Assembly (NCBI GenBank): GCA_028689835.1 | Contig: JAQVCK010000004.1 | Coordinates: 1-49,151, forward strand | Origin: Pygmaiobacter sp. | Lineage (GTDB): Bacteria; Bacillota; Clostridia; Oscillospirales; Ruminococcaceae | Direction: 5' to 3' | DNA length: 49,151 nt | Shown here: positions 1 through 49,151 of the stretch, piece by piece | How positions within the stretch are numbered: the stretch's first letter is position 1 | Layout of the letters: every line of letters begins with the position of its first letter | Made by a program: the position numbers and the translations under genes | The notes under the pieces: model-generated | Databases searched by the model: none | Told to the model about the DNA's origin: nothing | What the model saw: the letters and a program-made list of their open reading frames with translations, nothing else

Positions 1-543
1 GATTCTGCGGTGGCCCATCTCGTAAACATACTTTACCAGCGCGCCGATACCGTCGAAATTGTCGGATAAAATAGAAGTGCGATTGTTAAACGTGTGGTCG
101 ATGGTGACAACCGGCAGATTACTGCCCAGCAGTTCAAGAACCTCCGGGTCGCTGAAATTCACACTGGCAATCAGCGCCCCATCCACGCAGCGGTAACGGC
201 AATGCTCTAAATAAGAGGTACGCCTACCGCCGACGTTGCGGTTGATAAACGTGATGTCATACCCATGCGACTCGGCCTCTACTTTGAAACTGTCCAACAG
301 ACCGGAAAAATATTCATGTGCCAGCCCGCTCTGCCGGTCATCCACAAACAGGACACCAAGGTTGTATGTGCGGCGAGTTTTCAGCGCACGCGCTGCCGAA
401 TTAGGTAAATACCCCATATCGGCCGCAGCCTTGCGGACAGTTGCCCGTGTAGACGCGCTTACATCCGTGTGGCCGTTGAGCGCTTTGCTCACCGTTGCCA
501 CCGAAACGCCGCACCGCGCGGCGATGTCTTTGATCGATACCAT
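1..543 (-). CDS. LacI-family transcriptional regulator (partial, C-terminus off window)
   Basis: Reverse translation MVSIKDIAARCGVSVATVSKALNGHTDVSASTRATVRKAAADMGYLPNSAARAL... is a classic LacI HTH and hinge; runs off position 1. Confidence 0.93.
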   Translation of the reverse strand, partial: MVSIKDIAARCGVSVATVSKALNGHTDVSASTRATVRKAAADMGYLPNSAARALKTRRTYNLGVLFVDDRQSGLAHEYFSGLLDSFKVEAESHGYDITFINRNVGGRRTSYLEHCRYRCVDGALIASVNFSDPEVLELLGSNLPVVTIDHTFNNRTSILSDNFDGIGALVKYVYEMGHRRI

Positions 544-649
544 TCGGAAATCCCCCTGCATTCCGGCCTAACCCGGATTTTTAATCGTTTTCTGAACTGT
601 ATTATACAGGATTATACAGGAAAAGAGGAGTTCCGCAAAGCAAAGGCCT

Positions 650-665
650 AAAACGTTTTCGCAAA
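650..665. promoter_or_regulatory. Candidate LacI-family operator (copy 1)
   Basis: AAAACGTTTTCGCAAA; shares the 15-mer AAACGTTTTCGCAAA with 992-1006; centred on AAAACGTTTT. Confidence 0.65.
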
Positions 666-928
666 TTCAATATAGCCCATATCGCTCGAAAATACAACCC
701 TTTCTACCCATAAATTTAGTCATAATGTTTAGTTTTGTCACTTTGCCCATACCCCCTTTGCCAAATATGTGCATTTCGAACGACGCTTTTCGTAAGATTT
801 ACCGCTCTTGAACGAAATCGATTAATATTTGCTTATGTTTTAAAACTTTGCTAATTTCCAGTACATGGTATTTCTGCTGCGTTATCTTTTCATTTTTAAG
901 GATATTTCGTTTTTTTTGTATGAAACTG

Positions 929-957
929 TTGCTTTTTTGTCCTAAATGCGCTATATC
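929..957 (+). promoter_or_regulatory. Putative sigma-A promoter of the GH94-GH1 operon
   Basis: TTGCTT - 17 nt - TATATC. Confidence 0.45.
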
Positions 958-990
958 TATAAGTATCCAAGGGTCGATTCTTCTTGGTCT

Positions 991-1006
991 TAAACGTTTT
1001 CGCAAA
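991..1006. promoter_or_regulatory. Candidate LacI-family operator (copy 2)
   Basis: TAAACGTTTTCGCAAA upstream of the GH94 start; repeat of 650-665. Confidence 0.65.
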
Positions 1007-1051
1007 ACATGCCTTTCGCTTGTGAGAGGCGGATCAAGGGGGATCTTTGGA

Positions 1052-3487
1052 ATGAAGTATGGCCATTTCGACGACAAAAAACGGGAGTATGTCATTGAGA
1101 CACCTATGACGCCGCTGCCCTGGATTAATTACCTTGGCAGCGAGGATTTTTTTAGCCTGGTGTCGGGCACCGCCGGCGGGTACAGCTTTTACCGCGATGC
1201 CCGGCTGTTGCGGCTGACACGCTACCGGTACAACAACAGCCCTCTGGACCAGGGGGGCCGTTATTTTTACATTAAAGACGGCGACACTGTATGGAACCCC
1301 GGCTGGCAGCCCACCCAGACCCCGCTCGACCAATATACCTGCCGCCACGGGCTGGGCTACACGGTGATTGAGGGCGAAAAAGGCGGCGTGCGCGCCACCC
1401 AGCAGCTGTTTGTGCCCAAGGGCGATGCCTGCGAGATCAACCGGCTGGTGTTGCACAATGACAGTGCCGTCACCAAAGAGCTGGACCTGTTTAGCTTTGT
1501 GGAATTTTGCCTGTGGGACGCACTGGACGACGCCAACAACTTTCAGCGCAACTACAGTATTGGCGAAGTAGAGGTAGAGGGCAGCGCCATCTATCACAAA
1601 ACCGAATACCGCGAGCGGCGCGACCATTACGCCGTATTTTGGACCAATAGCGAAATTGACGGGTTCGACACCTCGCGCGATGCCTTTTGCGGGCCTTACC
1701 GCGGTATGGCAAACCCCGAAGTCGTCGAGCGCGGGCAGTGCACCGGCAGTGTGGCGCACGGCTGGTCGCCCATTGGTGCGCACCACATCCATGTCACACT
1801 GGCACCGGGTGCGCAGCGCAGTATTATTTTTGGTCTTGGCTACCTTGAAAACCCGCATGCCGAAAAGTGGGAGGCGCCGGGCGTCATCAACAAAACCCGC
1901 GCCAAAGCCATGATGGCACGCTATGCAACCGACGAGGCGGTAGACGCCGCACTGGCCACACTGGCCGACCATTGGGACGGCCTTTTGGGCGGGTTGCAGC
2001 TGCATTCGGGCGAAGAAAAGCTGGACCGCATGGTGAATATCTGGCACCAGTACCAGTGCATGGTCACCTTTAATATGAGCCGCAGCGCCAGCTACTTTGA
2101 AAGCGGCACCGGCCGCGGCATGGGTTTCCGCGATTCGTGCCAGGACCTGCTTGGCTTTGTACACATGGTACCGGGGCGCGCCCGGCAGCGTATTTTGGAC
2201 ATTGCCGCCACCCAGTTTGAGGACGGCAGCGCCTACCACCAGTACCAGCCGCTCACCAAAAAGGGCAACCTTGCGGTGGGCAGCGGCTTCAACGATGACC
2301 CGTTGTGGCTGATTGCCGGCACCTGCGCCTATTTGCGCGAGACCGGGGATTTTTCGATTTTAGACGAGCAGGTCGCCTTTGACAACGATGACACGCTGGC
2401 CGCCCCGTTAATGGAGCATCTGCGCCGTAGCTTTACCTATACCCTGACCCACCTTGGCCCGCACGATCTGCCGTTGATTGGCCGCGCGGACTGGAACGAC
2501 TGTTTGAACCTCAACTGCTTTTCCGAGCAGCCGGGCGAAAGCTTCCAGACCACCGGCCCCAATGAGGGCCCCGTGGCTGAAAGCGTGTTTATTGCCGGTA
2601 TGTTTGTCAAATATGGCAACGAGTACGCCGACCTTTGCACGCGGCTGGGCCTTGCCGAAGAGGCCGCCGGGGCACAGCGCGCGGTTGAGCGGATGACCAA
2701 AGCCGTGCTGGGCGCTGGCTGGGACGGCGAGTGGTTTATGCGCGCTTATGATGCGTTTGGCGCACCGGTGGGCAGCCACACCTGCGAAGAAGGGCAGATT
2801 TTCATTGAGCCGCAGGGCTTTTGTGTCATGGCTGGCATTGGCAAAGAGACCGGAGAAGCCGAAAAAGCACTTGCCAGTGTCAAGGCACGCCTTGACACCA
2901 AATATGGCATTGTGCTGCTGCAACCGGCCTATACCCATTACCAGCCGCGGCTGGGCGAAGTGTCCAGCTACCCGCCGGGGTATAAAGAGAATGCCGGCAT
3001 CTTCTGCCACAACAACCCGTGGGTGTCCTGTGCCGAAACCGTGCTGGGCCACGGCGAGCGCGCGTTTGAAATTTACCGCCGCACCTGCCCGGCCTACATT
3101 GAGGATTTAAGCGACATCCACCGCACCGAGCCGTATGTGTACAGCCAGATGATTGCCGGCTGTGACGCCGCCACCTTTGGCGAAGCGAAAAACAGCTGGC
3201 TTACCGGTACCGCGGCCTGGACGTTTGTCAACGTGAGCCAGTACATTTTGGGCATTCAGCCCACGATGGACGGCCTGCGCATCGACCCGTGCATCCCAGC
3301 CTCCCTGAAAGGTTACACCGCCACCCGCCGTTACCGCGGCGCGGTGTATGTGATTGAGGTGGACAACACCGCCGGGGTACAAAAGGGCGTGCGCGAGCTG
3401 CTGGCAGATGGTGTGCCTTGCAAAAATGGTGTCGTGCCGCCCGCACCGGCCGGCAGCACTGTAACGATTAAAGCTGTGATGGGGTGA
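1052..3487 (+). CDS. GH94 cellobiose phosphorylase-like glycoside phosphorylase
   Basis: [62 protein letters not shown]...; start chosen at the ATG after GGGGGA rather than the upstream ORF extension at 848. Confidence 0.93.
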
Positions 3488-3491
3488 AGAA

Positions 3492-4844
3492 ATGAAATTT
3501 CGCAAAGATTTTGTTTGGGGGGCCGCTTGCAGCGCCTACCAGACCGAGGGCTACCCCAATGCCGACGGGGGCGGTGTTTCGGTTTGGGACGTTTTTAGCC
3601 ACACCGCAGGCAAAACCTTTGGCGGGGAAACCGGCGACCTTGCCTGTGACGGGTACCACCGCTACCAACAAGACATTGACCTGCTGGCCGGGCTAAACCT
3701 TTCCGCCTACCGGTTTAGCACCAGTTGGGCCCGCGTAGACCCGCAGGGCGACGGCAACTGGAACGAGGCCGGCCTTGCCTATTACGACCGGGTAGTGGAT
3801 GCCTGCCTTGCGGCGGGCGTGACCCCGTGGATGACGCTGTACCACTGGGAGCTGCCGCAGGCGCTGGAGCAAAAGGGCGGCTGGGCCTGCCGCGACACCG
3901 CCGCCGCCTTTGCGCGGTACGCCGGTATGATGGCCACCCGTTTCCGGGGCCGCGTTACCCATTACATCACACTCAACGAGCCGCAGTGTGCCATTGGCCT
4001 TGGCTATGGCAACGGGCAACATGCCCCGGGGCATCAGTTGCCCCTGCCGCAACTGTTTTTTGCGTGGTGCAACATCTTGCGCGCCCACGGCCTTGCCATG
4101 CGTGCCATGCAAGCGGCAGACGGTGCGGCGCAAATTGGGTTTGCAAGCACCGGCCGGCTGTGTTACCCCGCTACAGAAAGTGTCGACGACACTGACATTG
4201 CCCGGCAGAGCACCTTTGTGCCGCTGGACGATGACTGGACCTTTACCCACGCGATGGCAATGGACCCGGTGTGCTATGGGCGTTTCCCGGACGCGGGGAA
4301 CGGGGTACTTGCCAAGCTGATTGCCGCCGTGCCCGCCGCCGACCTTGCCGAGATGCACGAGCCGCCTGATTTTGTGGGCTATAACATTTATAACGGCTGG
4401 CAGGTACAGCGCGGCCCCGGCGGCGCCCCAAAGTATGTGGACCGGGGCAGCGGCTTCCCCCGCACCGCGCTGAAATGGCCTATTACCCCCGAGGTGATGG
4501 ACTGGGGCGTGCGCTTTTTGTACGAGCGTTACCCGCTGCCCACCATGATCAGCGAAAACGGCCTGAGCTGCAACGACAAGGTTTACCTCGACGGCGCCGT
4601 GCATGACGCCGACCGCATCGACTTTTTGCACCGGTACCTGCTGGCCCTTGGCCGTGCTGCCGAGGCCGGGGTCGACCTGCGCGGGTATTTTCACTGGTCA
4701 CTCACCGACAACTACGAGTGGAACCAGGGGTATAACGAGCGTTTTGGCCTGATTTTTGTGGATTATAACACCCAGCAGCGGCTGGTAAAAGACAGTGGCC
4801 GCTGGTTTGCCGAGGTGGCAAAAACCAACGGGGCTAACCTGTGA
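3492..4844 (+). CDS. GH1 beta-glucosidase
   Basis: MKFRKDFVWGAACSAYQTEG..., TLNEPQ and ISENG motifs of family GH1. Confidence 0.95.
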   Translation: MKFRKDFVWGAACSAYQTEGYPNADGGGVSVWDVFSHTAGKTFGGETGDLACDGYHRYQQDIDLLAGLNLSAYRFSTSWARVDPQGDGNWNEAGLAYYDRVVDACLAAGVTPWMTLYHWELPQALEQKGGWACRDTAAAFARYAGMMATRFRGRVTHYITLNEPQCAIGLGYGNGQHAPGHQLPLPQLFFAWCNILRAHGLAMRAMQAADGAAQIGFASTGRLCYPATESVDDTDIARQSTFVPLDDDWTFTHAMAMDPVCYGRFPDAGNGVLAKLIAAVPAADLAEMHEPPDFVGYNIYNGWQVQRGPGGAPKYVDRGSGFPRTALKWPITPEVMDWGVRFLYERYPLPTMISENGLSCNDKVYLDGAVHDADRIDFLHRYLLALGRAAEAGVDLRGYFHWSLTDNYEWNQGYNERFGLIFVDYNTQQRLVKDSGRWFAEVAKTNGANL

Positions 4845-4920
4845 CCCACAATCCTTAAAAAGTCGCCTTTGTGTTAACCACCTTTAAACTTGCAGGGGTT
4901 CTTTTTTACTTGTTTTGCTT

Positions 4921-4954
4921 GGCACGGGATGTTTTTGCATCCTGTGCCTTTTTC
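4921..4954 (+). terminator. Intrinsic terminator after the GH94-GH1 operon
   Basis: GGCACGGGATG-TTTTT-CATCCTGTGCC hairpin followed by TTTTTCT. Confidence 0.75.
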
Positions 4955-5268
4955 TATGTCACACCTCTTGTATATTGCCATAGGGCCCTTTGCGCAATAC
5001 AGGCAGTTTACACACTCCCCGCAAAACAAATTTCTGCTTTTTAGGTACACGGATGGGCCGCTTTCACCCCATTTCAGGCACCTTATCAGGGTGTGGTTTC
5101 AATCACTTGCTTTAAAAAAGCCATGCTGCAAGGCCACGGTTTTGCGCCTTTGCGCACGAAGGCCAAAAAAATATTTTTGCCATAGCCAACATGGCAGGCC
5201 TTACACAAGGCCCACAAGATTTTTTACAGGCCATGTTGACAAGTAAACTTGGCACGGGGGGTGTTACG

Positions 5269-5595
5269 ATGAAAAAAGAAGAAATATTAGAAAAAAGCCG
5301 CAGAGAAAATAAAAACAGGGATATTGTCGAGATTGACACGATCAATAGCGCAAGCAAAATTGCCGCCATCGTGGGGGCGCTTTTGTGCGTGCTGGTTTCC
5401 AGCTTGGACTGGCACTTTACAAAAACAATTAATTTTGCCTGCTGGGCCATTAATTTTGGCATTCTTTCTACTCTTTTTGGCATGAAGTATCTGCGGCTGC
5501 GGCGAAAGCATAAATTGCTTATCACCGCGGTGTATCTTCTCTTTTTTATCTTTTTTGGTTATGGCTATTTTTTCAACCTGCTTTGTGCTGTATGA
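5269..5595 (+). CDS. Small membrane protein (DUF6442-like) paired with an XRE regulator
   Basis: MKKEEILEKSRRENKNRDIVEIDTINSASKIAAIVGALLCVLVSS...; three hydrophobic segments; stop overlaps the next start. Confidence 0.7.
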   Translation: MKKEEILEKSRRENKNRDIVEIDTINSASKIAAIVGALLCVLVSSLDWHFTKTINFACWAINFGILSTLFGMKYLRLRRKHKLLITAVYLLFFIFFGYGYFFNLLCAV

Positions 5596-5804
5596 TGGAT
5601 GACAAACTGGTCCTTAAAAACAATTTAAAAGAAGCCCGCCTGCAAAATAATCTTTCGCAGGGGCAGCTTGCCGCAATGGTCGGCGTTTCCCGCAATACCA
5701 TCAGCTCTATTGAAACGGGCCAATTTAACCCCACCGCGAAATTGGCGCTGATTCTGTGTACGGCGCTCGACAAAAAGTTTGAAGAGCTGTTTTATTTTGA
5801 ATAA
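5592..5804 (+). CDS. XRE-family HTH transcriptional regulator
   Basis: MMDDKLVLKNNLKEARLQNNLSQGQLAAMVGVSRNTISSIETGQFNPTAKLALILCTALDKKFEELFYFE. Confidence 0.93.
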   Translation: MMDDKLVLKNNLKEARLQNNLSQGQLAAMVGVSRNTISSIETGQFNPTAKLALILCTALDKKFEELFYFE

Positions 5805-5874
5805 GGTGGTAAGGCAGGGGATGCTGTTCGCTTGCCAGACGGCCCTTTGCCTATAACCCGTTTTTTGTCTTTTC

Positions 5875-5920
5875 AACACACCCAAGTGCTTTGTTTTTAG
5901 TGCTTGGGTGTGTTGCTTTT
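5875..5920 (+). terminator. Terminator hairpin after XRE
   Basis: AACACACCCAAG...CTTGGGTGTGTT perfect 12-bp stem followed by GCTTTT. Confidence 0.55.
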
Positions 5921-6171
5921 ACCCTGTTTTGCGCACCTACCCATTTAGCGGTGATTTTTTTGTGCTTTTCTACAATTTTATAAAAATAGTTATAAACTAA
6001 ATATTTATTTCAGTTGTTGTTTGTTTTTTGAGACAAAAGGTAATCTTTTCCTGTAATTTGTGAAAAACCAATTGTTGCAGGTAGGTTTACGGTGCTATAA
6101 TGAAAAAAAATCCGGCACCCCAGCACTCGTTTCCCCTCTATTGCCTCACGTGTGGAAAGGACGAAACAACA

Positions 6172-8754
6172 ATGACACAAACCGTGTTGCAAGGCCTGGT
6201 GCGCCAATTGCCCATTGGGTACGCCGTTCATAAGGCCGTTCAAGATAGTGAAGGTAACCTTACCGATTTTATTTTTTTAGAGTCAAACCCCGCTTTTGGG
6301 CAGATGACTGGCCTGCCGTGTGCACAACTGGCAGGCCAGCCGGTCAGCAAGATGGCCAGCCTGTTGCAAAAAAGCGGGTTTGATTGGGGTGCCCTGTACC
6401 AAAGCGCACTGCACGGCACCCTGGGTGAAGAGGGGCCTGCTCACGCCGAGTTACAGGGCAGCTGGTATAAAATCAGCAGTTTTACCCCAAGCAAAGACTT
6501 TTTTGTTTTGTTGTTGCAGGATGTCACCGAAGAAATGCACCAGTTGCAACAGGCTGAAACGCAAAAACAAGAATTAGAGGCCTTGTCCAATGACCTTGAA
6601 GTTATCTTTAACAGCACCCATGACGCGATGTTTTTGGTGGGGTACGATGGAAAAAACTTTCACTATATCCGCAACAACCTTACCCACCAGCAGCTCACCG
6701 GCTACAGTGCAAAAGCGTTTGTGGGCACGACGCCCAAACAGTTGCTGGGCGAGGCGCTTGGGCAGCAGGTAGAGCAAAATTACCGGCGCTGCATTAAAGC
6801 CGGGGCCAGCATCACCTACCATGAAACACTGGCCCTGCCCGGGGGTACCCGAGACTGGCTAACCAACCTGTCCCCGGTGTGGCAGCAGGGTAAAATCCGG
6901 TATCTTGTGGGGTCGCGCACCGATATCACCGAGCTTCGGACCCTGCGCAAAGAAAACGAAGGGCTGCTGGCAAGCTTGCAGGCGATGTTTACAGGCCACA
7001 ATGCCGCTATGCTGATGATTCACCCGGAAACCGGGCGTATTTTGCAAGCGAACCCCTCGGCTTGTGCTTTTTACGGGTATTCCCACGACGAGCTGTTGCA
7101 GATGGCGATTCAAGATATCAATATGCTGCCCCCCGCCGAAGTAAAGCGCCGCCGCATGCAGGCCTACCACAACAACCAAAAATACTTTTTGTTTCCGCAC
7201 CGTCTCAAAAGCGGGGAAATCCGCATGGTAGATGTCTACACCAGCCCCGTGTTCTATCTGGGGCAGCCGGTCCTGTTCTCTATTCTGTTCGATGTGACCG
7301 ACCGAGAAGAGTACCGCCGCACCCTGTTCCAAGAGCGTGAGCTATTACACGTTACGCTGCACTCCATCGGTGACGGGGTCCTTACCACCGACAATGATGG
7401 CACCATCACTTCGCTCAACAAAGCCGCCACTGATGTCACCGGCTGGCAGGAAGATGAGGCGTTGGGGCACCACTTCACCGATGTGCTTCCACTACAAAAC
7501 AGCCAAACCGGCAAAGAGGTCATAAACCCCATCTGGCAGGTGTTGCAATCTGGCACTACCGTAGAGTTAGAAAACCACACCATGTTGCGCAGGCGTGATG
7601 GCAATATTGTGCCCATCAACGACAGCGCCGCACCCATTCGTAACGAAAAGGGGCAGTCCTTTGGTGCCGTGATGGTGTTTCGGGATATCAGTCATGATGC
7701 CGAACAGCAAAGCCAAATTTTGTATTTAAGTTATCACGACCCCTTGACCGGGCTGCACAACCGGCGCCATTTAGAAGAACAATTAAAGCGCCTGGACATT
7801 GCCGGGCAATTGCCCCTTGCTGTCATTATGGGCGATGTCAACGGGCTAAAAATTACCAACGACGTCTTTGGGCATGAAAAGGGCGACCTGTTGCTGAAAA
7901 AGGTGGCCGAAGCGCTGCAAAGCGTCTGCCGAAAAAGAGATGTGCTGGCCCGTTGGGGCGGCGATGAATTTTTAATGCTGCTCCCCCATACCGACCAGCA
8001 GCAGGCCGACCGTTTTATGACGCGGGTCAAAAACGAGTTTAACAAAAAGAGCACTGATGGGCTGCCCATCAGTGTTTCGTTGGGCTGCTCGGTCAAAACA
8101 GAAAAAGAAGCGGATATTCGGGCGGTCATGCGGGATGCGGAAGAGTGGATGTACCACCAAAAGCTGTTGGAAAGCCAAAGCTACCGCAATTCCATCATCA
8201 ACACCCTGCTGGCCACCCTGTACGAAAAAAGCACCACGACAGAGGAGCACGCCAAAAGGCTGAAAGAATATTGCGTTGTCATGGGCAAAGAGCTAAAACT
8301 GAATGACGAGGACCTGAATGAGCTGGCCTTACTGGCCGTGCTGCACGACATTGGCAAAGTGGGGATTCACCAGAGCATCTTGCAAAAAAACGGCCCGCTA
8401 AACCGCACAGAATGGGCCGACATGAAACAACATGTGGAAATTGGCTACCGCATTGCGCAAAACACGCCAGAGCTCTCTTCGGTTGCAGAGCACATCCTTT
8501 CGCACCACGAGCATTGGGATGGCAGCGGTTACCCCCGCGGGCTCAAAGGGCAACAGATCCCGCTGTTATGCCGCATTTTATCAGTGACAGATGCCTACGA
8601 CGCGATGACCTATGACCGTTCTTACCGCAAAGCACTGCCAACAGCAGACGCAAAGCAAGAGCTGTTGCGCGGCTCTGGCAGCCAGTTTGACCCCGACATG
8701 GTAAACTTGTTTTTAAAATTGTTGCAAGAGGGCAAAATCCCCTCTTTTGATTAA
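6172..8754 (+). CDS. Multi-PAS GGDEF / HD-GYP cyclic-di-GMP signalling protein
   Basis: PAS-type repeats; RKRDVLARWGGDEF; HDIGKVGI; HHEHWDGSGYPRGL; start set by AAAGGA upstream of ATG 6172. Confidence 0.93.
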   Translation: MTQTVLQGLVRQLPIGYAVHKAVQDSEGNLTDFIFLESNPAFGQMTGLPCAQLAGQPVSKMASLLQKSGFDWGALYQSALHGTLGEEGPAHAELQGSWYKISSFTPSKDFFVLLLQDVTEEMHQLQQAETQKQELEALSNDLEVIFNSTHDAMFLVGYDGKNFHYIRNNLTHQQLTGYSAKAFVGTTPKQLLGEALGQQVEQNYRRCIKAGASITYHETLALPGGTRDWLTNLSPVWQQGKIRYLVGSRTDITELRTLRKENEGLLASLQAMFTGHNAAMLMIHPETGRILQANPSACAFYGYSHDELLQMAIQDINMLPPAEVKRRRMQAYHNNQKYFLFPHRLKSGEIRMVDVYTSPVFYLGQPVLFSILFDVTDREEYRRTLFQERELLHVTLHSIGDGVLTTDNDGTITSLNKAATDVTGWQEDEALGHHFTDVLPLQNSQTGKEVINPIWQVLQSGTTVELENHTMLRRRDGNIVPINDSAAPIRNEKGQSFGAVMVFRDISHDAEQQSQILYLSYHDPLTGLHNRRHLEEQLKRLDIAGQLPLAVIMGDVNGLKITNDVFGHEKGDLLLKKVAEALQSVCRKRDVLARWGGDEFLMLLPHTDQQQADRFMTRVKNEFNKKSTDGLPISVSLGCSVKTEKEADIRAVMRDAEEWMYHQKLLESQSYRNSIINTLLATLYEKSTTTEEHAKRLKEYCVVMGKELKLNDEDLNELALLAVLHDIGKVGIHQSILQKNGPLNRTEWADMKQHVEIGYRIAQNTPELSSVAEHILSHHEHWDGSGYPRGLKGQQIPLLCRILSVTDAYDAMTYDRSYRKALPTADAKQELLRGSGSQFDPDMVNLFLKLLQEGKIPSFD

Positions 8755-8757
8755 ACG

Positions 8758-8805
8758 GTAACAGCCCCCGCCCCCCGGTAACTGCCGGGGGGCGGGGGCT
8801 GTTAC
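8758..8805. repeat. Long perfect GC-rich hairpin (21-bp stem) without a U-tract
   Basis: GTAACAGCCCCCGCCCCCCGG-TAACTG-CCGGGGGGCGGGGGCTGTTAC. Confidence 0.85.
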
Positions 8806-9040
8806 AAAGTAGGGCTGTGCACCGGTGTTAGCGCACTGGCTTTTTTGTTTGCGGCGTGTATGCTTGAACCCCGGCGGGGCAAAGGCCGTTATCTGCCCAT
8901 GCCCGAGAAAGCCTACCCGCCGATTAGGAAGGGCGTGTCCCCTGCCAAAAGGGCCTGCCTTTCTTTCTATACAGGCTGCCTCGCTAACCGCCTTTTTGCT
9001 ATGACAACCCCTTTTGGGGCAGCACGATACTGTACCTCAT

Positions 9041-9844
9041 TTATGGCCCTAGCTTGTGCCCGCAATGCGGGCAATAGTTTGCGTTGGGGGCCGGGGTTTC
9101 TTCATTCATCTGTTCAATAAACCCAGAGCTGATAATCCCGGTGGGCACCGCAACAAGACCAATACCGAGTAGCGCGATCACCGCACTGAGCAACCGCCCC
9201 GCCGCCGTAATGGGGTATAAATCGCCATAGCCCACGGTGGTGAAGGTCGCCACTGCCCACCACAGCGCATCCAGCGCATTTGCAAATTTGTCTGGCTGGG
9301 CAGCGTTTTCAATGTGGTACATCAGCACCGCTGAAACCAGCATCAAAAGCAACACCACAAATACCGAGCTGATTAGCTGGCTTGCCTTGCGGCGCAGCAC
9401 TTTGCCAATGCTGCTAAGAGCCGTGGTGTAACGGCTAATTTTAAACAGCCGGAACAGCCGCACCAGCCGCAGTACCCGCAACACCCGTAGGTCAATGGGG
9501 AACACAAACGGCAGATAAAAGGGTAGAATAGCAAGCAGATCTACGATGGCCATTGGGCGCACAAGGTAGCGCAGCCGGGCACGCAGTGGTGTTCGCGCGG
9601 GGTCTGCCAGTGGCGCTGTCCATAGCCGCAGCAAGTATTCTAACGTAAACACCGCCACCGAAACCACCTCTATCCAGCGCGAAATACGCACGGCGGCCGG
9701 CGGCAGTGCAAAGGTGTCCAGTACCACCTGCACGGTACTGATAAAAATCAGCGCAATAATCGTGCCGTCAAATACATTGGCGGCTATCCCGTTTTCATCG
9801 TCATCACGTATTAGGTCATACGTTTTTTTCTGCCAGTTTTTCAT
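9041..9844 (-). CDS. Voltage-gated-type potassium channel with C-terminal zinc-ribbon tail
   Basis: S4-like RVLRVLRLVRLFRLFKISR; selectivity filter TTVGYGD; C-terminal YCPHCGHKL. Confidence 0.92.
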   Translation of the reverse strand: MKNWQKKTYDLIRDDDENGIAANVFDGTIIALIFISTVQVVLDTFALPPAAVRISRWIEVVSVAVFTLEYLLRLWTAPLADPARTPLRARLRYLVRPMAIVDLLAILPFYLPFVFPIDLRVLRVLRLVRLFRLFKISRYTTALSSIGKVLRRKASQLISSVFVVLLLMLVSAVLMYHIENAAQPDKFANALDALWWAVATFTTVGYGDLYPITAAGRLLSAVIALLGIGLVAVPTGIISSGFIEQMNEETPAPNANYCPHCGHKLGP

Positions 9845-10087
9845 CGCCCCACCCCTTTTGCACCGGCCCGCCAAGCAGCAGGCCCAATTTATGGTATTTT
9901 TTATACTACCAGTTTTTACCTGTGCCCGCAACTGCTGTCACCTTGTTTTTGGGGCAACCAACCGAACCCAACTTTTTGAAATACCTTGCCGCTGCGTTTG
10001 CGGTACACGGCTTGCCGCCACGCTGTTCTGCCTATCTTTGCCCCTGCGGTCACAAAAAAGCGGGTTTGTAAAATTATTTGCATTTCG

Positions 10088-10139
10088 TTGACAGTGAAAA
10101 AAATCGCGTTATAATATAAATGAACACGTTCATTTATAT
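10088..10139 (+). promoter_or_regulatory. TetR promoter with overlapping palindromic operator
   Basis: TTGACA (10088-10093) - 16 nt - TATAAT (10110-10115); ATATAAATGAAC-AC-GTTCATTTATAT palindrome at 10114-10139. Confidence 0.8.
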
Positions 10140-10163
10140 ATTCGGGAAAGAGGGCCGCACACG

Positions 10164-10712
10164 ATGCGAAAAAAAGATGAAACCCTGTGTGCCACCTTGC
10201 TAAATGACGCGCGTTTTCTCGCCGATACGCAGGGCATCGACGCAGTTAATATCCGGTCTCTTGCCCAGCGGGCACAGGTGGCGACCGGTACGGTATACAA
10301 CTATTTTTCTAATAAAAACGAAATTTTACTGGCACTGACCGACGAATACTGGGCGGGCACCCTGCACGAGATGGAGACTACCATCTCTGCCGGGCCGTTT
10401 TGCGACCAGCTGCAACAAATCTTTGACTTTCTGCGCGGGCGCATTGACTGCTGGGCCGGCAAACTGATGTGTAGCCTTGGCCGGGTGGAGCCCGCGGGGC
10501 AACAACACATGGCATCGGCACAGACGTCACTGGAAGATGCGTTGTTACGCCGCCTTGGCCAAGACCCCGCCATTCGCCCCGGCGTTTGGTCTGAGGGCTT
10601 TACCAAACAAGAATTTGCGCATTTTCTGGTGCTGCACATAACCCTGCTGTTGCGCAATAAAGCACCGGACATTCATTTTTTAATCGCGCTGGTGCGCCGC
10701 ACAATCTATTGA
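10164..10712 (+). CDS. TetR/AcrR-family transcriptional regulator
   Basis: ...ARFLADTQGIDAVNIRSLAQRAQVATGTVYNYFSNKNEILLAL... TetR HTH. Confidence 0.93.
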   Translation: MRKKDETLCATLLNDARFLADTQGIDAVNIRSLAQRAQVATGTVYNYFSNKNEILLALTDEYWAGTLHEMETTISAGPFCDQLQQIFDFLRGRIDCWAGKLMCSLGRVEPAGQQHMASAQTSLEDALLRRLGQDPAIRPGVWSEGFTKQEFAHFLVLHITLLLRNKAPDIHFLIALVRRTIY

Positions 10713-10729
10713 GTTTAGGGGGATTTAAA

Positions 10730-11422
10730 ATGGCACAAGCAATTGCTGAAACTGTTTTTGATGCTTTTTACCTTTCTTTTGCCCTGTTTGTCGGGCTGAC
10801 CATGCTGTTGCGGGGCAGCACCCCGCTTGTCAAAAAGGCCGGCTGGATGGTGACCCTGCTTGGCGCGGGCGACGCGTTTCACCTCGTGCCACGGGTGTAT
10901 GGGCTTTGGACAATTGGGCTTGAGGCCAACGCCGTGGCACTGGGGGCGGGCAAATTCATCACCTCGATCACGATGACAATTTTTTACCTGCTGCTCTACT
11001 ACATCTGGCGCGAGCGGTACCAGATCACCGGGCAAAAAAACCTCACCATCACCATGTGGGTACTGTCGGGTTTGCGCATCGCGCTGTGCCTTTTCCCGCA
11101 AAACGAGTGGCTGGTGTACAAGCAGCCGTTGCTGTTTGGCATCCTGCGCAACCTGCCGTTTGCCGTTATGGGCGTGCTGATTATTATCCTCTTTGCACAG
11201 CAGGTCAAGCAAACGGGGGACAAGGTATTTCGGTTTTTGCCGCTGGCTGTCACCTTGTCGTTTGGGTTTTACCTGCCGGTCGTTTTATGGGGCAACACGG
11301 TGCCCATGGTCGGCATGCTGATGATCCCAAAAACACTGGCCTATGTGTGGGTAGCCTTGATGTGCTGGCAGCTTTACCGCCACCCGGAAAAGGCCGAGCT
11401 TACCAAAAAGGAGACGATGTAA
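10730..11422 (+). CDS. Seven-TM-like integral membrane protein of unknown function
   Basis: MAQAIAETVFDAFYLSFALFVGLTMLLRG...; repeated hydrophobic segments; same operon as TetR and DUF2871. Confidence 0.75.
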   Translation: MAQAIAETVFDAFYLSFALFVGLTMLLRGSTPLVKKAGWMVTLLGAGDAFHLVPRVYGLWTIGLEANAVALGAGKFITSITMTIFYLLLYYIWRERYQITGQKNLTITMWVLSGLRIALCLFPQNEWLVYKQPLLFGILRNLPFAVMGVLIIILFAQQVKQTGDKVFRFLPLAVTLSFGFYLPVVLWGNTVPMVGMLMIPKTLAYVWVALMCWQLYRHPEKAELTKKETM

Positions 11423-11423
11423 C

Positions 11424-11837
11424 ATGGCAAAGCGCTATGCAAACCTTGCGCTAATTTACGCCGTCATCGCGATGGTGTTTGGCGTATTTTACCGCGAGTT
11501 CACGAAATTTTATCAGTTTTCAGGCAAAACAAACCTTTCGGTTTTGCACGCCCACTATTTTGCGCTGGGCATGCTGTTTTTCTTGCTTTTAATGGTGCTG
11601 GAAAAAAGCTTTGCCTTTTCTGTCGATGCGCACGTGGGCACCTACCTTGTGCTGTACCAGGTGGGGCTGAACATCACCGGCCTAGGCTTTGTGCTGCGCG
11701 GGCTGACACAGGTGTGGGGCACCGCCCTCAGCCGCGGCATGTACGCCGCAATTTCCGGCATTGCGGGCGTCGGGCATATTCTGCTCAGCGTGGCGTTGGT
11801 TTTGCTGTTGCTGAAAATCAAAAAACACGCCGCTTAA
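11424..11837 (+). CDS. DUF2871-type membrane protein
   Basis: MAKRYANLALIYAVIAMVFGVFYREFTKFYQFSGKTNLSVLHAHYFALGMLFFLLLMVLEKSF; four TM-like segments. Confidence 0.8.
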   Translation: MAKRYANLALIYAVIAMVFGVFYREFTKFYQFSGKTNLSVLHAHYFALGMLFFLLLMVLEKSFAFSVDAHVGTYLVLYQVGLNITGLGFVLRGLTQVWGTALSRGMYAAISGIAGVGHILLSVALVLLLLKIKKHAA

Positions 11838-11845
11838 CCTAACAA

Positions 11846-11910
11846 AACAAGCCCCGCCCGCGGTACCCCGCAAGCAACTTGCTTACCGGGTACCGCGGGC
11901 GGGGCTTGTT
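11846..11910. repeat. Very long GC-rich hairpin with nested inner stem
   Basis: ACAAGCCCCGCCCGCGGTACC...GGTACCGCGGGCGGGGCTTGT with inner GCAAG-CAA-CTTGC; no U-tract. Confidence 0.8.
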
Positions 11911-11944
11911 GTCGTATCATCTGTAAAACCCAGCGGCTACAAAA

Positions 11945-11976
11945 AAATAAGGCAGGGGATAACCCCTGCCTTATTG
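11945..11976 (-). terminator. Terminator of the tRNA-Met/tRNA-Glu transcript
   Basis: AATAAGGCAGGGG-TTAT-CCCCTGCCTTATTTTTTT on the minus strand. Confidence 0.85.
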
Positions 11977-11980
11977 TGTT

Positions 11981-12055
11981 TGGTGACCCGACCGGGAATC
12001 GAACCCGGGATACCACCGTGAAAGGGTGGTGTCTTAACCTCTTGACCATCGGGCC
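11981..12055 (-). tRNA. tRNA-Glu (anticodon TTC), CCA encoded
   Basis: GGCCCGATGGTCAAGAGGTTAAGACACCACCCTTTCACGGTGGTATCCCGGGTTCGATTCCCGGTCGGGTCACCA; cloverleaf and loop CTTTCAC. Confidence 0.96.
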
Positions 12056-12138
12056 GTGCAAAGCTTAGGTAAAATTGTAAAGCCTCACACCACCCGCTGC
12101 TGCAAGCGATACCCTACTGGTTTACCTAAACTTTGTGA

Positions 12139-12215
12139 TGGTAGCGGTAGTGGGATTTGAACCTACGACACTTCGGGTATGAACCGAATGCTCTAGCCAA
12201 CTGAGCTATACCGCC
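12139..12215 (-). tRNA. tRNA-Met (anticodon CAT, elongator-like), CCA encoded
   Basis: GGCGGTATAGCTCAGTTGGCTAGAGCATTCGGTTCATACCCGAAGTGTCGTAGGTTCAAATCCCACTACCGCTACCA; loop TTCATAC. Confidence 0.94.
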
Positions 12216-12461
12216 ATTTTTGGGCAACCCATTTGTTGAAATGGTGCATTTGATATTATATCTGCTTTACGGCGCCTTGTCAACCTTTTTTCTTTTTTGT
12301 AAAACGGCTGTCACAAACTTTTGTACAACTGCCAAAAATGCCCGCCCGCTGCGGCTGCGCGGGCCTACCGGGGCAACCGCGGTTTTATGCGCCAACCGGT
12401 ACACTGCCGGGCAACACGGGCGGTACAACTGCACAAAAAAGCTTTATTTTTATGGTGGATA

Positions 12462-12509
12462 TTGACAGAGAAGAGGCAGTGTGATACAATCTTCATTACC
12501 TTTGGTAAT
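12462..12509 (+). promoter_or_regulatory. Promoter and palindromic operator of the TetR-DUF6323-DUF6179 operon
   Basis: TTGACA 12462-12467, 17-nt spacer, TACAAT 12485-12490, then ATTACC-TTT-GGTAAT at 12495-12509. Confidence 0.75.
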
Positions 12510-12563
12510 TAAACACTGCCGGATCACCGGCACTACCCTTACATGCAAAAGGAGGCGCGGGCA

Positions 12564-13175
12564 TTGACGGGCCAAAAAAGGCTTTTACTTGACCGGGCAC
12601 AAATTTTAGACGCAGCCCTTGCACTGCTGCGCGAAAAGCAGAATATCCGCGAATTAAACCTGCGCTCGCTTGCCGGGGCACTGGGGTGCAGCCATGCCAA
12701 CCTGTACAACTATTTTTCAGGTGCAGACGCCCTGCTTTGGGCAGCACACGCGGCATTGCAGCCGGTTTTGATCGACGAGACCGACCGCCGGGCCGCTGTG
12801 GCCCTTGCGGCAGGGTACGACGGGTTGACCGCGCTATTTTATGCCACAGCCGAGCTGTATGTCACCTGCCCCGGCTGGTTTCACCTGTGCTGGACCGCCC
12901 CCCTTGGCGGCGAGCGCCCCCCACAGGACATTGCCGCAATGCGCGACGCCCGCGCCCGGTTGGACGGGCAGGCCGCCGCCTTATTGCGCACTGCCCTGCC
13001 GGGTATCTCTGGCAAGGAGGTCACCGAAGCAATGCATGTTGCCCACTGCTTTTTAGTGGGTGAAGTGTCCAACTACCACGCCGGGCGCCGGCAGATTGAC
13101 GACGCCGGCCTTTTGATTGAGACCGCGGCAAAACGCGCGGCAAAGCTATTTGTTTTATGGGCGACAAAGGAGTGA
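12564..13175 (+). CDS. TetR/AcrR-family transcriptional regulator
   Basis: ...RAQILDAALALLREKQNIRELNLRSLAGALGCSHANLYNYFSGADALLWAAH...; TTG start preceded by AAAGGAGG preferred over ATG 12543, which lies upstream of that RBS. Confidence 0.88.
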   Translation: MTGQKRLLLDRAQILDAALALLREKQNIRELNLRSLAGALGCSHANLYNYFSGADALLWAAHAALQPVLIDETDRRAAVALAAGYDGLTALFYATAELYVTCPGWFHLCWTAPLGGERPPQDIAAMRDARARLDGQAAALLRTALPGISGKEVTEAMHVAHCFLVGEVSNYHAGRRQIDDAGLLIETAAKRAAKLFVLWATKE

Positions 13176-13182
13176 TTTGGGG

Positions 13183-13692
13183 TTGGAAAACGGGCTTTCT
13201 CTTTTTTCTTTTTCTCAAGAACTGATACAAAAGCAGGCGGTCGAAGAAGTTTTAAGCGGTAATGAGACCTCGGCCCGGTTTGGGCTGGTGCTCACGGAGC
13301 AGCAGGCCCTGCGGCTGGTATCCACCCGCATGCAGGCGCTGAAAAACACCGGCCGGGTTGAATTTGGCGGCGGGGTAATCGACAAGCTGATTTTTGCTTT
13401 TTGCGATTCGCCCTATATCGGCACGCACAATTACGAAGAGACCCTGCACGAGCTGGTAGACCTGTTTTACTATTATAAAAACGAGCTGCCCGGCACCTTT
13501 AGCGATGCCGAGCTGATTGAGCTGATGAAAAACGCGTTTAACGGCCCCTGCGCAGGCTCGTTAGAGCTGCTTGCCGGGCTGGAGCTGGATGCGACGGCCC
13601 GGCAGTTGCGCGGCGGCTTGTCGGCGGAGGACGAAGGCAAGAACGACGACACGGACACCGGGGAGGGTGAAGATGACGACACAGAATCTTGA
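13183..13692 (+). CDS. DUF6323-family protein (function unknown)
   Basis: ...QAVEEVLSGNETSARFGLVLTEQQALRLVSTRMQALKNTGRVEFGGGVIDKLIFAFCDSPYIGTHNYEETLHELVDLFYYYKNE; TTG start. Confidence 0.75.
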   Translation: MENGLSLFSFSQELIQKQAVEEVLSGNETSARFGLVLTEQQALRLVSTRMQALKNTGRVEFGGGVIDKLIFAFCDSPYIGTHNYEETLHELVDLFYYYKNELPGTFSDAELIELMKNAFNGPCAGSLELLAGLELDATARQLRGGLSAEDEGKNDDTDTGEGEDDDTES

Positions 13693-15049
13693 ACCACAGC
13701 GCCACCTTGACCCCGCGCTACTGGATAGCGCCACCTACACCGAATCGCTGCTTGGGCAGGCCGTGGCACGCGGGCTACTGGCCCCGCAGCAGCTTGAAGT
13801 TGTGCAATTGGGCTACCTTGGCCTGCTTGCAAAGCAGGTAGAGCGGTTTACCAGCGGCGAAAGCAGCTCGGTGCGCAACGAGGTCGCGCGCCACCTGATG
13901 GACTCATTGCTCTTTGTGGTGGGCCTGCGGCTGAAAACCTGCCCCCACCCAGACGATGCGCTGGCCCTGCTATTGCACACCCCGGCACAGCAGCTATTTG
14001 ACGAGGGCATGGCCCTGGTGCGGCGCAAACTACAGCGCACCAAGCTGGTGCACACCCACCTTACCAAAACACTGCTGCACACCCCCAATATGTATTACCG
14101 CGCTACCCTGGCAGACGGCATTCGCGGCTTTTTTAAATTGTACGACCCGCGGTTTGGCGCGCAAGAGATCCACATCACCGCCGATTACCCCGCCTTTTTG
14201 CCGCCCACCGGCCTTGCGGGCATTGAGTTTATGGCGTGGTACACCGAAGTGCTGACCTTTGAAAACGACTTTTGCCGCCATTTTGATGATGCTGCCATCG
14301 ACCGGCTACTGCGCGGCCTTTACGGCCCGTATGAAGATCTTCTCATCAACCTGTACGAGCCGGTGCTGCTAACGTCGCTGTGCTGTGTGCTGGCAGGCCA
14401 CAGCCCGCACGCGCTTACACTGCAACCCAGCGACATCACCGCGCTGAACGCCCGGTTTCGGCCATTGTCTACCAACGAACTGCAAACCATGCTGGCCGGT
14501 GCGGTAGAGCCGCTGCAACTGGCGCTGGCGCTACCTGCCGGCATTTACGGGTATGTGGCGCGCAGCCTGCCCAAGGCGGCGGCATTGCTGCAAAACGCTG
14601 CCGAAACGGGGGCCCTTGGTACACTGCTGGCCCCACCCGCGGGGGCAACGCCGGCCGACGAATTTCAGTTCGACTTTGGCACCCCGATGCCACTAAAGCA
14701 ATACCGTGCGGTGTTGGATGAGCTGTGCAGTTGCCGCTACCTTGCGGATAAGCTGGCCCTCGCACAACAGCAAATCACCTCCTTAACCGACTTTTCCAAC
14801 CTGCTGTTGGACGCCGAGCTGGAGGACGCCGAGCTGGCTGCCTTTGTGGCATTGCTGGGCCCGGCAGAGCTTGCCGCGCTGCGTGCCCTGTGGCCCGATG
14901 ACGAGACCGGCGAAACCGCCGAGCTGCGTGCCGCACGCGCCATTACGGCGCGCATTGCCACACTGCCCGGCCCCGCTGCACAGTGGGTGGCAGCTGCCGC
15001 CGCAAAGCTGGCACAGCAAAGTGACCCCCTGCGCCCGGTGCAGGATTGA
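13673..15049 (+). CDS. DUF6179-family protein (function unknown)
   Basis: ...ESLLGQAVARGLLAPQQLEVVQLGYLGLLAKQVERFTSGESSSVRNEVARHLMDSLLFVVGL...; overlaps the upstream gene by 20 bp. Confidence 0.75.
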   Translation: MTTQNLEPQRHLDPALLDSATYTESLLGQAVARGLLAPQQLEVVQLGYLGLLAKQVERFTSGESSSVRNEVARHLMDSLLFVVGLRLKTCPHPDDALALLLHTPAQQLFDEGMALVRRKLQRTKLVHTHLTKTLLHTPNMYYRATLADGIRGFFKLYDPRFGAQEIHITADYPAFLPPTGLAGIEFMAWYTEVLTFENDFCRHFDDAAIDRLLRGLYGPYEDLLINLYEPVLLTSLCCVLAGHSPHALTLQPSDITALNARFRPLSTNELQTMLAGAVEPLQLALALPAGIYGYVARSLPKAAALLQNAAETGALGTLLAPPAGATPADEFQFDFGTPMPLKQYRAVLDELCSCRYLADKLALAQQQITSLTDFSNLLLDAELEDAELAAFVALLGPAELAALRALWPDDETGETAELRAARAITARIATLPGPAAQWVAAAAAKLAQQSDPLRPVQD

Positions 15050-15107
15050 TTTTTTGCCGATATGCTTTGCGGCAACCTGCTTTCAGCTTGCGGTTGCCAC
15101 ATTTTAC

Positions 15108-15138
15108 GCCGCACAAAATAAACCCTTTTTTGTGCGGC
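15108..15138 (+). terminator. Terminator after the DUF6179 gene
   Basis: GCCGCACAAAA-loop-TTTTGTGCGGC followed by ATTTTG. Confidence 0.65.
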
Positions 15139-15237
15139 ATTTTGCTACCAATCACCCCGTTCGTCCCCGTTCTGCCACCGGCAGCGCAACGGGCAAAAAT
15201 TGATGACATGATTATTTTAAAAAAGAAGGTGCTTCAA

Positions 15238-16014
15238 ATGCAGCCCCATTTTGCCCCGTTGCCCACCGCACTTTTGCCCGCCGTTGCCCCGCTGTTTAGC
15301 GGCTGGCAGGAGACACTGCTGTACTCTTGCCTTGAGGGGCGCATGGGCCACGCCTATGCCATGGGTCAGCCGCCGTTTAGCGCGGCGCAGATGATCGTGG
15401 GCGACTTTTGTTTTTTTGCCGGGGTGCCAAATGAGGCGCTGGTGCGGCATTTCCCCGCACAGCGCACCGCGCCGCTGCTGATGGCGGCGCGCACCCCTGA
15501 CTGGGAAGGGCTGATTGAGGCGGCATGGCCCGGCTGCGAAAAGTTTACCCGCTATGCTACCCAAAAAACCGCAGCCGGGTTTGAGCACGAAAAACTGCTG
15601 GCTTACACCCAAGCGCTGCCTGCCGGCTGCCGGCTGGTACCCATCGGCGAAGCGCTGTACCAGGCAGCCCTTTTGCAGCCGTGGTCCCGCGACCTTGTCT
15701 CGCAGTTTGCCACCTATGCCGATTATGCCCGCGACGGGCTGGGCGTGATGGCCCTGTGCGACGGGCAGCCGGTTTCGGGCGCGTCATCTTATACGTCGTG
15801 GAGCGGCGGCATTGAAATTGAGATTGACACCCACCCGGATTACCGGCGGCGCGGCCTTGCCCGTGCCTGCGGCGCGCAGCTGATGCTGGACTGCCTTGCC
15901 CGCGGGGGCTACCCCAGTTGGGACGCGCACGACCTGCGCTCGCTTTCCCTTGCAAAAACGCTGGGTTACCTGCCCGCAGAGCCGTATGTTACCTACTGTG
16001 TCTCGCCGGCCTGA
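15238..16014 (+). CDS. GNAT-family N-acetyltransferase
   Basis: ...IEIEIDTHPDYRRRGLARACGAQLMLDCLARGGYPSWDAHDLRSLSLAKTLGY... Confidence 0.85.
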   Translation: MQPHFAPLPTALLPAVAPLFSGWQETLLYSCLEGRMGHAYAMGQPPFSAAQMIVGDFCFFAGVPNEALVRHFPAQRTAPLLMAARTPDWEGLIEAAWPGCEKFTRYATQKTAAGFEHEKLLAYTQALPAGCRLVPIGEALYQAALLQPWSRDLVSQFATYADYARDGLGVMALCDGQPVSGASSYTSWSGGIEIEIDTHPDYRRRGLARACGAQLMLDCLARGGYPSWDAHDLRSLSLAKTLGYLPAEPYVTYCVSPA

Positions 16015-16040
16015 CGCGCCGCGAAAAGGAGGGTACCCCG

Positions 16041-17414
16041 ATGCCGTTCAACCGTTTTGACAACTACCCCATGTCGTGGCGGCCGGTACTGCCCAAGGGC
16101 AACGCGCCGTTGTACCGCCTGCTGGCACAACAACTGGAGCAGGACATTACCAGCGGCAAACTGCTGCCCGGCACCCAACTGCCGCCGCAGCGCGAGCTTG
16201 CCGACTTTTTAGACATCAACCTCAGCACCGTTTCGCGTGCGTTTAAGCTGTGCATGGGCAAGGGGCTGCTGCATGGCGAAGTGGGCAGCGGCACCTTTGT
16301 GGCCTACGGCATGGAAACGAATGTGTTTGCCCCGCCGGGCCCTGCCACCATTGAGATGGGCTCGCTTGCGCCCGAGACCATCCCCGCACAGGAAGCGACC
16401 GAGCTATTGGCCCAGATGTTGGCAGAGCCGGGGGTGGGCGGGCTGTTTCAGTATCAGCACTACCCAGTGGCCCGCCACCAAGAGGCCGGCGCGCTGTTTT
16501 TGGCAAAGCTGGGGCTCACCGTGCCGCCCGCGCAGGTGCAGTTTGCCGGCGGCGGGCAAAACGCGCTTGCCGCCATTTTGGCGGGGCTGTTTGCGCCGGG
16601 GGATAAAATTGGCACCAGCCCGCTGGTGTACCCCGGGCTCAAAAGTGCCGCCAAGCTGCTGGGCATCCAGCTGGTGCCGCTGCGTGAGCGGCAGGGCGAA
16701 CTGTGCGAAGAGGGGCTGCGCTACGCAATCGACAACGAAGGCATCCGCGCCATTTATGTGATGCCCGACCTGCACAACCCCACCAACCACAATATGTCGC
16801 CCGTCTGCCGTGCCATGGTGGCGCGCACCGCACAGCAAACCGGCCTGCTTGTGCTGGAGGACGGCATTAACAGCCTGCTGCGCACACAGCGGCCCGCCCC
16901 CATTGTCGCACTGGCACCCGGGCAGACCGTTTACCTTGCCAGCCTGTCAAAGGTACTGCTGCCGGGGTTGCGCCTTGCCTACATGACGGCGCCCGAGCAC
17001 CTTGCCACACAGCTGCAAACCGCACTGTATAATTTAAACCTCACCCAGTCCGGCCTGCTGTTAGAGCTTGCCTCCCGGCTGATTTTTTCTGGCCGGGCCA
17101 ACACGCTGATTGCCACCCGCCGCAAGCGCGCCGCGGCACGCAACCGGCTGGCAGACGAGCTTCTTGCCGGGTACACACTGCTGGGGCCGCCCACCTGCCT
17201 CAGCCGCTGGCTGCTGTTGCCGGGTGGGTGCACCGGGTATGCGTTTGAACAGCGGGCCCTTGCACGCGGGGTTGCCGTGTACGGGGCCGAGCGGTTTGCC
17301 GTGGGCAAAAACCCGCCGCCCGCCGGGGTGCGCCTTGCCATTACCGCACCCGAAACCACCGCCCGCCTTGCCGAGGCCCTGCACACCGTGCGGGCGCTGC
17401 TGGACGAGCTGTAA
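16041..17414 (+). CDS. MocR-type regulator (GntR HTH fused to PLP-dependent aminotransferase fold)
   Basis: LYRLLAQQLEQDITSGKLLPGTQLPPQRELADFLDINLSTVSRAFK... HTH plus an aminotransferase-like domain (LASLSKVLLPGLRLAYM). Confidence 0.93.
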   Translation: MPFNRFDNYPMSWRPVLPKGNAPLYRLLAQQLEQDITSGKLLPGTQLPPQRELADFLDINLSTVSRAFKLCMGKGLLHGEVGSGTFVAYGMETNVFAPPGPATIEMGSLAPETIPAQEATELLAQMLAEPGVGGLFQYQHYPVARHQEAGALFLAKLGLTVPPAQVQFAGGGQNALAAILAGLFAPGDKIGTSPLVYPGLKSAAKLLGIQLVPLRERQGELCEEGLRYAIDNEGIRAIYVMPDLHNPTNHNMSPVCRAMVARTAQQTGLLVLEDGINSLLRTQRPAPIVALAPGQTVYLASLSKVLLPGLRLAYMTAPEHLATQLQTALYNLNLTQSGLLLELASRLIFSGRANTLIATRRKRAAARNRLADELLAGYTLLGPPTCLSRWLLLPGGCTGYAFEQRALARGVAVYGAERFAVGKNPPPAGVRLAITAPETTARLAEALHTVRALLDEL

Positions 17415-17440
17415 CCGGGGTACCATTTCCAGAATTGTTT

Positions 17441-17486
17441 TGCACACAATTTTAATATTGTGTGCATTTTTATTTTCGCGTATAAT
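17441..17486 (+). promoter_or_regulatory. azlCD promoter with palindrome over the -35 (possible operator or terminator)
   Basis: TGCACACAAT-TTTAAT-ATTGTGTGCA (17441-17466); TTGTGT (17458-17463) - 17 nt - TATAAT (17481-17486). Confidence 0.7.
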
Positions 17487-17519
17487 CAGCTTTAAACACA
17501 AATTAAAGGGGTGTGGGTT

Positions 17520-18221
17520 GTGACACGCAGACAACAATACGTCGCCGGGGCAAAGGCCGGGGCGCCAGTTATTTTTGGGTTTTTGCCGGTGGCCATCGCC
17601 TTTGCCATTGCCGCGGCACAGGCTGGCATGCCCGCGGGCGAGACCATTGGCATGTCGGCCTTTGTTTTCGCCGGGGCCAGCCAGATGATGGCGGTGTCGA
17701 TGCTAATGCAGGGTGCCGGGGCAGGTACCATTATTTTTGCCACGTTTATTTTAAACCTGCGCCATTTGATGATGAGCACCTGCATTTTTCACCGCATGAA
17801 GGGCGGCCCGCTGCCCGCGCGGCTGCTGGTGGCGTTTGGCATTACCGACGAGTCGTTTGCGCTGTTTATGACCCAGCCGGAGCAACACAACAGCATTTGG
17901 TTTTTCTTTGGGCTAATCTCGGTCACCTGGTCTTCATGGGTGGGGGGCACCGCTATTGGGGCGGCCGTGTCGGGCCTGCTACCCCCACTCTTGGCCGCGA
18001 GCCTTGGCATTGCGCTGTACGCCATGTTTGTGGTGTTGCTGGTGCCGCATGTACAGCACAACCGCAAACTGGGGTTGCTGGCCATTGCCACCGGGCTGTG
18101 CAACCTGTTGCTCTCGCAGCTCATCGCGCCCAGCTGGGCACTGATTGTCTCCACCTTGGTGTGCGCGGCCATCGGCGCGTTTTGGATCGAGCCAAACCCC
18201 ACAGAGGAGGAACCCACATGA
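17520..18221 (+). CDS. azlC: AzlC-family branched-chain amino acid exporter large subunit
   Basis: ...GAPVIFGFLPVAIAFAIAAAQAGMPAGETIGMSAFVFAGASQMMAV... ; GTG start after AAAGGGG. Confidence 0.92.
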   Translation: MTRRQQYVAGAKAGAPVIFGFLPVAIAFAIAAAQAGMPAGETIGMSAFVFAGASQMMAVSMLMQGAGAGTIIFATFILNLRHLMMSTCIFHRMKGGPLPARLLVAFGITDESFALFMTQPEQHNSIWFFFGLISVTWSSWVGGTAIGAAVSGLLPPLLAASLGIALYAMFVVLLVPHVQHNRKLGLLAIATGLCNLLLSQLIAPSWALIVSTLVCAAIGAFWIEPNPTEEEPT

Positions 18222-18532
18222 GTACACAAACCCTGCTGCTGATTGCGGGCATGATGCTGGTAACCTACCTGCCGCGTGCGCTGCCCGCCGCTTTTTTAGA
18301 AAAAATTCGCCCCGGCGCGCGGGCCAAACGCTTTTTGGAGATGATCCCCTATACAGCCATGGCGGCGCTGATCTTCCCCGGCATTCTGTCGGCAGACCCA
18401 CAGCGCTGGTATGTGGGGCTGCTCGGCGGCGGCATGGCGGCGGTACTGGCCGCAAAAAAGGTTCCGGTGGCGCTGTGTGTACTGGGTGCCGTGGGTGTGG
18501 TGCTGGTTTGCAACCTGCTGTTGCCCGCCTGA
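18218..18532 (+). CDS. azlD: AzlD-family branched-chain amino acid exporter small subunit
   Basis: MSTQTLLLIAGMMLVTYLPRALPAAFLEKIRPGARAKRFLEMIPYTAMAALIFPGIL...; overlaps azlC stop. Confidence 0.92.
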   Translation: MSTQTLLLIAGMMLVTYLPRALPAAFLEKIRPGARAKRFLEMIPYTAMAALIFPGILSADPQRWYVGLLGGGMAAVLAAKKVPVALCVLGAVGVVLVCNLLLPA

Positions 18533-18774
18533 TGCCCGCCGGCATGGTATAGCAAACGGCGCGGCCTTACCGGTTGCCCCTTTGGCACCTTTGCCGCCAC
18601 CTGCCTTTTTATGCGGCGGGGCAAAAAAGCAACCCATCAAAAAAGCACCGACCCACAGCAAGTTTGCTGCGGGCCGGTTTTGTTTTTGTTTGTGCTGCGG
18701 CGCACTTTTGCCGCTATTGCGGCGCCCGGTGCCCACGCCCAAACGGCGGGCTAGGGCACCAGTTGGCTGGTAGT

Positions 18775-19542
18775 TTACCCCTCTGCTTTCAGCGTTTGCA
18801 ACAGTGCTTCTATTTTAGTGGGCGACAAAATTTCATTCGTCAAAAACCGCCCCTGCCAAAACAGGCTGTAGGTGGTAAACGGGGCGGGCGCGCGCTGGGC
18901 CTCGGCGGCGCTTTGCAGTTTGCACAGTGTCACCGGCACCCCCTGCTGTGCGGCAAGCTGCCCCAGCAGCGGCGCGTAAAACGCAGTGTGTGGGCACTGG
19001 GCGGTGTAATACAGCACAAGGCCCGGCAAATCGGTTTCACCCCGTTTTGCCGCCGGGTGAAACTGCGGGGGCGGCGTGCCCTCTGCCAGCGGCAGCCACA
19101 GCAACTCATACCCGGTTTCGGTGGTATCCGCCACCACAAAACCCTTGCGCTTTAAATAGGCGCCGTCACTGAGAAACGGCTTTTTCTTTGCGGCAGACAG
19201 CACCGTCACCCCCTGCATGCCCGCCGCTTTGGCATCGGCGATACACTGCGCCAGCAGTGCGGCCCCGTGCCCCTGCTTTTTATAGCTGCCAGACACCCAA
19301 AAACAGTTGATATACATCTGGTGTGGTGCCACCACCGGGGCCCACGCGTGTTCCGCTGGCAGGTATTCAATAAACACCTTGCCACGCGCGTTCAGCTTTA
19401 AAAAAACCAGACCATCTGCAAACCGCGCGCGCAGCCATTCTTTTTTTGCCAGCACACCCTCCCCGTCGGTTTTGCCGCTCAGCGCACAGCAGATGTGCTG
19501 CTGCGCCAGGTTTTCGCTCGTCAACCGCAAATAGTCTGCCAT
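18775..19542 (-). CDS. GNAT acetyltransferase with YoaP-like C-terminal domain
   Basis: ...CFWVSGSYKKQGHGAALLAQCIADAKAAGMQGVTVLSAAKKKPFLSDGAYLKRKGF... plus thioredoxin-like YYTAQCPHT. Confidence 0.85.
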   Translation of the reverse strand: MADYLRLTSENLAQQHICCALSGKTDGEGVLAKKEWLRARFADGLVFLKLNARGKVFIEYLPAEHAWAPVVAPHQMYINCFWVSGSYKKQGHGAALLAQCIADAKAAGMQGVTVLSAAKKKPFLSDGAYLKRKGFVVADTTETGYELLWLPLAEGTPPPQFHPAAKRGETDLPGLVLYYTAQCPHTAFYAPLLGQLAAQQGVPVTLCKLQSAAEAQRAPAPFTTYSLFWQGRFLTNEILSPTKIEALLQTLKAEG

Positions 19543-19543
19543 G

Positions 19544-19984
19544 TTACCCCTCCTTGTGTGGCGCAGGCTTTACACGCAGCGCTACCAGTGCCTGAAAATC
19601 CTGCAACTGCGCTTCGTCATCCACCGGTAACATCACCCAGCGGGTGCCGGCCATACCGCTGGCACTGTGGTAGATCTGCTGCGTTTTGGCCGTGCACAGC
19701 GGCAACAGCTGGTCCGCCGCCGCCTCCTGCTTTGGGCCAATGCAGATGAGCGCCGTAAAAAAGCCGTCATCCGGGTACAGCGTGCACAGCGCCTTGCCGC
19801 CTTTGCGGTATTTCACATTCCACCCCGGCGCGGCCGAACAGCCGCTATATTGGATAAGGGGCACACTGCCATAGCTGTTTTGCAAAAAGATGCAGGCCCG
19901 TTGCCACAGGCTACTGCCCACGGCAGCGGCAATCTGCTGCATTGCCAGGGCACTGCCATTTTGCTGGTCTAATAAGATGCTCAT
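19544..19984 (-). CDS. DUF3788-family protein
   Basis: ...PGWNVKYRKGGKALCTLYPDDGFFTALICIGPKQE... Confidence 0.75.
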   Translation of the reverse strand: MSILLDQQNGSALAMQQIAAAVGSSLWQRACIFLQNSYGSVPLIQYSGCSAAPGWNVKYRKGGKALCTLYPDDGFFTALICIGPKQEAAADQLLPLCTAKTQQIYHSASGMAGTRWVMLPVDDEAQLQDFQALVALRVKPAPHKEG

Positions 19985-20210
19985 CTTTTCTGCTTCCTCC
20001 CTTTGGGGTATTCTTTATCAATTATCAAAAACAAGCCGGCACCCGCACATTGCAAAGGGGCCGGCCTATTTTTGGGTTTCTTTTGCCGGGGCGGCCCATT
20101 GCAACACAGCTGCGCGCGGATCGCATCTGCTGCAACAAGCCCCCCCTTTTTTATGCACCCCTGCTTGCTGCGGGGCCGTGACCCGCGAAAAACAGGGATG
20201 GCAGGTTGCC

Positions 20211-20477
20211 TTAGGCCGGCAGCCAGCGTTTCAGCTGCGGGAAAAACGCCCGCATGCTTTCACGTGCCTGTTGCTCGGTCATGCCGGGGTTTTCCTCCAC
20301 CATCGGGGTAACACAAACATCAATCATCTCTTCCATGCTGCCATCAAAGGTAAATTTGCCGCCCTCGTAGCAGTAGCTGCAATAATCGGTGCTTTTGCTG
20401 CCATCCTGCTCGGTGCCGTACAGTTCGTCGGTGGCGCCCATGGGCATCCCACAGCTTTGGCAATACCGTTGCTCCAT
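20211..20477 (-). CDS. Small zinc-ribbon protein
   Basis: MEQRYCQSCGMPMGATDELYGTEQDGSKSTDYCSYCYEGGKFTFDGSMEEMIDVCVTPMVEENPGM...; CxxC...CxxC. Confidence 0.88.
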   Translation of the reverse strand: MEQRYCQSCGMPMGATDELYGTEQDGSKSTDYCSYCYEGGKFTFDGSMEEMIDVCVTPMVEENPGMTEQQARESMRAFFPQLKRWLPA

Positions 20478-20546
20478 GCAAAACATCTCCTTTCATTTTG
20501 TTCGGTTGCAGAACAGCCGTTGTTCTGTGCTATCAGCATACCGCGC

Positions 20547-20574
20547 AAAACTTGACAAATACCTGTCAGGTTTT
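20547..20574. promoter_or_regulatory. 28-bp inverted repeat, candidate WYL-regulator operator/promoter for the zinc-ribbon gene
   Basis: AAAACTTGACAAATACCTGTCAGGTTTT (TGACA...TGTCA); contains minus-strand TTGTCA with TGATAG 17 nt downstream. Confidence 0.75.
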
Positions 20575-21471
20575 GTGATGAAGAGAAATATTTTTTGCAA
20601 TTTGTTGCACTTCGCTTTGTAGTGAGGCAGGGGATAGAATACGCACTGCTGCACCAAACGACAGCAGATAGCTGGTTGCCCATTCACCCCGCGGGATTTC
20701 GGTTTGTACCAGCAGCGTGCCGTCGGGTTGCCGTGTAATGCTGTCATGCTCAAAATCGTCCAGCACCCGGTAAGCAACGTCGGCATCAAACAGCAGCGAC
20801 ACTTCTACCAACCCGCACGGGCCAAAGGTCTGGGTCTCCACCGGCGGCAACGGGCCGGGGCGGGGGCAAAAATGCTCGCCGGTGGCCGCCAGTGTTTCAA
20901 TGCGGCTGATTTTAAAAGTGCGGAAATCGCCCGCTTTGCGGCAAAACGCCTGCAAATACCACGCCTTGTCTTTAAACACCAGCCGCATCGGCTCAATGTC
21001 CCGCTGGGTGGTCTCGCCCGACGCACCGCAATAGTGCAGATGCAACAACTCTTTTTGCAAAATGCCCTGCCGCAACAAATCAAAGCGCACCGTGTCGGTA
21101 TGGGCGTACCCCCAACGGCTAAAATTTACCTCAATCCAGTTGGCCTCACTTTTTTGAAACACGGCCGACAGCTTTTGCGCCAGTGCCTGCGTTTCGCCGC
21201 CCGCCACCTGTAAGCTTTGCACCGCAAATAAAATCTGGTTTTGCTCGTCCTCGGACAATAGGGTCTTGTTCAGCGTAAAGCCCGGCATCACCGCAACCCC
21301 GCCGCCCTTGCCCGCACGGCAGATTACCGGCACCCCACTACGGCAAAGGGCATCGATGTCCCGGTAGATTGTGCGCACCGAAACCTCCAGCTTTTCGGCC
21401 AGCTGTGGGGCGGTGCAGGTCTGTTGCTCCAGCAGCAGATATAAAATTTGGAACAACCGGTCGTTTTTCAT
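20566..21471 (-). CDS. YafY-type HTH_11/WYL-domain transcriptional regulator
   Basis: MKNDRLFQILYLLLEQQTCTAPQLAEKLEVSVRTIYRDIDALCRSGVPVICRAGKGGG... Confidence 0.94.
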   Translation of the reverse strand: MKNDRLFQILYLLLEQQTCTAPQLAEKLEVSVRTIYRDIDALCRSGVPVICRAGKGGGVAVMPGFTLNKTLLSEDEQNQILFAVQSLQVAGGETQALAQKLSAVFQKSEANWIEVNFSRWGYAHTDTVRFDLLRQGILQKELLHLHYCGASGETTQRDIEPMRLVFKDKAWYLQAFCRKAGDFRTFKISRIETLAATGEHFCPRPGPLPPVETQTFGPCGLVEVSLLFDADVAYRVLDDFEHDSITRQPDGTLLVQTEIPRGEWATSYLLSFGAAVRILSPASLQSEVQQIAKNISLHHKT

Positions 21472-21670
21472 CCACCCACCCCCTTTGCAACGATAATACC
21501 ACAAAAAAGCACCGCCGCAAAGCAGGCTGTATTGTGAAATAAACACATAAATACTTGTATTTACGGCCAAAATTAACCGGTATTATTTGGTGTTTTTGCT
21601 GCCGATTTGGCCAAAATACAAGCACCATGGCAAAACTTTTTCTCTATAACCTAGAACTTGCTGTAAATAT

Positions 21671-21698
21671 TTGCTTTTTCTATGGTAATCCTTATAAT
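21671..21698 (+). promoter_or_regulatory. Putative promoter of the FMN_bind/FAD flavoprotein gene
   Basis: TTGCTT - 16 nt - TATAAT. Confidence 0.6.
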
Positions 21699-21748
21699 AG
21701 CAAACGTGTACCTATTATGTCAAAAAAATAACAAGTGAGGAGAGCCCA

Positions 21749-23557
21749 ATGAAAAAACTGTTTAGTATCCTGTTGTCGGCTGTTTTACTCATGGGCCTTG
21801 CGGGCTGTTCTTCCAGCTTGGCAGGGGCCTACCACGCCGGGACCTATACTGGTACCGGCACTGGCCGCAACGGTGAAATTACGGTGGAGGTGACGTTCAG
21901 TGACACCGCCATCACCAAAATAGAAGTAAAAGACCAGCAAGAAACCGCAGGCATTGCGGATGCCGCGTTGACCGAGCTGCCCCAGACGATTGTGGACACC
22001 CAAAGCCTTGGGGTTGCAGCCGTGGCAGGCGCCACCTACACCAGCAACGGCATTTTTGCAGCAGTGGCCGATGCCGTGACAAAGGCAGGCGGCGACGCCG
22101 ACAAGCTGAAAGAGACAAAACCTGTTCAAACGTCGTCTGAGGTGGTGGATAAAACCGCAGACGTAGTGGTCGTGGGCGGCGGCGGGGCCGGCATGGCCGC
22201 TGCGGTACGCTTGCAACAACTGGGTAAACAGGTTATTTTGGTGGAAAAATCGGGCGCCCTTGGCGGCACCATTGCCGTGAGCGGCGGCAATCAGGTCGTG
22301 ATGGGCAGTAAATTACAGGCCGAAGCCGGTGTCAGCGACGATTCGGTGGATTCAATGGTTGCCGATTTTATGAAAAACGGCAACAACCTAAACGTACCCG
22401 AACTGCTGAACCTGTATGCCGAAAACGTGGGCCCGGCTACCGACTGGCTAAACGAAAGCTGCAACGTGCAGTATGACATGGACGGCGGCCTGCACCACCT
22501 GGCCGAGTACAGCCATCACCGCGAGCTGGCTTACGAGGGCGGCGGCGCCGGGTTTGCGTCGGCCTTCCGCACTGCGGTTGAAAACTCCGGCGCAGAGGTG
22601 CTGCTAAACACCCGCGCAAAAAGTTTAAAGGTACAGGACGGTAAGGTCGTCGGCGTAACTGCTGTTGCGACAGACGGGATTACTTACGAGATCAAAGCCG
22701 GTGCCGTGGTGCTTGCCACCGGCGGCTACGGTGCGAACCAGGACCTACTTTCGGACGATTTAAAAAGTGCTTTGTACTATGGGCTGGACACCTCTACCGG
22801 GGATGGTATTGTGATGGCGACGGCAGACGACGTGGGTGCCGCCACCCGGTTGATGGAATACGGTAAGCGCTACCCCAATGGCATTGAGGTGTCGCAGGGC
22901 CGCGCCAAATCGACCATTGCCGGCAACATTGCAGGCTGGAACATGAGTGCAATTTTAGTAAACTCCACCGGCGAGCGGGTGGTCAACGAAAAGGCCAGCA
23001 ACCGCACGATTTTAGAGACCGAAGTGCAGCAGCCGGGCGGCATGCTGTATCTGCTTTTGGACCAGCAGACCTTTGACACCTGGAAAACGAAACTGACCGC
23101 GGCCGGCATTACCGAGGACGAGATCAACGGCTACCTTGCAAACAACGGCACCAGCACCCCTATTTTTGCGCATGGCGATACCCTTGCGGCGGTAGCCGGC
23201 GCGGTGGGCATGGATGCCAACACGCTGCAAAACACGGTAGCCACCTATAATAGTTATGTGGATACCGGGGTGGATGAAGCATTTGGCCGCCCGGCAGACT
23301 ATTTAAAGATGAAAATCGGCAACGGCCCGTATTATCTGGTGGAACAAAAACCCCGCTTTGCCACCACGATGGGCGGCCTTGTGGTCAACACCTCGTTGCA
23401 GGTACTGAATGCAAACGATGAGGCCATCGGCGGGCTATATGCCGCGGGTGAAGTAGTGGGCGGCGTGATGGGCGACGATTCACCGTCCGGCGCAAACAAC
23501 GGCTGGGCACTGACCTCCGGCAAACTGGCGGCAGAGGCCATTGCCGCGGCAAACTAA
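21749..23557 (+). CDS. Lipoprotein FMN_bind + FAD_binding_2 flavoprotein (fumarate/urocanate-reductase-like)
   Basis: Signal and lipobox MKKLFSILLSAVLLMGLAGC; FMN_bind motif AVAGATYTSNG; FAD-binding VVVVGGGGAGMAAAVRL; C-terminal GGLYAAGEVVGGVMGDDSPSGANNGWALTSGKLA. Confidence 0.93.
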   Translation: MKKLFSILLSAVLLMGLAGCSSSLAGAYHAGTYTGTGTGRNGEITVEVTFSDTAITKIEVKDQQETAGIADAALTELPQTIVDTQSLGVAAVAGATYTSNGIFAAVADAVTKAGGDADKLKETKPVQTSSEVVDKTADVVVVGGGGAGMAAAVRLQQLGKQVILVEKSGALGGTIAVSGGNQVVMGSKLQAEAGVSDDSVDSMVADFMKNGNNLNVPELLNLYAENVGPATDWLNESCNVQYDMDGGLHHLAEYSHHRELAYEGGGAGFASAFRTAVENSGAEVLLNTRAKSLKVQDGKVVGVTAVATDGITYEIKAGAVVLATGGYGANQDLLSDDLKSALYYGLDTSTGDGIVMATADDVGAATRLMEYGKRYPNGIEVSQGRAKSTIAGNIAGWNMSAILVNSTGERVVNEKASNRTILETEVQQPGGMLYLLLDQQTFDTWKTKLTAAGITEDEINGYLANNGTSTPIFAHGDTLAAVAGAVGMDANTLQNTVATYNSYVDTGVDEAFGRPADYLKMKIGNGPYYLVEQKPRFATTMGGLVVNTSLQVLNANDEAIGGLYAAGEVVGGVMGDDSPSGANNGWALTSGKLAAEAIAAAN

Positions 23558-23590
23558 CGCTTGCCCCCAGCTACCCTGGAAATTATTTTA

Positions 23591-23619
23591 AAAACCCGGC
23601 CCCCCGGCCGGGTTTTTTT
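23591..23619 (+). terminator. Intrinsic terminator
   Basis: AAAACCCGGCC-CCCC-GGCCGGGTTTTTTT. Confidence 0.9.
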
Positions 23620-23723
23620 GTACCCTGCCGCAACACCCCTTTGCCCACCACCGTACCGCGGTGGTATAATAAGGGCACTACAATCAACACGGTTGCCGCC
23701 GTGGCGGCAAAGGGAGGGCCCCC

Positions 23724-24071
23724 ATGTTATTTTTATGCTACCCCGGCTGTTCTACCTGCGCCAAGGCAAAGGCGTTTTTGGCCGCAAAACAGCTGGTTGT
23801 CACCTTTCGCAATATTAAAACCCAGCCCCCCACACTGGCCGAGCTGCAAAGCTGGCACGCCAAAAGCGGGCTGCCGCTGGCGCGTTTTTTTAACACCAGC
23901 GGCGGGCAGTACCGCGCACTGGGCTTAAAAGAAAAGCTGCCCGGCCTAAGCGAAGCGCAGCAACTTGCACTGCTTGCGACCGACGGCATGTTGGTGCGCC
24001 GGCCCATTTTGGTGCAGGGCGACACCGTGCTGGTGGGGTTTCGCCCCGATGAATGGGGGCAGGCCCTATGA
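23724..24071 (+). CDS. ArsC/Spx-family arsenate reductase-like protein
   Basis: MLFLCYPGCSTCAKAKAFLAAKQLVVTFRNIKTQPPTLAEL... CxxC and ArsC fold. Confidence 0.9.
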   Translation: MLFLCYPGCSTCAKAKAFLAAKQLVVTFRNIKTQPPTLAELQSWHAKSGLPLARFFNTSGGQYRALGLKEKLPGLSEAQQLALLATDGMLVRRPILVQGDTVLVGFRPDEWGQAL

Positions 24072-24718
24072 CCCGCCGCGAGCTGATTACCCTGTGCCTG
24101 AGTTACCCCGGCGCGGTGGAGGATTACCCGTTTCACGATGACGCGGCAGACCCCAACGCCTGGGCTGTGCTGCGCCACGGGCCGGGGCAAAAGGCCTTTG
24201 CCTTTATTTTTGAGCGGGGCGGCCTTTGTGTCAATTTAAAGTGCGAACCAATGCAGGCCGATTTTTTGCGCAAGGTGTACCCCGGCGTACAGCCCGCCTA
24301 CCACATGAACAAACAGCACTGGAACAGCGTATACCCAGATACCCTGCCGGAGGAAGAACTGCGCGCGATGCTAAGCGACAGTTACCGCCTAACGCGGCCC
24401 GCCGCCCCAAAGCGCCGCGCGGCGGCCCCCAAACCCGCCGCAAAAAAAGCGACGCCTGCCAAAGAAAAGCAGTGGCAGGTTTACCTGCTGCGCTGTGCCG
24501 ATGACACGCTATACACCGGCATTGCGCTGGATGTTGCAAAGCGCGCCGCAGCGCACAACGCAGGGCGGGGGGCAAAATATACCCGCAGCCGCCGCCCGGT
24601 AACCGTGCTGTACACCGAGGGCTGTGCGGGCAAATCTGCCGCGTTGCAGCGCGAAGCCGCCATTAAAAAGCTGCCCCGCGCACAAAAACTGGCCCTTGCA
24701 AACGGCGCGGCACAATAA
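24068..24718 (+). CDS. MmcQ/YjbR DNA-binding domain fused to a GIY-YIG nuclease domain
   Basis: N-term LSYPGAVEDYPFHDDAADPNAWAVLRH...HWNSVYPD; Lys/Ala/Pro linker; C-term WQVYLLRCADDTLYTGIALDVAKRAAAHNAGRGAKYTRSRRPV. Confidence 0.9.
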   Translation: MTRRELITLCLSYPGAVEDYPFHDDAADPNAWAVLRHGPGQKAFAFIFERGGLCVNLKCEPMQADFLRKVYPGVQPAYHMNKQHWNSVYPDTLPEEELRAMLSDSYRLTRPAAPKRRAAAPKPAAKKATPAKEKQWQVYLLRCADDTLYTGIALDVAKRAAAHNAGRGAKYTRSRRPVTVLYTEGCAGKSAALQREAAIKKLPRAQKLALANGAAQ

Positions 24719-24772
24719 AGCCGCGCGCCGGCCCGCCACCAACAGCGGCCTTGTACCCGTTAAAAGCACAGC

Positions 24773-24802
24773 AAAACCCCCGGGGATACCGGGGGTTTTA
24801 TT
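24773..24802 (+). terminator. Intrinsic terminator
   Basis: AAAACCCCCGG-GGATA-CCGGGGGTTTTATT. Confidence 0.8.
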
Positions 24803-24916
24803 GGTCCCCCGCGCGGCACAGCGCACGGCAGCTTTGGCGGCAGTGCCCTTTGCGGGGGTGGCAGGGGGCTTTTTTTGCCGCCTGCCGTTTTTATTGGGGC
24901 ACCAGTTACCTTGTGG

Positions 24917-25405
24917 TTAAACAAGGTCTTTTACGCTTTGCAGCTTGCTGCCCTTACTTTCATAATAGCGCAACATCTCGTCAATTTTTCTTTTATCATA
25001 GCTGGTAATGCAGTCGGTTAAAACCGTTACGTCATACCCCGCTTTGCACATGTTATAGCAGGTTGCTTTTACGCAGGCGGCGGCATCCGCGCCCGCAAGG
25101 TAAAATTTGTTGATTTCATTTTCGCGGATAAAGGCCGCAAACGCTTCGCTGGTCAGCGCGTTGCCCTTGTACTTTGTAAAAATGTGGTCCGACACGATAT
25201 TCATGTCCGGTGCCAGCTCGGCACCGCGGGTGCCGTGTTTAAATGTCCTTGTGCCGGCGGATAAATTTTCGTGCCGGAGATACACCACCGGTATGTCGTG
25301 CGCCGTCGCCCAGCGGGTGGCGCTGTTGATGTTGCCGATGACCTCTTTATAATTTTTTGTGATGTCATTTTGAATGTCAATGACAACGAGTGCTGTTGTT
25401 TGCAT
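24917..25405 (-). CDS. Isochorismatase-family cysteine hydrolase
   Basis: MQTTALVVIDIQNDITKNYKEVIGNINSATRWA...FYLAGADAAACVKATCYNMCKAGYDVTVLTDCITSYD. Confidence 0.9.
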   Translation of the reverse strand: MQTTALVVIDIQNDITKNYKEVIGNINSATRWATAHDIPVVYLRHENLSAGTRTFKHGTRGAELAPDMNIVSDHIFTKYKGNALTSEAFAAFIRENEINKFYLAGADAAACVKATCYNMCKAGYDVTVLTDCITSYDKRKIDEMLRYYESKGSKLQSVKDLV

Positions 25406-25452
25406 GCTCGTTCCTCCTTAGAAATAGTTGCTTGATTGGTGTTTTTACTGTA

Positions 25453-25478
25453 CCATACTATTGTTGACAACAGTATGG
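25453..25478. promoter_or_regulatory. 26-bp imperfect palindrome in divergent hydrolase/WYL intergenic region
   Basis: CCATACTATTGTTGACAACAGTATGG. Confidence 0.7.
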
Positions 25479-25524
25479 CAACAATTTAACCCTCGGCAAA
25501 ATTTTTATGAAAGGAGGCACCGTA

Positions 25525-26457
25525 ATGAAGGTTGACCGGCTGGTAAGCATTATTTTGCTACTGCTTGAAAAAGAGCGCGTCGGCGCAAAGCAGCTGGCGG
25601 AGCTGTTTGAAGTTTCACCCCGCACCATCTACCGCGATGTCGATGCCATCAACCGCGCGGGCATCCCGGTGCGCGCTACCCCCGGCGTGGGCGGCGGCTT
25701 TGAGATTCTGCCAAACTATAAGCTGGACCGGCAGGTCTTTTCGGCCAATGACCTGTCCGCCATTTTAATGGGGCTTTCCAGCCTTTCCGGCATGGTGCGG
25801 GGCAGCGAGGTCGTCAGTGCGCTTGCCAAGGTGAAAAGCGTTATCCCGGCGGCCAGCGCAAAAGAAATTGAGCTGAGGGCAAACCAGATTCAGGTGGATT
25901 TGACCCCGTGGACAGGCAACCGGAACATTGGCCCCAACTTAGAGCTGTTAAAAACCGCCTTGCAGCAAAACCGGTTGCTCTCGTTTACCTATACCGGCCG
26001 CACCGGCACCAAAACCGCGCGCACGGCAGAGCCGTACCAACTAGTGCTGAAAAACAGCCAGTGGTACTGGCTGGGGTATTGCCACAAAAGAAACGACTTT
26101 CGGCTGTTTAAGCTGGCCCGCACGGCAAACTTAAAGCTGCAACCACAGGTGTTTACGCCGCGCCCTGCCCCTAAGCCGCAGCTAGATTTTAGTGCGGCCG
26201 CTGCGGCTATGCAGACAACAATTCAGCTTCGCGTGCACAAATCGCTGCTCGAGCGGGTGCTGGATTATTGCAGCGACGAGCAAATTGCACCGGACGGCGA
26301 CGAGTATTTCCTTGTCGATTTCCCGTTTATTGAAAATGACTATTATTATGATATGCTGTTGAGCTTTGGCCCCCGGTGCGAATGCCTGGGCCCGGCGCAG
26401 GTCCGCCGGGCAATGCAGCGCCGCACACAGGCCCTTGCGGCCCTGTATGAAACCTAG
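25525..26457 (+). CDS. YafY-type HTH/WYL-domain transcriptional regulator
   Basis: MKVDRLVSIILLLLEKERVGAKQLAELFEVSPRTIYRDVDAINRAGIPVRATPGVGGGFEIL...; RBS AAAGGAGG. Confidence 0.94.
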   Translation: MKVDRLVSIILLLLEKERVGAKQLAELFEVSPRTIYRDVDAINRAGIPVRATPGVGGGFEILPNYKLDRQVFSANDLSAILMGLSSLSGMVRGSEVVSALAKVKSVIPAASAKEIELRANQIQVDLTPWTGNRNIGPNLELLKTALQQNRLLSFTYTGRTGTKTARTAEPYQLVLKNSQWYWLGYCHKRNDFRLFKLARTANLKLQPQVFTPRPAPKPQLDFSAAAAAMQTTIQLRVHKSLLERVLDYCSDEQIAPDGDEYFLVDFPFIENDYYYDMLLSFGPRCECLGPAQVRRAMQRRTQALAALYET

Positions 26458-26526
26458 CACAAAACGGGGCCTTTCTTTTGCATTTAAAGTTACTTTGCGG
26501 CACCTCCCCCTTTTATTTCACAATCA

Positions 26527-26556
26527 AAAAAAGCACCTGCTGGCAGGTGCTTTTTT
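26527..26556. terminator. Bidirectional terminator between convergent genes
   Basis: AAAAAAGCACCTGC-TG-GCAGGTGCTTTTTT. Confidence 0.9.
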
Positions 26557-26602
26557 ACATTCTTCTTTTGCCCTTAAGGGTTGCCTTTTACCGGCTCGCC
26601 CT

Positions 26603-27859
26603 TCAAGTAGCGGCACAGCCATGGGCCAGCAAGTCGGCACAAAGCATGCGCCAAATCTCACCGGTGCGCAAAAACTGCGCATAGTGCTCTTCTACCGCCT
26701 CATCATAGCGGTCCAGCTCCACCAACACATTATTAAAGTCGCCTCGTTTAAAGCCCTTGCAAATGGCCGGCAAGCTGCTTTGCAGGTTCTCACGCATTTC
26801 GGCAATGCGCTGCTGGTACTGCCCGCGCTGGGTAATATACAGTAGCAGTGGCTTATACCGCACCCAGCCAATACAGGCATTGTAAAAACGGTTCACAATG
26901 CCGCGTGAATCGCCACAAATGGGTTTTAGGCAGCTTGGCAGCACCCCGTTGAGCAGGTGATTGTAGGTGGCAAACCCATCGTGAAACGCATAGCAGGGGA
27001 TGCGCACGACCTTTTTATCGTGCAGGCAGGTGCTGAGAAAGGTGTCCTCGCCGCGCGCCCCCGGCGGGTTGTAAAACGGGGACATACTTTGTGGGTCGCG
27101 CAGGCTGAGGCAGAGGTTTGCCCCCGAAATAAATTTGCAGCCGTTCACTTCCTCCACTTCGTGCGGGGCGTTTTTCGTCAACACGCCGGTGTCGGCATAG
27201 GTCACCCCACCCACCCGCATGATGTCCCGGATTTTGTCCCAGTTCAAAATATCGTTGCTCAGCGCCTCAATAAAGCTGCGAAAATCCGCTTCGGGCAGGG
27301 TATCGCCAAATTCGATGGACGGAATGGGGGAAATATACCCGCAGTGATACCCGTTTGTGATGTCCGCTGTCTGAATTGCTTCTAGGTGCTTTGCCAACAC
27401 TTGCTGGCCGCTCCAAATGGCAAAGCCGTGGGTATTGGTAACCGCAAGCGGGTATTCGTCATCGTCCAAAAACAGCAGGCTATCCATGCCGCACTTGACC
27501 GCTTCGTACAACACCGCATTGCGCATGGCCGCATAACCGGCGCTAAAAAACAGCTGTGCATCCGGTACACTGAGCACACCGCGTTGTACCAGATGGTCCG
27601 CAGTGGCGTGCACTGATTCTGCACTAATCAGGTGGATCTCTTTGACCTCACGGGCAAGGTCTTTGCCAATGAGGGTAAAGTCTGAAGGTTTTGTGTTATT
27701 GTACCGCAAATCGTAGGCAACAAACACATGCAGGTTAACCTTATCTTTCGTCGTCAGGCCACATTCTTTCCAGTTGTAAATATAGGTGCGCAGCACCTTC
27801 AAAAAGCTTTTGCGGCCGGTGACAAACCCGATGCCTACATTGATTTCTTTTTCGCTCAA
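26603..27859 (-). CDS. Putative glycosyltransferase-like protein (GT-A type DDD region)
   Basis: MSEKEINVGIGFVTGRKSFLKVLRTYIYNW...SLLFLDDDEYPLAV...GEDTFLSTCLHDKKVVRIPCYAFHDG; TTG start with AAGGAG upstream. Confidence 0.6.
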   Translation of the reverse strand: MSEKEINVGIGFVTGRKSFLKVLRTYIYNWKECGLTTKDKVNLHVFVAYDLRYNNTKPSDFTLIGKDLAREVKEIHLISAESVHATADHLVQRGVLSVPDAQLFFSAGYAAMRNAVLYEAVKCGMDSLLFLDDDEYPLAVTNTHGFAIWSGQQVLAKHLEAIQTADITNGYHCGYISPIPSIEFGDTLPEADFRSFIEALSNDILNWDKIRDIMRVGGVTYADTGVLTKNAPHEVEEVNGCKFISGANLCLSLRDPQSMSPFYNPPGARGEDTFLSTCLHDKKVVRIPCYAFHDGFATYNHLLNGVLPSCLKPICGDSRGIVNRFYNACIGWVRYKPLLLYITQRGQYQQRIAEMRENLQSSLPAICKGFKRGDFNNVLVELDRYDEAVEEHYAQFLRTGEIWRMLCADLLAHGCAAT

Positions 27860-28172
27860 ACGTGAAACACTCCTTCCGTCAGGGTCAAAGGGCAGGGCCC
27901 TTATAAAAGCAACTTATGTATAATTTAAAGTTGTCACTGCCCACTTATTATATACTAACCGGCCTTGCCTTGCAAGCCCACCGGCAGCCTGCTGCCTGTA
28001 CCCGGCTGCCATTTAGGGGCCTTTTAGCGCTGCGGCATTGCCCAGTTTATACCATATATTACCATAAAAAGCAGTTTTAGGGTAGCAAAAAACCGCACCG
28101 GCCCTGCCAGTGCGGTGGTACATCGCGCAATATTAAAATTTTTGTATGCCGCCCAAAGGTGCTTTGCCAACA

Positions 28173-28772
28173 CTAGACCAGCGGCCGGTGCAGCGCCGCG
28201 GCACCCAGTGCCTGCAACAGGGCCACCAGCAAAAACGGCACCAGTAACAGCAGCATCACAAGCTCATACCCCACACTGCTGCGTACATCGACGTGGTATT
28301 TCTCTTTTTTCGTCAGCCGCGCCAGCAACGATCCCATGGGGATGCCCCAGGTATTGCCCACCGTGATCATGCGTATGGCGCCCAGCATGCCGGCCGCCCG
28401 CGGCTGGCCGTACTGGCTGACCATCTGTGCCCATGCGGCAGCCGTGGGTTTGCCACGGGTATCGGCATAGTGCTGGGCAAACAAAATGGCCGGCAATTCC
28501 TCTTTTGGGGCACCGTCTGTCTGCCCGCCCAGCAGGTCTTCAATCTCCTGCCCGGAAAGCCCGGCCTCCAGCGCCATACGGCTGTGCCCGTACGAGCACA
28601 GCGCGCAGCCGTTGACCTCGGTGACGGCCAGCATTAGCCGCTCTTGCAGTTGCAGCGACAAGCTGCCGCTTTGTTTTGCTTTGCGAAACGCACCCATGGT
28701 GCGCAGTGCCCGGTACAGCGCCAGATAGGCCTGTGCGGGGGTGGCAAGTTTTCTTGCGTTTGTTTGCTGCAT
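28173..28772 (-). CDS. Carboxymuconolactone decarboxylase/AhpD-like family protein
   Basis: ...LMLAVTEVNGCALCSYGHSRMALEAGLSGQEIEDLLGG... AhpD-like CxxC...H. Confidence 0.88.
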   Translation of the reverse strand: MQQTNARKLATPAQAYLALYRALRTMGAFRKAKQSGSLSLQLQERLMLAVTEVNGCALCSYGHSRMALEAGLSGQEIEDLLGGQTDGAPKEELPAILFAQHYADTRGKPTAAAWAQMVSQYGQPRAAGMLGAIRMITVGNTWGIPMGSLLARLTKKEKYHVDVRSSVGYELVMLLLLVPFLLVALLQALGAAALHRPLV

Positions 28773-28829
28773 GGGTATCCTCTTTTCTGCTTTGCTTTTT
28801 ATGCCGGGTAAAATATCACTGTTTTTTAA

Positions 28830-29099
28830 AGCGCCGCGTTACAGTTTGTCAACCCCAGCACTATTTTATATGGCATCACCGTTTTTTCAACCTTTATTCT
28901 GCCACACTACCGCTCTTTGCCCGCCTTGGTATTGTTTTGCCTGCTGCTCGGGGTTGCCGCCTTTTTATGTACGGCCTGTTGGGCCATATTGGGCACCGTA
29001 TTTCAAAAAGCGCTTACAAAACACGCCAAGCTTGTTCCGGCCGTTTTTGCTGCGGTGCTGGCTTTTTGCGCCATTTTGCTGTTGCTACGCACATTTTGA
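28830..29099 (+). pseudogene. 5'-truncated LysE-family transporter remnant (C-terminal part only)
   Basis: Open frame SAALQFVNPSTILYGITVFSTFILPHYRSLPALVLFCLLLGVAAFLCTACWAILGTVFQKALTKHAKLVPAVFAAVLAFCAILLLLRTF*; resembles a LysE C-terminal half; stop codon immediately upstream, no start/RBS. Confidence 0.75.
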
Positions 29100-29141
29100 T
29101 TACACAACCCCGCGGTTATAGGCCAATTACCCCGTCAAAGA

Positions 29142-29174
29142 AAGAAAACCCGCAGCCACGCTGCGGGTTTTCTT
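29142..29174. terminator. Intrinsic terminator hairpin
   Basis: AAGAAAACCCGCAG-CCACG-CTGCGGGTTTTCTT. Confidence 0.7.
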
Positions 29175-29357
29175 CAAGGGGTGTGTTTTGGTGTGAGGAG
29201 GAATCATGTACAGAATTTCGGTTGCGGCTTCCGTCCTTCTGTGATTCTTATTATACGGGGCAGTTACGGCGTTTTTATGAAACGCTTGTGAATAAAAAAT
29301 GAATTTCAAGAAAACCTTGTGAAAAGCCAAAACCGCAAAATTTTAGCGTTGTTGGTG

Positions 29358-30782
29358 TTATACCAACAGTGCCAAAGCCGCTTTCAACCCGTCACCGCGC
29401 TCAATGGCAGCCACTGCCGCGGCGCCGTTTTTCACTTCGCCCAGCATCAGTACACCCACCAGTTTGCCATTTTTCAGCGCCAGCTTGTGGTAAATGCCGG
29501 TCGTCTCGTCGTGCACAACCACGGTTTGCAATCGCTCGCCGTTCACGCTGCCCACTGCAAACAGGTTCATGCCGCCGCCCTCAAACGCGGTGGCCGGCAC
29601 CGGGGCATGGTACGCTGCGGCATCGCCGCACATTGCCGCACCCGCCGCGTTGCCCATATCCAGCGCGGCACCCCACAGGCCTGCCACGCGGCCCTCAAAT
29701 TCCGCACAGTCGCCTGCGGCAAAAATGTCGGGCGCGCTGGTGCGCATAGCGCCGTCCACCACAATGCCACGCCCGGTTTGCAGGCCCAGCTGTGCCGCCA
29801 GTGTCAGCTCGCTGCGGATGCCCGCGCTCACCAGCACAAAATCGGCATTCAACAATTCACCGTTTGAAAGATGAATGCCCTCGGCATCGACCTTTTGCAC
29901 CATCACACCGGTATAGATTTTCATGCCCAGCGACTTTAACCGGTTTTCAATCACGGTGCTGGCAAACTCGTCTGCCTGAATGCTCATCAGCCGCGCGGCC
30001 AGCTCTACAACGGTCACCTGCGCCCCCTGCTCACGCAGGGCAAGGGCTGCCTCCAGCCCCAAAATGCCGCCGCCTACCACGATGACACGGCTGCCCATGC
30101 GCACCGCAGAAAGCAGGGCCTGTGCATCTACATAGCTGCGCAGCACCCGCACCGGCACGCTGCCCGCCTCGCACTTTACCGGGCAAAAGGCGTTGGCGCC
30201 GGTGGCAAGTAGCAACTTGGCATAGGGCAACACTTTGCCGTTTGTCAGCGTGACGGTGTGCGCCGCAGCGTCTACCGTTTGTGCCTTTGCATCCAGTACC
30301 AGTTTAATATTTTGCTGTTTGTACCAGCTAAGTTCTTGTAATTCAATGGCCGAAAAGCTGTACCCGTCGGCCACCATGTCGGACAGGGCGGGCCGGTTGT
30401 ACGGGGGCACGCCCTCGCCACAGACCACCGTCACCTGTGCGGTGTGGTTGCGCTCACGGATGGCCTTTGCCGCCGCCAGCGCCGCGCCGCCGCCGCCGAT
30501 AATCACAAATTGTTCGTCGGTGTCGTTGCGGGCGGCAGCTTCAGTCTGTACACCCAGCGCCACAAACGCATCGGCCCCTGCGCCGCACACGGGGCAGGGC
30601 ACCGGGGGCTGTGCGCCCTCAAAAATCTGGCCGCACACGGTGCACTTCCACCGGGTGGGGGCGGCCTGCCCAATTTGCACAAAGGCATCGGCCCCTGCAC
30701 CACATACCGGGCAGGGCACCGGGGGCTCGGCCCCTTCAAAAATCTGGCCGCACACGGTGCAGCGCCACTTTTTTGTCTCCAT
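29358..30782 (-). CDS. NADH:rubredoxin oxidoreductase-type FAD enzyme with two N-terminal rubredoxin-like modules
   Basis: METKKWRCTVCGQIFEGAEPPVPCPVCGAGADAFVQIGQAAPTRWKCTVCGQIFEGAQPPVPCPVCGAGADAFV...FVIIGGGGAALAAAKAIRERN... Confidence 0.92.
   Translation of the reverse strand: METKKWRCTVCGQIFEGAEPPVPCPVCGAGADAFVQIGQAAPTRWKCTVCGQIFEGAQPPVPCPVCGAGADAFVALGVQTEAAARNDTDEQFVIIGGGGAALAAAKAIRERNHTAQVTVVCGEGVPPYNRPALSDMVADGYSFSAIELQELSWYKQQNIKLVLDAKAQTVDAAAHTVTLTNGKVLPYAKLLLATGANAFCPVKCEAGSVPVRVLRSYVDAQALLSAVRMGSRVIVVGGGILGLEAALALREQGAQVTVVELAARLMSIQADEFASTVIENRLKSLGMKIYTGVMVQKVDAEGIHLSNGELLNADFVLVSAGIRSELTLAAQLGLQTGRGIVVDGAMRTSAPDIFAAGDCAEFEGRVAGLWGAALDMGNAAGAAMCGDAAAYHAPVPATAFEGGGMNLFAVGSVNGERLQTVVVHDETTGIYHKLALKNGKLVGVLMLGEVKNGAAAVAAIERGDGLKAALALLV
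30546..30780 (-). repeat. Tandem duplication (period 117 bp = 39 aa) encoding the two rubredoxin-like modules
   Basis: AAAAATCTGGCCGCACACGGTGC at 30621 and at 30738; near-identical flanks. Confidence 0.85.
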
Positions 30783-30894
30783 TGACAACCTCCTTGAGTG
30801 CTACTATTTCAAACCACGTCCACCGGCAGGGGCCCTGCCGCGTGGCACACACCGCCGCGCACGACCCGGCGGCATTGCTTTTGTAAAATTTTAA

Positions 30895-30931
30895 AAAACG
30901 GGCCGGAAAGGGGGCCTTTCCGGTCCGTTTT
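30895..30931 (-). terminator. Terminator downstream of the mini-rubredoxin gene
   Basis: AAAACGGGCCGGAAAGG-GGG-CCTTTCCGGTCCGTTTT. Confidence 0.8.
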
Positions 30932-30950
30932 CATTGCGCTTTTTTGGGGG

Positions 30951-31067
30951 TTACTCCTCGGTGTATTCCTCAATCAAATCGGCACCAACGCCGCACACCG
31001 GGCACACTTCCGGCTTCGTCTCCGCTTCAAAAATTTCGCCGCAAACGGTGCATTTCCATTTTTTCAT
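30951..31067 (-). CDS. 38-aa rubredoxin-like mini-protein (absent from the ORF track)
   Basis: MKKWKCTVCGEIFEAETKPEVCPVCGVGADLIEEYTEE*; RBS AAAGGAGG 8 nt upstream of ATG. Confidence 0.88.
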   Translation of the reverse strand: MKKWKCTVCGEIFEAETKPEVCPVCGVGADLIEEYTEE

Positions 31068-31134
31068 CCGGCTTTGCCTCCTTTAAACAGTGTTTCATTT
31101 TTATAAAAACCGGGCTTTGCCGCAAGGGCAAAAC

Positions 31135-32328
31135 TCAGGCTTTCATCGCCTTGGCAAAATCCACGCCAAACTGCACTGCACCCGCAAGCTGCTCTTCGCT
31201 GGGTTTCAGCCGCACGCGGTAACCCGCGGGCATCGGCACGTTCATTTTCAGCTGCTGCATGCGGGCCGTCAGGTTGGCCACCGCTTCGCCGCTCCAGCCA
31301 AAGCTGCCAAACGCGCCGCCAAATTTGCCCTTGTGGATAATGGGGTTCAGGTGCATCAGCATCTCATAAGCGGGGGGCAGTGCGTCGCCCACCATGGTCG
31401 GGGTGCCAAGCAAGATGCCGTCCGCCGTTTCCAGCGCGGCAATGGCTTTGTCTTTTTCGCCATAAACCAGGTCATACAACTCTGCCATCAGGCCCTCACT
31501 GCGCACGCCCTCGGCAATTTTTTCTGCCAGCTGGCGGGTATAGCCGTAAGAGGTGACATAGGGGATGACGACCTTTTTGGGGTCGTTGACGGCCGGCACC
31601 GTCCAGTCGCGGTACATTTTAAGGTAGTGTTCGATGTCGGTGCGCAGCACCGGGCCATGGCCGTTGCCGATAAATTCAATGGGCAGCCCCTCGATTTTTT
31701 GTAGCGCGTTTGCCATATGGGGGTTTTTGTACGGGCCCATGATGTTGTCGAAGTAATATTTGTACGCGTCCACAAAGTCGCCCTTGATCTCGTCGTTAAA
31801 CACCGCGTCGTCGGCATAGTGGCAGCCAAACACATCACAAGTAAACAGCGAGCGATATTCTGGGATCCAAGTGAACATCGTGTCAGGCCAGTGCAGCATC
31901 GGGGCCATAAAGAAATGCAGCGATGCGCCGCCGATGTCGATGACGTCTTTTTCGGTCACAACACGGTGGGGGAACGGCTCGTTGACAATCTCTTTGAGGA
32001 AGTTAATCGCGGCCATGCTGCCCAGCACGGTGGCCTTGGGGGCCAGCTTGATCATCTGGGCCAGAGAACCGGAGTGGTCCGGCTCGGTGTGGTCAAACAC
32101 GATGTAGTCAATGTCCGCGGGGTCGCACACCTCTTTGACCTTGGCCAGATGGTCGGCAAAGAACTTCTCCTTTACGGTCTCAAACAATACGGTCTTTTCG
32201 GTGCCCTTGACGATGTATGCATTATAAGTAGTACCATAGTCGGTATACATAATAATGTCGAAGATCCTCAAGTCTTTGTCCAGCGAGCCGACCCACCAGA
32301 TATTGTCTTTTGCTTTGAGTGCGTTCAT
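31135..32328 (-). CDS. Flavodiiron protein (FprA-type A-flavoprotein: MBL diiron + flavodoxin)
   Basis: MNALKAKDNIWWVGSLDKDLRIFDIIMYTDYGTTYNAYIVKG...FDHTEPDHSGS...PYVTSYGYTRQLAEKIAEG...LLGTPTMVGDALPPAYEML. Confidence 0.96.
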   Translation of the reverse strand: MNALKAKDNIWWVGSLDKDLRIFDIIMYTDYGTTYNAYIVKGTEKTVLFETVKEKFFADHLAKVKEVCDPADIDYIVFDHTEPDHSGSLAQMIKLAPKATVLGSMAAINFLKEIVNEPFPHRVVTEKDVIDIGGASLHFFMAPMLHWPDTMFTWIPEYRSLFTCDVFGCHYADDAVFNDEIKGDFVDAYKYYFDNIMGPYKNPHMANALQKIEGLPIEFIGNGHGPVLRTDIEHYLKMYRDWTVPAVNDPKKVVIPYVTSYGYTRQLAEKIAEGVRSEGLMAELYDLVYGEKDKAIAALETADGILLGTPTMVGDALPPAYEMLMHLNPIIHKGKFGGAFGSFGWSGEAVANLTARMQQLKMNVPMPAGYRVRLKPSEEQLAGAVQFGVDFAKAMKA

Positions 32329-32585
32329 CTGAATACTTCCTTTCCGCCTGCACGGTATGCACCGCGGGGGGCTGCCCCCCTGCGTTAAATTCTTGTCTAT
32401 TATTATATCACATATCATAACAAAAAAAGCCCCATTTTTGCAACGCCCAGCAAGATTGTAGGAAAAACTTTTGAAAAATTTTACCATGTGCGGTCACAGT
32501 TGCATTAAAATACCGCAAAAGGTGTGAAATTTATGTGTGCGGCACACCGCGCGGCGGCCCGGTGTGCCGGGCTTTAACAGCGCAA

Positions 32586-32682
32586 AAAAACCGCTTCACA
32601 CGGCCTGTTTTGAAAGGGTTGTGCACGCTGGCATACCTACGCGGCCCCCTTTGCTGCAAAGTGCCGAAAAACCGCTTCACAC
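32586..32682. repeat. Two direct copies of AAAAACCGCTTCACAC (81 bp apart) upstream of rpe
   Basis: Copies at 32586-32601 and 32667-32682; inverted GTGTGAA also near 32521. Confidence 0.8.
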
Positions 32683-32693
32683 TGCGCCTGCGG

Positions 32694-32722
32694 TTGATTT
32701 TTTGTTTATTTTAGTGTAGTAT
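32694..32722 (+). promoter_or_regulatory. Putative promoter for rpe / rnf-like genes
   Basis: TTGATT - 17 nt - TAGTAT. Confidence 0.5.
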
Positions 32723-32781
32723 ATTGTCATCTGCGGGGCACCGCCTTTGGGCCATGCCCCGTTTATGGGAAAGGAGCTTTT

Positions 32782-33432
32782 ATGGCTAAAGTCGCACCCT
32801 CTCTTCTCTCGGCAGATTTTGCCCACCTGGAACAGGACTGCCGCACCTGCCTTGACGCCGGCGCGGATTTTTTACATTTTGATGTAATGGACGGGCACTT
32901 TGTCCCGAATATCAGCTTTGGCGCGCCGGTGCTTGCCAGCATTGCCAAGGCCGTGCCCGCCTTTTACGACGTGCACCTGATGCTGACCGACCCGCTGGAG
33001 TATGTGCCGATGTTCCTCGACGCGGGCGCGTCGATGATCACCGTGCACCTTGAAGCAAACAGCCCCATCCGCGAAATGCTGGATGCCATCCATGCGGGCG
33101 GTGCAAAGGCCGGCATCGTGCTCAACCCCGACACCCCGGTGCAGCAGGCATTGCGCTGGCTGCCCGACGTGGAAATGGTATTGGTGATGAGCGTACAGCC
33201 CGGCTTTGGCGGGCAAAAATTCCGCCCCATCGCACTGGAAAAACTATCCGCCCTGCGCGCCGCCGCCGCAAAGGCCGGCCGCACCGACCTTCTTTTAGAG
33301 GTGGACGGCGGTGTTTCGCGTGAAACGTCGGGGCTGTGTGTGGCCGCCGGTGCCAACGTGCTGGTTGCGGGCTCTGCCGTATTTGGCGCTGCCGACCCCG
33401 CCGCCGAGATTGCATACTACAAAAGCCTGTAA
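32782..33432 (+). CDS. rpe: Ribulose-phosphate 3-epimerase
   Basis: MAKVAPSLLSADFAHLEQDCRTCLDAGADFLHFDVMDGHFVPNISFGAPVL...VMSVQPGFGGQKF...EVDGGV. Confidence 0.97.
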   Translation: MAKVAPSLLSADFAHLEQDCRTCLDAGADFLHFDVMDGHFVPNISFGAPVLASIAKAVPAFYDVHLMLTDPLEYVPMFLDAGASMITVHLEANSPIREMLDAIHAGGAKAGIVLNPDTPVQQALRWLPDVEMVLVMSVQPGFGGQKFRPIALEKLSALRAAAAKAGRTDLLLEVDGGVSRETSGLCVAAGANVLVAGSAVFGAADPAAEIAYYKSL

Positions 33433-33484
33433 CGGCTTACCCTCGACGCTTTAAGGCGCCCTCTGCGCCGGAAAGGTCTTTCTC

Positions 33485-34447
33485 ATGAAACAGGACGAAA
33501 AGAACCACCTGCCGCGCCATGCGGACTTTGCGCAAAACAGCGACATGCTGTTTGCGCTGTTCCCGCTGGCATTTATGGCAGTCTATCTTTACGGGCTGCG
33601 CCCGGCAGTGATGCTGGCGCTGGCGTTTTTTACCGCCTCTGTGTGCGACTTTTTTGTTGCAAAAATGCGCAGCCGGCGGTATGATGCCAGCGAAAACTCA
33701 TCGCTGGTATTTGCCGCGCTGTTTACGCTGATGTTGCCTGCTACCGCAAGCTATGCCATCGTTGTCACCGGCGTGGTGGTGGCGGTGCTGGTGGGCAAGC
33801 ACGCGTTTGGCGGGGCGGGCAGTTACCCGTTTCACCCCGCGGCGCTGGGCTATGCCGTTGTCACCGTCAGCTGGCCGGACCAGATTTTCCGCTACCCAAC
33901 CCCGTTTACCCATGTGGGCCTGTGGGACACCAGTGCCGCTTCGCTGGAGGACGCGTCCTCCCACATTTTGCGCACCGGCGGCGTGCCCAACATCCCCTCG
34001 CTGGATTTGACGCTGGGCAACTATGCCGGGCCAATGGGCACCACCTTTGTACTGGTAATCGTGGCGGTGGCCCTTTATCTGTTGCTGCGCCGCCGCATTT
34101 CGCTGGATTTGCCGCTGGCGTTTCTCGCCACCAGCGCCTTGATTAGCGTCTTGTTTCCGCGGGTTGCCACGGCGGGTATCTTTGAACTGATGAAATACGA
34201 GCTGTTGTCCGGCGCACTATTGTACACCGCCGTATTTTTGCTGTGCGAGCCCTCCACCGCCCCCAAAAACCGGCTGGCGCGGGTGGTGTATGGCATACTG
34301 ACCGGCTTTTTGACGATGATGTTCCGCTATTACGGCGCCTACGAGCTGGGCGTCTGCTTTGCACTGCTGCTGGCCAATGCGTTCAGCGGTTACCTTGACC
34401 GCGTGTGCAGCAAGGCCGCCTTTCAAAGGAGGTCGAAGTCATTATGA
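33485..34447 (+). CDS. RnfD/NqrB-like membrane protein
   Basis: ...DMLFALFPLAFMAVYLYGLRPAVMLALAFF...FHPAALGYAVVTVSWPDQI...LDLTLGNYAGPMGTT... Confidence 0.85.
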   Translation: MKQDEKNHLPRHADFAQNSDMLFALFPLAFMAVYLYGLRPAVMLALAFFTASVCDFFVAKMRSRRYDASENSSLVFAALFTLMLPATASYAIVVTGVVVAVLVGKHAFGGAGSYPFHPAALGYAVVTVSWPDQIFRYPTPFTHVGLWDTSAASLEDASSHILRTGGVPNIPSLDLTLGNYAGPMGTTFVLVIVAVALYLLLRRRISLDLPLAFLATSALISVLFPRVATAGIFELMKYELLSGALLYTAVFLLCEPSTAPKNRLARVVYGILTGFLTMMFRYYGAYELGVCFALLLANAFSGYLDRVCSKAAFQRRSKSL

Positions 34448-35091
34448 CACAGGAGAACAGCAAGTATCTGGCCGAAAATATCGACCGCTTGATGCGGCGG
34501 GACCGCATTTTTTTGAACAACCCTGTGTTTATGCAGGGCCTTGGCCTTGCCCCCATTGTGGTGGCAGCCACCACATTGCACAATGCACTGGTGCTGGGCC
34601 TTGGCGTGTTGTTGCTGCTTACCCCCACCCGCTTGCTTGCGGCCATGGTGTGCCGTGGGCGCTGGCCGCGGTTTCGCGGCGTGGCCTATGCACTGACCGC
34701 CGCGGTGGTGTACATCGGCGTATGGTTTGCTGAAAACGCGCTGTTTGGTGTGGGCATGCAAACGGTGGGCCTGTACCTGCCGTTGCTGGTGGTAGAACCC
34801 ATTATTTTAAAGAGGTACGAGCGCGCCCAGCCCGAGCGCCTTGGCACTGCCGTGCGCAAGGGGCTGGTGACCACCTTTGGCTTTTTGTTGGCCCTGTTGC
34901 TGATTGCGGCATTGCGTGAACTGCTGGGCGCTGGTACCTTGTTGGGGTATGTGGTGACCAACCACCCGCTATTGCCCATGGCACAGCTTGTTTCCGGCGG
35001 GTTTATTTTTGTAGGTGTTTTGGCTGCGGCCTGGCGCTGGATGCGCAATGTGATTAAGCGCATCGTAAGCATGGAGGCGAACCTGAAATGA
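34444..35091 (+). CDS. RnfE/NqrD-like membrane protein
   Basis: ...RDRIFLNNPVFMQGLGLAPIVVAATTLHNALVLGLGVLLLL...LPLLVVEPIILKRYERA... Confidence 0.82.
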   Translation: MTQENSKYLAENIDRLMRRDRIFLNNPVFMQGLGLAPIVVAATTLHNALVLGLGVLLLLTPTRLLAAMVCRGRWPRFRGVAYALTAAVVYIGVWFAENALFGVGMQTVGLYLPLLVVEPIILKRYERAQPERLGTAVRKGLVTTFGFLLALLLIAALRELLGAGTLLGYVVTNHPLLPMAQLVSGGFIFVGVLAAAWRWMRNVIKRIVSMEANLK

Positions 35092-35687
35092 CAATAGTAG
35101 AACCAATCCTCACGTTTTTCTTTTATGCCATTGTTGCCATTGCGGCGCAAAACGCCATTTTTACCCGTGCACTGGGCGTGTCGCGGCTGGTCAAAATTGT
35201 GGATGACGGCTCGGTAGAGCTGTTTAAATTTGGTGCCTTGCTCACTGCGGTGCAGCTGATTAGCAGCCTGTTGAGCTTTTTTGCGGGCCGTGCGCTGCCG
35301 TACAAAGCGGCCTTTTTGCCGCTGGTACTGGTATTGTGCAGCGCCATTGCGTTTTTTATTGTGCTGCTGGTGCTGGTGCTGCCCAAAAAGCGCGCGCTGG
35401 CCAAAGATTATCTCTCCCTGCTGCCCATGGCTACCTTTAATTGCAGCATTTTGGGCACCCTGCTACTCACCTCTACCGGTGGGTACACACTGTTGCAATC
35501 AATGGGCTTTTCACTGGGCAGCGCGTTGGGTTATGTGCTGGCCGTCGTGCTGGTTAACGAGGGGCAACGCAAAATTCAAAACCGCGGTGTGCCCGCTACT
35601 TTTCGCGGGTTGCCAATCACACTACTTTATATTGGTGTTCTGGCGCTTGCTATTTATGGGTTTTCTGGGCATACGCCCGCCATTTAA
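35088..35687 (+). CDS. RnfA/NqrE-like membrane protein
   Basis: ...AQNAIFTRALGVSRLVK...LLPMATFNCSILGTLLLTSTGGYTLLQSMGFSLGSALGYVLAVVL; ATGA overlap with upstream gene. Confidence 0.82.
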   Translation: MTIVEPILTFFFYAIVAIAAQNAIFTRALGVSRLVKIVDDGSVELFKFGALLTAVQLISSLLSFFAGRALPYKAAFLPLVLVLCSAIAFFIVLLVLVLPKKRALAKDYLSLLPMATFNCSILGTLLLTSTGGYTLLQSMGFSLGSALGYVLAVVLVNEGQRKIQNRGVPATFRGLPITLLYIGVLALAIYGFSGHTPAI

Positions 35688-35745
35688 ACGGCAAACGCCG
35701 TCTTTTGTTTCACCCTGTCACTTGCCTAATGTTTGAGGAGGCCTT

Positions 35746-36903
35746 GTGTTGAAAAAAAGCAGACCTGTCAAAATCAAGCGCTATCGGCGCAGCTTTTCCG
35801 GCTCTGGCGCAAAGAAAAACCTCGCCCGCCGTATCTTGCTTTGGGTGGTGATTCTTGGTGCGGTGTTTGGCATAGGCTGGCTGGTTGCAAAACCGGGGCT
35901 GGACCTCGCATCCGGCTTGTGGTACCGGTATAAAAACGGGGGTGGCGCACCCTCCTCGCAGGCGGCAAACTCCACCCCCGCGGCATCCTCTTCTCAGCCG
36001 CAGCCTGCTTCTACCGAAACCCCGCAACCCACACCGGCCCCTGCCGCAAACGGGATGGGCGGCTGGGCCATGGTCGCTTTAAGCGAAGCGGACACGCCGG
36101 AGAAAGCCACCGCACTGGCCGCGCAACTGCAAGCGCAGGGGGTAACCTACGTTGTGCTGCCGCTGAAAGACGACCGCGGTTACCTGTATTACAACTCCGC
36201 GTTGCCCTTGGCGCAAAAATCCATTGCGGCCACCACCGTCGACGCGGCGGCCATTGCCAGCGCCTTGCGCAATGCGGGGGTCACCCCGGTGGCGGGGCTG
36301 TGCGCCTTTAAAGACAGCCTTGTGCCGTTTGTCGACCGCACAACAGCCGTCAAATACAACAATCAGGACATCACTTGGCTGGACACCTCGAAAGAGCTGG
36401 GTGGCAAGGCGTGGCTGAACCCCAACTCCCCGGTGGCACAGCAGTATATCACCGACTTGATTGGCGAAGTGAAGGGCCTTGGCTTTGACACGGTGCTGCT
36501 GCAAAACCTGCAATTCCCCGAGGGCACCGGGCTGAACCTTGCAAGCTACGGCGCGATGGCCGGCACCAAAGAGCAGTTACTGGCACAACTGGGCCAGCAA
36601 TATCAGGGCATCGACGGGGTGAGTGTGTGGTTTGAATTCCCCGCCGCCGCAGTGCGCGGCGAGATGGCCAGCAGCTACGGCGCGTCGCCCGCCACCTTTG
36701 GGTTGCAACGCGTGTTTGTGCGGCTGGACGATGCGGCGCTGTCCGACAGCACCGGGCTTGCCGGGCTGCTTTCGCCGTTTGTCAGCGGCGGGGCAACGGG
36801 CTTTGGCGTGCGCGGTGTTTCCGGCAGCACGCCCGAGGCGCTGGCGGTGGTCAACGACGCCGCAAAGCAGGCCGGGTTTACCAGTTATTTTGTCATTCCC
36901 TAG
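35746..36903 (+). CDS. Membrane-anchored DUF4015-like putative glycoside hydrolase-fold protein
   Basis: N-terminal TM (ILLWVVILGAVFGIGWLV), S/P/Q-rich linker, then YVVLPLKDDRGYLYY...FKDSLVPF...WLNPNSPVAQQYITDLIGEVKGLGFDTVLLQNLQFPEG. Confidence 0.75.
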   Translation: MLKKSRPVKIKRYRRSFSGSGAKKNLARRILLWVVILGAVFGIGWLVAKPGLDLASGLWYRYKNGGGAPSSQAANSTPAASSSQPQPASTETPQPTPAPAANGMGGWAMVALSEADTPEKATALAAQLQAQGVTYVVLPLKDDRGYLYYNSALPLAQKSIAATTVDAAAIASALRNAGVTPVAGLCAFKDSLVPFVDRTTAVKYNNQDITWLDTSKELGGKAWLNPNSPVAQQYITDLIGEVKGLGFDTVLLQNLQFPEGTGLNLASYGAMAGTKEQLLAQLGQQYQGIDGVSVWFEFPAAAVRGEMASSYGASPATFGLQRVFVRLDDAALSDSTGLAGLLSPFVSGGATGFGVRGVSGSTPEALAVVNDAAKQAGFTSYFVIP

Positions 36904-36944
36904 GCGGGCTATTTGCCGGTCACCGGCAAAAGGGGGCTGTAACA

Positions 36945-37397
36945 GTGTTTGTGCGAAGTGCGAAAGAAGAGGACCTTGACGGCTTGTACGATTTGTGCTG
37001 CGAGCAGGCGGCCCGCGTATTGCCGCGCGATGTGTTTGAGGCGGTGTTTCGCGCCGCAACAAAAGACACCCACCGCCGCTTAGTGGTGGCAATTGAGGAC
37101 GAGCAGATTGTTGGGTATGCCGACATGCAGCTCTCGCTGTTGCTGTCCCACTGCGCGCTTGCCGCGGTGTTCAACGAGTTTTATGTGCGTGAGGCACTGC
37201 GCGGCCACGGCATTGGCACCGGTATGCTGTTGTCGCTGTCACGGCAGGCACAGTCCATTGGCTGTGGCGAGTTGCAGGCCTTTTGCCAGCGGGTCAATTT
37301 AAAAAGCCAGTCTTTTTTAGAGCGGCACGGCTTTGTGCGCAGCCAGCACAACTTTACAAAATCCATTGAACCACTGCAGAACAGCACTGCTGTTTGA
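36945..37397 (+). CDS. GNAT-family N-acetyltransferase
   Basis: MFVRSAKEEDLDGLYDLC...FNEFYVREALRGHGIGTGMLLSLSRQAQSIGC... Confidence 0.85.
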   Translation: MFVRSAKEEDLDGLYDLCCEQAARVLPRDVFEAVFRAATKDTHRRLVVAIEDEQIVGYADMQLSLLLSHCALAAVFNEFYVREALRGHGIGTGMLLSLSRQAQSIGCGELQAFCQRVNLKSQSFLERHGFVRSQHNFTKSIEPLQNSTAV

Positions 37398-37420
37398 CCC
37401 TTTGTTATGGACTATTTTTA

Positions 37421-37469
37421 AGCGCGGCAGCTTTACAGGTTTTTCTCTGTAAGGCTGCCGTGCTTTTTT
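37421..37469 (+). terminator. Intrinsic terminator
   Basis: AGCGCGGCAGCTTTACAG-loop-CTGTAAGGCTGCCGTGCTTTTTT. Confidence 0.85.
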
Positions 37470-37564
37470 CATCCGCAGGGTTTGGCAACGCATGTTAAGC
37501 GCTGGGTTGGGGCCCCCTTTGCGAAATACCCCCGGCCCGCCCTCACCCCTATTATAAAAAAGTC

Positions 37565-37595
37565 TTGTGTGTGACGTAACGTCGTATAGTAAAAT
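37565..37595 (+). promoter_or_regulatory. MerR-type promoter (19-bp spacer with GACGTAACGTC dyad)
   Basis: TTGTGT (37565-37570) - 19 nt - TAAAAT (37590-37595); dyad GACGTAACGTC 37573-37583 in the spacer. Confidence 0.65.
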
Positions 37596-37617
37596 AGCAA
37601 TCAAAGGAGGTTTTGTT

Positions 37618-37764
37618 GTGGAAAAGTTTCGGGCAACCCCGGCGGGCTATTGGACCGTCGGCAAACTTTCAAAAAAAATGGGGGTCACCATCCGCACCCT
37701 GCAACACTATGACCAGATGGGTTTGCTTTGTCCCTCTGCTGCCAGCGCCGGTGGCAGGCGGTGA
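37618..37764 (+). pseudogene. Truncated MerR-family regulator (HTH only)
   Basis: VEKFRATPAGYWTVGKLSKKMGVTIRTLQHYDQMGLLCPSAASAGGRR* ends abruptly after the MerR GGRR; RBS AAAGGAGG and GTG start retained. Confidence 0.8.
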
Positions 37765-37809
37765 TTTGACACTTTTGCCCCACCCAAAAAAAACACCGGG
37801 CACAATAAA

Positions 37810-37853
37810 AAAACCGCGATGTGCGGGGCTGGTGCCCTGTACATCGCGGTTTT
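37810..37853 (-). terminator. Terminator of birA (may serve both strands)
   Basis: AAAACCGCGATGT...ACATCGCGGTTTT. Confidence 0.8.
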
Positions 37854-37878
37854 GCATTTCTTTCATTTAAAAAAGGGC

Positions 37879-38598
37879 CTAGTAAATGCCGCGTACCGTC
37901 ACCTCACCGGTGAACACCGCCACCTCGCCACCAGCAGTGCGCACCACCAGCCGCCCGGCATCGTCAATCTGCTCTGCAATGCCCTCTATTTTGTCGGTGA
38001 ATACCCGGCGGCCAAGGTTAATGCAGGCGGCGCGGTACTCTTGCGCAATCGACGCAAACCCACCTTCTGCAAACACGGCAAGCCGCTTTTGCAGCGCATT
38101 CGTTAAGGCCTGCGCCGCAACGTCCACCGTACACTCTACCCCGGCCAGTGAAAAAATAGAACCACCATGCGGCAGGCCCCCCTGCTCAAAAAAGCTGGCG
38201 GGCTGCAAAAGGTTTAGCCCAATGCCCGCAATATAACAGGCTTCGCCGTCGCCCTGCACGCTTTCGCACAGGATCCCACAGATTTTTTTGCCAAACAGCA
38301 GCAGATCGTTGGGCCATTTAATGCCCGGTACCCGCCCACACAGCGTTTGTACCGCGTCGGACACCGCCAGTGACACCGCCAGCGGCAACGCCGCGGGGTC
38401 TGCCAGTGGGCGGCGCAGCAGCACACTGTAATACAGTGCCTGCCCGGGCTGGTTCTCCCACACCTTGCCGCCGCGCCCACGCCCGGCGGTCTGGTTGTCG
38501 GTGTACACCACCGTGCCGTCGGCAAATTCCGCACTTTTGCGGCGCAGTAAGCTGTTGGTCGAATCGGTGCTGTCGATTCGCTGCAGTGCAAACTTCAT
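37879..38598 (-). CDS. birA: Biotin--[acetyl-CoA-carboxylase] ligase (no HTH domain)
   Basis: MKFALQRIDSTDSTNSLLRR...VVYTDNQTAGRGRGGKVWENQPGQALYYSVLLR...IKWPNDLLLFGKKICGILCE. Confidence 0.95.
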   Translation of the reverse strand: MKFALQRIDSTDSTNSLLRRKSAEFADGTVVYTDNQTAGRGRGGKVWENQPGQALYYSVLLRRPLADPAALPLAVSLAVSDAVQTLCGRVPGIKWPNDLLLFGKKICGILCESVQGDGEACYIAGIGLNLLQPASFFEQGGLPHGGSIFSLAGVECTVDVAAQALTNALQKRLAVFAEGGFASIAQEYRAACINLGRRVFTDKIEGIAEQIDDAGRLVVRTAGGEVAVFTGEVTVRGIY

Positions 38599-39089
38599 CG
38601 CCCTTTTACCTCCCGGTGGGTAAACTGAGGCACCCCGTTTGTAATGGTCAGGATGCCATAGCTTGGCCGGCCGGTGCGTGGGATGCTGACCGAACCGGGG
38701 TTAAACATCCACACCCCGTCTACTTGTTCCATATGTGGGGTGTGGGTGTGGCCAAATAATACAATATCTGCCTCACGCTGTTTTGCTGCGCGCAGCAGCG
38801 GGCCCAGCGTCGCTTTTACCTCATAACCGTGGCCATGGGTAAAAAACAGCAACAGGTTTTCAAATGCAACCAAACGTTCGGGCGGCACACTTTTGTCGTA
38901 GTCGCAGTTGCCGCGCACCTCGTATACCATGGGGCAGCGGCAGCTTGCGCGCACCGCGGCAAGGTCTGAAAGGCCATCCCCTAAAAAAATCAGCGCATCG
39001 GCATCCTGTTCGGTTGCCAGCACCGAGGCCAGCGCACCGCGGTCACCGTGCGAATCTGAAACAATGATGATCTTGGTGGGTTTATCCAC
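38595..39089 (-). CDS. YfcE/MJ0936-type metallophosphoesterase
   Basis: MDKPTKIIIVSDSHGDRGALASVL...ALIFLGDGLSDL...VRGNCDYD...FFTHGHGYEV...LFGHTHTP. Confidence 0.94.
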   Translation of the reverse strand: MDKPTKIIIVSDSHGDRGALASVLATEQDADALIFLGDGLSDLAAVRASCRCPMVYEVRGNCDYDKSVPPERLVAFENLLLFFTHGHGYEVKATLGPLLRAAKQREADIVLFGHTHTPHMEQVDGVWMFNPGSVSIPRTGRPSYGILTITNGVPQFTHREVKGR

Positions 39090-39091
39090 CG

Positions 39092-39928
39092 TTACTCCTC
39101 CTTTTGGGCCGTAAGGGCGCGGTAGATCACACTTTTGGCGATGCCGCTCTCTGCAGCGGCCTGCTTGCAGGCCGCGCTGGCGGGCTGCCCGTCTGCAACG
39201 AGCTGCTTTGCCAGTTTTACGGCACGCGCCTCAGTCCAAGCTTGCCGCACCGGGGCAGGGGCCCCGGCAACGACCAGTACAAACTCCCCGCGCGGGGGGA
39301 CATCGTTGTACTGTGCCAATGCCTTTGCAAGGGTGGTCTTTTGTATTTCTTCATGCAGCTTGGTCAGCTCGCGGCAGATCGTCACGCTGCGGTCACCATA
39401 GCTGTTCAGCAGGTCGGTAAGGGTGTTGGTCAGCTTGTGTGGTGCCTCGTAAAACACCAGCGTGCGCTGCTCGCCGCAGGTCTCCTGCAAACGCTCTTTG
39501 CGCTGGCGGCGGTTCATTGGCAAAAAGCCCTCAAAGCAAAACCGGCCGGTCGGCTGGCCGGACACCGCCAGTGCGGTGATGACCGCGCTGGGCCCCGGGA
39601 TGGGCACCACACAGATGCCCTCTTCCAGCGCCTGCGTAACAATCAGTTCCCCCGGGTCACTGATGGCAGGCATGCCGGCATCACTGCACAGCGCACAGGT
39701 TTCGCCGGCGCGGATGCGGCGCAAAATGGCCTCGCCGCGCTCTTTTAAATTGTGCTCGTAATAGCTGACCAGCGGCTTTTTGATGCCGAGGTGGTTGAGC
39801 AGCTTTACAGTGACGCGCGTGTCCTCTGCCGCGATAAAATCGGCCTGGGCAAAAGTTTGCGCCGCCCGCGCCGACCAATCGCTTAAATTGCCGATTGGGG
39901 TGCCGACGATATACAGGGTCCCGCTCAC
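39092..39928 (-). CDS. rsmI: 16S rRNA (cytidine1402-2'-O)-methyltransferase
   Basis: MSGTLYIVGTPIGNLSDWSARAAQTFAQADFIAAEDTRVTVKLLNHLGIKKPLVSYYEHN...; GTG start after AAGGAGG. Confidence 0.96.
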   Translation of the reverse strand: MSGTLYIVGTPIGNLSDWSARAAQTFAQADFIAAEDTRVTVKLLNHLGIKKPLVSYYEHNLKERGEAILRRIRAGETCALCSDAGMPAISDPGELIVTQALEEGICVVPIPGPSAVITALAVSGQPTGRFCFEGFLPMNRRQRKERLQETCGEQRTLVFYEAPHKLTNTLTDLLNSYGDRSVTICRELTKLHEEIQKTTLAKALAQYNDVPPRGEFVLVVAGAPAPVRQAWTEARAVKLAKQLVADGQPASAACKQAAAESGIAKSVIYRALTAQKEE

Positions 39929-40653
39929 GTCGCGCCCCCTCCTTGTTGATAAATTTGCAGCAGTTCGGCCGACGGGCTGCCGTCTGCTTGTTCCATATAC
40001 AGGTCGGGCAACAGGGTAAGGCCCGGGCTTGCCGCCTTGCGGCCATCCAGCAAAAACAGCCATGGCACCGTTTCGGGCCTGCGACGCACAAAGCGCAACC
40101 GTTTGGGCTCAATGCCGCACCGCCGCATCTCCACCATCAAATCGGTCAGGCGGGCGGGCCGGTTGCACACGCACAGCCGCCCGCCGTCGCGCAACAACTG
40201 GGCAGCCGCGTCGCAAACATCGCCCGCCGTGCAGGTGAGCTCATGCCGGGCCGCACCGCGCGCAGGCTTTTGAGACACAAACCCGCCGGTAAAGTATGGC
40301 GGGTTGCAGCTAACCACGTGGAACTGCCCGCGGGGCAGCACTGGCGGCAAGGCGCGCAGATCACCCTGCAACGCCGTGATGTGCGCGGCCCCCGCCTCTT
40401 TTGCCGCCCGCGCCAGCAGGGCCGCGCCCTCGGCATCCAGCTCTAACCCATAGCAAGGGCCCCGGTGCCCGGCGTCGTGCCAGCGCAGCGGCACAATGCC
40501 ACAGCCGGTGCCAAGGTCGCAGGCAAGCCAGCCACGGTGCACATTGCAAAAGGCCGACAACAGCATGGCATCGGTGCCAAACCGGTGGCGCGGGCTGACG
40601 AAAACTTCGGTACCGCCTGCAAGGCGCTCCAGCGTCACGCCATCATTTCCCAC
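39925..40653 (-). CDS. tRNA1(Val) (adenine37-N6)-methyltransferase (TrmN6/YabB-like)
   Basis: ...SPRHRFGTDAMLLSAFCNVHRGWLACDLGTGCGIVPL...VVSCNPPYF. Confidence 0.92.
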   Translation of the reverse strand: MGNDGVTLERLAGGTEVFVSPRHRFGTDAMLLSAFCNVHRGWLACDLGTGCGIVPLRWHDAGHRGPCYGLELDAEGAALLARAAKEAGAAHITALQGDLRALPPVLPRGQFHVVSCNPPYFTGGFVSQKPARGAARHELTCTAGDVCDAAAQLLRDGGRLCVCNRPARLTDLMVEMRRCGIEPKRLRFVRRRPETVPWLFLLDGRKAASPGLTLLPDLYMEQADGSPSAELLQIYQQGGGAT

Positions 40654-40689
40654 AACCGGCCCCCCCTTAATTTTTCCCCCAGTGTAAAA

Positions 40690-40722
40690 ATCAGGGCAGG
40701 CATTAACCGCCCGCCCTGACTC
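40690..40722 (-). terminator. Terminator downstream of the ferredoxin gene
   Basis: TCAGGGCGGGCGGTTAATGCCTGCCCTGATTTTTA on the minus strand. Confidence 0.7.
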
Positions 40723-40740
40723 TTTGTGTTGATTACGAAA

Positions 40741-40914
<174 letters not shown>

Positions 40915-40991
40915 TTAACACCTCCATTTCCTTTATTTTAACATAAAACTGGAAATAATCAAGCGCTAAAATTGTTGCAAAAATACCAAAT

Positions 40992-42035
40992 TCAGCCTTG
41001 TGGCTGGCCGTTTTGCGGCTTATTGCCCCGCCGGGGGCCACGCCTGCGCCGCTTAGAAGGCTTGGGGGCGGCACCATCGTCCTTTGGCTGTGCTGCCCGC
41101 TGCCGTGGGGCAGGGGGTGTTTGCGGCTGCGGGGGGGCACTCTCTTGTGCGGGGGCCGGTTTTTCCGCTGTTTTGGGGGGCGGCGGCGCGCCACCCGCCC
41201 CTTTGCGGCGGCTACCCTTTTTGGTGGCCGCGCGCAACACGGCCACCTGGTCGCGGTGGTAGGTCTTAGGTAAATCCGGAGACTTATCCAGCCGCACGCG
41301 CAGGTTGCCCGAGATCACATTCACCTCGCACACCGTGCCGTCGCCGTCCGGCGTGTGCACATAACTGGTCACGCCGGGGGTGATGCCGGTCAAAAACTCA
41401 TAGGCCGGCTGCTCGTAGGCAAGGCAGCACATCAGCCGCCCGCAGGCCCCGCTAATTTTGGTGGGGTTCAGCGACAGCCCCTGCTCCTTTGCCATCTTGA
41501 TGGACACCGGCTGAAAATCAGTCAAAAACCGGCTACAACAAAACGGCTGCCCGCAAATGCCAAGGCCGCCCAGCATTTTGCTCTCGTCGCGCACGCCGAT
41601 TTGCCGCAGCTCAATGCGGGTGCGAAACACCCCGGCAAGGTCTTTGACAAGGTCACGAAAATCCACCCGGCCGTCTGCGGTGAAATAAAACAAAATTTTG
41701 CTGCGGTCAAACGTGTACTCCACGTCAATCAGCTTCATCTCTAACCCGTGCTTTGCAATGCGCTCTTCGCACACATCAAACGCCTTGCTCTCATCCTCGC
41801 GGTTTTGCTTCATGCGCCGGATGTCGGCGTCATCAGCAGGCCGCGTGACCTCTTTGAGCGGTTTGACGATATTGCTTTCCGGTACCTCGTGCGGGCCCTG
41901 CGAGACCTCGCCGCACTCGGTGCCGCGGGAGGTCTCAACAATCACGTAGTCATCCTTTTGGATGTCCAGCCCACCGGGGTCAAAATAGTACACCTTGCCC
42001 CCGGCCTTAAACCGGACGCCAATTACATTTGCCAT
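40992..42035 (-). CDS. ricT: RicT/YaaT PSP1-domain protein with Pro/Arg-rich C-terminal tail
   Basis: MANVIGVRFKAGGKVYYFDPGGLDIQKDDYVIVETSRGTECGEV...LGGLGICGQPFCCSRFLTDFQPVSIKMAKEQGLSLNPTKISGACGRLMCCLAYE. Confidence 0.95.
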   Translation of the reverse strand: MANVIGVRFKAGGKVYYFDPGGLDIQKDDYVIVETSRGTECGEVSQGPHEVPESNIVKPLKEVTRPADDADIRRMKQNREDESKAFDVCEERIAKHGLEMKLIDVEYTFDRSKILFYFTADGRVDFRDLVKDLAGVFRTRIELRQIGVRDESKMLGGLGICGQPFCCSRFLTDFQPVSIKMAKEQGLSLNPTKISGACGRLMCCLAYEQPAYEFLTGITPGVTSYVHTPDGDGTVCEVNVISGNLRVRLDKSPDLPKTYHRDQVAVLRAATKKGSRRKGAGGAPPPPKTAEKPAPAQESAPPQPQTPPAPRQRAAQPKDDGAAPKPSKRRRRGPRRGNKPQNGQPQG

Positions 42036-42132
42036 AGACTATCCTGCCGCTGCCGCTGCGGTGGGTTTTTAGTGCCGCTGCCCTGCGGCGAAATTCGGGC
42101 AGCGCTTCAAAAGGGAGTAAGGGATGGCTGCG

Positions 42133-43059
42133 TCAGGCACCGGCGGGCGGGGCAATGCGCAGCGCCAGCAAGGTGCTGACCAGCTTAGCGCTGCCCCCGC
42201 GCAGCCGCCGCTGCGCCTCAAACACCGCGGGCAAAGCGCGGGCCGCATCCTGCCGCGACAATGCGGGCAAGCCGGGTACCGCGCGGCCATCCAGCGCCGC
42301 GGCATATAGTTGTGCAAGGTCGGCCAAAAAGCACTCGGCCTCGTCTCGCTTTGTTTTACCTTCAATTCTGGTGGCCTCAGCCAGCAGGCCAAACCGGTCT
42401 TTTGCAGCACCAAGGCCAACAAACCGCGCGGCACCGCGCAAAACCTCCATGCGCTGTGCATCGCCGGCAGCGGCAAGGCAATACCCCAATGCGCCACCAT
42501 AGGCAGCGGCCAAAAACGCCGCATCCGCAGCAGAGACACCGCCCTGCCGCAACACCCCGGCGCAAACTTTTATGTCCAGCGGGGTAAGGGTATACACCGC
42601 ACAGCGCGAGCGGATGGTGGGCAAAATAGCCGCCTCACTGTCGGCGGTCAGCACAAACAGGACCCCCGCGGGCGGCTCCTCCAAAACTTTGAGCAGCGCG
42701 TTGGCCGCGGCGGCCTGCATTTTTTGCGCATCCTGAAAAATGGCAACCCTGCCCTCGGCAGATAGGGAAGTGGACCGCACGGCAGCGCGCACCTCGCGCA
42801 CCCGGTCGACCGGGATGATGCCGGCGGCCCCCTGCGGGGCGGCTGTGATGCATTCAGGGTTTTGCCCCAGTAGCACCGTGTCGGCCCCCGGCCCGCCCTG
42901 CGGGTAAAGGTAATCGGCCGCAAGCAGCCGCGCCGCATAGTTTTTGCCAAAGCCCGGCGCCCCGCACAGCAAAATGCTGTGCGGCAGCCGCCCGGCCGCC
43001 AGCGCGGCGGCAAGGTCGTTTTTTAGCGCGTCATTGCCATACAGACGCTGTAACATCAA
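42133..43059 (-). CDS. holB: DNA polymerase III subunit delta'
   Basis: MMLQRLYGNDALKNDLAAALAAGRLPHSILLCGAPGFGKNYAARLLAADYL...LLKVLEEPPAGVLFVLTADSEAAILPTIRSRC. Confidence 0.95.
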   Translation of the reverse strand: MMLQRLYGNDALKNDLAAALAAGRLPHSILLCGAPGFGKNYAARLLAADYLYPQGGPGADTVLLGQNPECITAAPQGAAGIIPVDRVREVRAAVRSTSLSAEGRVAIFQDAQKMQAAAANALLKVLEEPPAGVLFVLTADSEAAILPTIRSRCAVYTLTPLDIKVCAGVLRQGGVSAADAAFLAAAYGGALGYCLAAAGDAQRMEVLRGAARFVGLGAAKDRFGLLAEATRIEGKTKRDEAECFLADLAQLYAAALDGRAVPGLPALSRQDAARALPAVFEAQRRLRGGSAKLVSTLLALRIAPPAGA

Positions 43060-43379
43060 AGCTTTTCAAACCGGTCTACCGGCGTGACAAACACCGTTGC
43101 GCCACCCACAGTAACCTCCAGCGGGAACGCCGTGGTCACCCCAATACCGTACGAAGCCGTTGAGGGCACAATCTCGGTGCGCTGTTTGGAGTACTCTGCG
43201 ATGATTGAAATGGCTTCATCCACCTTTTCATCCTCGGTACCAATTAGCAACGTCACGTTGCCCGCCAGCAAAAAGCCACCGGTCGTCGACAACCGTGTCA
43301 CCGAAAACCCCGCTTTGGTCAGGGCCGAAGAGACCGCGCCTGAATCCTCTTTGTTGACAATTGCAGTAATCATTTTCAT
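43056..43379 (-). CDS. darA: Cyclic-di-AMP receptor (DarA/PstA, YaaQ family)
   Basis: MKMITAIVNKEDSGAVSSALTKAGFSVTRLSTTGGFLLAGNVTLLIGTEDEKVDEAISII... Confidence 0.96.
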   Translation of the reverse strand: MKMITAIVNKEDSGAVSSALTKAGFSVTRLSTTGGFLLAGNVTLLIGTEDEKVDEAISIIAEYSKQRTEIVPSTASYGIGVTTAFPLEVTVGGATVFVTPVDRFEKL

Positions 43380-43479
43380 ACTGTACAGCCTCCTTTGCGG
43401 TTGTTTGGTACAGTTTTATTTTACCACGAGTTCGCCAGGATTTCTACCGTTTTACACACCGGCACTGTTTAAAACCCGT

Positions 43480-43915
43480 TTATTCTGTGGAAAACTGTGT
43501 GAAAACTTTAAAAAACCGGTAAAATTCGCTCTTTTGACATGGATTTTTGTCCTGCCCACGGCTGAGTTTTGCGACTGTTGAGAATGTATACCATTCTCGA
43601 CAAACTTCGCAAATTCAACGTTCAGTTGTCAAACCTTTCACAGCTTTCCACACGCACTGTGGAAAAAACAGCACGCAAACCCGCTGTTATTAACATTTTC
43701 AACCGAGTTTTCAACATTGCGTTTTGAAACCTCTATACCCTTTGTAATTCTGCGCCGTGAAATCTGTCGAAAAAATTCCAGTTTTAACCAAAATATACAT
43801 CTTCTTTACCCGTTTCATACAAAACGCCCTCTGAAAAATGTTGTATTGGGGAAACTGGGGAATGTTTTTTCCACCACGGTGTTGAAAACTCCGTGGAAAA
43901 TGTTGAAAGCTGACA
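43480..43915. other. AT-rich intergenic cluster of DnaA-box-like TGTGGAAAA / TGTTGAAAA motifs
   Basis: TGTGGAAAA 43486 and 43658; TTTCCACA 43645; TTTTCCACC 43867; GTGGAAAA 43893; TTTTCAAC 43696 and 43708; TGTTGAAAA 43880; TGTTGAAAG 43901. Confidence 0.5.
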
Positions 43916-43960
43916 AATGTGACCTCTTTTTTCTCATTTTTCTGTTGTCTCGTTACCTAA

Positions 43961-43994
43961 AAAAACAAGCAGGGCACCCGCCCTGCTTGTTTTT
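43961..43994 (-). terminator. Terminator of yitT-like gene
   Basis: AAAAACAAGCAGGGC-ACCC-GCCCTGCTTGTTTTT. Confidence 0.9.
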
Positions 43995-43999
43995 GTCTC

Positions 44000-44872
44000 C
44001 TAAAGGGTCGTTTGCCCCTGCGGCGGCTTAAACCCTTCGCCGTATACTTCGTCCACCTCGGTAATCATCACCAGCGCGTCCTCATCCACCGCATGGGCTG
44101 CCGAGCGCACCTTAAAAATCTGGCTTTTGCTGCATGCGCAGAGTAACATATCCTTTTCTTCGCCCGAAAAGGTGCCTTTGGCCCGCACCAGCGTCGACCC
44201 GCGGTCGGTCTGCTCGCTGATGCTTTTGGCAATCTGCTGCCCCTGCGTGGTGATAATAAAGGCCATCTTGCCGCTGCCGGTGCCATACAGCACCCGGTCG
44301 ATTACCTGTGTTGCCGCATAGGTAGAAATTAGCCCATACAGCGCGGCGTCGATATTGCCATACACCAGTGCGCCAAACAACAGGATAACGCTGTCAATCA
44401 TCAGCGAAAACTGCCCCACCGACAGATGCGGCATCACCTTGTGCAGTGAGAGGATGAGAAAATCGGTGCCGCCGGTGGAAGAGCCGCGCATATAAATCAG
44501 CACCAGCCCCGCGCCGATGAGCACACCGGAAAACAGCGCCGCCAGCAGCGGGCTGCCGGTATAAAGCGGGAACTGTGGCAACACCAAATCGACAATTAGC
44601 GTTTGAATGACCATGGTTTTTAAGCTAAGTAATAAAAAACGCCGCCCCAGTGTGCGGTAACTGACCAAAATAATGGGGATGTTGAGCACCAGCATCATGG
44701 TGCCGATGGGCAGGCCGGTGAGGTGGTTGATGATCAGCGCTAAGCCCGACACCCCGCCGGTGGCAAAACCCGCCGCTTTCATAAAGTTATAAATACCAAT
44801 CCCAAACAAAACACTGCCGACTAGGTCATAAAACAAATCAACCAATACCGTTTTAAGTTCAAATTTCTTCAT
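44000..44872 (-). CDS. YitT-family (DUF2179) membrane protein
   Basis: MKKFELKTVLVDLFYDLVGSVLFGIGIYNFMKAAGFATGGVSGLALIINHLTGLPIGTMMLVLNIPI...RGSSTGGTDFL. Confidence 0.95.
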   Translation of the reverse strand: MKKFELKTVLVDLFYDLVGSVLFGIGIYNFMKAAGFATGGVSGLALIINHLTGLPIGTMMLVLNIPIILVSYRTLGRRFLLLSLKTMVIQTLIVDLVLPQFPLYTGSPLLAALFSGVLIGAGLVLIYMRGSSTGGTDFLILSLHKVMPHLSVGQFSLMIDSVILLFGALVYGNIDAALYGLISTYAATQVIDRVLYGTGSGKMAFIITTQGQQIAKSISEQTDRGSTLVRAKGTFSGEEKDMLLCACSKSQIFKVRSAAHAVDEDALVMITEVDEVYGEGFKPPQGQTTL

Positions 44873-45488
44873 ACCAGCCGCCCGCACCTCTTTACTGTTG
44901 ATTCTTAGCAGGCCACCGCCCGCTTTGTTTTTCTTTATTGTATCACAACCGGGTATCGCCGCCCACCCCCTGTGGCGGGCGGCGCGGGGTTTTGTTGGGG
45001 TGTTTTTGCACCCGCCGCGTTTTGCGCCGCCCGGTTTGGGGCAGTGGCAACCAGCCCGCCACCAGGCTGCAACGGGGCAGGGCAGGCCGTATTCTACCCG
45101 CTACCCCGCATAAATACTTTGCGCCGCAACACCACCCCCCTCCCTTTGGGGCAATGCAATGGGCCGCCGGTTTTACAAGCGGGGGGCAAAAAAGGCTTGG
45201 CCCCTGTATGCTACCAACCGGCTTTGCCAGCACCCAACCGGCATGGGCCGTGTTGCGCAGGCGGCTGCAATTTTGAAACGGGGGAACCCCCCCGCACCCT
45301 TGCCCGGCCCGGCCACGCGCCCTGTTGCACCGCAGCACCGCCGCCGGATACTGACAGCACCACATCCTGCCGGGTGCTACAAGGGCACTGCCGCGCTGTG
45401 CCCCCACTTGCCGCAGGCTTTCTATCCTTTTATCCGCCGGGCCGCGCTTCCTGCCACAAGCAAAACCGCAAGTGCCGCTGCAAAAGCG

Positions 45489-45527
45489 CAAAAAAGGTGC
45501 CCGCCATTACTTCGGCGGGCACCTTTT
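45489..45527 (-). terminator. Terminator of PFOR gene
   Basis: AAAAGGTGCCCGCC-loop-GGCGGGCACCTTTTTT on the minus strand. Confidence 0.9.
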
Positions 45528-45555
45528 ATTTCACCATCACGCGAACGGAGGGTGC

Positions 45556-48500
45556 TTATTTGTACAGGGTCTCCAACTTCTTGAGGTACTCGTAGCGGTC
45601 TGTCGAGGTCTCTGCGGCCTTCTCAAACAGCTCGGTTGCACGCTCGGGGAACGCCATCTGCAGGCGGGCATAGCGGTTCTCGGACTTGATGAAGTCAACA
45701 TAGCTCTCGGTCGGCTCTTTCGAATCCACCACAAATGCGGGCTTGCCCTCTGCCTTGAGGCGCGGGTCGAAGCGGTACATATGCCAGTAACCGGCTGCCA
45801 CAGCGCGCTTGATTTCCAGCTGGCTGTTGCCCATGCCGCCCTTAATGCCGTGCATTTCGCACGGGGCGTAGCCGATGATCAGCGACGGGCCGGGATAGCT
45901 CTCCGCCTCTTTGATGGCCTTGACGGTCTGGTTGTAGTCGGCGCCCATCGCAATGTGCGCAACATAAACATAGCCGTAAGACATCGCAATCTGCGAGAGG
46001 TCCTTTTTGCCAATCGACTTGCCGGCTGCCGCAAACTGTGCAACCTGGCCGATCTGGCTGGCCTTCGAAGCCTGCCCGCCGGTGTTCGAGTACACTTCGG
46101 TGTCAAAGACCATCACGTTGACATCCTCGCCGGAAGCCAGTACGTGGTCCAAACCACCAAAGCCGATATCGTACGCCCAACCGTCGCCACCGAAGATCCA
46201 GACGGATTTCTTCGACAGGAATTCTTTCTTCGGCAGAATCTCTTTGCTATACTCGCAGGTCGGGTCCTTCTCCAGCTCGGCAACCAGTTTCTTGGTCGCA
46301 ATCTGGTTGGCCTCGCCGTCGTCGAGGGTTGCAAGGTATTCGTCAATCGCGGCGCGCTTGCTGTCAACAGTGGTGACATCGCGCAGCGCTTTGACCTTAC
46401 CAATCAGGCTCTCGCGGATGTACTTCTGGCCAAGGGCAAAGCCCAGGCCGTGCTCGGCGTTGTCCTCAAACAGGCTGTTTGCCCATGTGGGGCCAAAGCC
46501 GCTCTCGCGGTTGACGGTGTACGGGCTGGTTGCGCCGGCGCCACCCCAGATGGACGAACAACCGGTGGCGTTCGAAACGTACATACGCTCGCCAAACATC
46601 TGGGTGACCAGTTTGGCATAGCTGGTCTCGGCGCAGCCTGCGCAGGCGCCCGAGAACTCAAGCAGCGGCTGCTCGAACTGGCTGCCCTTGACGGTGGTCT
46701 TTTTGAACATCGTCTCTTTTTTGGTGACCTTCGCCACGGCGTAGTCGAACGAATCCTGCTCGACAAGCTGGCTCTCCTGCGGCACCATTTTCAGTGCTTT
46801 GCCGGGGGCCGGGCAGATGTTGGCGCACGAGCCGCAGCCCATGCAATCCAGCGGGGAAACGACGATACCAAACTGGTAGCTCTCGAGGCCCTTGCCCTTG
46901 GCGGCGGCCAGTTTCATGGTCGACGGGGCAGCGGCAACTTCCTTCTCGTCCAGCAGGAACGGGCGGATAACTGCGTGCGGGCAGACAAACGAGCACTGGT
47001 TGCACTGAATGCACTTTTCGGCATCCCATTCGGGCACGCTAACAGCAACACCGCGCTTCTCGTAAGCCGAAGCACCCTGCTCAAACGTACCGTCTGCATG
47101 GTCTACAAAGGCCGAAACAGGCAGGCTGTCGCCGTCCATCATGTCAACCGGGTCAAGGATGTTCTTGACCTGCTTCACCAGCGGGGCAGCACCGGTAATG
47201 GCTTTGCCTTCGCCTTCGTCTTTTGCATTGGCCCATGCGGCGGGTACTTCTACCTTAACATAAGCGGTCGCACCGGCATCGATGGCAGCATAGTTCATGT
47301 TGACAACGGCCTCGCCCTTCTTCGCGTAGGACTTGTGTGCCGCCTCTTTCATGAAGCGAAGCGCATCTTCTTCCGGCATGATCTTTGCCAGCGAGAAGAA
47401 CGCGGACTGCAAAATGGTGTTGGTGCGCTTGCCCATGCCAATCTCAATAGCCTTGTCGATGGCATTGACGGTGTACAGCTGGATGTTGTTCTTTGCAATG
47501 TAGCGCTTTGCAAACGCCGGCATATGCTGGTCCAGCTCTTCCGGTGTCCACTGGCAGTTGATCAGGAAGGTACCGCCCAGCTTGACATCGTTGACCATCT
47601 TAAAGCCCTTGATGACATAAGACGGGTTGTGGCAGGCAACAAAGTCTGCTTTATTGATGTAGTAGCTTGAACGGATGGGCTTATCGCCAAAGCGCAGGTG
47701 GCTGATGGTCACGCCGCCGGTCTTTTTCGAGTCATACTGGAAGTATGCCTGAATGAACTTGTCGGTGTGGTCGCCGATGATTTTGATGGAGTTCTTGTTG
47801 GCGCCCACGGTGCCGTCGCCGCCAAGGCCCCAGAACTTGCACGAAACAGTGCCTGCCGGGGTGGTGTCGGGGGCAGCAGTCTCCTCCAGCGAATGGCCGG
47901 TGACATCATCGACAATGCCGATGGTGAAGTTGTCTTTCGGCTGGTCTTTTTTGAGGTTCTCATACACTGCAAACACGCTGGAGGGCGGGGTGTCTTTCGA
48001 GCCCAGGCCATAGCGGCCGCCCACAACGGGGATCGACACGCCATTGCGGGCCAGGCTGGTGATGACATCGAGGTACAGCGGCTCGCCCAGTGCGCCCGGC
48101 TCTTTGGTGCGGTCCAGCACGGCGATTTTCTTGGTGGTCTTCGGCAGTGCGGCAATCAGCTTTTCCGCAACGAACGGGCGGTACAGGCGGACCTTGACCA
48201 GGCCGACCTTCTCGCCTGCGGCAGTCATGTAATCAATGACTTCCTCGGCAACGTCGCAGATGGAGCCCATCGCGATGATGACGCGCTCGGCATCCGGTGC
48301 GCCGTAATAGTTGAACAGGCCGTAGTTGGTGCCAATCTTCTCGTTGACCTTGCCCATGTACTCTTCGACAATCGCGGGCAGCGCGTCGTAGTACTTGTTG
48401 CAAGCTTCACGATGCTGGAAGAAGATGTCGCCATTCTCGTGCGAGCCACGCATGGTGGGGTGCTCCGGGTTCAGCGAACGGGCACGGAACGCCGCAACCG

Positions 48501-49095
48501 CGTCCATGTCCACCATGTCTTTCAGGTCGTCATAATCCCAGACCTCAATCTTCTGGATCTCGTGGCTGGTACGGAAACCGTCAAAGAAGTTCACGAACGG
48601 CACGCGGCCCTTGATGGCCGACAGATGTGCCACCGCGGCGAGGTCCATGACCTCCTGCGGGTTGGACTCGGCCAACATTGCAAAACCGGTCTGGCGGCAG
48701 GCATACACGTCGCTGTGGTCGCCGAAGATGTTCAGCGCATGGGTCGCAACGGTACGGGCCGACACATGAAACACGGCCGGCAGCAGTTCACCGGCGATTT
48801 TGTACATGTTGGGGATCATCAGCAGCAGGCCCTGCGAAGCGGTATAAGTGGTGGTCAGCGCGCCAGCGTTCAAGCTGCCGTGCACGGTGCCTGCGGCACC
48901 TGCCTCGGACTGCATCTCCATTACTCGTACTTCGTCACCGAAAACGTTCTTGCGGTGCGCAGCAGCCCACTGGTCGACTTGGTCGGCCATCGGGCTGGAC
49001 GGAGTAATGGGGTAGATGCTGGCAACTTCCGTATACGCATAGCTTACGTGCGCTGCGGCGGTGTTGCCATCCATACTCTTTTTAGCTCTTGCCAT
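45556..49095 (-). CDS. nifJ: Pyruvate:ferredoxin (flavodoxin) oxidoreductase, single-chain
   Basis: MARAKKSMDGNTAAAHVSYAYTEVASIYPITPSSPMADQVD...; CIQCNQCSFVCPHAVIRP and CMGCGSCANICP; GDGWAYDIGFGGLDHVL TPP motif. Confidence 0.98.
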   Translation of the reverse strand: MARAKKSMDGNTAAAHVSYAYTEVASIYPITPSSPMADQVDQWAAAHRKNVFGDEVRVMEMQSEAGAAGTVHGSLNAGALTTTYTASQGLLLMIPNMYKIAGELLPAVFHVSARTVATHALNIFGDHSDVYACRQTGFAMLAESNPQEVMDLAAVAHLSAIKGRVPFVNFFDGFRTSHEIQKIEVWDYDDLKDMVDMDAVAAFRARSLNPEHPTMRGSHENGDIFFQHREACNKYYDALPAIVEEYMGKVNEKIGTNYGLFNYYGAPDAERVIIAMGSICDVAEEVIDYMTAAGEKVGLVKVRLYRPFVAEKLIAALPKTTKKIAVLDRTKEPGALGEPLYLDVITSLARNGVSIPVVGGRYGLGSKDTPPSSVFAVYENLKKDQPKDNFTIGIVDDVTGHSLEETAAPDTTPAGTVSCKFWGLGGDGTVGANKNSIKIIGDHTDKFIQAYFQYDSKKTGGVTISHLRFGDKPIRSSYYINKADFVACHNPSYVIKGFKMVNDVKLGGTFLINCQWTPEELDQHMPAFAKRYIAKNNIQLYTVNAIDKAIEIGMGKRTNTILQSAFFSLAKIMPEEDALRFMKEAAHKSYAKKGEAVVNMNYAAIDAGATAYVKVEVPAAWANAKDEGEGKAITGAAPLVKQVKNILDPVDMMDGDSLPVSAFVDHADGTFEQGASAYEKRGVAVSVPEWDAEKCIQCNQCSFVCPHAVIRPFLLDEKEVAAAPSTMKLAAAKGKGLESYQFGIVVSPLDCMGCGSCANICPAPGKALKMVPQESQLVEQDSFDYAVAKVTKKETMFKKTTVKGSQFEQPLLEFSGACAGCAETSYAKLVTQMFGERMYVSNATGCSSIWGGAGATSPYTVNRESGFGPTWANSLFEDNAEHGLGFALGQKYIRESLIGKVKALRDVTTVDSKRAAIDEYLATLDDGEANQIATKKLVAELEKDPTCEYSKEILPKKEFLSKKSVWIFGGDGWAYDIGFGGLDHVLASGEDVNVMVFDTEVYSNTGGQASKASQIGQVAQFAAAGKSIGKKDLSQIAMSYGYVYVAHIAMGADYNQTVKAIKEAESYPGPSLIIGYAPCEMHGIKGGMGNSQLEIKRAVAAGYWHMYRFDPRLKAEGKPAFVVDSKEPTESYVDFIKSENRYARLQMAFPERATELFEKAAETSTDRYEYLKKLETLYK

Positions 49096-49151
49096 TTTTT
49101 AAGTTCCTCCCTAAAAAATTGATCGCGTGATGGATTGCACTCTCGCAACCT

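Follow-up and report, generated by a model that had tools for sequence, protein, structure and literature searches.

A cofactor-stripped RnfD-RnfE-RnfA trio in Pygmaiobacter and related Oscillospirales

A trio of membrane proteins homologous to RnfD, RnfE and RnfA, encoded in Pygmaiobacter and its relatives, has lost the known cofactor ligands of Rnf, and the reading that we prefer, with a probability of about 55%, is that of a dedicated, electron-free membrane complex derived from the Rnf core, for which both assembly and a redox-independent conduit for an ion or solute are inferred. The Rnf complex (RnfABCDGE) is a ferredoxin:NAD+ oxidoreductase that acts as an ion pump. Its RnfD-RnfE-RnfA core would here have become a membrane complex in its own right from which electron transport has been lost, with D, E and A presumed to be assembled still as in Rnf, the assembly letting Na+, H+ or a small solute pass independently of any redox reaction, and the conduit possibly serving an envelope module with a membrane-anchored DUF4015 TIM-barrel protein. 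Electron transfer is very probably not what the trio does, and we regard it as highly likely that it is not a redox enzyme. D, E and A quite likely form a complex, for which no complex formation was measured; that this complex conducts an ion or solute is an evenly balanced proposition in the absence of any transport or binding measurement, and a functional tie of the trio to the envelope remains doubtful. A redox-divergent Rnf-derived complex had been proposed in the sequence-only reading of this DNA, and the lineage-wide losses of FMN, Fe-S and riboflavin ligands strongly support it; the transport-only role suggested there is plausible but not shown.

The D-E-A locus and its cofactor ligand positions

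The window, a stretch of 49,151 nucleotides that makes up contig C138 of a Pygmaiobacter MAG (2.73 Mb, 94.7% complete, 4.6% contaminated), carries the locus on its + strand. The ribulose-phosphate 3-epimerase gene rpe (32782..33432; PF00834, E 1e-69) is followed by the genes for D, a RnfD/NqrB-like membrane protein of 320 aa without flavin ligands (33485..34447; PF03116, E 5e-65), E, a RnfE/NqrD-like membrane protein of 215 aa counted from its ATG (34444..35091; PF02508, E 6e-26), and A, a RnfA/NqrE-like membrane protein of 199 aa (35088..35687; PF02508, E 1e-17). Downstream are a DUF4015 protein composed of one N-terminal transmembrane helix and a TIM-barrel domain (35746..36903; PF13200, E 1e-14) and a GNAT acetyltransferase (36945..37397; PF00583, E 3e-12), which follows the DUF4015 gene in Pygmaiobacter and some relatives (a cluster of 20 loci). 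Both internal junctions are ATGA overlaps that place the start codon of E in the stop of D and the start codon of A in the stop of E, and GGAGG-type ribosome sites precede E and A. No rnfB, rnfC or rnfG was found in the flanks of the trio. The three overlapping RnfD/E/A-like genes, the rpe and DUF4015-like flanks and the absence of flanking RnfC, RnfG and RnfB, all inferred earlier from the letters alone, were thus borne out by the open reading frames, the Pfam matches and the gene overlaps.

The PF03116 and PF02508 matches are well above the family cut-offs, which meets the requirement for superfamily-level homology. Scores against the NCBIfam models are lower than their cut-offs for D (TIGR01946 rnfD, 168 bits, cut-off 207), E (TIGR01948 rnfE, 74 bits, cut-off 213) and A (TIGR01943 rnfA, 69 bits, cut-off 229); canonical RnfD proteins reach 251–291 bits with TIGR01946, and those of the window's own genome 251–279. 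E matches the 7zc6_E chain in a profile search (E 2e-19), and A matches 7zc6_A in phmmer (E 2e-17).

Ligand positions were fixed by alignment to the solved chains of 7zc6, 9eri, 8ahx and 7xk3. The loop of D expected to bear the covalent FMN (residues 141–164; 33905..33976) reads FTHVGLWDTSAASLEDASSHILRT, as had been noted, with Ala in the column of A. woodii T156, and no GAT occurs anywhere in the protein. The riboflavin ligands of NqrB, T162, N200, N203 and D346 (PMC9325719), are replaced in D by F75, Y114, H117 and E255; by column counts the codons for Y114–H117 (33824..33835) span the positions of Asn200 and Asn203, which are N120 and N123 in A. woodii RnfD, where N123 and D249 are the riboflavin ligands (PMC11889175). 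One of the four [2Fe-2S] cysteines is left. In E, A36 (34549..34551) stands in place of A. woodii RnfE C25 and P119 (34798..34800), within VVEP, in place of C108; both columns are non-Cys in 96/96 reduced loci, and the second is Pro in 73/86 DEA loci. In A, S32 (35181..35183) takes the place of RnfA C25, as a non-Cys residue does in all reduced loci, and C119 (35442..35444), equivalent to A. woodii RnfA C113, is the single cysteine retained; this column is Cys in 35 of the 96 reduced loci and mostly Thr or Ser in the others. The peptides from which the losses had been read, LGLAP and VVEPIILKRYER in E and RALGVSRLVK in A with only its second Cys (FNCSILG), are present, and the losses hold in the comparison with structurally characterized Nqr and Rnf subunits. 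An alignment shift as the source of the missing ligands was ruled out by these PDB-anchored alignments together with the 96 loci. When the AE1 ([2Fe-2S]) cysteines or the riboflavin ligands of A. woodii Rnf are mutated, growth and activity are abolished (PMC11889175); because these essential ligands are missing here, the known Rnf chemistry is unavailable to the trio.

Conservation and stepwise reduction of the lineage

The search covered 61 related genomes, 72 named loci and 119 family genomes. In about 84 of these 119, the encoded D scores at least 276 bits against a reduced-type profile, for which the L065 copy served as the full-type control (263 bits), and several D proteins below 276 bits (L183, L195 and L196) are also reduced on reading. 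In a degenerate-pattern search the 25-row D alignment offered no sufficiently conserved stretch, and the E alignment was usable. Faecalibacterium prausnitzii, Gemmiger, Subdoligranulum, Fournierella, Ruthenibacterium and Anaerofilum are among the named holders. The two E cysteines and the first A cysteine are gone from 96/96 distinct reduced loci, leaving at most one cysteine in each, a recurrence far beyond chance. The order rpe-D-E-A-DUF4015 is found in most reduced loci (Faecalibacterium, Gemmiger, Subdoligranulum, Fournierella and others); rpe lies 5' of nearly all of them, and the DUF4015 neighbour is absent from some. Purifying selection on the trio is evident from dN/dS values of 0.05–0.32 for all three genes in every pair where the ratio could be computed, and these values together with the intact frames rule out a sequencing artefact or pseudogene. 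An SGAT in the D of some Faecalibacterium (YELVSGATLYSA) was discounted, since it lies at a different position, in a helix.

Three states of the gene cluster were found. The full state is seen at L059, where rpe, C, D, G, E, A, B and DUF4015 lie on one strand, and at L068 and L169, where a complete rnf operon is followed by DUF4015. In the intermediate state (L044, L046–L054, L173, L182 and L185–L188) an RnfC-like gene precedes D, without G and B, and in the final state only D-E-A is left. The intermediate RnfC-like proteins that were examined keep both CxxCxxCxxxC ([4Fe-4S]) motifs and have lost the FMN loop GxGGAGFPT (e.g., DERDGVPL); AECEPY is altered in most of them, and the FMN/NAD site is lost. 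RnfC is the acceptor of the riboflavin electrons. Every full locus (47/47) and every locus with an RnfC-like gene (16/16) retains intact riboflavin ligands, against only 4/99 without C, the exceptions being L043, L045 and two streamlined genomes. This suggests that the riboflavin pocket decayed after RnfC was lost, though the counts are not phylogenetically independent, given the shared ancestry of the loci. A separate locus, L062:8122-10923, from a genome of the same order (G052), carries C-D-B without G, E and A and is thus a complementary Rnf subset; the glycine loop of its RnfC is changed and its D loop contains TPT, and it is possibly a different reduced Rnf.

The first tree derives the reduced lineage from the full operon that occupies the rpe slot. 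With RnfC added, the canonical clusters form one clade (support 100), outside which the reduced C-D-E-A loci form a second (99). An AU test does not reject a grouping of the reduced lineage with the other full Rnf lineage (p 0.62; p 0.52 with RnfC added), so that an origin from the rpe/DUF4015-slot operon rests on synteny alone; the shared flanks favour it, and the trees leave it unresolved. The proposed link to rpe and DUF4015 is real, with a conserved gene order, and because full rnf operons share the DUF4015 flank and, at L059, the rpe flank in the same upstream place, this context is probably older than the losses.

Fold, ion path and alternative explanations

The AF2 model of D (pLDDT 94.8) superimposes on RnfD from 9eri/8ahx with a TM of 0.82; urea transporters and Rh/Amt proteins come next, with TM values of about 0.3–0.5 (UT-B, E 2.7e-3), a kinship of RnfD already published (PMC12174285). 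At the constriction positions F338 and F342 of NqrB, 86/86 and 85/86 D-E-A loci, respectively, have an aromatic residue. R67 of A. woodii RnfE, which has been placed in the Na+ site with E115 as its partner and is required for autotrophic growth, is kept in 80/86 DEA loci; E115 is kept in 57/86 and is Gly in 20/86. RnfA E88 and T111 are altered in the trio. With the frequent Gly at E115 and the changes at E88 and T111, the Na+ path known from A. woodii Rnf is not retained in full, which counts against a conduit. RnfA K32, R154 and E158, which contact the RnfB ferredoxin domain, are mostly changed, and Phe, Tyr, His and Glu now fill the cofactor pocket of D. Since ion-path residues are partly kept while redox and RnfB-docking residues are gone, we favour the cofactor-free conduit with moderate confidence. 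It also has against it two streamlined genomes that retain D and E only, at odds with an obligatory E-A dimer, and the dispute over Na+ conduction by RnfD even in Rnf (PMC11889175 vs PMC9588780). A more specific scheme, which we regard as speculative and unlikely to hold in full, is a stepwise loss of the input (B and G), the membrane cofactors, the output flavin and finally RnfC and riboflavin, leaving a cofactor-free conduit in an envelope operon of Oscillospirales that dominate in the gut, with D as an Amt/urea-transporter-like channel that has an aromatic gate and His, Tyr and Glu in the old riboflavin pocket.

The main rival to the conduit, possible but less well supported, is a structural or regulatory pseudo-enzyme that transports nothing and serves as a membrane scaffold, for instance one anchoring or controlling the DUF4015 envelope enzyme or the WalRK-like/HtrA module found 5' of rpe in many relatives. 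The conserved DUF4015 neighbourhood speaks for it, as does the AF2 model of the DUF4015 protein, for which the best match is 4s1a, followed by Cwp19 (5oq3/5oq2), the Cwp19 domain being a lytic transglycosylase of C. difficile (PMC6016235). DUF4015 domains are sometimes fused to YkyA domains, which in other proteins are joined to polysaccharide deacetylases (PMC12700454). Near 66/111 loci a histidine kinase and a response regulator are encoded as a pair, mostly directly 5' of rpe, and near about 20 an HtrA-type protease, though not in the window; the pair is closest to the WalK and MtrA/YycF models, below their cut-offs, with a regulator of the OmpR family. The replacement of every pocket ligand also speaks for a scaffold. 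Against this, no kinase/regulator pair adjoins the window trio, DUF4015 also follows the redox-competent full rnf operons (L059, L068 and L169), so the pairing predates the losses, and a role beyond scaffolding is suggested by R67, the gate and the intramembrane glycines, which are conserved. The neighbours hint at an envelope function, which is not shown.

Examples of a WalK-like kinase and an OmpR-family regulator upstream of rpe are found at L104:5593-7080 and L039:12678-13370. Elsewhere in the window, about 10 kb 5' of the trio, a protein of 602 aa that bears an FMN_bind domain (21749-23557; PF04205, 55.9 bits) is likely an extracytosolic flavoprotein and apparently unrelated to the trio. 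The segment 29358-32487, divergent from rpe, encodes an ODP/flavodiiron-type protein (31135-32334) and an NADH oxidoreductase with two N-terminal rubredoxin-like domains (29358-30788), likely an O2/NO detoxification pair.

Continued redox activity with non-covalent or alternative cofactors, such as a non-covalent flavin in D or a quinone, is improbable. The C-D-E-A relatives retain the full set of riboflavin ligands and the two RnfC [4Fe-4S] motifs, so that electrons could take a short path there from riboflavin to [4Fe-4S], and one member, L038, alone among reduced-type D proteins, has SGAT inside the FMN loop (L038:7419-8429, VGFDSGATLYSG). In the D-E-A loci, including the window, the T162, N200 and N203 positions are however mostly Phe, Tyr and His, RnfC is gone and no Fe-S ligand set is left. 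Several genomes bearing the system moreover lack RnfG-type proteins and ApbE. In G042 (98% complete, C-D-E-A), G121 (1.0 Mb), G108 (0.9 Mb) and G094 (0.7 Mb), all of which keep a reduced D, a search for apbE, as the sequence-only reading had advised, gave none, and neither FMN_bind/RnfG nor a canonical rnf cluster was detected within the limits of draft-genome completeness. ApbE-type covalent flavinylation is not expected in these four, as ApbE and FMN_bind are absent. In G094 and G108 (L181, L183, L202 and L203) the reduced D and E lie at separate places away from rpe, and A, C, G and B were not found; E adjoins efp from upstream in both genomes, with a shikimate-kinase-like gene intervening in G094.

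A partner switch, in which D-E-A would use RnfB, RnfC and RnfG from canonical clusters elsewhere in the genome, was among the earlier proposals and now appears very improbable. A complete CDGEAB cluster does occur elsewhere in most trio-bearing genomes, and the second canonical rnf that the sequence-only reading had advised looking for in the window's genome exists as two clusters, on contigs C203 (L007) and C144 (L008). These clusters bring their own D, E and A, any electron path through the trio would miss all membrane cofactors, most RnfA residues that contact RnfB have been lost, and G042, G094, G108 and G121 have no canonical cluster to draw on. The RnfB of C203 has an open frame of only 103 aa. 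The C144 cluster groups with Faecalibacterium/Fournierella copies and not with P. massiliensis, and may on that ground be contamination or a transfer.

A functionless, decaying remnant of a duplicated rnf operon, which the serial loss of genes and ligands might suggest, is scarcely credible given dN/dS well below 1 in every computable pair, intact overlapping frames in dozens of species and retention in genomes of 0.7–1.0 Mb without a canonical complex.

Significance and comparison with known systems

Many common gut bacteria, including Faecalibacterium prausnitzii, thus keep a cofactor-stripped Rnf core, an old energy machine apparently rebuilt, probably for transport. How electron and ion transfer are coupled in Rnf and Nqr, and whether the ion route runs via RnfD/NqrB or via RnfA-RnfE, is disputed (PMC12174285, PMC11889175, PMC9588780). 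A natural Rnf core that is under selection and free of cofactors makes the ion-path question separable from the redox chemistry, with the C-D-E-A relatives as intermediate steps. The Rnf-like trio genes of Faecalibacterium, Gemmiger and their relatives should not be counted as an energy-conserving Rnf in gut metabolic models. No published account of a D-E-A-only, cofactor-free Rnf core was found in the open-licence literature, and a description that we have not seen is possible.

Compared with the Rnf complexes of A. woodii (9eri) and C. tetanomorphum (7zc6), the trio is homologous over most of the length of D, E and A, shares the RnfD fold and occupies the same rpe/DUF4015 slot as the full operon of L059, but it lacks RnfB, RnfC and RnfG, the covalent FMN site, the [2Fe-2S] cysteine set and the riboflavin ligands, and its proteins fall below the NCBIfam rnfD, rnfE and rnfA cut-offs. 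Na+-NQR has the same membrane core (NqrB/D/E), with the F338/F342 constriction positions aromatic in the trio as well, whereas the trio locus has no NqrA, NqrC, NqrF, flavin threonine or Fe-S ligands, and D aligns only from about NqrB residue 135 on, so that the N-terminal quinone-site region is missing. The urea and ammonium transporters (UT-B, Rh and AmtB) are the next-best fold neighbours of D after RnfD/NqrB, but with TM values of 0.33–0.48 and about 11% identity D is not a member of that family. The nearest published system is the two-subunit Nqr/Rnf-like type (Meheust et al. 2021, PMC8238504; PMC10979944), which likewise has an RnfD/NqrB homologue without the FMN threonine. In those systems D carries a fused NAD-binding PF00175 domain and has an FMN_bind partner for electron export, whereas D of the trio consists of PF03116 only, no FMN_bind is encoded in the locus, and E and A are kept.
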